In this document: positions 1 through 36,232 of the stretch, one piece after another
How positions within the stretch are numbered: the first letter of the stretch is position 1
How the letters are laid out: every line of letters starts with the position of its first letter
Source: Pseudomonadota bacterium
GTDB lineage: Bacteria; Pseudomonadota; Gammaproteobacteria; Burkholderiales; Burkholderiaceae_C
Length of the DNA stretch: 36,232 bases
Reading direction: 5' to 3'
NCBI GenBank assembly: GCA_030535425.1
Contig: JAUNHQ010000026.1
Span: 1-36,232 of the forward strand
The notes under the pieces: model-generated
The model's input: only the letters and a program-made list of their open reading frames with translations
Databases searched by the model: none
Told to the model about the DNA's origin: nothing
Made by a program: the position numbers and the translations under genes

Positions 1-88
1 CTTCGGTCAGGGCTTTCTTGCACTCCATCATGGGGGCGTCGGTCTTGGCGCGCAGTTCGGCGACCATGCTTGCGGTAATTGCTGCCAT
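1..88 (-). CDS. tsf: Elongation factor Ts, N-terminal fragment (cut by window edge)
   Basis: The minus strand from an ATG at 88 reads [20 protein letters not shown] and continues into MECKKAL. This is the UBA-like N-terminus of EF-Ts, the nucleotide exchange factor that recycles EF-Tu-GDP in the cytoplasm. Only 29 codons are inside the window and the rest lies to the left. A purine-rich AGAAAAG stretch sits just upstream as a possible ribosome binding site. It follows rpsB on the same strand, the usual rpsB-tsf order, but a 154-base gap with a terminator-like hairpin separates them. Identity is secure from motif and context; length and completeness cannot be judged. Confidence 0.93.
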
Positions 89-136
89 TTGGCTTTTCTC
101 CAGAAAAATTCAGTTCAAAAACAGTTCAACAAGACG

Positions 137-161
137 AAAAAAAGGGGCTTGAAGGCCCCTT
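137..161 (-). terminator. Intrinsic terminator or attenuator between rpsB and tsf
   Basis: On the minus strand, AAGGGGC (161-155) pairs with GCCCCTT (148-142) around a 6-base loop. The T-tract runs through 143-137. This is a canonical rho-independent shape 82 bases past the rpsB stop and about 50 before tsf. It probably lowers tsf relative to rpsB rather than fully ending the transcript; that last point is inference. Confidence 0.82.
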
Positions 162-242
162 GGGTGCGCTTTGAAGGGCTTGGCATGGACTGCTGCAAAA
201 AGCGCCCTTGCCCTCCTTGGCGAATGTGCGGGGCCTTGAAAA

Positions 243-1001
243 TCAGGCGGCGGAGTCTTCCTCGACTTCGACAAACTCGTCCTCGCCCTCGGCCGCTTGC
301 ACAGCCTTGACCACGTCGTTCACGGCGTTGGCCTTGCCTTCCAGCACGGCATCAGCCATGCCGCGGGCGTACAGCGTCACGGCCTTGGCCGAGTCGTCGT
401 TGCCGGGGATGACGTAGTCGATGCCGTCGGGGTTGTGGTTGGAGTCCACCACGCCAATCAGCGGAATGCCCAGCTTCTGGGCTTCGGACACGGCAATCTT
501 GTGGTAACCCACGTCGATCACGAAGATGGCGTCAGGCAGCGCATTCATATCCTGAATGCCGCCAATGTCTTTTTCCAGCTTCTCCATCTCGCGGGTGAAC
601 ATGAGCTGCTCTTTCTTGCTCATGCTGTCCAGGCCGGCTTCGGCCTGGGCTTTCATGTCCTTCAGGCGCTTGATGGACGTTTTGACGGTCTTGAAGTTGG
701 TCAGCATGCCGCCCAGCCAGCGCTGGTCCACATAGGGCATGCCGGCACGGCGGGCTTCCTCAGCCACGATCTCGCGCGCCTGGCGCTTGGTGCCCACAAA
801 CAAAATGGTGCCGCGGTTGGCCGCCAGCTGCTTGGCGAACTTTTGCGCCTCCTGGAACATCGGCAGCGACTTTTCCAGGTTGATGATGTGGATCTTGTTG
901 CGATGGCCGAAGATGAAAGGGGCCATCTTGGGGTTCCAGAAGCGCGTTTGGTGACCAAAGTGGACACCGGCCTCCAGCATTTCACGCATGGTGACGGACA
1001 T
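243..1001 (-). CDS. rpsB: 30S ribosomal protein S2
   Basis: A 252-residue protein, close to the usual S2 length of 240-260. It begins [20 protein letters not shown], the conserved S2 opening ([13 protein letters not shown]). The family blocks [10 protein letters not shown] and [14 protein letters not shown] follow, with [19 protein letters not shown] near the C-terminus. The last 15 residues are very acidic. S2 joins the small subunit late in assembly and helps recruit S1. The ATG at 1001 is preceded by GAGAAGG at good spacing, and that site lies in a small hairpin. The gene is divergent from the dehydrogenase at 1219 and followed by tsf. Nothing looks damaged. Confidence 0.98.
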
Positions 1002-1007
1002 GTGATT

Positions 1008-1020
1008 ACCTTCTCAAGGT
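1008..1020 (-). promoter_or_regulatory. Hairpin holding the rpsB ribosome binding site
   Basis: On the minus strand, ACCTT, loop GAG, AAGGT forms a 5-bp stem whose 3' arm contains the AGAAGG Shine-Dalgarno, 7 bases before the rpsB ATG. S2 is known to control its own leader in gammaproteobacteria. Whether this small stem takes part in such control here is inference. Confidence 0.4.
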
Positions 1021-1175
1021 TGGGTCTAAAATCCAGCCCGCTCACCGCCGCCGCGCTGTGTGGAGAAAACCCTCCAAAAGCGGGCCCAAGCGGCACCTCG
1101 TGGGGCTGGTTTGCGAGTGGTTTTGCGACTGCAATTCAAGCCTTCTCAAAAGGCTGCCGACAGCAAAACCGGGCA

Positions 1176-1184
1176 ATTCTAGCA
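1176..1184 (-). promoter_or_regulatory. Extended -10 promoter element for rpsB
   Basis: The minus strand reads TGCTAGAAT, an extended -10 (TGn plus TAGAAT), about 175 bases upstream of the rpsB start. No convincing -35 is visible, which an extended -10 tolerates. The predicted leader of about 165 bases could hold regulatory structure, including a 6-bp hairpin at 1138-1154. It sits only 35 bases from the divergent dehydrogenase ATG. Confidence 0.5.
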
Positions 1185-1218
1185 TGTGCGCCGCCCTTTC
1201 CATCCCCTGCATTTCCCC

Positions 1219-2469
1219 ATGAACATTGCCATCATCGGCGCCGGCATCATCGGCGTGAGCACGGCTTATGAACTGGCCGCAGACGGCCACCAGGTAACGG
1301 TGATCGAGCGTCACGCCAGCGTGGCTGAAGGTGCCAGCTTTGCCAATGCAGGCGTGGTGGCTCCAGGCTACGTCACGCCCTGGGCAGCGCCTGGCATGCC
1401 AGGCAAGGTGCTTCGCCACCTGCTGGCACGCCATGCGCCCGTACGTATTCGCCGCCCTTTGACCCAGGCCGATCTGGCCTGGATGCGTCAGTGGTGGCAC
1501 GCCTGTGCGCCCAGAACCTACGCAGCCAACCGCGCACGCATGCAACGCCTGGCCTTTTATAGCCGTCAGCGGTTGCACGACGTCGCCGCACGCATGGCCT
1601 ATGACTTCGAGCGATCCACCGGCTACCTCGTGCTGCTGCGTGGCGACAAAGAGCGCGAGCTGGCCCAGCCGGGCTTGGCGCTTCTGCGCGAGCTGGGCGT
1701 GGTTTTCAACGAGCTTTCCGGCGAGCAGGCGCGCCAGATTGAGCCAGCACTGCACCCCGGCACACCGCTGGTCAGTGCCATTCACCTACCCCAGGATGAA
1801 GTAGGCAACTGCCGCCAGTTCGCCATCATCTTGCGCGATGCTGCTGAGCAATTGGGTGCACGTTTTGTCTTTGGCACCCAAGTGACCGCACTCGACAGCA
1901 CGCAGCCAACCACACTGCATCTGGAGGGTGATGCCACACCACTGCGCTTTGATGCCATCGTGCTGTGCGCGGGCACAGCCTCGGCAGCGTTGCTTGCCCC
2001 ACTGGGAATTCACCTACCCTTGCGGCCGGTGTATGGCTACTCCATCAGTGCTCCTCTCAAAGACACCCTGGGCGCCCCCGTGAGCGGCGTGATGGACGAG
2101 CGCTACAAGGTGGCCATCAGCCGCCTGGGCCAACGTGTGCGTGTGGCCGGCTCAGCCGAGGTGGGCGGCATCCCGGACCGCATGTCGCCATCTGCGGTGG
2201 GCACACTGCATCAAGTGCTGAACGACTGGTTTCCCGGTGCAGCACGCCTGTCCGCAGGCATGCAAGTCTGGAAAGGTGCGCGCCCCATGCTGCCCGATGG
2301 GCCGCCCGTCATTGGCTCCAGTGGCCTGCCGGGCCTATGGCTGAACCTGGGACATGGCTCCAGCGGCTGGGCACTGGCCTGCGGATCGGCCCGCATCTTG
2401 GCTGACCTGATGGCCGCGCGCGCCCCCGACATCGATACCGAAGGGCTGGGCCTTGATCGCTGGCGGTAA
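1219..2469 (+). CDS. dadA: FAD-dependent D-amino-acid dehydrogenase, DadA small-subunit type
   Basis: A 416-residue flavoprotein. The N-terminus MNIAIIGAGIIGVSTAYELA is a Rossmann dinucleotide-binding fold with GxGxxG at residues 8-13 and the FAD-ribose acid in VTVIER. The segment AEGASFANAGVVAPGYVTPW is typical of the DadA family. The C-terminus has GLPGLWLNLGHGSSGWALAC, the second FAD-contacting loop. Family members oxidise D-amino acids to 2-oxo acids and pass electrons to the respiratory chain at the inner membrane face. I chose ATG 1219 because the fold begins at once; an in-frame ATG at 1186 would add 11 unconserved residues almost on top of the rpsB promoter. It stands alone, convergent with gspC. 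Substrate is not visible, so a paralogous amine oxidase remains possible. Confidence 0.85.
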   Translation: MNIAIIGAGIIGVSTAYELAADGHQVTVIERHASVAEGASFANAGVVAPGYVTPWAAPGMPGKVLRHLLARHAPVRIRRPLTQADLAWMRQWWHACAPRTYAANRARMQRLAFYSRQRLHDVAARMAYDFERSTGYLVLLRGDKERELAQPGLALLRELGVVFNELSGEQARQIEPALHPGTPLVSAIHLPQDEVGNCRQFAIILRDAAEQLGARFVFGTQVTALDSTQPTTLHLEGDATPLRFDAIVLCAGTASAALLAPLGIHLPLRPVYGYSISAPLKDTLGAPVSGVMDERYKVAISRLGQRVRVAGSAEVGGIPDRMSPSAVGTLHQVLNDWFPGAARLSAGMQVWKGARPMLPDGPPVIGSSGLPGLWLNLGHGSSGWALACGSARILADLMAARAPDIDTEGLGLDRWR

Positions 2470-2523
2470 GCGCCTGGCCCCTGGGCAGCGCAACGCACGA
2501 ACGAAGACAGTGTGAGCAGCCCC

Positions 2524-3012
2524 TCAGGGCAGCCTGCCCGCTGGCGCTGGTGGTGGCATGCCGCCAGCACCTGACCGCTGTGCCAGCGGTGGCATTTCCA
2601 GCCGCACCTGGCGCTCACCCGCCGCAATCACCACGGCATCCGGACTGAGCGAATGCACCTTCCAGCCATCCGCCCCCTCCAGCGCCGCCCCCACGCGCAA
2701 CGGCTTAGGAGGCTTGCCATCCACTGCGATCAGGGCCGCTCCCCGCCCGCCATGGGTAACGATACCGCGCAGCGCCAGCCGGTTGGTCACATCGACGACA
2801 GGCGCAGCCTGGGGTGCCGACTCCACTGCACCCAGGGCACTGGCCACCATGCGTGTGTCCACCACCAAACCGCCCGCAGGCATACCGCCAGCGGCGGGCG
2901 CCTGGCCGGGCTGGCCTGCACCGCCGGCACGCAAATACCAAAACAGCGCGCAGCCCGCCGCCAGTGCCCATACCAGCAGCGCCGAAAGGCTGGCCATCAA
3001 TCGCTGCCGCAT
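2524..3012 (-). CDS. gspC: Type II secretion protein C (GspC-like), short form
   Basis: A 162-residue protein with a short cytoplasmic start (MRQRLMA), one membrane helix at about residues 8-27 (LSALLVWALAAGCALFWYL), a Pro/Gly-rich linker, and an HR domain at about 65-130 (VVDVTNRLALRGIVTHGG, then AALIAVDGKPPKPLRVG). GspC links the inner-membrane platform to the GspD secretin through that domain. The protein ends soon after in a Pro-rich tail with no PDZ or coiled-coil domain, so it is shorter than classical GspC of about 270-300 residues. ATG 3012 is chosen over a TTG at 3042, which adds ten residues ahead of the helix. It is divergent from gspG, the arrangement known in Burkholderia gsp loci. 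The HR call is by eye. Confidence 0.72.
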   Translation of the reverse strand: MRQRLMASLSALLVWALAAGCALFWYLRAGGAGQPGQAPAAGGMPAGGLVVDTRMVASALGAVESAPQAAPVVDVTNRLALRGIVTHGGRGAALIAVDGKPPKPLRVGAALEGADGWKVHSLSPDAVVIAAGERQVRLEMPPLAQRSGAGGMPPPAPAGRLP

Positions 3013-3102
3013 GACAAGAAACCCAAGGTCCACATGCGGCAATTATGATTGAAGCGGTTCACCTGAATCGCGCTTCATTTGTCATTCTCACTCTCCATAC
3101 CC

Positions 3103-3546
3103 ATGACCACTGCCCCGCGTTTTTTTGCTCGCCTGCGCCAAGCTGCGGGCTTTACCTTGATTGAGCTGATGGTCGTGCTGGTCATCATCGGTGTGCTGGC
3201 TGCGCTGATCGTGCCCAACGTCCTGGACCGCACCGACGATGCACGCGCGACGGCCGCCCGCACCGACGTGCACAACATCATGCAGGCGCTCAAGCTCTAC
3301 AAGCTGGACAACCACCAGTTCCCCACTGCCGAGCAGGGCTTGCAGGCACTGGTGCAACGCCCCAGCGCCCCTCCCGCGCCAGGCAACTGGAAACCCTACC
3401 TGGAAAAACTGCCCAACGACCCCTGGGGCCGCCCCTACCAGTTCCTCAACCCCGGCGTAAAGGGCGAAGTGGACGTCATGAGCTTCGGCGCCGACGGGCA
3501 AAGCGGCGGTGAAGGCAAGAACGCGGACATTGGCAGCTGGCAATAA
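3103..3546 (+). CDS. gspG: Type II secretion major pseudopilin GspG
   Basis: A 147-residue prepilin-like protein. The leader ends AAG and is followed by FTLIELMVVLVIIGVLAALI, the N-methylated hydrophobic helix; GspO/PilD-type peptidase should cut after Gly16 and methylate Phe17. The body carries GspG hallmarks: TDVHNIMQALKLYKLDN, FPTAEQGLQALV, then DPWGRPYQF and a C-terminal DVMSFGADGQSGGEG loop that binds calcium in homologues. GspG polymerises into the periplasmic pseudopilus that pushes substrate through the secretin. ATG 3103 gives a 16-residue leader; a TTG at 3079 is possible but adds unneeded residues. No strong Shine-Dalgarno is visible. It is cut off from gspH by a foreign-looking 2-kb gene. 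Confidence 0.96.
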   Translation: MTTAPRFFARLRQAAGFTLIELMVVLVIIGVLAALIVPNVLDRTDDARATAARTDVHNIMQALKLYKLDNHQFPTAEQGLQALVQRPSAPPAPGNWKPYLEKLPNDPWGRPYQFLNPGVKGEVDVMSFGADGQSGGEGKNADIGSWQ

Positions 3547-3609
3547 CGATTTCGCATGCCTGAGTGCACCTACCTGAGCGCACCCGCCTGAGCGGGCCAT
3601 GCGCTTTAA

Positions 3610-5640
3610 GTGCCCATCTTTTTTCCATCTCCTGTGAACGTCTGGCAAAAACACTTGGCGGCAGACAGTGCAGCCGTCACTGTCTATCACCGCTTCATCC
3701 GCAAGGAACTGATCGACTTGTTCAGTTCGCCGCGCAAGCGCGTGCTGGAAATCGGCTCTGGCGCAGGCTACACCGGCCAATACTGCAAAACCCGCTTTCC
3801 TGGGGTTGAGTACTGGGGGTTTGAGCTCAACAAAGCGGCGGCCAAGGAATCTCTTGCTCACCTGGACAAGGTGGTGTGTGGTCCGTTCGAGCAGCAGGAT
3901 CTGTCTCTGCTGGGACTGGCACCCCACAGCGTCGATGGCGTGGTGCTCGGCGATGTGCTGGAGCATATGTACGACCCCTGGCGTGTTCTGGCTGGGCTGC
4001 AGCCTTGGCTGAGCGAGAACGCCGAGATCGCTATCAGCCTGCCCAATTTGCGCAATTTATGGCTGCTCAACGAAATAGCCGAAGGGCGTTTTACCTACGA
4101 CGCCGATGGCCTGCTGGACGTCACCCACATTCGTTTTTTCACGCTGCGTGAAATCGACGCCATGATGGCATCCACCGGCTACACCATCGCTCAAGGTCGA
4201 TTTGAACTCGATGCGCGGCTGGCCGACTTTTACCAGCACCATGCTCACATGCGCGGCCCTTGCGTGTTCCGCTACAAAAGCATCGGCATCCAATCCACAG
4301 GTGAAAGCCTGGGCGAGCTGTGCGCCAGGCAGCTGGTGTTTCTGGCCAAGCCTCGGCCTGTGTACCAGGCCATTGAGCCCATCCCCTCTGGCGCTGCGCT
4401 CGGCCGTCTGCCGCACGACTACGACGCCGCCTTTCAGCCCGACCCCGTGCACCATGCGGCGCAACTGCCACCTCGCCCTGACAAGCCGCAAATCCCTGTT
4501 GATCTGTACGCCTTCTACCTGCCGCAGTTTCATCCCACGCCGCAAAACTCCGCCTGGTGGGGCGAGGGCTTTACCGAATGGACCAATGTGACGCGTGCGC
4601 GCCCTGCTTTTGACGGCCACTACCAGCCACGCCATCCTGGCGAGCTGGGCTACTACGATCTGCGCGTGCCCGAAATCATGGCGCGCCAGGCAGAGCTGGC
4701 CAAGCAAGCAGGGCTGGCCGGCTTCATCTTTTACTACTACTGGTTCAGCGGCACGCGCATGCTGGACATGCCGCTGTTTCAGTACATGGCCCGGCAAGCC
4801 GAGTTGGGTCTGCCCTTTCTTGTTATGTGGTGCAATGAAAACTGGCGCCGCACTTGGGTCGACAAAGCCGATCCCGCCGATGGCGAAGACCTGCTGCTGG
4901 CGCACGGCCACCTGCCGGACGACCCCGAACGCTTCATCGACGATCTGCAACCCATCCTCTCGCACCCCGGCTACGTGCGGGTTGACGGGCGCCCGCTGCT
5001 GCTGGTGTACCCCCTCACCGGTTCCGATGGCACCGCCGACATCCCCACCACTCGCGGCTACGTCGAACGCTGGCGTGCCCATGCGCGCAAGATCGGCCTG
5101 GGCGAGCTGTGGATCGGCAGTCATGAGAAAAATGACCTCATGGCCCACGGCAAGCTGGCTGGCCCGCACGACCTGGGCGTGGACTTTTTCTTTGAGTTCC
5201 CGCCGCCCAACTCGCTCACCTACGCGCCTGCCGACAGCGCCAATGGCGTTCACCAGTTCCACGACCCAGACCATCAGATCAACATCGTCTATTACGCCAC
5301 GCTGATGGACAAACTGCGCACCCTGCCGCCGCCCAAGGTGCCCATGGTCAAGTCGGTGCTGGCCGGCAGTTGGGACAACACGGCACGCAAGGGCACGCGC
5401 GCCAACATCTTCCATGGCTGCACACCAGCCTTGTACGAGCGCTGGCTGCGCGAGGTGGCGCAATACGCCCAGGCCCACCCCGTGCTGGGGAAACAATCCA
5501 TGGTGTTCATCAACGCATGGAACGAGTGGGCCGAGGGCGTTTACCTGGAGCCTGACCGCAAATACGGTTATGCCCTGCTGGCGGCCACCCAGCGCGTGGC
5601 CTTTGATCTGCCAGCCAGCAGCGCGCCTGCGAAGAGCTGA
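3610..5640 (+). CDS. Fused SAM methyltransferase and WbsX/GH99-like glycan domain
   Basis: A 676-residue two-domain protein. Residues 1-250 look like a class I SAM methyltransferase: motif I VLEIGSGAGYTG at 45-56, an acidic residue ending strand 2 (WGFEL), and VVLGDVLEHMYDP at 111-123, typical of the Methyltransf_23/11 groups. Residues 295-665 match the WbsX or GH99-like family of O-antigen clusters: DLYAFYLPQFHP, WWGEGFTEWTNV, FYYYWFSGTR, MWCNENWRRTW, and near the end FINAWNEWAEGVYLEPD. Such proteins act on surface polysaccharide, but the reaction is not established. The start is GTG 3610 or GTG 3634; neither has a clear ribosome binding site. It lies between gspG and gspH, 8 bases before gspH, so probably shares their transcript. 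By eye its base composition is less GC-rich than its neighbours. Not a known secretion component. Confidence 0.82.
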   Translation: MPIFFPSPVNVWQKHLAADSAAVTVYHRFIRKELIDLFSSPRKRVLEIGSGAGYTGQYCKTRFPGVEYWGFELNKAAAKESLAHLDKVVCGPFEQQDLSLLGLAPHSVDGVVLGDVLEHMYDPWRVLAGLQPWLSENAEIAISLPNLRNLWLLNEIAEGRFTYDADGLLDVTHIRFFTLREIDAMMASTGYTIAQGRFELDARLADFYQHHAHMRGPCVFRYKSIGIQSTGESLGELCARQLVFLAKPRPVYQAIEPIPSGAALGRLPHDYDAAFQPDPVHHAAQLPPRPDKPQIPVDLYAFYLPQFHPTPQNSAWWGEGFTEWTNVTRARPAFDGHYQPRHPGELGYYDLRVPEIMARQAELAKQAGLAGFIFYYYWFSGTRMLDMPLFQYMARQAELGLPFLVMWCNENWRRTWVDKADPADGEDLLLAHGHLPDDPERFIDDLQPILSHPGYVRVDGRPLLLVYPLTGSDGTADIPTTRGYVERWRAHARKIGLGELWIGSHEKNDLMAHGKLAGPHDLGVDFFFEFPPPNSLTYAPADSANGVHQFHDPDHQINIVYYATLMDKLRTLPPPKVPMVKSVLAGSWDNTARKGTRANIFHGCTPALYERWLREVAQYAQAHPVLGKQSMVFINAWNEWAEGVYLEPDRKYGYALLAATQRVAFDLPASSAPAKS

Positions 5641-5648
5641 CACCTCAC

Positions 5649-6071
5649 ATGAGCCGCGGCTTCACCCTCATCGAGCTCATGGTCGTGGTGGCCGTGATTG
5701 CCCTGGGCACGGCCGTGGCCAGCCTGGCACTGCGCGATGGCGAAGGCGCCGTGCTCTCCCGTGACGCCGAGCGGCTGGCCGCGCTGCTGGAATCGGCCCG
5801 CGCGCAATCGCGCACCACAGGTGTGCCCATCATCTGGCGTGCCACCGACACCGGTTTTGCCTGGGACGGCCTGCCCCCCAGTGCGCCGCCGCTGCCCACG
5901 CACTGGCTGGACGCACGCACAGGTGCCATGGGCAATGCACCGCTGCTGCTGGGGCCTGACCCCATCATCGGCGCGCAAGCCGTGGTGCTGCACCGCGCGA
6001 ACAGCCAGACACCCATGCTGCGCGTGGCCACCGACGGTTTACGCCCCTTCATCGTGGAGCCAGCGCCATGA
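5649..6071 (+). CDS. gspH: Type II secretion minor pseudopilin GspH
   Basis: A 140-residue prepilin-like protein with a very short leader (MSRG) followed by FTLIELMVVVAVIALGTAVA, the pseudopilin helix with Glu at mature position 5. The segment RLAALLESARAQSRTTGVP is the usual GspH/FimT-type first helix continuation, and a beta-rich C-terminal half follows. GspH is a minor pseudopilin thought to link the I-J-K tip complex to the GspG shaft. The ATG follows the methyltransferase/WbsX stop by 8 bases and its own stop overlaps the gspI start by 4 bases (ATGA), so it is tightly coupled to gspI. The four-residue leader is at the short end but seen in the family. An alternative label would be FimT-like pseudopilin; position favours GspH. 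Confidence 0.85.
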   Translation: MSRGFTLIELMVVVAVIALGTAVASLALRDGEGAVLSRDAERLAALLESARAQSRTTGVPIIWRATDTGFAWDGLPPSAPPLPTHWLDARTGAMGNAPLLLGPDPIIGAQAVVLHRANSQTPMLRVATDGLRPFIVEPAP

Positions 6072-6451
6072 GCCGCCAGCACGCACAGCGGCCCCTGCCC
6101 TGCGGCAGGGGCTTCACGCTGGTGGAAGTCATGGTGGCTCTGTCCATCACGGCCATTGCACTGGTCGCAGGCCTGAAAGCCACGGCGGCACTGACCGACA
6201 ACGCAGGCCGTCAGAGTGCGCTGCTGCTGGCCCAGATCTGCGCTGAAAACCGTCTGGTGGAGCTGCGCCTGGCGCGCCAGCTGCCTGGCGTGGGCGACAG
6301 CACGTTCGACTGTGCCCAGGCTGGACGACAGTTCCAGATCGCGCAGGCCGTGCGCCCCACACCCAACCCCAATTTCCGCCGTGTGGAAGTCACGGCCCTG
6401 GAAGCGGGGCTGCCAGTGGTCAGCCTGGCGACGATTGTGGGAAGGAACTGA
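6068..6451 (+). CDS. gspI: Type II secretion minor pseudopilin GspI
   Basis: A 127-residue pseudopilin. The leader (15 residues ending CGRG) is followed by FTLVEVMVALSITAIALVAG, then LLLAQICAENRLVELRL, a pattern characteristic of GspI (A-x-x-x-A-E-N-x-L-x-E-L-R). Length matches the family. GspI forms the pseudopilus tip with GspJ and GspK and primes assembly. It starts within the gspH stop (ATGA) and ends TGATG, touching the first ATG of the long gspJ frame. A perfect 9-bp, 4-base-loop hairpin (6091-6112) lies within the leader codons and encodes the PLPCGRG part. Identification is firm. Confidence 0.9.
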   Translation: MSRQHAQRPLPCGRGFTLVEVMVALSITAIALVAGLKATAALTDNAGRQSALLLAQICAENRLVELRLARQLPGVGDSTFDCAQAGRQFQIAQAVRPTPNPNFRRVEVTALEAGLPVVSLATIVGRN

Positions 6452-6477
6452 TGCCCCCCTGTGTCGCTTCGCGCCTT

Positions 6478-6745
6478 CCCCCCCGAGGGGGGACAACGCT
6501 GGTGGCCGGGGAAACCCCGGCCACGGCGTTCCGGTATGGCTTGCTCCGCAGCCTTTGGGTCGGCCTGCTGCGCGGCCCTTTGCCTTTCTCCCTCCCCCGC
6601 TGGGGGGCTGGGATGAGGGCCGGGGAAACCCCGGCCACGGCGTTCCGGTGTGGCTTGCTCCGCAGCCTTTGGGTCGGCCTGCTGCGCGGCGCTTTGTTTT
6701 TCTCCCTCCCCCGCAGAGGGGGTGGGACGGGGGCCGGCCCCGGGC
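6478..6745 (+). repeat. Tandem 114-bp repeat lodged between gspI and gspJ
   Basis: Two near-identical units begin at 6504 and 6618, period 114, and a third starts at 6732 but stops after a few bases. Each unit opens with the perfect palindrome GGCCGGGG-AAA-CCCCGGCC (6504-6522 and 6618-6636) and shares GGCTTGCTCCGCAGCC and TTTGGGTCGGCCTGCTGCG. A C-run/G-run hairpin (6478-6491) precedes them. The period is exactly 38 codons and no stop occurs in the gspJ frame, so the frame stays open. I recall similar intergenic repeats in Comamonadaceae, but that needs a search. Confidence 0.88.
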
Positions 6746-6750
6746 GGCTG

Positions 6751-7470
6751 GTGCGTGTGCCCCATCGCGCGCGCCAGCCTGCCCAGCCCTGCCGGGGCTT
6801 CACGCTGATCGAGGTGCTGGTGGCGCTGACCATCATGGCCGTCATGGCGGTGCTGACCTGGCGGGGCATTGACGGCATTTCGCGCGCGCAACAGGCCACG
6901 CACCGCTACACCGATGACGTGCTGGCCCTCAATGCCGGACTGGCCCAATGGCGTGCTGATCTGGACGCCATGATGGTCTGGCCCCAAGCCTCGATCAGCA
7001 CACCGCCGGCTGGCGGCCCCCGGCTGCGCAGCCTGCTGTGGGATGGTCAGTCGCTGCGCATCACACGCACCGCTGCGGGCGCACCCGCAGCCGGTTTGCG
7101 CGTAGTGGCCTGGGCGCGCCACCCCGGCACGGGCCAGTGGCTGCGCTGGCAATCGGCGCCTGTGGCTTCCGCGCTGGCCTGGCAGGCGGCCTGGGACGCC
7201 GCCTCTGCCTGGGCACGCACCCCCGTGGCACAAGCCCCCGCCTCGGGCGGCATGCAGGCCGTGGCCGTGGCGGCCACGCTGGAGTGGCAGTTGCACTACT
7301 TCCGCCAGAACGCCTGGACCAACCCCCTGTCCAGCGGCGCCGACAGTGCCGCCCTCACCGACACCCTGCCCGATGGCGTGCGCCTGCTGCTCACCCTCGC
7401 GCCCGGCCAGAGCCTGAACGGCCCGCTGCAAATCGACTGGGTGCGCCCCGGTTTCGGAGCCGCGCGATGA
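6751..7470 (+). CDS. gspJ: Type II secretion minor pseudopilin GspJ (true start inside a longer frame)
   Basis: From GTG 6751 the product is 239 residues: a 16-residue leader ending PCRG, then FTLIEVLVALTIMAVMAVLT, the pseudopilin helix. The body has TWRGIDGISRAQQAT and a beta-rich C-terminal part, matching GspJ, the tip pseudopilin that binds GspI and GspK. The frame is open from ATG 6451, touching the gspI stop. That reading adds 100 residues encoded by the 114-bp repeat and would bury the prepilin leader, so GTG 6751 or GTG 6757 is a better start. No strong ribosome binding site precedes either. The stop overlaps gspK by 4 bases. The identity is firm; the start is an inference. Confidence 0.85.
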   Translation: MRVPHRARQPAQPCRGFTLIEVLVALTIMAVMAVLTWRGIDGISRAQQATHRYTDDVLALNAGLAQWRADLDAMMVWPQASISTPPAGGPRLRSLLWDGQSLRITRTAAGAPAAGLRVVAWARHPGTGQWLRWQSAPVASALAWQAAWDAASAWARTPVAQAPASGGMQAVAVAATLEWQLHYFRQNAWTNPLSSGADSAALTDTLPDGVRLLLTLAPGQSLNGPLQIDWVRPGFGAAR

Positions 7471-8498
7471 GCTTGCCGCGCACCGCTCGTGCCCCCACCC
7501 GTGGCGCGGCCTTGCTGGCGGCCATGATCACCGTGGCCCTGGTGGCCACCTTGGCCGCTGCCGCCCTGTGGCGCCAGTGGCGCGCGGTTGAGGTAGAGGC
7601 GGCTGAGCGCGCACGCGTGCAGTCGGCCTGGCTGCTGACCGGCGCGCTTGACTGGGGGCGCCTCATCCTGGGCGGTGACTTGCTCGAAGACCAGCGCAAC
7701 CAGCGCAGCCGCCGCCAGCCCCCTGCCGACCACCTGGGCGAGCCCTGGGCCGTTCCCCTGGCCGAAGCGCGCCTGTCCACCTTTTTGGCTGCCGGCGAAA
7801 CCAGCGCCGCAGCCGAGCGCGATGCCTTCCTGTCGGGCGAAGTCACCGACCTGCAATCGCGCCTGAACCTGATGAACCTGATCGCAGGCTCCAAGGAGCA
7901 GCAGACCGATGCCCTGCTGCGCTTTGACCGCCTGTTCACCCTGTTGGGCCTGCGCAGCGGCGAGCTGGGCGCCTTGCAGCGCGCCCTGGCCAACGCCCAT
8001 GCAGCCATGCAAGGCCAAGCCTCCGAAACGGGCGATGCCCCGCTCATGCCCAACCGCTTCGAGCAACTGGCCTGGCTGGGCGTGTCACCTGAAACCCTGC
8101 AAGCCCTGCGCCCCTACGCCACCTTGCTGCCGCTGGTCAACAACGCGGCCACCACCGTCAACGTCAACACCGCCAGCGCCGAAGCCATCCACGCCGCCGC
8201 CCCCTCGCTGGATCTGGCCCAGGCCCAGCGCCTGGTCGTGCAGCGCGACAGCGGCGCCTTTCGCACCGCTGAGGCCATCCGCCAGGCCGCCGGCCTGACC
8301 AGCGAGGCCGACTTGGGCTGGCTGAGCGTGACCTCGGATTTTTTTGAAATCCGCGGCCGCCTGCGCCTGGACGACGTGGCACTGGAAGAAACAGCCCTTG
8401 TGCAGCGCATCCGCCAACCGCGCGGCGTACACACCCTCTGGCGCGAGCGCAGCGCATGCAGCCCTGCCTGCCAGGCCTCCCCCGCACCGCGCCCATGA
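7467..8498 (+). CDS. gspK: Type II secretion minor pseudopilin GspK
   Basis: A 343-residue protein, near the usual GspK size of about 320-340. The N-terminus MSLPRTARAPTRG is followed by AALLAAMITVALVATLAAA, the GspK version of the pseudopilin helix, which lacks the Phe and Glu of other pseudopilins. SGEVTDLQSRLNLMNLI and VNVNTASAEAIHAAAPSLDL are family blocks; the second is a helix-hairpin-helix-like SAM repeat. GspK caps the pseudopilus tip. ATG 7467 overlaps the gspJ stop (ATGA). The normal next genes, gspL and gspM, do not follow; 398 noncoding bases with inverted repeat copies do. The last 30 residues are Arg/Pro/Cys-rich and may be altered relative to relatives. Confidence 0.9.
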   Translation: MSLPRTARAPTRGAALLAAMITVALVATLAAAALWRQWRAVEVEAAERARVQSAWLLTGALDWGRLILGGDLLEDQRNQRSRRQPPADHLGEPWAVPLAEARLSTFLAAGETSAAAERDAFLSGEVTDLQSRLNLMNLIAGSKEQQTDALLRFDRLFTLLGLRSGELGALQRALANAHAAMQGQASETGDAPLMPNRFEQLAWLGVSPETLQALRPYATLLPLVNNAATTVNVNTASAEAIHAAAPSLDLAQAQRLVVQRDSGAFRTAEAIRQAAGLTSEADLGWLSVTSDFFEIRGRLRLDDVALEETALVQRIRQPRGVHTLWRERSACSPACQASPAPRP

Positions 8499-8530
8499 CG
8501 CCGCACCCATGCGGCCGCACGGCATGAAAT

Positions 8531-8590
8531 GCTATATTTTAAATAGCTTAAAACCCTTACCAATCGCGCGCAAATGGCCATTTTTATATA
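8531..8590 (-). repeat. Dispersed repeat copy A (inverted orientation)
   Basis: On the minus strand it contains AAATGGCCATTTGCGCGCG, then GGTTTTAAGCTATTTAAAA and TATAGC. It shares GGCCATTTGCGC with copies at 20646 and 28605, and a GCTAT...ATAGC hairpin (8531-8547) with all copies. AAATGGCCATTT (8572-8583) is a perfect 12-base palindrome. It is the only copy in this orientation. Confidence 0.8.
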
Positions 8591-8700
8591 TCTCCTTCAA
8601 GCCAGTACCACGCCTTTTGCGCCTGCACGCCCCAACACGTCCACCCGCCATAACGGCTCACTTTCCGGCTGCCGCGCTGCCTAAGAAAACCAGTTATCAG

Positions 8701-8754
8701 AAATGGCATTTGCGCTTGATACAAAAGCGTCTACAGCTATCCAAAAAATAGCTT
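8701..8754 (+). repeat. Dispersed repeat copy E
   Basis: It reads AAATGGCATTTGCGCTTGAT and then AGCTAT, loop CCAAAAA, ATAGCT (8735-8753), a 6-bp stem. The order of the GGCATTTGCGC box and the hairpin and their spacing of about 25 bases match the other copies, with more divergence. It faces copy A, so the pair forms a large inverted repeat. Confidence 0.65.
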
Positions 8755-8897
8755 CTACCTGCCATGCCACGCCATACCCCCATGTGACACCGGCTTGCCA
8801 TCAAAACCCGCCGGGCCGTGCTTTACGATGAACACACCAGGCTCGGCATGCCGTTTGCTTGGTCTTTGGCAGCCTGCCCGCGCCCGCCCATCACCCC

Positions 8898-9836
8898 ATG
8901 ACCGAACCCAGCCTGCACCACATCACCTGCCCTGCCCCATACGACAGCCGCCGCATGGCCTGGTGGCAGTGGGGCGACCCTGCCGCGCCGCACCTGGTCA
9001 TCTGCGTGCATGGGCTGGCGCGCCAGGCGCGCGACTTCGATGCCCTGGCCGCCGCCTTGCTGGCACGCGCCCATCAGCACGGCCAGCGCCTGCGCGTGGT
9101 CTGCCCCGACGTGGCTGGCCGGGGCGAAAGCGACTGGCTGCCCGAGCCTGCCGCCTATGTCGTGCCCACCTACGCGGTCGACATGCTGGCGCTGCTGGGC
9201 GCGCTGCACCAGACCGCCCCCGTGGCCACGCTCGACTGGGTGGGCACCAGCATGGGCGGGCTCATCGGCCTGACGCTTGCAGGCACACCCGCCCTGCCCC
9301 TGCCCGTGCCGGTGCGCCGGCTGGTCCTCAACGACGTCGGCCCGCGCATCGAATGGGCTGCGCTGGCCCGCATTGGGCAATACCTGGGCCACACCGGCCC
9401 CTTTGCCACCTTGGAAGAAGGCCTGGCCACCCTGCGCGAAAACGCCAGCGCCTTTGGCCCGCATACCGACGCGCAATGGCACGCGCTCACCCGCCCCATG
9501 CTGCGGCCGCTGCCCGACGGCCGCTGGCGCCTGCACTACGACCCGGCCATCGCCGCAGCCTTTCACACCGTCACGCCGCAGGCCATCGCACAGGGCGAGG
9601 CCGCGCTGTGGCAGCTATACGACCAGACCACCGCCCGCGTGCTGCTGCTGCGCGGGGCTGAATCCGACCTGCTCTCACCCGCCACCGCCCAGGCCATGAC
9701 CGAACGCGGGCCACGCGCGCAACTGCGCACGTTTGCGCATGTCGGCCACGCCCCTTCGCTGATGGCCCAAGACCAGCTAGACACCGTGCTCGGCTTCCTG
9801 CTGCCCCCCGCCGACGCCATGGAGGGCCACGCATGA
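8898..9836 (+). CDS. Alpha/beta-fold hydrolase
   Basis: A 312-residue cytoplasmic alpha/beta hydrolase without a signal peptide. The oxyanion loop is CVHGLARQARDFDAL (about 37-50), followed by the VVCPDVAGRGESDW block (68-80). The nucleophile elbow GTSMGG places Ser118, the acid is probably Asp257 in RGAESDLLSP, and the base is His284 in HVGHAPSL. The family includes esterases, lactonases and C-C hydrolases; nothing here fixes the substrate. ATG 8898 is preferred to an upstream in-frame TTG at 8859 because homologous-looking sequence begins there. The last 4 bases overlap the relA start (ATGA), so the two are translationally coupled. Similar hydrolases beside relA may have no functional link. 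Confidence 0.9.
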   Translation: MTEPSLHHITCPAPYDSRRMAWWQWGDPAAPHLVICVHGLARQARDFDALAAALLARAHQHGQRLRVVCPDVAGRGESDWLPEPAAYVVPTYAVDMLALLGALHQTAPVATLDWVGTSMGGLIGLTLAGTPALPLPVPVRRLVLNDVGPRIEWAALARIGQYLGHTGPFATLEEGLATLRENASAFGPHTDAQWHALTRPMLRPLPDGRWRLHYDPAIAAAFHTVTPQAIAQGEAALWQLYDQTTARVLLLRGAESDLLSPATAQAMTERGPRAQLRTFAHVGHAPSLMAQDQLDTVLGFLLPPADAMEGHA

Positions 9837-12046
9837 CCACCACGCTGCCGCCCCCGCCTGGCGCCCCCATGGCCGACGTGCTGGCCATCACCGCCGCCGA
9901 CACCCCCGACGACACCGGCCTGCGCGCGCGCGCGCGCGCCTTTGCCGAACCGCTGCTGACCGGCCAGAGCAGCAGCTCGGGCGAAAGCATGCTGGCGCAC
10001 GCCGATGCCATGGCCGACATCCTGGCCAGCATCGGCGGCTCGCCCACCCTGCAGGCAGCGGCCTACCTCAGCTACGCCAGCGAACAGCTCAACCGCCCCG
10101 AAGAAGTCATCGGCAAGGCCTTTGGCCAGAACCTGGCGCAACTGGCCGTCGAAACCTCCCGGCTTGAACAAGTGCAGCAGCGCTCGCGCATCAGCCGCCA
10201 CGAGCTGCCCGCCGACAGCGAAAGCGCCGCACGCCAGACCGAAATCGTGCGCAAGATGCTGCTGGCCTTCAGCCGCGACCTGCGCGTGGTGCTGCTGCGT
10301 CTGGCATCGCGCCTGCAAACCCTGCGCCACTGCGCCGCCTGCCGCCGCCCGCCCGCCCCGGGGCTTCTGCGCGAATCGCACGAAGTGTTCGCCCCCCTGG
10401 CCAACCGCCTGGGCATCTGGCAAATCAAGTGGGAGATGGAAGACCTCATCTTCCGCGCGCAAGAGCCCGACACCTACCGCCTGGTCGCCTCGCTGCTGGA
10501 CGAAAAACGCACCGAGCGCGAAGCCGCCATGGAAGCGCGCCGCGCGCAGATTGAAGCTGCCCTGCGCGCGCAAGGCATCGACGCGCGCGTCAGCGGCCGT
10601 CCCAAGCACATCAGCTCCATCGTGCGCAAGATGCGCGGCAAAGGGCTGGACTTTGACCAGGTGTTCGACCTGCGCGCCCTGCGCGTGCTCGTGCCCACCG
10701 TGGACGACTGCTACACCACCCTGGCCTGGGTGCACAAGCAGTTCATCCCCGTGCCCAGCGAGTTTGACGACTACATCGCCAAGCCCAAGGTCAACGGCTA
10801 CCAGTCGCTGCACACCGTGGTGCGCGACGAAGAAGGCCGCGCCTGGGAAATCCAGATCCGCACCCAGGCCATGCACGAACATGCCGAGCACGGCGTGGCC
10901 GCGCACTGGGCCTACAAGGAAGCGGGCACCAAGGGCTACACCGGCGTCAGTGCCGCCAGCGCCTACGACGCCAAGATCGCCGTGCTGCGCCAGCTGCTGG
11001 CCTGGGAGCGCGACCTCTCCGGCGCCGCGCCGCAGCACGGCCTGTTTGACGACCGCATCTACGTGCTTACCCCCGAGGCCGCCATCGTCGAGCTGCCTGC
11101 GGGCGCCACCCCTGTGGACTTTGCCTACAGCGTGCACACCGAGCTGGGCCACCGCTGCCGCGGCGCGCGCATTGACGGCGCCATGGTGCCGCTGAACACG
11201 CCGCTGCACAACGGCCAGACCGTGGAAATCATCTCCGCCAAAGAAGGCGGCCCCTCGCGCGACTGGCTCAACACCGACTTAGGCTACCTGGCCTCGCCGC
11301 GCGCACGCTCGAAGGTACGCGCCTGGTTCAACGCCCAGCACACGCGCGAAACCATCGCACGCGGGCGCGAGATGGTGGAAAAGCTCTTGCAGCGCGAAGG
11401 CCGCACCGCCATGTCGCTGGACTTTCTGGCCAGCGAGTTGGGCTTCAAAACCCCCGATGCGCTGTTTGAAACCGTCGGCAAGGACGAGCTGTCACTGCGC
11501 AGCATCGAAGCCGTGCTGCACCCGCCCGAGCCGCAGCCCGGCACCGACGATCAGGTGCTGCTGCGCAAGCCACGGCCCGGCGGCGGCGCCGGCTCGCCCG
11601 GCGGCGTGCTCGTGGTCGGCCTGGACTCGCTGCTCACCCAGCCCGCGCGCTGCTGCAAGCCTGCCCCGCCCGACGCCATAGCCGGCTACGTCACACGCGG
11701 GCGCGGCGTCAGCGTGCACCGCAGCGACTGCCCCAGCTTTCGCGAGCTGGCCGCGCGCGAGCCTGAGCGCGTCATCGAAGTCGGCTGGGGCACCCCCGCC
11801 ACAGGCCATGCCCCCGCCTACCCCGTGGATGTGGCCGTTGAGGCCGTGGACCGCCAGGGCCTGCTGCGCGACATCTCTGACGTGTTCGCCCGCGAAAAGA
11901 TGAACGTCATCGGCGTGCAAACCCAATCAAACCGCGGCTGGGCGTGGATGACCTTCACCATCGAAGTCAGCGACACCCGGCGCCTGTCGCACGTGCTCGG
12001 CCTGGTCAAAGAAGTGGCCGGTGTGCGCGTGGCCAAGCGGCGCTAG
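9833..12046 (+). CDS. relA: RelA-type (p)ppGpp synthetase, hydrolase-dead
   Basis: A 737-residue long RSH protein. The N-terminal HD hydrolase region (about 50-165) is degenerate: the usual His-Asp of the metal site is replaced in AAAYLSYAS, and RLASRLQTLRHC has lost the catalytic Asp. The synthetase domain (about 215-365) is intact, with GRPKHISSIVRKM, EFDDYIAKPKVNGYQSLHT and EIQIRTQAMHEHAEHGVAAH. The EFDD motif at 310-313 is the EXDD signature of monofunctional RelA; bifunctional enzymes have RXKD. TGS (405-470), a zinc-finger region with RCCKPAPPDAIAGY, and a C-terminal ACT domain follow; these bind stalled ribosomes. It makes ppGpp from GTP/GDP and ATP in amino-acid starvation. Coupled to the upstream hydrolase. 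A (GC)9 tract lies at codons 30-36. Confidence 0.96.
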   Translation: MTTTLPPPPGAPMADVLAITAADTPDDTGLRARARAFAEPLLTGQSSSSGESMLAHADAMADILASIGGSPTLQAAAYLSYASEQLNRPEEVIGKAFGQNLAQLAVETSRLEQVQQRSRISRHELPADSESAARQTEIVRKMLLAFSRDLRVVLLRLASRLQTLRHCAACRRPPAPGLLRESHEVFAPLANRLGIWQIKWEMEDLIFRAQEPDTYRLVASLLDEKRTEREAAMEARRAQIEAALRAQGIDARVSGRPKHISSIVRKMRGKGLDFDQVFDLRALRVLVPTVDDCYTTLAWVHKQFIPVPSEFDDYIAKPKVNGYQSLHTVVRDEEGRAWEIQIRTQAMHEHAEHGVAAHWAYKEAGTKGYTGVSAASAYDAKIAVLRQLLAWERDLSGAAPQHGLFDDRIYVLTPEAAIVELPAGATPVDFAYSVHTELGHRCRGARIDGAMVPLNTPLHNGQTVEIISAKEGGPSRDWLNTDLGYLASPRARSKVRAWFNAQHTRETIARGREMVEKLLQREGRTAMSLDFLASELGFKTPDALFETVGKDELSLRSIEAVLHPPEPQPGTDDQVLLRKPRPGGGAGSPGGVLVVGLDSLLTQPARCCKPAPPDAIAGYVTRGRGVSVHRSDCPSFRELAAREPERVIEVGWGTPATGHAPAYPVDVAVEAVDRQGLLRDISDVFAREKMNVIGVQTQSNRGWAWMTFTIEVSDTRRLSHVLGLVKEVAGVRVAKRR
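9922..9939 (+). repeat. (GC)9 dinucleotide tract in relA
   Basis: Eighteen bases of uninterrupted GC dinucleotide within codons 30-36 of relA, coding alternating Arg and Ala. Gain or loss of one unit would shift the frame near the start. Alternating GC is also the best Z-DNA-forming sequence. Length in other isolates is unknown. Confidence 0.95.
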
Positions 12047-12057
12047 GGCGTGTTGAC

Positions 12058-12113
12058 AAAAAAGGCTATTTGCGCGCACCCCTATTCAAAGTTAGCTATA
12101 TTTTATATAGCAA
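12058..12113 (+). repeat. Dispersed repeat copy B, between convergent relA and phoR
   Basis: It begins AAAAAAGGCTATTTGCGCGC and ends in GCTATAT-TTT-ATATAGC (12095-12111), a perfect 7-bp stem with a 3-base loop. It fills the 67-base gap between the relA and phoR stops. A bidirectional terminator role is plausible, but neither side carries a long T-run after the stem. Confidence 0.8.
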
Positions 12114-13448
12114 TCATTTGTCCAGCCCGCTGCTGCCCTCGCTCACGCGATGGGCCGCGAACACCAGCGCAAAGCACGAGCCTTGGCCCAGGGTGCTGCT
12201 GATTTGCAGCTCGCCCGCGTGCCGCTGGGCCACGTGCTTGGCGATGGCCAGCCCCAGACCGGTGCCGCCGGATTCGCGCGAGCGGCTGCGGTCCACGCGG
12301 TAAAAGCGCTCACCCAGACGCGGCACGTGCTCGGGGGCAATGCCGCCGCCCGTGTCGGTCACGGCAAAGCGCGCGCGCCCATCGGGCAAGCGCGTCCACT
12401 GCGCCTGAATGCGCCCGCCTGCCGGTGTGTAGCGCACCGCGTTCTGGATCAGGTTGGCCATGGCACTGCGCAGCTCGGTGGCCGATCCCATCAGGCGCCA
12501 GTCTGGCAGCGGGGCAAAGTCCAGCTGCTGCGGCACATCCGGATGCAGCAGGCGGGAAAGCGCCCTCGCTTCGGCCTCGCACTGCACCCACAGCCCAGGC
12601 AGGTCGATCACTTCGTCCGGGCTGGGCAGCGGGCTGCCTTCCAGACGCGAAAGCGTGAGCAAATCGTTCACCAGCGTCTGCATACGCGCAGCCTGCGTGG
12701 CCATCAGATCCAGATAGCGGCTGCGCTCAGCCTCGTCCAGCGGCAGGCTCTGCAAGGTTTCCACGAACCCGGCCAGCACCGTCAGCGGTGTGCGGATTTC
12801 ATGCGACACATTGGCCACGAAATCGCGCCGCATGGCATCGGCCTGGGCCAGCGCGGTGATGTCGCGAGAGAGCATCAGCTGGTGGCCACTGCCATAGGGA
12901 TACAGCTGCACCGACAGCTTGACCGGATGGCCAGGCGCATCGGCGCGGCCAGGCATGCGCACGTCCTGGGCAAACTGGCGGGCCGCGTAGTAGGCCGCAA
13001 AAGCGGGCTCGCGCACCAGGTTGCCCACGTGCTGCAACAAGTCGCGCCGCGGGTCAATGCCAAAGTGCTGGCCAGCAATATGGTTGCACCACTCGATGCG
13101 GCCTTCCGGATCGAGCAGCACCACACCATTGGGCGATGCCTGGATGGCCGCCAGAAAGTCTTGCAGGCGCTGGGCGCTTTCGTGGGCCTGCTGCCGGCTG
13201 GCGCGCAGGGCACGGCTGGTGCGGTAAGCCGCCTCACCCCAGGGGCCATGCAAAACAGGCAGCGCCCCCGTATCTGGCGGCGCCTTCAGCCAGGCCAGGT
13301 AGCGGCGCGCGCGCCAGGTGTCCAGCGCCATGGCGGCGATGCCGCCAGCCAGCACCCCGACCGCGGCCCCCGGCCAGCGCAGCCACCACCAGCCCAGCAG
13401 GCCGGGTATCAACTGCAACAGGGCGAAGAAAGACAGGCGAAGCAGCAT
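12114..13448 (-). CDS. phoR: Phosphate regulon sensor histidine kinase PhoR
   Basis: A 444-residue membrane kinase. Two hydrophobic segments lie at about residues 4-42 with almost no periplasmic loop, as in other PhoR. A PAS domain follows (about 95-190, with NGVVLLDPEGRIEWCN). The HisKA block is FVANVSHEIRTPLTVLAGF with phospho-acceptor His216. The HATPase_c boxes are NLIQNAVRYTP, VTDTGGGIAPEH and GGTGLGLAIAKHVAQRHAG. PhoR phosphorylates PhoB when phosphate is low and is held off through PhoU and the Pst transporter. It is last in the pstSCAB-phoU-phoB-phoR block, 33 bases after phoB, and ends beside repeat copy B. The family and context agree; all key residues are present. Confidence 0.96.
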   Translation of the reverse strand: MLLRLSFFALLQLIPGLLGWWWLRWPGAAVGVLAGGIAAMALDTWRARRYLAWLKAPPDTGALPVLHGPWGEAAYRTSRALRASRQQAHESAQRLQDFLAAIQASPNGVVLLDPEGRIEWCNHIAGQHFGIDPRRDLLQHVGNLVREPAFAAYYAARQFAQDVRMPGRADAPGHPVKLSVQLYPYGSGHQLMLSRDITALAQADAMRRDFVANVSHEIRTPLTVLAGFVETLQSLPLDEAERSRYLDLMATQAARMQTLVNDLLTLSRLEGSPLPSPDEVIDLPGLWVQCEAEARALSRLLHPDVPQQLDFAPLPDWRLMGSATELRSAMANLIQNAVRYTPAGGRIQAQWTRLPDGRARFAVTDTGGGIAPEHVPRLGERFYRVDRSRSRESGGTGLGLAIAKHVAQRHAGELQISSTLGQGSCFALVFAAHRVSEGSSGLDK

Positions 13449-13481
13449 GCGCGCACGAACATGGCAAAGCCTGCAACGATA

Positions 13482-14204
13482 TCAGGCCCGCGCAGGCTCG
13501 GCCGGTTGCGCGCCTTGCGGCTGCGCGGTGAGGCGGTAGCCCACGCCGCGCACGGTTTCAATGAGCGGGCTGGCGGCGCCCAGCGCTTCGCGCAGGCGTT
13601 TGACGTGCACGTCCACCGTGCGTTCCTCGATGAAGACGTGGTCGCCCCACACCTTGTCGAGCAGTTGGGCACGGCTATGCACGCGCTCGGGGTTTTTCAT
13701 CAAATGGTGCAGCAGCTTGAACTCGGTGGGGCCCATTTTGAGCATCTGCCCGTCGCAGCTCACGCGGTGCGTATCTGCATCCAGCAGCAGCGGCCCGATG
13801 CTGACCGAGCCGCTGGCCTGCTCAGGCGCGCGGCGGCGCAGCACGGCCCGGATGCGCGCCAGCATTTCCTTGGTGGAAAAGGGCTTGGTGATGTAGTCAT
13901 CGGCCCCGGCATCCAGCCCCGCCACACGGTCGGCCTCGTCACCTCGCGCGGTCAACATGAGAATGGGCACACCCTTGGTGCGCTCGTCTTTGCGCCACTT
14001 GCGCGCCAGCGACAGGCCGCTTTCGCCCGGCAGCATCCAGTCCAGCAAGATGACGTCGGGCAACACGGCATCCAGCTCGCGCTGGGCGGTCTCGCCATCC
14101 ATGGCCCAGGTGGGGGCAAAGCCGTTGTGACGCAGGTTGACGGCGATCAGCTCGGCAATAGGTGCCTCATCTTCGACGATGAGCACACGCGGCATGGTTC
14201 TCAT
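13482..14204 (-). CDS. phoB: Phosphate regulon response regulator PhoB
   Basis: A 240-residue OmpR/PhoB-type regulator. The receiver has VLIVEDEAPIAELI (Glu11, Asp12), phospho-acceptor Asp55 in LLDWMLPG, Thr85 in LMLTARG and Lys107 in TKPF. The C-terminal winged helix (about 135-228) has MGPTEFKLLHHLMKNPERVH and ERTVDVHVKRLREAL, and it binds Pho boxes. The ATG at 14204 overlaps the phoU stop (ATGA); a second ATG three codons on (14195) begins directly at the fold. PhoB activates pst and other phosphate genes, so it likely drives this operon through the Pho box at 18871-18888. Tail of about 15 residues is Ala/Pro-rich and of no known role. Confidence 0.96.
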   Translation of the reverse strand: MRTMPRVLIVEDEAPIAELIAVNLRHNGFAPTWAMDGETAQRELDAVLPDVILLDWMLPGESGLSLARKWRKDERTKGVPILMLTARGDEADRVAGLDAGADDYITKPFSTKEMLARIRAVLRRRAPEQASGSVSIGPLLLDADTHRVSCDGQMLKMGPTEFKLLHHLMKNPERVHSRAQLLDKVWGDHVFIEERTVDVHVKRLREALGAASPLIETVRGVGYRLTAQPQGAQPAEPARA

Positions 14205-14902
14205 CGCGGCAACATGTCCAGATCTTGCAGCTTGCCGTGGCGTACATCAGCGCCTTTGACGATGTAGATGATGGATTCGGCGATGTTCTTGGCGTGATCG
14301 CCAATGCGCTCGATGGCCTTGGCCAAAGTGAGCAAGTCCAGACTGGCCGATATCTTGCGCGGGTCTTCCATCATGTAGGTGATGAGCTTGCGCACGAAAC
14401 CATCAAACTCGCGGTCGATCTCGTTATCGCCCTTGATGATGCCCACGGCATCATCGGCGCTCAAGCGGGCAAAGGCATCCAGCGCACGGCGAAGCTGCTC
14501 GGCGGCCAGGTTGGCGGCCACGCGCAGCTCGCCAGCGGGCAGCAAGCGGGCATTGCCGGACTCGGCAATGCGCTTGACCATGCGGGCGATCTTGGCCGCC
14601 TCGTCACCCACGCGCTCCAGGTTTGCCGTGGTGCGCGAGATGGCCAGCAGCAGCCGCAGGTCTATGGCCGTGGGCTGGCGCCGCGCGATGATGCTGGAAA
14701 GCTCACGGTCGATTTCCAGCTCCAGCGCGTTGACCCGGCGCTCGGTTTCCTCCACCTGGTCTGCCACCTCCAGGCTGAACTCCGACAGCGCATACATGGC
14801 CTGCCGAATCTGCATCTCTACCATGCCGCCCAGCTCCATCACGTGAGAGGAGACCTGGTTGAGCTCGTTGTCGAACTGGCTGGAAAGGTGTTTGTCTGGC
14901 AT
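14201..14902 (-). CDS. phoU: Phosphate signalling protein PhoU
   Basis: A 233-residue all-helical protein beginning MPDKHLSSQFDNELNQVSSH. It contains the two PhoU repeats, each with the metal-binding signature: ERVGDEAAKIARM in the first and ERIGDHAKNIAES in the second. PhoU sits between the Pst transporter and PhoR and keeps PhoR silent when phosphate is plentiful; it also limits toxic uptake. ATG 14902 is chosen because the family sequence begins there; the frame is open upstream to 14995 but that part overlaps pstB. It begins 16 bases after the pstB stop and overlaps phoB by 4 bases. Complete and intact. Confidence 0.97.
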   Translation of the reverse strand: MPDKHLSSQFDNELNQVSSHVMELGGMVEMQIRQAMYALSEFSLEVADQVEETERRVNALELEIDRELSSIIARRQPTAIDLRLLLAISRTTANLERVGDEAAKIARMVKRIAESGNARLLPAGELRVAANLAAEQLRRALDAFARLSADDAVGIIKGDNEIDREFDGFVRKLITYMMEDPRKISASLDLLTLAKAIERIGDHAKNIAESIIYIVKGADVRHGKLQDLDMLPR

Positions 14903-14918
14903 CTTGCCTGTGCTCCCG

Positions 14919-15737
14919 TCAGCCAAAGCGGCCGGTGATGTAGTCCTCGGTTTCCTTGCGCTTGGGCTTGAAGAAGATGTCTTCGGTGGAGCCAAACTCG
15001 ATCAGCTCGCCCAGGTACATGTAGGCGGTGTAGTCGCTCACGCGCGCGGCCTGCTGCATGTTGTGCGTGACGATGGCGATGGTGTAGTCGCGCTTGAGCT
15101 CGTGCACCAGCTCCTCCACCTTGCCGGTGGAGATGGGGTCGAGCGCCGAAGTGGGCTCGTCCAGCAGCAGCACCGAAGGCTTGACGGCCACGCTGCGCGC
15201 AATGCACAGGCGCTGCTGCTGCCCGCCCGACAGCGACAGGCCCGACTGGCCCAGCTTGTCCTTGACCTCGTTCCACAGCGCGGCCTTGGTCAGCGCCCAT
15301 TCCACGCGCTCGTCCATTTCGGCCTTGCTGAGTTTTTCGTACAGGCGCACGCCGAAGGCGATGTTTTCGTAAATCGTCATCGGAAACGGCGTGGGCTTTT
15401 GAAACACCATGCCGATGCTGGCGCGCAGCAGGTTCACGTCCACGCTCGCGTCCAGGATGTTCTTGCCGTAAAACAGAATCTGCCCCTCGGCGCGCTGGCC
15501 GGGGTAGAGGCTGTACATGCGGTTGAGCGTGCGCAGCAGCGTGGATTTGCCGCAGCCCGAGGGGCCGATAAACGCCGTGGCCTTGCGCTCGGGCAGAGCG
15601 ATGTTGATTTTTTTCAGGCCCTGAAAACCGTTGCCGTAAAAAAAGTCCAGGTCGCGGATTTCCAGCGCAATGCGCTCTTGTTCGATGCGTGCGCCGCTGC
15701 GGTTGGCGGCCTGGGGCACAGGAGTAGCAATGTCCAT
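14919..15737 (-). CDS. pstB: Phosphate ABC transporter ATPase PstB
   Basis: A 272-residue ABC ATPase. Walker A is GPSGCGKST (58-66), the signature is [10 protein letters not shown] (167-176), Walker B is [12 protein letters not shown] (189-200), and the H-loop His is at 225 in [46 protein letters not shown] and [12 protein letters not shown] are PstB-specific blocks. It powers import by the PstCA channel from the cytoplasmic face. The ATG at 15737 gives an N-terminal extension of about 20 residues before the fold. The same frame is open much further upstream, but that part overlaps pstA. It follows pstA by 29 bases. Confidence 0.97.
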
Positions 15738-15766
15738 GGTGTGGTTTGTCCTTGCAGCGTGTTTTT

Positions 15767-16633
15767 CTAGTGGCCCGCCGTCTTCTCGCGGAAGAACACG
15801 CGTGCCACGATGTTGATGAGCAGCACGGTGATCGTGATCAGCAGCGCGCCGCCCCAGGCCAGGCGAATCCAGTTGTCGTAAGGGCTCATGGCGAACTGGA
15901 AGATCACCACGGGCAGGTTGGCCATGGGGCCGCTCATGTCGGTGGAGAAGAACTGGTTGTTCAGCGCCGTGAACAACAGCGGCGCGGTTTCGCCGCTGAT
16001 GCGGGCAATGGCCAGCAGCACGCCGGTGATAACGCCGGCCTTGGCCGCGCGCAGGGTGATGAGCAGCGCCACTTTCCAGCGCGGCGTGCCCAAGGCGGCA
16101 GCGGCTTCGCGCAGGCTGCCGGGCACCAGGCGCAGCATGTTTTCGGTGGTGCGCACCACCACGGGCACGGCAATCAGCGACAGCGCCACGCTGCCCGCGT
16201 AGCCCGAAAAGCTGCCCGTGGTGGCCACCAAAATGGCGTACACGAACAGGCCCAGCACGATGGAGGGGGCCGAGAGCATGATGTCGGTGACAAAGCGCGT
16301 GGCTTCGGCGGTCTTGCTTTCGTCGCCATACTCGGCCAGGTAAATGCCCGCCAGAATGCCGATGGGGGTGGACACCGCCACCGTCAGCGCCAGCATCAGC
16401 AAGCTGCCCACGATGGCGTTGCGCAGGCCGCCCCCTTCGGAGCCGGGCGCAGGCGTGTCCTGGGTAAACAGGTTCAGGTCGATGGCGCTCAAGCCCTTGC
16501 TCAGCAAGATCGCCAGGATCCACATGAGCACGAACACGCCCAGCACCATGGCGCCCATGGACAGCGTCAGCCCCACGGCGTTGGCCAAGCGGCGGCGGCG
16601 GTACAGGGCGGGATTGACAGGGGTCATTTCCAT
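15767..16633 (-). CDS. pstA: Phosphate ABC transporter permease PstA
   Basis: A 288-residue inner-membrane permease with about six helices. The ABC permease coupling loop is [20 protein letters not shown], and [18 protein letters not shown] is a PstA-specific block. With PstC it forms the phosphate channel. ATG 16633 is chosen because it starts [16 protein letters not shown] and has AGGAG 9 bases upstream; the frame continues upstream but overlaps pstC. It begins 38 bases after pstC and ends 29 bases before pstB. Complete and typical in length. Confidence 0.96.
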
Positions 16634-16671
16634 GAGGGATGTCTCCTCTTTCCAGGGTGTGGGGCGCCGCC

Positions 16672-17685
16672 TCAGCGGCCCTTGGCCTTTTCGGCGCGCG
16701 CAATCATCAGCTTGGCCAGCGCCAGCACGACGAAGGTGATGATGAAGAGCAAGAAGCCCAGCGCAAACAGCGCGGACATGTGCATCTCTGCCGCTTCGCC
16801 AAACTCGTTGGCCAGGGTAGAGGCAATGGAGGCGCCGGGCGAAAACAGCGAAGCGGGCATGCGCGTGGCGTTGCCGATGACGAAGGTGACGGCCATGGTT
16901 TCGCCCAGGGCGCGGCCCAGGCCCAGCATCACGCCGCCCACCACGCCTTTTTGCGTGTAGGGCAGCACCACCTTGCGCACCACTTCCCAAGTGGTGCAAC
17001 CCAGGCCGTAGGCCGACTCGCGCAGGATGGAGGGCACGATCTCGAACACGTCACGCATCACCGCGGCAATGAAGGGCAGCACCATGAAGGCCAGCACGAT
17101 GCCCGCCGTCAGAATGCCCAACCCGCTGATGGGCCCGCCAAACAGCCAGCCCACCAAGGGCATGCCGCCCAGCAGGTTTTGCAGCGGCACTTGCAGGTAA
17201 TCGGCAAACAGCGGTGCAAACACGAACAGGCCGAACATGCCGTAGATGATGGATGGCACGGCCGCCAGCAGCTCCACCGCCGTGCCCAGGGGGCGGCGCA
17301 GCCAGGTGGGGCAGTTCTCGGTCAGAAACAGGGCAATGCCAAAGCCCAGCGGCACGGCAATCAGCATGGCAATGCCGGCGCTGGCCAGGGTGCCCACGAT
17401 GGCAATGGCCGCGCCGTACTGGTCATTGATGGCGTCCCACTCGGTGCCCCACAAAAACGGCAGGCCGAAAGTCTTGAACGCCGGCCAGGCGTTGAGAAAC
17501 AGCGAGACGATGATGCCCAGCAGCGCCAGCAGAACCAGCAGCGAAAACGCCTGCGTCAAGCGGTGAAACAGCGCATCTTGCAGGCGCTGCTTGCGGGCCA
17601 CGGCCAACAGGCGATCGCCGGCCATCTCGCCTGGCTGGGGCTGCACTGAGCTGCTGTGGGGGGTAGTGGTCATCGCGACACTCAT
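16672..17685 (-). CDS. pstC: Phosphate ABC transporter permease PstC
   Basis: A 337-residue permease with six or more helices; the first (about 45-65) is preceded by a charged cytoplasmic start. Family blocks include [49 protein letters not shown] (the coupling loop facing PstB) and [17 protein letters not shown]. It forms the channel with PstA, receiving phosphate from PstS. It starts at ATG 17685, with a second in-frame ATG five codons later. A long GC-rich hairpin separates it from pstS, which probably sets lower expression than the binding protein. Intact. Confidence 0.96.
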
Positions 17686-17728
17686 GAATAGCCTCTAAAC
17701 GCTTGGCTTTTTAACACCGTCTGACGAC

Positions 17729-17767
17729 AAGCGGCCTGCCCTCCATCAGTTTTCCGGCAGGCCGCTT
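17729..17767 (-). promoter_or_regulatory. Strong hairpin between pstS and pstC
   Basis: AAGCGGCCTGCC (17729-17740) and GGCAGGCCGCTT (17756-17767) form a perfect 12-bp stem with a 15-base loop, 15 bases past the pstS stop. No T-run follows on the minus strand, so it is not a standard terminator. In many pst operons such a stem protects the pstS mRNA end or lowers read-through; that role is inferred here. Confidence 0.75.
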
Positions 17768-17782
17768 GCGCCGCATCGCGGC

Positions 17783-18811
17783 TTACTTGTTGGCGATCTG
17801 CGACCAGACCTTGCTGCGGATTTCAGCTGTCAGGTTGTCGGGCAGGGCCACGTAGTCCAGCTCGGAGGCCATCTTCTTGCCGTTGGCAAAGGCCCAGTCG
17901 AAGAACTTCAGCACCTCGGCAGACTGCGCCTTGTCAGCAGGCTGCTTGTACATGAGGATGAAAGAAGCCGTGGAGATGGGCCAGGAGGCTTCGCCCTCAG
18001 GATTGACCATGGACACGCCCATGCCCGGCACGCTGAACCAGTTCACGCCTGCGGCTGCCGCGGCAAAGGACTCTTCCGTGGGGCTGACGAACTTGCCGGC
18101 CTTGTTCTGCACTTGCAAGAAGGTCAGGTTGTTGCGCTTGGCATAGGCGTATTCCACGTAGCCGATGGCGCCGCGGATGCGGCCCACGTTGGCGGCCACG
18201 CCTTCGTTGCCCTTGCCGCCCACGGTGTTCTGGCCCGGCCATTTGACGGCAGCGCCCTTGCCCACGGTGTCGGCCCACTCTTTGCTCACGCTGGCCAGGT
18301 AGTCCGTCCAGTTGAAGGTGGTGCCCGAGCCGTCGGAGCGGTGCACCACGGTGATGCCCTGGTCAGGCAGGGTCTTGCCGGGGTTCAGGGCCGTCAGCTT
18401 GGGATCGTTCCACTTGGTGATCTTGCTCATGAAGATGTCGGCCAGCACCGGGCCGGTAATGCGCAGCTCGCCCGGCTTGAAGCCTTGCACGTTGATCACC
18501 GGCACCGAGCCGCCGATGATGGCCGGAAACTGCACCAAGCCGTCTTTTTCCAGATCGGCGCCGGACATGGGCGCATCGGTGGCGCCAAAGGCCACGGTCT
18601 TGGCGCGGATCTGGCGGATGCCGCCCGAAGAGCCGATGGACTGGTAGTTCAGGCCCGTGCCCGTGGCGGCCTTGTAGCCCTCGGCCCACTTGGCGTACAC
18701 AGGGTACGGAAAGCTGGCGCCCGCGCCGGTGATGTCGGCGGCATAGGCGGCGGTGCCCACCAGGGTGCCCAGCGCGGCGGCGGCCATGGCTTTGAGGAAG
18801 CTGCGTTTCAT
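17783..18811 (-). CDS. pstS: Periplasmic phosphate-binding protein PstS
   Basis: A 342-residue exported protein. A Sec signal peptide of about 24 residues (MKRSFLKAMAAAALGTLVGT, cut after AAYA) precedes ADITGAGASFPYPVYAKWAE. Phosphate-contacting blocks are GAGASFP, GSSGGIRQI, FGATDAPM and HRSDGSGTTFNWTDYL. It captures phosphate in the periplasm and delivers it to PstCA. ATG 18811 has AAGGA 8 bases upstream. The frame is open much further upstream, but that part runs antisense to ppx and is not real. A Pho box and matching -10 lie directly upstream. First gene of the seven-gene phosphate operon. Intact. Confidence 0.97.
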   Translation of the reverse strand: MKRSFLKAMAAAALGTLVGTAAYAADITGAGASFPYPVYAKWAEGYKAATGTGLNYQSIGSSGGIRQIRAKTVAFGATDAPMSGADLEKDGLVQFPAIIGGSVPVINVQGFKPGELRITGPVLADIFMSKITKWNDPKLTALNPGKTLPDQGITVVHRSDGSGTTFNWTDYLASVSKEWADTVGKGAAVKWPGQNTVGGKGNEGVAANVGRIRGAIGYVEYAYAKRNNLTFLQVQNKAGKFVSPTEESFAAAAAGVNWFSVPGMGVSMVNPEGEASWPISTASFILMYKQPADKAQSAEVLKFFDWAFANGKKMASELDYVALPDNLTAEIRSKVWSQIANK

Positions 18812-18854
18812 GAAAGGTGTCCTTATCTCAAGTGAAGTGGTCAAGACGGATGTC

Positions 18855-18888
18855 AATGTATGTAGGCAATATGACAATCCCGTGACGA
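18855..18888 (-). promoter_or_regulatory. Pho box and -10 of pstS
   Basis: On the minus strand, TCGTCACGGGATTGTCAT (18888-18871) has two GTCA cores exactly 11 bases apart, as in the CTGTCAT-n4-CTGTCAT Pho box. Ten bases further is TACATT (18860-18855), a 4/6 match to the -10. PhoB-P replaces the -35 at such promoters. The spacing matches E. coli PhoB-dependent promoters. Predicted leader is about 37 bases. A second, weaker TGACAT lies further downstream. Confidence 0.72.
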
Positions 18889-19069
18889 CACAAAAACGCC
18901 ACAGGTTCGAAAAAATTCCCCTGGGGCAACAGCACAACGCCGCGCGCTGGCAAAAATTCCATCTCACCGGCCAGCGCCGCGCCCGCCGCAAGGCATGCGC
19001 CACAATCGCCAGGGCGCAGCCGCAGCTTTTTGCGACCTGTGCCTTCGTTTTTTCTCCTGACTTGACTCT

Positions 19070-20587
19070 ATGCCAACCGGAACGCGCCTTGCCGCTGTGG
19101 ACTTGGGCTCCAACAGCTTTCGCCTTGAAATCGCCAAGCTGGAAATGGGCCAGATACAACGCGAGGAGTACCACAAGGAAACCGTGCGCCAGGGCAACGG
19201 CCTGGACGCCGAGCGCCGCCTGTCGCAAGAAGCCATGGAGCGCGGCTGGAACTGCCTGGCCCGCTTTGGCGAGCGGCTGGCCGGCTTTGCGCCGCAGCAA
19301 GTGCGTGCCGTGGCCACGCAGACCTTGCGCGAAGCGCGCAACCGCGACGAATTTCTGGAGGTGGGGCAAAAGCTGCTGGGCTTTCCCATCGACGTGATCT
19401 CGGGCCGCGAAGAAGCGCGCCTGATTTACCAGGGCGTGGCGCATTTGCTGCCGCAGTCCAGCGAGCGACGCCTGGTGATCGACATTGGCGGGCGCTCCAC
19501 CGAGCTGATCACCGGTTGCGGCTACACCGCGCACGCCATGGAGTCCTACCGCGTGGGCAGCGTGGCCTGGTCCATGCGCTATTTCGCCGACAACATCCTG
19601 TCGGCGCGGCATTTCGAGCGTGCCGAGATCGCCGCCAAGGCAGTACTGGACGACGCCATCGGCACCCATGGCCGTGAGCACTGGGACACGGCCTATGGCT
19701 CTTCCGGCACCGTGGGCGCAGTCGCCAGCACGCTCTGGCTGGCCGGGCGCGCGCCCGCCGAGGGGCAAATCACCCGCGAGGGGCTGGACTGGCTGCGTGC
19801 CAAGCTCATCAAGGCACGCCGCTTTGACGACATTCGCCTCGAAGGCATCAAGGAAGAGCGCAAAGCCGTCATCGGCGGCGGCCTGTCGGTGCTGCGCGCG
19901 CTGTTCGACTTGCTGGACATCGACACCCTGCACCACGCCCACGGCGCTCTGCGCCACGGCGCGCTGTTTGACCTGCTCGACCGTGAACAGCCACAAACCG
20001 ACATGCGCGCCAACGCCGTGCAACTGCTGGCCACGCGCTTTGCCGCCGATGCGCGCCAGGCCGACCGCGTGGCACGCACCGCCTTGGACCTGCTGGCACA
20101 ACTGCTGCCGCCGCTGGACAAACCCGTGCGCCACGCCCTGGCCCAGCAGGTGCTATGGGCCGCACAGCTGCATGAAATCGGCACGCGCATTTCACATGCC
20201 GACTACCACAAGCACGGCGCCTACATCCTTGACAACGCCGACATCCCCGGCTTTGCCATGCACGAGCTGCACGCCCTGAGCGAGCTGGTGCTGGGCCACC
20301 GGGGCAAGCTGCGCAAGCTCGAAGCGCGCTTTGGCGACGCGCTGTTCATGCACCAGCTATTGGCACTGCGGCTGGCCGTCCTCCTGTGCCACGCCCGGCA
20401 AGACCCTGCGCACGAAGACCTGCGCATCAGCGCCGATGCCGGCGGCTTTCACCTGCGCCTGCCCCCCGGCTGGGCCTGCGCCTGGCCCCAGTCCACCCAC
20501 CTGCTGCGCGAAGAAAGCCTCGCCTGGCAGCGCACCCCCTGGGCACTGCACCTGAGCGACGGCAAACGCACCCTTGCCGCCACCTGA
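19070..20587 (+). CDS. ppx: Exopolyphosphatase, Ppx/GppA family
   Basis: A 505-residue protein. The N-terminal actin-like fold has AAVDLGSNSFRLEIAKLE (phosphate loop 1, Asp11), SGREEARLIYQG with the probable catalytic Glu115, IDIGGRSTELITG (loop 2) and YGSSGTVGAV. The C-terminal third is an HD-like helical domain with LHEIGTRISHADYHKHGAYI. The enzyme removes terminal phosphate from polyphosphate and/or converts pppGpp to ppGpp; sequence alone does not separate Ppx from GppA, but its place divergent from the pst operon favours polyphosphate. The ATG at 19070 lacks a clear Shine-Dalgarno. The 258-base gap to pstS includes the Pho box, which could also act on ppx. No separate ppx promoter is convincing. 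Confidence 0.92.
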   Translation: MPTGTRLAAVDLGSNSFRLEIAKLEMGQIQREEYHKETVRQGNGLDAERRLSQEAMERGWNCLARFGERLAGFAPQQVRAVATQTLREARNRDEFLEVGQKLLGFPIDVISGREEARLIYQGVAHLLPQSSERRLVIDIGGRSTELITGCGYTAHAMESYRVGSVAWSMRYFADNILSARHFERAEIAAKAVLDDAIGTHGREHWDTAYGSSGTVGAVASTLWLAGRAPAEGQITREGLDWLRAKLIKARRFDDIRLEGIKEERKAVIGGGLSVLRALFDLLDIDTLHHAHGALRHGALFDLLDREQPQTDMRANAVQLLATRFAADARQADRVARTALDLLAQLLPPLDKPVRHALAQQVLWAAQLHEIGTRISHADYHKHGAYILDNADIPGFAMHELHALSELVLGHRGKLRKLEARFGDALFMHQLLALRLAVLLCHARQDPAHEDLRISADAGGFHLRLPPGWACAWPQSTHLLREESLAWQRTPWALHLSDGKRTLAAT

Positions 20588-20645
20588 AAAGCCCAGGCCC
20601 GCCACAGCCCGAGGGCCGCAGCGCAAGGGGTTCAAGCAACACCTT

Positions 20646-20701
20646 AAAAAAGGCCATTTGCGCACCATACACACCAAAGTTTGCTATATTTTAAATAGCA
20701 A
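20646..20701 (+). repeat. Dispersed repeat copy C, between convergent ppx and ABC permease
   Basis: It begins AAAAAAGGCCATTTGCGC (20646-20663) and ends GCTATATTTTAAATAGC (20683-20699), the same hairpin sequence as in copy A. It occupies the gap between the ppx stop and the minus-strand permease stop. On the minus strand the A-run becomes a T-run after AAATGGCC, so it might end the permease transcript. Confidence 0.8.
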
Positions 20702-20730
20702 ACAGGTTGACAGACAGGCAACCTGCCGCG

Positions 20731-22098
20731 TCAACCCGCCTGGTCTGCCTGTGCTGCGCCGGGCACGCGGTGCCAGCGCCACAGCAGCACCATACCCACG
20801 GCCAGCAGGTGCAAGGCCATGCCCCTCCAGGGGCTGGTGTGCGCCAGGTCGTCGGCATGGGCACTGACTGCGCCCCACAGCGGCCACAGCCAGGGCAGCA
20901 GCGCCGTGTCAGCGCCAGCCTGGGCGCCCAGCAACATCACCGGCAGCAGCAAATCCAGCACCAGACAGCTCAGCAAAGCCATGGCCACGGGCGAGCGGCG
21001 GCTTGCCCCCCAGGCAAAAAACAGCACGATGCCGGCGTTGCGCAGCATGTACAGCAGCATGGGCGCCATCAGCTGGGCGGGCGCCATGGCGCTGTGGGAT
21101 GGCGCGCTCAGCAGCAAGGGCAGCAGGCACAGCGCCGCCAGCCCCCAGCTCAGCGGCCACAGGGGCAGCGCCTGCGCCCAGCGGCGCCACTGACGCTGGC
21201 GTGCGTGGTAGCCCAGGGTCTGCCAGCGCAGGCGGCTGTCCGCCACGGTCAGCAGGTTCACCCCCGTGGCGGCCAGGGCCACCCAGAAGATGGCCGTCAG
21301 CAGCCGCCAGGCCAGCGGCCATTCGGGCGGCAGAAAACCGGCCAGCACCCCGCCCAGGGCCGCGCAGCCCAGCGGCCAGGCCCAGGGCAAGGTGCGCACC
21401 ATGAGCTGCTCGCCCATGCAGCGCCAGGCCGCCAGCAGGCCCAGCGCCAGCATGGCCAGGGCCAAAGCCAGCGCCTGCCACTGCGGGGCCCAGCCCAGCT
21501 GCCACCAGCCGCCCTGGGGGTCGTCTGCCCCCGTGTCCAGCAGGCCCCACAGGCCGATCACGGCTTGCATCCCCATCAGCACCAGCAACAGCAGCAGCCC
21601 GCTCAAGGCGCTGTGCAAGGGCTGCACCTGGCGCGGATCGCGCACGTGCAGGCATGTGGCCATGACCCAGGCGTGCAGGGCCAGCGCGGCTGCCATGCCC
21701 GCGGCCAGCAGCGGCAGCACCAGGCCCCATTGGCCCTGGCGCAGGGCGCTGGCGGCCACCACGGCCGCGCACAGCAGCGCGCCATACCAGGCGTAGCTGA
21801 CCGCGCCCAGCAGCTTGCCCCAAGTCATTTGCCAAGGGGTCAGGCTGGACAGGCGCTGCTGGTCCCAGGTGCGCTCGGCCACTTCCTGGTTGATGCTGCT
21901 CACCGTCAGCACGCTGCCCCAGGCCGCCGCCAGCGCGCCCATGAGCACGCCAAAGATGTTGCCCAGATCGCGCCACAGCTCGGACGCGCTGCTTGAGGAA
22001 TAAACGCCCATGGCGATGAGCAGTAGCACGGCCGGCATGAGCACGGCGCGCTGGGGCGACCATTGCAGCCACAGGTTGCGGCGGAATTCGGGGTTCAT
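20731..22098 (-). CDS. ABC-2 type exporter permease
   Basis: A 455-residue, very hydrophobic protein with roughly ten predicted membrane helices spread through its length. The N-terminus MNPEFRRNLWLQWSPQRAVL with a first helix at about residues 19-36, then SSINQEVAERTWDQQRLSSL and TPWQMTWGKLLG, resembles ABC-2 exporter permeases. It overlaps by 4 bases the upstream ATPase gene, its certain partner. The cargo cannot be read from sequence. It ends beside repeat copy C, convergent with ppx. Function as an ABC export permease is firm from the partner; any substrate would be a guess. Confidence 0.82.
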   Translation of the reverse strand: MNPEFRRNLWLQWSPQRAVLMPAVLLLIAMGVYSSSSASELWRDLGNIFGVLMGALAAAWGSVLTVSSINQEVAERTWDQQRLSSLTPWQMTWGKLLGAVSYAWYGALLCAAVVAASALRQGQWGLVLPLLAAGMAAALALHAWVMATCLHVRDPRQVQPLHSALSGLLLLLVLMGMQAVIGLWGLLDTGADDPQGGWWQLGWAPQWQALALALAMLALGLLAAWRCMGEQLMVRTLPWAWPLGCAALGGVLAGFLPPEWPLAWRLLTAIFWVALAATGVNLLTVADSRLRWQTLGYHARQRQWRRWAQALPLWPLSWGLAALCLLPLLLSAPSHSAMAPAQLMAPMLLYMLRNAGIVLFFAWGASRRSPVAMALLSCLVLDLLLPVMLLGAQAGADTALLPWLWPLWGAVSAHADDLAHTSPWRGMALHLLAVGMVLLWRWHRVPGAAQADQAG

Positions 22099-23075
22099 GC
22101 AGGTTCTCCTTGCCGCAGGCTGCGGGCGTAGCTGGCTTGCAGGCTGCTGCGCGTTTCGGTCAGGCCGGCCAGGGGCAGGCCGGCTTGCACCAGCGCGGCC
22201 AGCAGTGCGGCGCGCGCGGCCAGATCGGCGCTGGCCAGGCGCAGCTGGGTGGCCGCTGGCGCCAGCGCCGTGTCGCTGGCGCCTGGCGGCGGGGTCAGCA
22301 CCTGCACCTCAAACGGCAGGGCGGCCAGCGCGTCGGCCAGGCGCTGGGCCAGCTGGGGCACGGCGGCGGCCCATTGGGCCGTCAGCAGCACGTGGGTGGC
22401 TGCGCCCTCGCCCGCTGCGCCCGCGTGCAGGCTTTCATGCTGGGTCACGCGGCCGCCGCGCAGCGCCAGGATGTGGGTGCAGTATTCGTCCAGCTCGCTC
22501 AGGATGTGGCTGGACACCAGCAGCGTCATGCCCTGGGCCTGCAATTGGCGAAACAAGCCCGCCAGGCTGCTGCGCGCTTCCGGGTCCAGGCCGCTGGCGG
22601 GCTCGTCCAGCAGCAGCACTTGCGGCTGGTGCACGATGGCCTGGCCAATGGCCACGCGCTGGCGCTGCCCGCGCGAGAGCGCCGTGGTCAGCGCATGCAG
22701 CTTGTCTTGCAAACCCAGCATCTGGGCGGTGCGCTGCACCTGCGCGGCCAGCTGGCTGGCCGGCACCCCCTGCGCAGCAGCGGCGTGGCGCAGGCACTGG
22801 GCCACGGTCAGCTCGGCGTACAGGCCAAAAAAGTCGGACAGATAGCCCAGCCGGGCGTGGGCCTGGCGCGGGTGTTCCAGCACGTCGATGCCTGCTACCT
22901 GGATCTGTCCGGCCAGGGGCACGTCCAGCCCGGCCAGGCAGCGCAGCAAGGTGGACTTGCCCGCGCCATTGGGGCCGACCAAGGCGGTGATGGTGCCCTG
23001 GGCAATATGCAGGCTGACCCCGTGCAGCGCGCGGTGGCCGGGGTAGTCAAAAACCAGATGCTTGACATGGATCAT
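22095..23075 (-). CDS. ABC exporter ATPase
   Basis: A 326-residue ABC ATPase: Walker A GPNGAGKST (34-42), Walker B VLLLDEPASGLDPEAR (153-168) and H-loop His190 in LLVSSHILSE. The signature is LSRGQ (133-137) in place of LSGGQ. The last 100 residues form an accessory domain as in CcmA/drug-export type ATPases. ATG 23075 (MIHVKHLVFDYPG) is chosen because the fold starts there; an upstream in-frame ATG at 23099 adds eight residues. It is coupled by a 4-base overlap to the permease at 20731-22098. It probably powers export of an unknown compound. Divergent from the small exported protein at 23226. Confidence 0.92.
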   Translation of the reverse strand: MIHVKHLVFDYPGHRALHGVSLHIAQGTITALVGPNGAGKSTLLRCLAGLDVPLAGQIQVAGIDVLEHPRQAHARLGYLSDFFGLYAELTVAQCLRHAAAAQGVPASQLAAQVQRTAQMLGLQDKLHALTTALSRGQRQRVAIGQAIVHQPQVLLLDEPASGLDPEARSSLAGLFRQLQAQGMTLLVSSHILSELDEYCTHILALRGGRVTQHESLHAGAAGEGAATHVLLTAQWAAAVPQLAQRLADALAALPFEVQVLTPPPGASDTALAPAATQLRLASADLAARAALLAALVQAGLPLAGLTETRSSLQASYARSLRQGEPA

Positions 23076-23099
23076 GGGAATCGATTGTGGCGGATGCAA

Positions 23100-23131
23100 G
23101 CCGCACGGAACCGGCGGGAAAGACGTGCGGC
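23100..23131. promoter_or_regulatory. Inverted repeat in a divergent promoter region
   Basis: GCCGCACG (23100-23107) and CGTGCGGC (23124-23131) form an 8-bp inverted repeat with a 16-base gap, between the ABC ATPase start (23075) and the small exported gene (23226). It could be an operator or an RNA hairpin for the ABC leader. TATAGT at 23165-23170 is a possible -10 for the exported gene, without a good -35. Confidence 0.4.
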
Positions 23132-23225
23132 CTTGTCCGACAAAACGCCCGCATGCGGCTGTCTATAGTGCAAGGAGTCGGTGCGCGCCCCGCGCCCGAA
23201 GCCTGTCATGAAAGGAACGTTCCCC

Positions 23226-23684
23226 ATGAAACGCCTGTTTGCCCTGCTCGCCCTGTCTGGTGCCGTGTGCCTGCCCGCCGTGGCGCAAATGAGCCCTGCC
23301 GAAACCAATCTGGACAAAAACGCCGCCCGCATGGAAGCGCGCAACGCCCGTGGCAGCCAGCTGACCACCGTCACCCCCGAGCAGGCCGAGCGCAACGCCC
23401 TGCAACGCTGCGCCAACCTGCCTGAGTTCTACAAGGTGGATTGCGAAGCCCGCGTCAAGGGCCAAGGCGGTCAGGCCAGCGGCAGCGTGGTGGGCGGCGG
23501 CATCGTCCGCGAAACCGTCACCACCATGCCCCAGGCCGAGCTGGACACCCTGCGCCGCAACGCCACCGCGCCGCAGCTGCCGCAGCGGGCCGAAGGTGCC
23601 CCGGCTGGCGAGCCCCACCGCCACCACAACCACGCCAAGCCCCACTCCTCGCACGGCCAGCCCAAGCCTAAGCAGCCCCAGTAA
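23226..23684 (+). CDS. Small exported His-rich protein of unknown function
   Basis: A 152-residue protein I do not recognise. It has a clear Sec signal peptide (MKRLFALLALSGAVCLPAVA, then Q), so it is periplasmic or secreted. The mature part starts MSPAETNLDKNAARMEARNA and holds two cysteines in RCANLPEFYKVDCEARVKG, which could form a disulfide, followed by a Gly-rich stretch and VRETVTTMPQAELDTLRRN. The last 25 residues are rich in His, Pro and Lys and might bind metal. ATG 23226 has AAAGGAA 11 bases upstream, next to the palindrome GGAACGTTCC (23214-23223). It is a single-gene unit ending in a strong terminator. Function unknown. Confidence 0.85.
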   Translation: MKRLFALLALSGAVCLPAVAQMSPAETNLDKNAARMEARNARGSQLTTVTPEQAERNALQRCANLPEFYKVDCEARVKGQGGQASGSVVGGGIVRETVTTMPQAELDTLRRNATAPQLPQRAEGAPAGEPHRHHNHAKPHSSHGQPKPKQPQ

Positions 23685-23707
23685 GCTGCTGCAAGCGTTC
23701 ACGGCCC

Positions 23708-23735
23708 AAGCTGCCCTTTTCGGGCAGCTTTTTTT
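23708..23735 (+). terminator. Rho-independent terminator of the small exported gene
   Basis: AAGCTGCCC, loop TTTTC, GGGCAGCTT followed by seven Ts (23729-23735). The stem is 7-9 bp and perfect. It begins 24 bases after the stop. The stop of the convergent AEC permease lies in the T-run (TAA read as TTA at 23734-23736), so the site may serve both genes. Confidence 0.95.
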
Positions 23736-24765
23736 ATGGCCGCACCGGCTGCCCCAGCCCGCCCTCGCCCAGCAGCGCCACCACGGCAGAAAAGCTCACG
23801 AACGCCAGCGCCGTCGTCCACAAAATGATGCGCGCCACACGCCCGTTGTCGGCGCCAAAGCGCTCGGCCAGCAAGGTCACGTTGCCTGCCGACGGCAGCG
23901 CCGCAGCCAGCACCAGCGGCGCCAGCGCGCCCGGCGCCAGCCCACCTGCCCCCACGGCGGCAGCGCCCGCGCCCCACACCAGCGCAGGGTGCAGCAGCAG
24001 CTTGGCCGCCACGATGGCCCCCACGTCACCCCGCGGCGCGGCGTGCACGCGGCCGCCTTCGGTCATGCGCACCTGCATTTGCGAGCGCGCCAGCACCGCC
24101 CCAATGGCAAACAAGGCCGTGGGCGACGCCGCATCGGCCAGCATGTGCACCACGCGCGCGGCCGGCTGCCACAGCGCCAGCTCCAGCCAGCCGGCCAGCG
24201 CGCCCAGCAAAATGGCCCAGGGCATGGGGTTGCGCAGCACGCCCTTGAGCGCGCGCACCACGGCGGCGCAGGCGCCATCGCCCTGGCCGCTGCCCGGCGC
24301 AGCCCCCACATGGGCCAGCCCGATGCAGACCGAGGTGGTCACCACCAAGTCCACCAGCAGCGTGGCCATGACCGGCCCGGCCGCTGCCTCGCCCAGCAGC
24401 GCCAGAATCAGCGGCACACCCATGAAGCCCGAATTGGGAAACGCCGCCACCAGCGCGCCCATGGCCGCATCCGGCCAGCTGGCGCCGCGCCGCCGGGCCC
24501 ACCACACGGCCAGCGCCACCAGCCCCAGGCCGCAGCCCAGCCACAGCAGCGCCACCACGGGGTCGAACAGCCGCGCCAACGGCGTGCCGCTGCCAAAGCG
24601 AAACAGCATGCACGGCAGCGCAAAGTACAGCACGAAGGCGTTCAGCCCCGGCACCGCCTCCAACGGCAGCACGCGCGAGCGCGCGCCCAGGTAGCCGCAA
24701 AGCACCAGGGCGAAAAAGGGAAAGGTGACGGCAAAGATGCTGGCAAGTGATGACATGAAAGGCAT
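23734..24765 (-). CDS. AEC-family (auxin efflux carrier type) permease
   Basis: A 343-residue membrane protein with about ten helices in two groups of five, the Mem_trans/AEC layout. Family blocks are FALVLCGYLGARSRVLPLEA, LNAFVLYFALPCMLFR, AAFPNSGFMGVPL and ASPTALFAIGAVLARSQ; the C-terminus has AAALPSAGNVTLLAERFGAD. Members carry small organic acids such as malate or malonate, or auxin-like compounds; the cargo is not visible here. ATG 24765 and ATG 24756 (MSSLASIF) are both possible starts. The gene is single and convergent with the small exported gene. Its left neighbour is a decayed RHS region with no functional link. Confidence 0.9.
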   Translation of the reverse strand: MPFMSSLASIFAVTFPFFALVLCGYLGARSRVLPLEAVPGLNAFVLYFALPCMLFRFGSGTPLARLFDPVVALLWLGCGLGLVALAVWWARRRGASWPDAAMGALVAAFPNSGFMGVPLILALLGEAAAGPVMATLLVDLVVTTSVCIGLAHVGAAPGSGQGDGACAAVVRALKGVLRNPMPWAILLGALAGWLELALWQPAARVVHMLADAASPTALFAIGAVLARSQMQVRMTEGGRVHAAPRGDVGAIVAAKLLLHPALVWGAGAAAVGAGGLAPGALAPLVLAAALPSAGNVTLLAERFGADNGRVARIILWTTALAFVSFSAVVALLGEGGLGQPVRP

Positions 24766-24815
24766 TCAAGAAAAAAGCGCGGGCAAATCGCGCTTTCACT
24801 GGTGATCAGCGGCAG

Positions 24816-24985
24816 AGTCCTCCGTCAGCCATGGGCAGCTCCGTACTCTGGAATTGCGTACCCAGCAGCGCGGCGATGAACTGTCTGTTTGCGTTATGTC
24901 TACCACCCGCTGCTCGCAGGCAGAGCCCTGAATTCTCGGATGTCAACCAAAAGCGTGAGCACATCTCCCGCGCTACCGCGATTAC
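24816..24985 (-). repeat. Diverged repeat copy Y beside the RHS remnant
   Basis: It shares with copy X (25624-25765), in the same order, AGTCCT-nn-GTCAGCCATG (24816-24833; 16 of 18 match), GGCAGCTCC (24834-24842) and a CGGATGTC...TGAGCA box (24937 onward). Spacing between boxes differs. The RHS ORF stop lies at its right end. No other gene is visible in 24766-24981. Confidence 0.6.
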
Positions 24986-25263
24986 TCCTTGCCGTGAAAC
25001 CACAGCCTTTGCCCGCTGCCGCTGCCTTGCCAGAGCCAACGCTGACCATAGCCCCGGTAGCTTTCTTTCCACACCACAGCACCCTGTGCATCGGTGGCCG
25101 CCAGCGGGCTGCCGCTGATGTCGGTGTGGATGTAGGTGATGCTGTCGCCGCTGCCCTGGGCATATGCCGGGCCAGCTGACAGCAGCAGCGCCCACAGCAG
25201 CCACAGGGCGTGCAGCCACTTCAGGGGTTGCTGGCTTTTGAGGCAGGGGGCGCGGGAAGTCAT
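24982..25263 (-). pseudogene. Truncated RHS-repeat mini-protein with signal peptide
   Basis: A 93-residue frame. A Sec signal peptide (LHALWLLWALLLSAGPAYA, then Q) precedes ITYIHTDISGSPLAATDAQG and AVVWKESYRGYGQRW, the conserved start of an RHS core (YxHTDxxGxPxAxTD...VVWxxxYxxYG). It stops at FHGKE, where RHS cores normally continue with TGLxYxxARYYDPxxGRFxxxDP. None of the three frames downstream restores that motif, so this appears to be a broken gene rather than a frameshift. The ATG overlaps the preceding IPTL-CTERM frame by 4 bases (ATGA). Complete relatives are exported or surface RHS proteins carrying toxic tips; this fragment is unlikely to work. Confidence 0.68.
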
Positions 25264-25664
25264 GGCCGGCTCCTCCAGCGGCCAGGGACCAGGGCCAGAC
25301 CGCCCAGCAGGGCGGCCAGCAGCAGCTGCGCCCAGAGCGAGAGGGTGGGGATGGCCGTGAGGGTGCCTGCCTTGGCTTTGTCCGTCTCAGCCGCGAATGC
25401 GCTTGCGCTGCTGCCTGTGTCCGTGGCTTGCGCCAGTTGGGTGCGCCCTCTGGCGGCTTCGCTCATCTGTTGCTGCCAGTGCTGGGCGCTGATGGCCAGC
25501 AGGGCGGCCGTGTGCTTGGCCGGCGCTGAGGTGCCTTTGTTTGGGCCTGTGTCTGCCTTACTGGCCGATGGCGCGCAGATAACTGCACATGCAGATAGCC
25601 CTGCTGGCAGGTGGCACGCCAGAAGTCCTTGGTCAGCCATGCCGAGGCATTCGAGCTTTTTCAT
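25260..25664 (-). pseudogene. IPTL-CTERM protein remnant
   Basis: A 134-residue frame whose C-terminus TAIPTLSLWAQLLLAALLGG, followed by LALVPGRWRSRP, matches the IPTL-CTERM sorting tail: the I-P-T-L motif, a hydrophobic helix and a basic end. Such tails are presumed sorting signals for exported proteins. The first half has no signal peptide or recognisable domain, and its first codons lie inside repeat copy X. It is therefore probably the 3' end of a longer gene whose 5' part was replaced. Alternatively it is a complete small protein. The stop overlaps the RHS frame start (ATGA), so the two were likely one operon. Confidence 0.55.
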
Positions 25665-25765
25665 ACAGAATTTGCCGGCTTCCGTCGGGCAGCTCCAGCA
25701 CGGGATTGGAAGCCGCGGATGTCCACAAGGATGAGCAAATGCCCTTGTTGGCCCCGCGGATCACG
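25624..25765 (-). repeat. Diverged repeat copy X
   Basis: It matches copy Y in the boxes at 25624-25641, 25688-25696 (GGCAGCTCC) and 25716-25740. On the minus strand one frame in each copy reads LLILVDIRGF or LTLLVDIREF, suggesting a shared coding ancestor. X and Y bracket the IPTL/RHS pair in direct orientation. Confidence 0.6.
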
Positions 25766-25987
25766 CGATGCCGCGCGTAGCGCAATGCGGCTACTTTCAC
25801 AAAATGCAAAAGAGCACACAAGAGGGTGAGCCTTTTTTTCCTCCTGGCGATTACCCTAAGAACCCGGTCAAATCCTTTGCGCCCATCTCTGGCTGGCGGC
25901 AAGAGACTCAAGGTGCCCATCGGTATCATCCCCCGCTTTGCCCGGTGCAGGCGCGATCTGCGCCGCCGTTTCCCCCTCCCCCAGCGC
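25766..25987. other. Gap upstream of the helicase gene
   Basis: No credible gene. The helicase frame is open back to 25826, but the stretch before 25988 has no helicase-like sequence. A T-run (25834-25840) and no clear promoter are visible. Confidence 0.5.
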
Positions 25988-28045
25988 ATGTCCTCCGGTC
26001 TCAACCTCGCCCAGCAAGACGCCGTCAACCACCTGCGCGGGCCGTGCCTGGTGCTGGCGGGGGCGGGCTCAGGCAAGACGCGCGTGATCACGCACAAGAT
26101 CGCCCGCCTGATCCAGACCGGGGTAGCGCCCGAGCGCATTGCCGCCATCACCTTCACCAACAAGGCCGCCGCCGAAATGCGCGAGCGCGCCCGCGCGCTG
26201 GTGGGCAAGGCCGCCGGCCAGGTGCTGATCTGCACTTTTCACGCCCTGGGCGTGCGCCTGCTGCGCGAAGACGGCGCGGTGCTGGGCCTGAAGGCGCAGT
26301 TCAGCATTCTGGACAGCGACGACGTCATCAGCCTGCTGAAAGACTGCGGCGGCACCACCGACGCGGCCACCGCACGGCAGTGGCAGTGGACCATCAGCCG
26401 CTGGAAGAACGCGGGTCTGAGCGCCGAGGCCGCGCTGGCCCAGGCCAGCAGCGAGGCCGAGCGCCAGACCGCCCTGCTGATGGCCCGCTACCACGAGCGC
26501 CTGGCCGCCTATCAGAGTGTGGACTTTGACGACCTGATCGGCCTGCCCCTGCGCATGCTACAAAACCATGAGCAAGTAGCGCAGAAATGGCAAGCGCGCC
26601 TGGCCCATGTGCTAGTGGACGAATACCAGGACACCAACGCCACGCAGTACGAGCTGATGAAGCTGCTGGTCGGCAGCCAGGGCAGCTTTACCGCCGTGGG
26701 CGACGACGACCAGAGCATCTACGGCTGGCGCGGCGCCACGCTGGACAACTTGAAGCGCCTGCCGCAGGACTATCCGCGCCTGAAAGTCATCAAGCTGGAG
26801 CAGAACTACCGCTCCACCAGCGCCATCCTGCGTGCGGCCAACAACGTCATCGGCCCCAACCCCAAGCTGTTTCCCAAAACCCTGTATTCCGAACTGGGCG
26901 AAGGCGAGCCCGTGCGCGTGGTGGACTGCGACCATGAGCAGCACGAGGCCGACCGCGCCGTGGCACGCATTCAGTCGCTGCGCGAAACCTCTGCGCACAA
27001 GGAGTGGCACGACTTCGCCATCCTCTACCGCGCCAACCACCAGGCCCGCGTGTTCGAGCAGGCGCTGCGCCGCGCACAAATCCCCTACAAAGTCTCGGGC
27101 GGCACCAGCTTTTTCGACCGCGCCGAAATCCGCGACCTGTGCGCCTGGCTGCGCCTGTGGGTCAATGAAGACGACGACCCGGCCTTTCTGCGCGCCGTCA
27201 CTACCCCCAAGCGCGGCATCGGCCACCAGACGCTGGCCGCCTTGGGCGAATTTGCCACGCGCTACAAGCTCAGCCTGTTTGGCGCGCTGTTCTCCCATTC
27301 GCTGGGCGCCGCCCTGCCCGCCCGCGCCGTGGGCAGCCTGCACGAATTCGGCCGGCAACTCAACGACCTGCAACACCGCGCCCGCCACACCGTGGGCCAC
27401 GAGGCCGCGCGCAGCTTCCTGGCCGACTGGCTCAAGGACATCGGCTACGAACAGCACCTGATCGACAACAGCGACAGCGCCCCGCAAGCCACCGCGCGCT
27501 GGGGCAACGTGCTGGAGTTTTGCGACTGGATGGCCGGGCGCTGCGGCGGCCAGATCCGCGACGAAGCGGGTGTGACCAGCAGCACCGGACACAAAAGCCT
27601 GCTGGAAGTGGCGCAAACCATTTCCCTCATCTCCACCCTGAACGAGCGCGAGCAAGACCCCAACGTCGTCACCCTCTCCACCCTGCACGCCGCCAAAGGC
27701 CTGGAATGGCCGCACGTGGTACTCGCCGGCGTGGTCGAGGGCGTGCTGCCCTTTCGCCCCGACGAAGATGCAGGCGCCGCCGCGCAGGCCGCCCGCATCG
27801 AGGAAGAGCGCCGTCTGATGTACGTGGGCATCACCCGCGCCCAGCGCACCCTGGCCGTCAGCTGGACGCGCCGGCGCAAGAAAGGACGCGAAATGGTGCC
27901 CGCCCAGCCCAGCCGCTTCATCGCCGAAATGGCGCTGGACAAAGCCACCACCCGCGAAGACCCGCGCGAAAAGCTCAAAGCCCTGCGCGCCGAATTCGCC
28001 CGCCGCGCGGCCGCCGCACAAACGCAGAACCCACCAGCGTCCTGA
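25988..28045 (+). CDS. rep: ATP-dependent DNA helicase, Rep type (UvrD/Rep superfamily I)
   Basis: A 685-residue SF1A 3'-5' helicase. Motifs run in order: LNLAQQDAV (Q motif), AGAGSGKTRVITHKI (Walker A, 24-31), ITFTNKAAAEMRERA (Ia), FDDLIGLPLRML, LVDEYQDTN (Walker B), GDDDQSIYGWRGA (III), EQNYRST (IV), VTLSTLHAAKGLEWPHVVLA (V) and EERRLMYVGITRAQRTL (VI). ISRWKNAGLS and overall length near E. coli Rep (673) favour Rep over UvrD/PcrA (720 or more). It clears proteins ahead of replication forks. ATG 25988 is chosen because the Q motif follows six residues later. A lipoprotein gene follows after 23 bases. Confidence 0.93.
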   Translation: MSSGLNLAQQDAVNHLRGPCLVLAGAGSGKTRVITHKIARLIQTGVAPERIAAITFTNKAAAEMRERARALVGKAAGQVLICTFHALGVRLLREDGAVLGLKAQFSILDSDDVISLLKDCGGTTDAATARQWQWTISRWKNAGLSAEAALAQASSEAERQTALLMARYHERLAAYQSVDFDDLIGLPLRMLQNHEQVAQKWQARLAHVLVDEYQDTNATQYELMKLLVGSQGSFTAVGDDDQSIYGWRGATLDNLKRLPQDYPRLKVIKLEQNYRSTSAILRAANNVIGPNPKLFPKTLYSELGEGEPVRVVDCDHEQHEADRAVARIQSLRETSAHKEWHDFAILYRANHQARVFEQALRRAQIPYKVSGGTSFFDRAEIRDLCAWLRLWVNEDDDPAFLRAVTTPKRGIGHQTLAALGEFATRYKLSLFGALFSHSLGAALPARAVGSLHEFGRQLNDLQHRARHTVGHEAARSFLADWLKDIGYEQHLIDNSDSAPQATARWGNVLEFCDWMAGRCGGQIRDEAGVTSSTGHKSLLEVAQTISLISTLNEREQDPNVVTLSTLHAAKGLEWPHVVLAGVVEGVLPFRPDEDAGAAAQAARIEEERRLMYVGITRAQRTLAVSWTRRRKKGREMVPAQPSRFIAEMALDKATTREDPREKLKALRAEFARRAAAAQTQNPPAS

Positions 28046-28068
28046 ATTACCCCCTCCGCCCACCTGCC

Positions 28069-28563
28069 ATGCCCGCCACCCCGACAAGCAGCCCCTCCCG
28101 CCCGAGCAGCGCCCTCATGCTGGCCGCCTGCGCCGCATTGGCCGCCTGCGCCAGCACTGCAACACCCTCCCCTGCCCCTGATGCCCCCGACGCCGCCTGC
28201 CCCCATGTGCGCCACCTGCACGCCGCACAGTTGTATGGAAGCTGGGAACTCGAGCTCACCGCCCTGGGCCAGCGCGGGCAACTCACCTTGCGCCAGCACC
28301 CCGAATTCAGCGACAGCCTGCGCGGCGAATTTCGCTACGGCGGCCACCGCTCCATCGCATCGGGCGACGTGGAAGACGGCGAATTCAACCTGGACGAGTC
28401 ACGCGACGGCAAGCGTTTTTTCGCCTTCTGGAGCGGGCACCTGGTGCCCCAAGCCTGCGGCGCCGAAATCCGCGGCACCTGGCAAACCGTGCCTGCCGAC
28501 GGCCAGCCTGCGCAGGAAAGCCCCTTCGTGCTGCGCCGAAGCGGCACGCAGCCCGGGCGTTAG
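28069..28563 (+). CDS. Small predicted lipoprotein of unknown function
   Basis: A 164-residue protein. The N-terminus has a Ser/Pro-rich stretch, then LMLAACAALAACAS; both LAAC sequences fit a lipobox (Cys21 or Cys27), so it is probably lipidated and anchored in a membrane. The mature region has LYGSWELELTALGQRGQLTL and FRYGGHRSIASGDVEDGEFN, a beta-strand pattern with Gly turns that may be a small barrel or sandwich. No family is recognised. Two cysteines beyond the lipobox (ACPHV and QACGAEI) could pair. It starts 23 bases after rep and is probably cotranscribed. It is followed by repeat copy D. Confidence 0.75.
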   Translation: MPATPTSSPSRPSSALMLAACAALAACASTATPSPAPDAPDAACPHVRHLHAAQLYGSWELELTALGQRGQLTLRQHPEFSDSLRGEFRYGGHRSIASGDVEDGEFNLDESRDGKRFFAFWSGHLVPQACGAEIRGTWQTVPADGQPAQESPFVLRRSGTQPGR

Positions 28564-28604
28564 CCCGCCACCAAGCCGCCCCAGCGGCACAAAAAGAGCT
28601 TATC

Positions 28605-28650
28605 AAAAAAGGCCATTTGCGCGCGTATATAAAAGGTTTTAAGCTATTAA
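28605..28650 (+). repeat. Dispersed repeat copy D, between convergent genes
   Basis: It begins AAAAAAGGCCATTTGCGCGC, then GGTTTTAAGCTATT and AATAGC (stem 28633-28638 with 28644-28649, 5-base loop). It is closest to copy A: both have GGTTTTAAGCTATT. It lies between the lipoprotein stop (28563) and the DUF1631 stop (28732). The other 80 bases there show nothing clear. Confidence 0.8.
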
Positions 28651-28731
28651 ATAAATAGCAACCACCCCTTCAAACCATCGCGCCAGGGCTCAGCCAATGC
28701 ATCCGCACCCCGCACCGGGCCTGCCGTGCGT

Positions 28732-31257
28732 TTATTGCAGCAAATGCTCGGGATGGCTGCCCAGCCGCACCAGCGCCTCGCGTGTGGCCCGTGCGGTCAG
28801 CGCCTCGTCCTCCACCGGCACCAGCAGGCCCGCCTGCAAATAGGCCGCCAGGCGGCGGGTTTGCACCAAAAAGCTGTGCCCCACACCGCCAGACAGCAGG
28901 TGCAACTGGCCACGCGCACTGCGCCATACGTATTGCACCTGCGCCACATGGCCTTGGTAATCCAGCGAGAACCAAGTGCCCACCTCCAGCTCGCGCGCCC
29001 AGTGCAGCATGCCTTCGGTTGGCTGCGACCCGCCCGTGGCAATGACCTCCAGGCCGCTGCCTTCCACGCCGGACATCAGCTCAATCATGCCCGGATCCAG
29101 CAGCATGTCGCCCTCGGGATCGTCGGTAATCACATCCTCCAGCCCAGCCAGCCCCTGGGCCAGCTCATCCAGCTTGTGCTGCGGCATGCCTTCGTCGCGC
29201 GACACGAAAGCCTGCGTCACGGCCGCATTGATGAGCTTGACATGCCCATCTTGCTCATCCGCACCCATGCCCAGCAGGCCCATGCCCTCGCGCAGCGAGC
29301 CCAGCAGTCCCGAGAGCTGACGCACCACGCGAGTGCGCTCGGCACGGTCTGGCTTGGGACTGACCGCCCACAGCAAATCGGCCGCAGCCTGCTTAAAGCG
29401 CAGTGTCTCGGCATGCTGCGGGCCGCGCCGCACAGCCGACAGCGCCAGCACCCGCGACCAGACGCGAAACAGAAACTCGCGCACATCCTCCGGTGCCGGC
29501 AAATGCCCGAGCATGCGGCGCAACTCAATGGTGTACTGAATAGACAGGGTCTCTTCCTGCTCCACCTGCTGCGCCAGCGTGGCTGCCTGCTGCACGCCCC
29601 ACGATTCGGTCAGTGAACGACCCAGGAATTTCTTGAACTCATCCAGCACGAGCTGATAGACACGGCGGCCCGTTTCAGGATACTGCTCAATCACCTGCAC
29701 GATGCGCTTGATTTCACGCTCCAACCGGCTGCCCGCCACTTGCGAGGCGTCAAAACCCAGCACGCAAGCGCCCATGCGGTCGATCAACTGCCGCGCCGGA
29801 TGCTGCACCGAAGCGAAAAAGTCCGGCTCGGCCAGCGCCAGCCGCAACACAGGGATTTGCAGACGCGCGAACCATACGCGGATGGCAGCAGGTATGCGCT
29901 CTTCGGCCAAAATGGCCTGAAACATCTGCGCCACGATCTCAATCGTGGCCTTCTCGCTGGGCTTGTCCGCCTTGGCCTTGAGCACGCTGGCACGCTGGCG
30001 CAGCTGCACGGCAATGTCTTGCACCTGCGCGGGCGTAGGTGCCACGCGCACGGGCTGCGGCGCTCCGCCAGCCACACCGGGCATCGACGGGCGCTCCATC
30101 CACTCCGTCACGGCAAACAGCGTGGCTTGCTCCGTCAGCGCCTGGTTCAGCTGCGGCGATAGCGGGCGGGTAGATGAGGGGCCCGCCTGCCCGAAATCGG
30201 CCACACGGTCAGATACCAAGCGGCGCAACTGGCCCAGCACACCCTGCGCGCGCTGGCGCATGCGCGCCATGGGCGACATGCCCGTGACCATGCGCGTTTC
30301 CTGCTCAGCCCAGGCCAGTGCCGATGGGCGCACGTAGGGCGTCTGGGTCATGGGGCTTGAATGGGCCGCCGCGCCACCACCATGGGCCTGACCCGCAGCC
30401 ATGGCCTGCCCATGACCGCCGCCACGGAACGCATGCGACATCCCGCCAGGCGCACCGTGAGAAAACCGATCCTGATAAGCCGGCCCGGGCGCCATGTGCT
30501 CCGGTACAGGGACTGAATCTGCCGGACGCGAAGCAGCAAAAGGCCCAGGCCGGGAAGACAGCTGAGATGAGATCTGAGAAGAAAAGGCGTTGCCTTCATC
30601 GGCACGGCGCACGCGGCGGCGCATATCGATGTGTGCCTCCACGCCCTGCTGAACAAGCCACTGGTTGATATCTTTGTAGGCGGCGACCATGCGCGCCGTC
30701 AACACGCCAGCCACCTCGCCGTGGAGGCTGGCGAACATGGCTCGCGGCATGCCCCGCTCAGTCCAGGCCTGCACCAGCATCTGCGCCAGTGTCTCGGGCC
30801 GCAGCACATCCTTGGCAGGCAGATCCTGCCCGCGCTCCAGTGCCTGAATGCGCAGACGCAAGTCGTTGAAATGCGTGCCCGCCGCATCCATGACCGCCGT
30901 TCCCAGACGAGAGGCAATGATCTTGCGCTCGATCTCCTCGTCATCGACCAGACTCAAGCCTCCTAGGCCCGTCACACTCGCACCGCCACTTCCATCGGTG
31001 CCCTTGCCCGCCGCATCACGCCAGCGGCGGCTGACATCGGCGGCCCACTGCGCGCGTTCACGCCGGAAGGCATCGGCCGCATCCAGCGCCTCGCGTGCCT
31101 GCTCCGCACTGGCAAACCGCCCCGTTTCGGCCTGCTCAGCCAGCGCCGCTTGCATCTTGCCTGCCAGGTCTGGCACAGCCGCATCCAGGGCCAGGACAAA
31201 GCGCTCGCGCGCCTGACGCGCAAGCGCATGCGTGGCAATGGGCGGTGAGGTGGCCAT
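28732..31257 (-). CDS. DUF1631 family protein
   Basis: An 841-residue cytoplasmic protein with no signal peptide. Regions: a helical N-terminus (1-220, with MAAYKDINQWLVQQGVEAHI-like text preceding it); a Gly/Ser/His/Pro-rich linker (about 225-320); a helical core including PIPVLRLAL-type text (QIPVLRLALAEPDFFASVQH, HPARQLIDRM), typical of DUF1631; and a C-terminal beta-rich part, LEVGTWFSLDYQGHVAQVQY and VGHSFLVQTRRLAAYLQAG, which resembles a PilZ-like fold. Older annotations call this family thymidine phosphorylase without basis. Function unknown; the C-terminus could bind a nucleotide signal, but the PilZ RxxxR is not evident. ATG 31257 is preferred to a TTG at 31311. It follows secF by 117 bases. 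Confidence 0.78.
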   Translation of the reverse strand: MATSPPIATHALARQARERFVLALDAAVPDLAGKMQAALAEQAETGRFASAEQAREALDAADAFRRERAQWAADVSRRWRDAAGKGTDGSGGASVTGLGGLSLVDDEEIERKIIASRLGTAVMDAAGTHFNDLRLRIQALERGQDLPAKDVLRPETLAQMLVQAWTERGMPRAMFASLHGEVAGVLTARMVAAYKDINQWLVQQGVEAHIDMRRRVRRADEGNAFSSQISSQLSSRPGPFAASRPADSVPVPEHMAPGPAYQDRFSHGAPGGMSHAFRGGGHGQAMAAGQAHGGGAAAHSSPMTQTPYVRPSALAWAEQETRMVTGMSPMARMRQRAQGVLGQLRRLVSDRVADFGQAGPSSTRPLSPQLNQALTEQATLFAVTEWMERPSMPGVAGGAPQPVRVAPTPAQVQDIAVQLRQRASVLKAKADKPSEKATIEIVAQMFQAILAEERIPAAIRVWFARLQIPVLRLALAEPDFFASVQHPARQLIDRMGACVLGFDASQVAGSRLEREIKRIVQVIEQYPETGRRVYQLVLDEFKKFLGRSLTESWGVQQAATLAQQVEQEETLSIQYTIELRRMLGHLPAPEDVREFLFRVWSRVLALSAVRRGPQHAETLRFKQAAADLLWAVSPKPDRAERTRVVRQLSGLLGSLREGMGLLGMGADEQDGHVKLINAAVTQAFVSRDEGMPQHKLDELAQGLAGLEDVITDDPEGDMLLDPGMIELMSGVEGSGLEVIATGGSQPTEGMLHWARELEVGTWFSLDYQGHVAQVQYVWRSARGQLHLLSGGVGHSFLVQTRRLAAYLQAGLLVPVEDEALTARATREALVRLGSHPEHLLQ

Positions 31258-31374
31258 GCGGCGTATGTCCAGCTGAAGTCGGTCAAGAAAAGAGGCAGCG
31301 GCTGCGCCCAATCATCGCATGCGCCGTACCCAGCTCAACCCCTGGCCTGGCGCACTTTGGGCGAGTGCAGGCGC

Positions 31375-32322
31375 TCACACCACGGCGCCCGCGTTGGGAT
31401 CGTTCGGATCTACTTCCTTGCGTGTCTTGATCAGATCCTCACGCTTGACACCCAGCCACATGGCAATGGCCGCGCCTACGAACACAGATGAGTAAATACC
31501 AAAGCAAATGCCAATAGTCAGCGCCATGGCGAAGTAATACAGCGTCTCGCCGCCAAACAGCAGCATGGCCAGCACCATGGCCTGCGTAGAAGCATGGGTA
31601 ATGATGGTGCGGCTGATGGTGGAGGTGATGGCGTAGTCGATCACCTGTTGGGTGCTCATCTTGCGGTAGCGGCGAAATGTTTCGCGGATACGGTCAAAGA
31701 TCACCACCGACTCGTTCACCGAATACCCCAGGATGGCCAGAATGGCCGCCAGCACGGCTAGCGAGAACTCCCACTGGAAGAAAGCAAAAAAGCCCAGGAT
31801 GATGATCACGTCGTGCAAGTTGGCAATCACCCCGGCCACGGCGTATTTCCACTCAAAGCGGACCGCCAAGTAGATCATGATGCCCACCACCACGAAGGCC
31901 AATGCCATCAGGCCGTCAGTGGCCAGCTCCTGCCCCACCTGCGGGCCCACGAACTCGGTGCGCCGCAGCTCCACCTTCTGCCCGCCCGCGCGCAGTGCCT
32001 GGAGCACATGCTCGCTTTGCTGAGCCGAAGACTCGCCCGCCTTGGGCGGCAGGCGGATGATGACGTCCTGCGAGGTGCCAAAGTTCTGCACCTGCACCTC
32101 GGCATAGCCCAGGCCGGCAATGGCCCCCCTGACCTGCTCCAGGTCGGCAGGCTGCTCATAGGCCACCTCCATCACGGTGCCGCCAGTGAACTCCACCGAC
32201 AGGTGCAGGCCGCGCGTGACGAGAAAAAACACCGCCAGCACAAAGGCGATGATGGACACCGCGTTGAGCACCAACGCGTGGTTCATGAACGGAATGGTGC
32301 GCCGGATGCGGAAAAATTCCAT
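31375..32322 (-). CDS. secF: Sec translocon accessory protein SecF
   Basis: A 315-residue inner-membrane protein with six helices; the first (about 14-36) is followed by the periplasmic domain with HLSVEFTGGTVMEVAYEQPA, the SecF signature. The core has VGPQVGQELATDGLMALAF, ILAILGYSVNESVVIFDRIR and STISRTIITHASTQAMVLAM. With SecD it uses the proton gradient to pull secreted proteins out of SecYEG. ATG 32322 gives a usual-length N-terminus (MEFFRIRRTIPFM). The gap to secD is 27 bases. Complete. Confidence 0.97.
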   Translation of the reverse strand: MEFFRIRRTIPFMNHALVLNAVSIIAFVLAVFFLVTRGLHLSVEFTGGTVMEVAYEQPADLEQVRGAIAGLGYAEVQVQNFGTSQDVIIRLPPKAGESSAQQSEHVLQALRAGGQKVELRRTEFVGPQVGQELATDGLMALAFVVVGIMIYLAVRFEWKYAVAGVIANLHDVIIILGFFAFFQWEFSLAVLAAILAILGYSVNESVVIFDRIRETFRRYRKMSTQQVIDYAITSTISRTIITHASTQAMVLAMLLFGGETLYYFAMALTIGICFGIYSSVFVGAAIAMWLGVKREDLIKTRKEVDPNDPNAGAVV

Positions 32323-32349
32323 GGCTGTGGTTCCTTATGTCCTTGTTTC

Positions 32350-34281
32350 TCAGGCCGTCTTGGTTTCGTCATCCGGCCCCAGAGCGCCGTCAGGGGCCGT
32401 GCCGCCTTCAGGCCGCCAGACCGTGCCGATGGACACTGTTTTGAGCTTCTTCTTGCGGCCATACCACAGGTTCACCAGCCCGCGCGAGAAGAACACGGCA
32501 GAGAACATGGAGGTCAGCAAACCGATGCAATGCACTACCGCAAAGCCACGCACCGGCCCAGAGCCAAAGGCCAGCAACGCCAGACCGGCGATGAGGGAAG
32601 TGACGTTGGAATCCAGAATCGTGGCCCAGGCGCGGTCATAACCGGCATGAATGGCCGCCTGCGCCGACGCGCCGTTGCGCAACTCTTCCCGCACCCGCTC
32701 GTTGATGAGCACGTTGGCGTCGATGGCCATGCCCAGCGCCAGTGCCATGGCCGCCATGCCCGGCAGGGTCAGCGTGGCTTGCAGCATAGACAGCACGGCA
32801 ATCAGCAGCAGCAGGTTAAAGCCCAGCGCCAGGCTGGAGAACACGCCAAACAGTGCGTAATAAGCGCACATGAACACGCAGATGACGATGAAGCCCCACT
32901 TCACACTGTTGAAGCCCTTGGCGATGTTTTCCGCGCCCAGGCTGGGGCCGATGGTGCGCTCTTCAATGATTTCCATGGGCGCAGCCAGCGAGCCCGCGCG
33001 CAGCAGCAGCGCCAGATCGTTTGCCTCAGCAGAACTCATGGCGCCGGAGATCTGAAAGCGCGTGCCCAGTTCGGCCTGGATCACGGGTGCCGTCAGCACC
33101 TCACCCTTGCCCTTTTCAAACAGGATGATGGCCATGCGTTTTTTCAGGTTTTCGCGGCTGACGTCCCGCATGATGCGCCCGCCCTTGGCGTCCACCGTCA
33201 AGTCCACCTTGGGCTGCTGTGTCTGCTGGTCAAAACCCGGCTGGGCATCGGCCAGGCTGTCGCCGGTCAGAATGACCTGGCGCTTGACGATCACGGGCTG
33301 CTCACCACGTTCGCCCGTAGCCGGGTCGGTAAAGGGCATCATGAAACGCTCGGAGCCGAAAGGCACAGGGCCAGTGCCCGCCTCGGCTGCCCGGCCTTCG
33401 GCACTTTCGTCCACCAGGCGCATCTCCAGCGTGGCGGTACGGCCCAGAATGTCCTTGGCCTTGGCCGTGTCTTGCACGCCGGGCAGCTGCACCACCACGC
33501 GGTCAGCGCCCTGCTGCTGGATCACCGGCTCGGCCACACCCAGCTCGTTGACGCGGTTGTGCAGCGTGGTGATGTTCTGCTTGACAGCGTCAGACTGCAC
33601 CTTCTGCAGTGCCTGCGGCTTGAAGCTGGCCACCAGGCGCGGCTCAGCACCTTCGCTCACCTGCACGTCCAGGTCGGGGAATTGATCCACCACCACGCGG
33701 CGCGCAGCCTCCAGCGTGGCTGCATCACGTGCGCGAACCTGAATATCGCGCCCCTCGCGGCTGATGCCGCCATGGCGCACATCCTTTTCGCGCAGGGCTA
33801 CGCGGATATCGTTGACCGTGGCATCCAGCCGCTTGGTGATGGCCGTGCTCATGTCCACCTGAAGCATGAAATGCACGCCTCCGCGCAGATCCAGCCCCAG
33901 ATACATGGGCTTGGCGCCCAGCGCCGTCAGCCAGGCGGGCGAGCGGGAAACGAGGTTGAGCGCAACGATGTAGCCCGCATCGCTCGCATCGGGATTGAGT
34001 GCGCGCTCAACCACGTCGCGCGCGCGGATTTGCGTGTCGGTCGTATCAAAGCGCGCCCGGATGGAGTTGCCCTCCAGAGCGATCTGAACGGGCGTCAGAT
34101 CAGCCGCCTTGAGCGCCGCTTCCACGCGCGCCAGGGTGTCGCTGTCCACCCGGGAAGTGACCTTGCCTGCCGACACCTGCACCGCTGGCGCCTCGCCATA
34201 CAGGTTGGGCAGCGTGTAAATCACCGCCACCAGCAAGGTGATAACGATGATGGCGTATTTCCAGATCGGGTATCGGTTCAT
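32350..34281 (-). CDS. secD: Sec translocon accessory protein SecD
   Basis: A 643-residue protein. The N-terminal helix (about 9-24, YAIIVITLLVAVIYTLPNLY) precedes a large periplasmic region with YLGLDLRGGVHFMLQVDMS (127-145) and VNELGVAEPVIQQQGADRVV. The C-terminal six-helix RND-like part has GPSLGAENIAKGFNSVKWGF, ALGMAIDANVLINERVREEL and DSNVTSLIAGLALLAFG. It works with SecF as a proton-driven motor. ATG 34281 is used; a TTG four codons earlier is possible. No clear Shine-Dalgarno precedes it. A terminator-like hairpin lies 23 bases upstream, in the gap after yajC. Confidence 0.97.
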   Translation of the reverse strand: MNRYPIWKYAIIVITLLVAVIYTLPNLYGEAPAVQVSAGKVTSRVDSDTLARVEAALKAADLTPVQIALEGNSIRARFDTTDTQIRARDVVERALNPDASDAGYIVALNLVSRSPAWLTALGAKPMYLGLDLRGGVHFMLQVDMSTAITKRLDATVNDIRVALREKDVRHGGISREGRDIQVRARDAATLEAARRVVVDQFPDLDVQVSEGAEPRLVASFKPQALQKVQSDAVKQNITTLHNRVNELGVAEPVIQQQGADRVVVQLPGVQDTAKAKDILGRTATLEMRLVDESAEGRAAEAGTGPVPFGSERFMMPFTDPATGERGEQPVIVKRQVILTGDSLADAQPGFDQQTQQPKVDLTVDAKGGRIMRDVSRENLKKRMAIILFEKGKGEVLTAPVIQAELGTRFQISGAMSSAEANDLALLLRAGSLAAPMEIIEERTIGPSLGAENIAKGFNSVKWGFIVICVFMCAYYALFGVFSSLALGFNLLLLIAVLSMLQATLTLPGMAAMALALGMAIDANVLINERVREELRNGASAQAAIHAGYDRAWATILDSNVTSLIAGLALLAFGSGPVRGFAVVHCIGLLTSMFSAVFFSRGLVNLWYGRKKKLKTVSIGTVWRPEGGTAPDGALGPDDETKTA

Positions 34282-34303
34282 GAGGAAAGGCAAGGGCGGT
34301 CAG

Positions 34304-34338
34304 AAAAGAAAAAGGCGGCCGCCTGGGTTCGGGCCGCC
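34304..34338 (-). terminator. Terminator-like hairpin between yajC and secD
   Basis: On the minus strand GGCGGCC (34338-34332), an 11-base loop and GGCCGCC (34320-34314) form a 7-bp GC stem, followed by TTTTTCTTTT (34313-34304). It lies after the yajC stop (34392) and 23 bases before the secD ATG. Partial termination or attenuation is likely; secD has no other obvious promoter. Confidence 0.75.
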
Positions 34339-34391
34339 GCACCCGCTGGCACCGCCCCAGGGCGGCCGCGGGCATGGTGCGATGGCGGAAC

Positions 34392-34718
34392 TTACTTGAG
34401 GGTTCCCTTGGGCAGCACCTGCACCACGGCGTTGCGCTGCATCTGCACTTCCACACCGCTGGCCACTTGCAGGCCGATGTGACTGTCACCCAGCGCCGTC
34501 ACCTTGCCCAACAGGCCGCCAGCCGTCACCACCTCGTCACCCTTGGCCAGGGCGTCGATCATGGCGCGGTGCTCTTTTTGCTTTTTCATCTGCGGACGAA
34601 TCATGATGAAGTACAGCACCACGAACATCAGCACCAACGGCAGCATGCTCATGAGCGAGGATGCAGTGCTGGGCGCGGCAGCGGGGGCGGCTTGGGCAAA
34701 AGCGTTGGAAATGAACAC
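34392..34718 (-). CDS. yajC: Sec translocon accessory protein YajC
   Basis: A 108-residue inner-membrane protein with one helix (about 25-42, [19 protein letters not shown]) followed by [33 protein letters not shown] and [20 protein letters not shown], the standard YajC cytoplasmic domain. The short N-terminal part ([20 protein letters not shown]) is periplasmic. It binds SecDF. The start is GTG 34718, supported by AGGAG 8 bases upstream (34731-34727); there is no ATG ahead of the helix except internal ones. It is the first gene of yajC-secD-secF and divergent from nitrile hydratase. Confidence 0.94.
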
Positions 34719-34911
34719 CGGCAAGGCTCCTGGAGAAAAAGAGAAAGAGGCTGAAAACCGTCCATCGGGGCCATCAGACGCCGCGCAGGCCATGCGGCCC
34801 CGGCGCCCTTGCCCGAGACAAGGCAACCGTATATTGTATGAGCCCTGTCCCAAGCGGCATTTGGAGCCGGTTCTGGCCATTTCCAGCCCCCCATCTCACG
34901 GCACGCGGCAT

Positions 34912-35589
34912 ATGAGCTCACATCCCCATCCCCCTCACACAGAAGGTCACGCGCATGGCCATGACCACACGCACGAGCCCTTCAGCACCCTGGACGACAT
35001 GGACCGTCGCGTGCGCGCGCTGGAAACACTGCTCACGGCCAAGGGCTACCTGGATCCGGCGGCGCTGGATCGCATCATTGAAACCTACGAAACCCGCATT
35101 GGCCCGCACAATGGCGCGCGTGTGGTCGCCCGCGCCTGGACAGACCCGGCTTTTCACGACTGGCTGCTGAAAGACGCCACCGCCGCCATTGCCAGCCTGG
35201 GCTTTACCGGCCGGCAGGGCGAGCACATGGTCGCGCTGCAAAACACGCCCGAGCTGCATCACCTGGTGGTCTGCACCCTGTGCAGCTGCTACCCCTGGCC
35301 CGTGCTGGGCCTGCCCCCGGTCTGGTACAAGAGCGCGCCCTACCGCGCCAAGGCCGTGATCGATCCGCGCGGCGTGCTGGCCGATTTTGGCGTCACCCTG
35401 CCTGACAGCACAGCCATCCGCGTGTGCGACTCCACCGCCGAAATCCGCTACCTCGTCATCCCCATGCGCCCGCCAGGCACCGAAGGCATGAGCGAGGAGC
35501 AACTGGCCGCGCTGGTCACGCGTGACGCCATGATCGGCACGGGCCTGGCACTGACGCCGGACACCGTGAACGAAAGGGCAGCCACATGA
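34912..35589 (+). CDS. nthA: Cobalt-type nitrile hydratase alpha subunit
   Basis: A 225-residue protein. The metal-binding motif [11 protein letters not shown] has Cys121, Thr122, Cys124, Ser125 and Cys126; Thr at the second position marks Co-type enzymes (Fe-type has Ser). Further blocks are [52 protein letters not shown] and [14 protein letters not shown], as in the Comamonas testosteroni enzyme. The first 22 residues are His-rich ([19 protein letters not shown]), perhaps aiding cobalt loading. The enzyme hydrates nitriles to amides; two Cys become oxidised. ATG 34912 is used although the frame is open further left, antisense to yajC. Coupled to nthB by ATGA. TATATT (34830-34835) may be a -10. 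Confidence 0.96.
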
Positions 35590-36232
35590 ACGGCATGCAC
35601 GACATGGGCGGCATGCAGGGCTTCGGCCCCGTGGTGCCTGAGGCCAACGAGCCCATCTTCCACGCCGAATGGGAAAAGCGCGCCCTGGCCGTGACGCTGG
35701 CCATGGGCGCCACCGGCCAGTGGAACCTCGATCTCTCCCGCGCCGAACGCGAGGCGCTGCCGCCCGTGCAATACCTGGGCAGCAGCTATTACGAAATCTG
35801 GATCACCGCGCTGGAGCGGCTGATGCTGGCACGCGGGCTGGTCAGCCCCGCCGAGCTGGCGGGCCAGGCCGTGCCCACACCCGGCCCTGCGCTGAAAGTG
35901 CTGCGCGCCGCGCAGGTCGATGCTGCCCTGGCCGCAGGCTCGCCGGTTGATCGCCCCGCCACGGCGCCTGCGCGCTTTGTGCCCGGCCAACGCGTGCGCG
36001 CACTCAACCAGCACCCGGCAGGCCACACCCGCCTGCCGCGCTACGTGCGCGGGCACGTCGGCACCATCGTCAGCGTACACGGCGCACACCTGTTTGCCGA
36101 CCGGCACGCCGCCCAGCCGCTGCCGCCTTTTGACCAGCGGCCCGAGTGGCTCTACACCGTGGTTTTCAGCGCCCGCGACCTGTGGGGCCAAGCCGCCCAT
36201 GCACACGACAGCATCAGCGTAGAAGCCTGGGA
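35586..36232 (+). CDS. nthB: Nitrile hydratase beta subunit (3' end cut by window edge)
   Basis: The frame opens [20 protein letters not shown], continues [16 protein letters not shown] and runs off the right edge after 215 codons. Nitrile hydratase beta hallmarks are the MNGxHDxGG start, [19 protein letters not shown], and the C-terminal barrel [20 protein letters not shown] followed by [17 protein letters not shown] and [12 protein letters not shown]. The last visible residues are SISVEAW, close to the usual end (about 218 residues), so only a few codons are missing. It forms the alpha-beta heterodimer with NthA and contributes active-site arginines. The ATG overlaps the nthA stop. A cobalt activator gene commonly follows, but lies outside the window. 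Confidence 0.95.

Follow-up and report, generated by a model that had tools for sequence, protein, structure and literature searches.

The window analysed here comprises 36,232 nucleotides of contig JAUNHQ010000026.1 (assembly GCA_030535425.1), from a member of the Burkholderiaceae_C, and contains a row of type II secretion system (T2SS) pseudopilin genes, gspG to gspK, into which an additional gene is set (Table 1). This gene is a plus-strand open reading frame (ORF) of 676 codons without an internal stop, located between gspG, which ends at 3546, and gspH, which opens with an ATG at 5649, and its own stop codon (5638-5640) is separated from the latter by an 8-base spacer. The coordinates are those given in a first-pass annotation, which had described a two-domain gene of 676 residues on the strand of its gsp neighbours. 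Profile searches also bear out the SAM-binding and WbsX motifs which that annotation had read in the translation. Pfam Methyltransf_23 matches residues 28-194 of the encoded protein (E 3.1e-12), forming a class I SAM methyltransferase (MT) arm, and Glyco_tran_WbsX (PF14307) matches residues 300-659 (E 1.5e-103), with 347.4 bits against a gathering cut-off of 25.1 and over model positions 2-349 of 350. A PF14307 profile search of the window genome returned the corresponding stretch, 4507-5586 (E 2.1e-104). The linker joining the two arms is the least conserved part of the gene (50.5% identity to the copy in genome G021). The GTG at 3610 sits immediately 3' of an in-frame TAA and the GTG at 3634 (..NVWQK) aligns with the initiating ATG (MHLWQK) of its counterpart in genome G026, so that 3634 appears the likelier start, giving a predicted protein of 668 aa.

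Table 1. Genes, domains and motifs in and around the gspG-gspH interval of the window
Feature	Position	Strand	Evidence
gspC-like, divergent from gspG	2524..3042	-	Pfam T2SSC 27.1 bits, cut-off 27; no NCBIfam match
gspG, major pseudopilin (ATG 3103 inside ORF 3079-3546)	3103..3546	+	TIGR01710 184.8 bits, cut-off 88.85
Methyltransferase-WbsX fusion gene; likelier start GTG 3634	3610..5640	+	ORF, Pfam, alignment with G026
Class I SAM methyltransferase (MT) arm, residues 28-194	3691..4191	+	Methyltransf_23 E 3.1e-12
Linker	4192..4490	+	Homology to large MT-glycosyltransferase proteins continues to about residue 263-271
WbsX/GH99-like arm, residues 300-659	4507..5586	+	PF14307
ExxE pair E639 and E642 in motif NEWAEG	5524..5535	+	Aligned with NEWHEG of GH99 structures
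gspH	5649..6071	+	TIGR01708 best match, 53.6 bits, below cut-off 80
gspI	6068..6451	+	TIGR01707 56.1 bits, cut-off 44.35
gspJ proper, start approximate	6787..7470	+	gspJ model 30.4 bits, below cut-off 64.85
gspK	7467..8498	+	NF037980 221.5 bits, cut-off 130

Because repeats are read through, the gspJ ORF begins farther upstream, at 6451; its best match is the general prepilin domain, with the gspJ model second, and its prepilin motif is found at ORF residues 114-135. The G+C content is 0.58-0.64 in the parts of the fusion gene, 0.64 in gspG and 0.67-0.72 in gspH-K. The further neighbours of the gsp row are an alpha/beta hydrolase gene and relA, so that the WbsX domain does not lie in a surface-polysaccharide locus, and no glycan genes were found among ten further window ORFs scanned. 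Rfam gave no match in the window at gathering scores. Hydrophobic segments that could form a membrane helix are absent from the fusion protein, in which the 19-residue Kyte-Doolittle mean peaks at 1.21, and its first 63 residues contain no hydrophobic stretch (best 19-residue mean 0.44) indicative of the Sec or Tat signal expected of a T2SS substrate. Its site of action should therefore be the cytoplasm, ahead of any export.

The WbsX arm shares up to 47% identity with domains outside the genus. In an alignment of 43 WbsX rows, hand-chosen among the collected loci, E639 and E642 are invariant (43/43), and the three known copies of the fusion gene agree with all 40 other rows at 38 columns. When the profile of these 43 sequences was compared with the PDB, seven sequences were matched at E up to 1 (whole-sequence E 3.5e-4 to 4.6e-3), each carrying the name endo-alpha-mannosidase or glycosyl hydrolase family 71; among them are 4acy, 4ad1 and 5lyr, which we take to be GH99 structures. 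The match emerges from the profile only, single stretches being weak (i-E 0.13 and above). NEWxEG is aligned in the three PDB alignments shown, with the ExxE of the chain falling under the NEWAE of the window protein. Single-sequence searches for a solved WbsX homologue yielded only spurious matches to repeat proteins, which were rejected. GH99 enzymes are reported to employ an ExxE pair and a 1,2-anhydro-sugar mechanism (PMC12394665), and the aligned glutamates suggest that the WbsX arm may share this chemistry. WbsX relatives with inspected surroundings are found within multi-domain glycosyltransferases or beside glycan or MT genes, consistent with the earlier assignment of these domains to glycan contexts. 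In Burkholderia gladioli, selection for phage resistance yielded mutants in a wbsX gene of the O-antigen cluster, from which the authors infer an aberrant O-antigen; in that report the function of WbsX is itself inferred from the mutants (PMC13391952). Within the literature collection searched, no paper was found for the name Glyco_tran_WbsX.

The nearest solved structure to the MT arm is 3cc8, a putative methyltransferase (E 1.2e-27). In an alignment of 63 MT rows the window protein retains all of the class I SAM motifs examined (EIGSGAG, E64 and GDVLEH), while D107, E110 and H111 are kept in 61, 62 and 62 of the rows, respectively. These three residues are replaced in the G021 copy (GALAR), the first 22 residues of which are also without counterpart; the changes are ordinary substitutions and involve no frame slip. 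In G026 the frame ends after 158 residues, before the C-terminal MT motifs, and a second frame with a GTGA overlap encodes the WbsX part, about 30 residues between the two being missing. The MT arm looks broken in two of the three carriers and the WbsX arm intact, and the enzyme may therefore be WbsX alone in two of the three species. Judged from the three copies, it is the WbsX arm that is constant across the carriers and the MT arm that is not.

Outside the genus, 25 matches, among the matches listed, cover the MT arm alone (E up to 1e-40; 37-46% identity). Most occur in large ORFs of 1105-1857 residues, with four smaller ones (341-344 and 768 residues), and the three that were scanned (L248, L249 and L256; 1409-1597 aa) combine the MT with GT2 or RgpF domains. 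Fourteen of the 24 loci examined (G551 left out) contain fliC, fliD or flgL within the stretch; of the others, four contain a NeuB-family gene and six contain neither, two of these being on 4 kb contigs. The MT arms of the three carriers, all 14 flagellar-locus MTs and 14 others form a clade of 31 rows (support 99/92, the bootstrap being not fully settled). The fusion gene itself does not lie in a flagellin-modification island, as its neighbours are gsp genes and a flagellin profile found no match in any of the seven genomes of the genus searched, compared with four of 14 control genomes that were positive.

Among 29 genomes of the genus, a PF14307 profile search found the WbsX domain in three, as one copy each and always between gspG and gspH; a second WbsX gene is absent from these carriers in the same search. 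The carriers, namely the window genome (G000), G021 and G026, are three species, and a protein search of the 29 genomes likewise returned two other long relatives, one in G021 with 68% identity and one in G026 that is split into two pieces with 58-63%, the copies being 57-68% identical among carriers. The 3' end of the gene adjoins gspH in all three, through 8 bases in the window, an ATGA overlap in G026 and 29 bases in G021. The first-pass annotation would have taken as evidence against its reading a fusion next to gspH in this genome only, with all relatives in O-antigen loci; the occurrence in three species speaks otherwise. All three carrier genomes are drafts (the window genome is 88.62% complete, the other two 77 and 81%), and an assembly artefact was rejected on account of the identical junction arrangement in the three drafts. 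Two of the junctions can also be found in the public contigs JAIRRE010000065.1 and ONTY01000065.1.

Both gspG and gspH could be placed in 27 of the 29 genomes (G013 gave no gspG match and G011 a weak one), and in 24 of these 27 they are separated by 22 to 497 bases, without the fusion gene. Searches of these gaps for remnants by tblastn, at E up to 10, returned chance matches only (E 5.0 in G027 and 5.2 in G018). In other genera of the family, 132 of 150 genomes were matched by gspG at a strict limit, and one gspG region was taken from each of the 60 top-scoring genomes that lie outside the genus. The distance from the gspG stop to the next prepilin motif was measurable in 59 of these, one contig ending too soon, and is 16 to 446 bases in 58; the remaining genome, G132, has 3394 bases after gspG, in a different arrangement. 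Among the matches listed for 250 family-level and 399 order-level genomes, with the best four and best two candidates scored per genome, respectively, no other single match covered both arms. Both arms were matched side by side, as separate genes, in G038, G183 and G199, and a suspected fusion in G199 was rejected when inspection showed two genes. The fusion gene is thus not present in most operons in the manner of a T2SS component, occurring in three of 27 in the genus and in none of 58 of the 59 gaps elsewhere. GspD was matched above cut-off in each of the six genomes examined for it, of which three are carriers and three are not, and the T2SS is therefore kept in the latter without the fusion gene. 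The patchy distribution (3/27, in carriers that are not sisters) speaks against the gene being required for secretion.

Pairs of MT and WbsX also occur elsewhere. A scan of genome contigs contributed a set of WbsX loci, the best 80 of 525 relatives; L085 and L086 are carriers and the other 78 comprise 1.17 Mb. An MT lies directly before WbsX as an adjacent gene in L253, L114, L087, L139 and L044 (G199), and is fused to it in L165 (722 aa). A motif scan of 124 loci counted at least one fused and at least six adjacent MT-WbsX pairs, with a pattern that misses the degenerate MTs of L085 and L253 and the WbsX of L044. Among 77 plasmid records, two have 80% of the query, both from Ruegeria and each with two separate annotated genes; phage cargo was rejected, as none of the seven records in the phage collection have 80% of the query. 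The MTs of L253, L114 and L165 form another clade (97/87), that of L139 belongs to a third group and that of L087 falls in the broad clade of the carriers, on a long branch. As the paired MTs are in different clades, MT and WbsX must have come together more than once. A gspG match was found in two of the 78 non-carrier loci, L139 and L130. In L139, gspE (Pfam) is followed, after a gap of about 200 bases, by an MT gene and then WbsX-RgpF, and the opposite strand reads as a gspF-like gene, gspG and two more prepilin-motif genes. In L130, an MT gene follows about 30 bases after gspG and another gene read as having a prepilin motif; then come gspF (Pfam) and, on the opposite strand, a gene read as sulfotransferase-like, together with one for a 1585-residue WbsX protein. 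Both loci thus also carry an MT gene. Assuming 1.5 gspG genes per 4 Mb, about 0.44 would be expected by chance in 1.17 Mb, and a general association of WbsX with T2SS genes was rejected as too weak.

The MT arms of the three carriers form one clade (100/99), and the fusion therefore arose once. In the RelA tree, which is rooted at its midpoint only and in which G026 forms a long branch, G000 pairs with the non-carrier G019 (100/99) and G021 with the non-carrier G022 (100/100), and the joined gspG-J protein tree contains the same two pairs (97 and 100). Monophyly of the carriers in the RelA tree is rejected (AU p 1.5e-45), the least number of changes being three, and the gspG-gspH gaps in the sister genomes G019 and G022 are 79 and 51 bases. 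As the carriers are not sisters, the gene must have been lost in some lineages or else, long ago, transferred into this gap more than once. Between the window genome and G021, dS is 1.17 for MT and 1.12 for WbsX, with values of 0.60 (119 codons), 1.11, 1.06 and 0.65 for gspG, gspH, gspI and gspK, respectively. Between the window genome and G026 it is 1.44 for the MT part and 1.20 for the rest, with 1.27, 0.70 and 1.37 for gspG, gspH and gspI, silent divergence being near saturation in these carrier comparisons. The dN/dS ratio is 0.18 for both arms (window-G021), 0.20 for the MT part and 0.30 for the rest (window-G026) and 0.32 for the WbsX part (G021-G026), and 0.15-0.67 for the gsp genes of the same pairs. 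By these codon comparisons, purifying selection on the fusion gene is similar in strength to that on the pseudopilins and, with a divergence like that of the flanking gsp genes, the gene must therefore be old. The first-pass reading thus stands in so far as a fusion is kept in the pseudopilin operon of three species, but the recent insertion which it had offered as an alternative was rejected, as the copies are only 57-68% identical and their silent sites have diverged about as far as those of the flanking gsp genes. A mobile element was also rejected, as 3540-3640 contains no repeats that reach 14 bases.

The explanation we favour, to which we would give an even chance, is that the gene encodes a cytoplasmic two-domain glycan-tailoring enzyme which joined the gspG-K row once, long ago, and has been kept in some lineages. 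The WbsX arm would act as a GH99-type enzyme, its NEWAE glutamates serving to add or remove an alpha-linked sugar while the precursor of a surface glycan is still in the cytoplasm, and the MT arm would place a methyl group onto a sugar of the same glycan. This glycan is most probably one of the cell surface (O-antigen or similar) rather than one borne by the pseudopilus. The gene may borrow the transcription of the T2SS operon, and its translation may be coupled to that of gspH. A weak terminator-like hairpin occurs at 3601-3613, just 5' of the fusion gene, so that co-transcription with gspG is not certain. The scan of 2900-5900 found seven terminator-like sites, compared with 2.4 in shuffles, and no promoter-like site.

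Alternatively, the gene may have landed in the gsp operon long ago without any tie to secretion and be on its way out, being lost lineage by lineage. The patchy carriers, which do not form one clade (RelA AU test, at least three changes), the clean gaps of the sisters G019 and G022 and the broken MT arms of G021 and G026 are in keeping with such decay, but dN/dS values of 0.18-0.32 in the compared stretches of all three pairs, the 38 columns common to the three copies and all 40 other WbsX rows, and the retention of every MT motif examined in the window copy make it unlikely. A different proposal concerns the route rather than the function, namely that homologous recombination via the conserved gspG and gspH ends repeatedly transferred the gene within the genus. 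It would fit this route that each carrier occupies a separate part of the tree and that, for two of the three, the sister genome lacks the gene. The dS of the gene between carriers is, however, about that of its flanks (1.12-1.17 versus 0.60-1.11 for window-G021 and 1.20-1.44 versus 0.70-1.37 for window-G026, near saturation in both), and the order of the MT arms (window and G021, then G026; 99/83) agrees with G026 being the outermost carrier in the RelA tree. We consider repeated transfer rather unlikely, though an old one may have taken place.

A third reading ties the enzyme to secretion: it would place a methylated glycan on the T2SS pseudopilus or on T2SS substrates, by analogy with the flagellin-modification genes located beside fliC. 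In the Enterobacteria, flagellin-modification islands are reported to occupy the interval between fliC and fliA and to be patchily distributed, with glycosyltransferases that contain MT domains among their products (PMC4875605). In each of the three carriers the fusion gene similarly adjoins gspG, the gene of the major pseudopilin, and every WbsX domain of the 29 genomes of the genus is found there; its MT arm shares the 31-row clade with all 14 MT domains adjacent to fliC, fliD or flgL; and two unrelated WbsX loci (L139 and L130) lie beside T2SS genes together with an MT gene. As flagellin was not matched in any of the seven genomes of the genus that were searched, the enzyme would have to act on some other target. 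Against this, gspG and gspH occur without the fusion gene in 24 of the 27 measured genomes of the genus, two of the three MT arms look dead, the glycosyltransferase domains of the three scanned flagellar-type proteins are absent from the fusion, and the gspG matches in two of 78 WbsX loci, compared with 0.44 by chance, constitute a weak signal. Pilin glycosylation enzymes of the PilO/TfpO type are, furthermore, periplasmic, whereas the fusion enzyme is predicted to be cytoplasmic. We therefore consider such decoration rather improbable, and more improbable still in its fuller form, in which a flagellin-island-type MT fused to a GH99-like WbsX domain decorates the pseudopilus or its cargo from within the gspG-K operon.

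The junction of gspG and gspH is very constant, the gap being short in 58 of the 59 genomes measured in other genera and in 24 of 27 within the genus. With a fusion gene kept in this gap in three species, it offers a simple setting for studying whether cytoplasmic modification of the T2SS pseudopilus or its substrates ever occurs, and the compact protein of 668 aa may serve as a model for the chemistry of the WbsX/GH99-like domain.

The favoured glycan-tailoring enzyme resembles the GH99-like O-antigen enzymes of PF14307 in having the same full-length domain and the same invariant columns, including the NEWxE pair. Those enzymes are encoded in glycan clusters, whereas the fusion gene is part of a T2SS pseudopilin operon. 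The MT-WbsX pairs found elsewhere (L165, L253, L114, L087, L044, L139 and the two Ruegeria plasmids) have the MT first in the loci read, as in the fusion. However, the MT arm of the fusion and the MTs of L253, L114 and L165 come from different lineages, and among these loci only L139 has gsp genes adjacent (for L044 the flanks extend over 1.5 kb only). The MT arm is instead like that of the large MT-glycosyltransferases of Burkholderiales flagellar loci (L248, L249, L255, L256, L326, L328 and others), with which it forms one supported clade and with which the homology extends beyond the MT domain as far as residue 263-271 or so; where these proteins continue into a glycosyltransferase part, the fusion protein has WbsX in its place. 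The flagellin islands of the Enterobacteriaceae likewise have modification genes beside the gene for a filament subunit and are patchy among relatives (PMC4875605). There the filament is composed of flagellin, whereas the neighbours of the fusion gene are gsp genes and its product is a possible modifier of the pseudopilus.

Elsewhere in the genus, gspG and gspH are separated by 200-500 bases in several genomes (G002, G004, G012, G014, G015, G017, G025, G027 and others), and these gaps hold similar G+C-rich stretches (CCCCCCTGAGTCGCC..., ...GATAGCTGC...). Judged by eye, the stretches look like a dispersed intergenic repeat family, and the gspG-gspH gap may be a tolerant site. The direct repeats further along the operon of the window contain inverted arms, and when they are read through the gspJ ORF is approximately 113 residues longer.

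In G026, another genome carrying the methyltransferase-WbsX fusion, the two parts occupy separate frames and approximately 30 residues are lost; either the gene is broken, or it has undergone fission and translation of the two frames is coupled. The best GspD match in the genome of the window is in two pieces, which may reflect a broken gene or a draft error.

Coordinates of the features discussed
Feature	Coordinates	Source
114-base direct repeat, two copies, 89% alike, between gspI and gspJ	6480-6707	window
4-base GTGA overlap of methyltransferase and WbsX frames	L004:2708-2711	G026
Best GspD match, two pieces in different open frames	G000:C71:72513-74467	genome of the window
T2SS locus joined to a methyltransferase gene and a WbsX-RgpF gene	L139:1157-11703	Burkholderiales draft genome
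gspG, second prepilin-motif gene, methyltransferase gene, gspF, WbsX-glycosyltransferase	L130:3-8816	draft genome, record title Robiginitomaculum sp.
Single-frame methyltransferase-WbsX fusion, 722 aa	L165:485-2653	contig filed as viral

WbsX and methyltransferase genes are also found beside T2SS genes at L139, where the latter comprise gspE, a gspF-like gene, gspG and two more prepilin-motif genes, and at L130, where the methyltransferase gene lies approximately 30 bases past gspG and the second prepilin-motif gene and the WbsX-glycosyltransferase comprises 1585 residues. Large methyltransferase-glycosyltransferase proteins adjoin fliC, fliD or flgL at 14 loci (L248, L249, L255, L256, L326, L328, L330, L331, L334, L336, L339, L340, L341 and L343; domain scan of L248, L249 and L256 only), often with NeuB-family genes nearby, and are candidate flagellin glycosylation enzymes. 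The methyltransferase of the single-frame fusion at L165 belongs to another clade than the methyltransferase arm of the fusion in the window.
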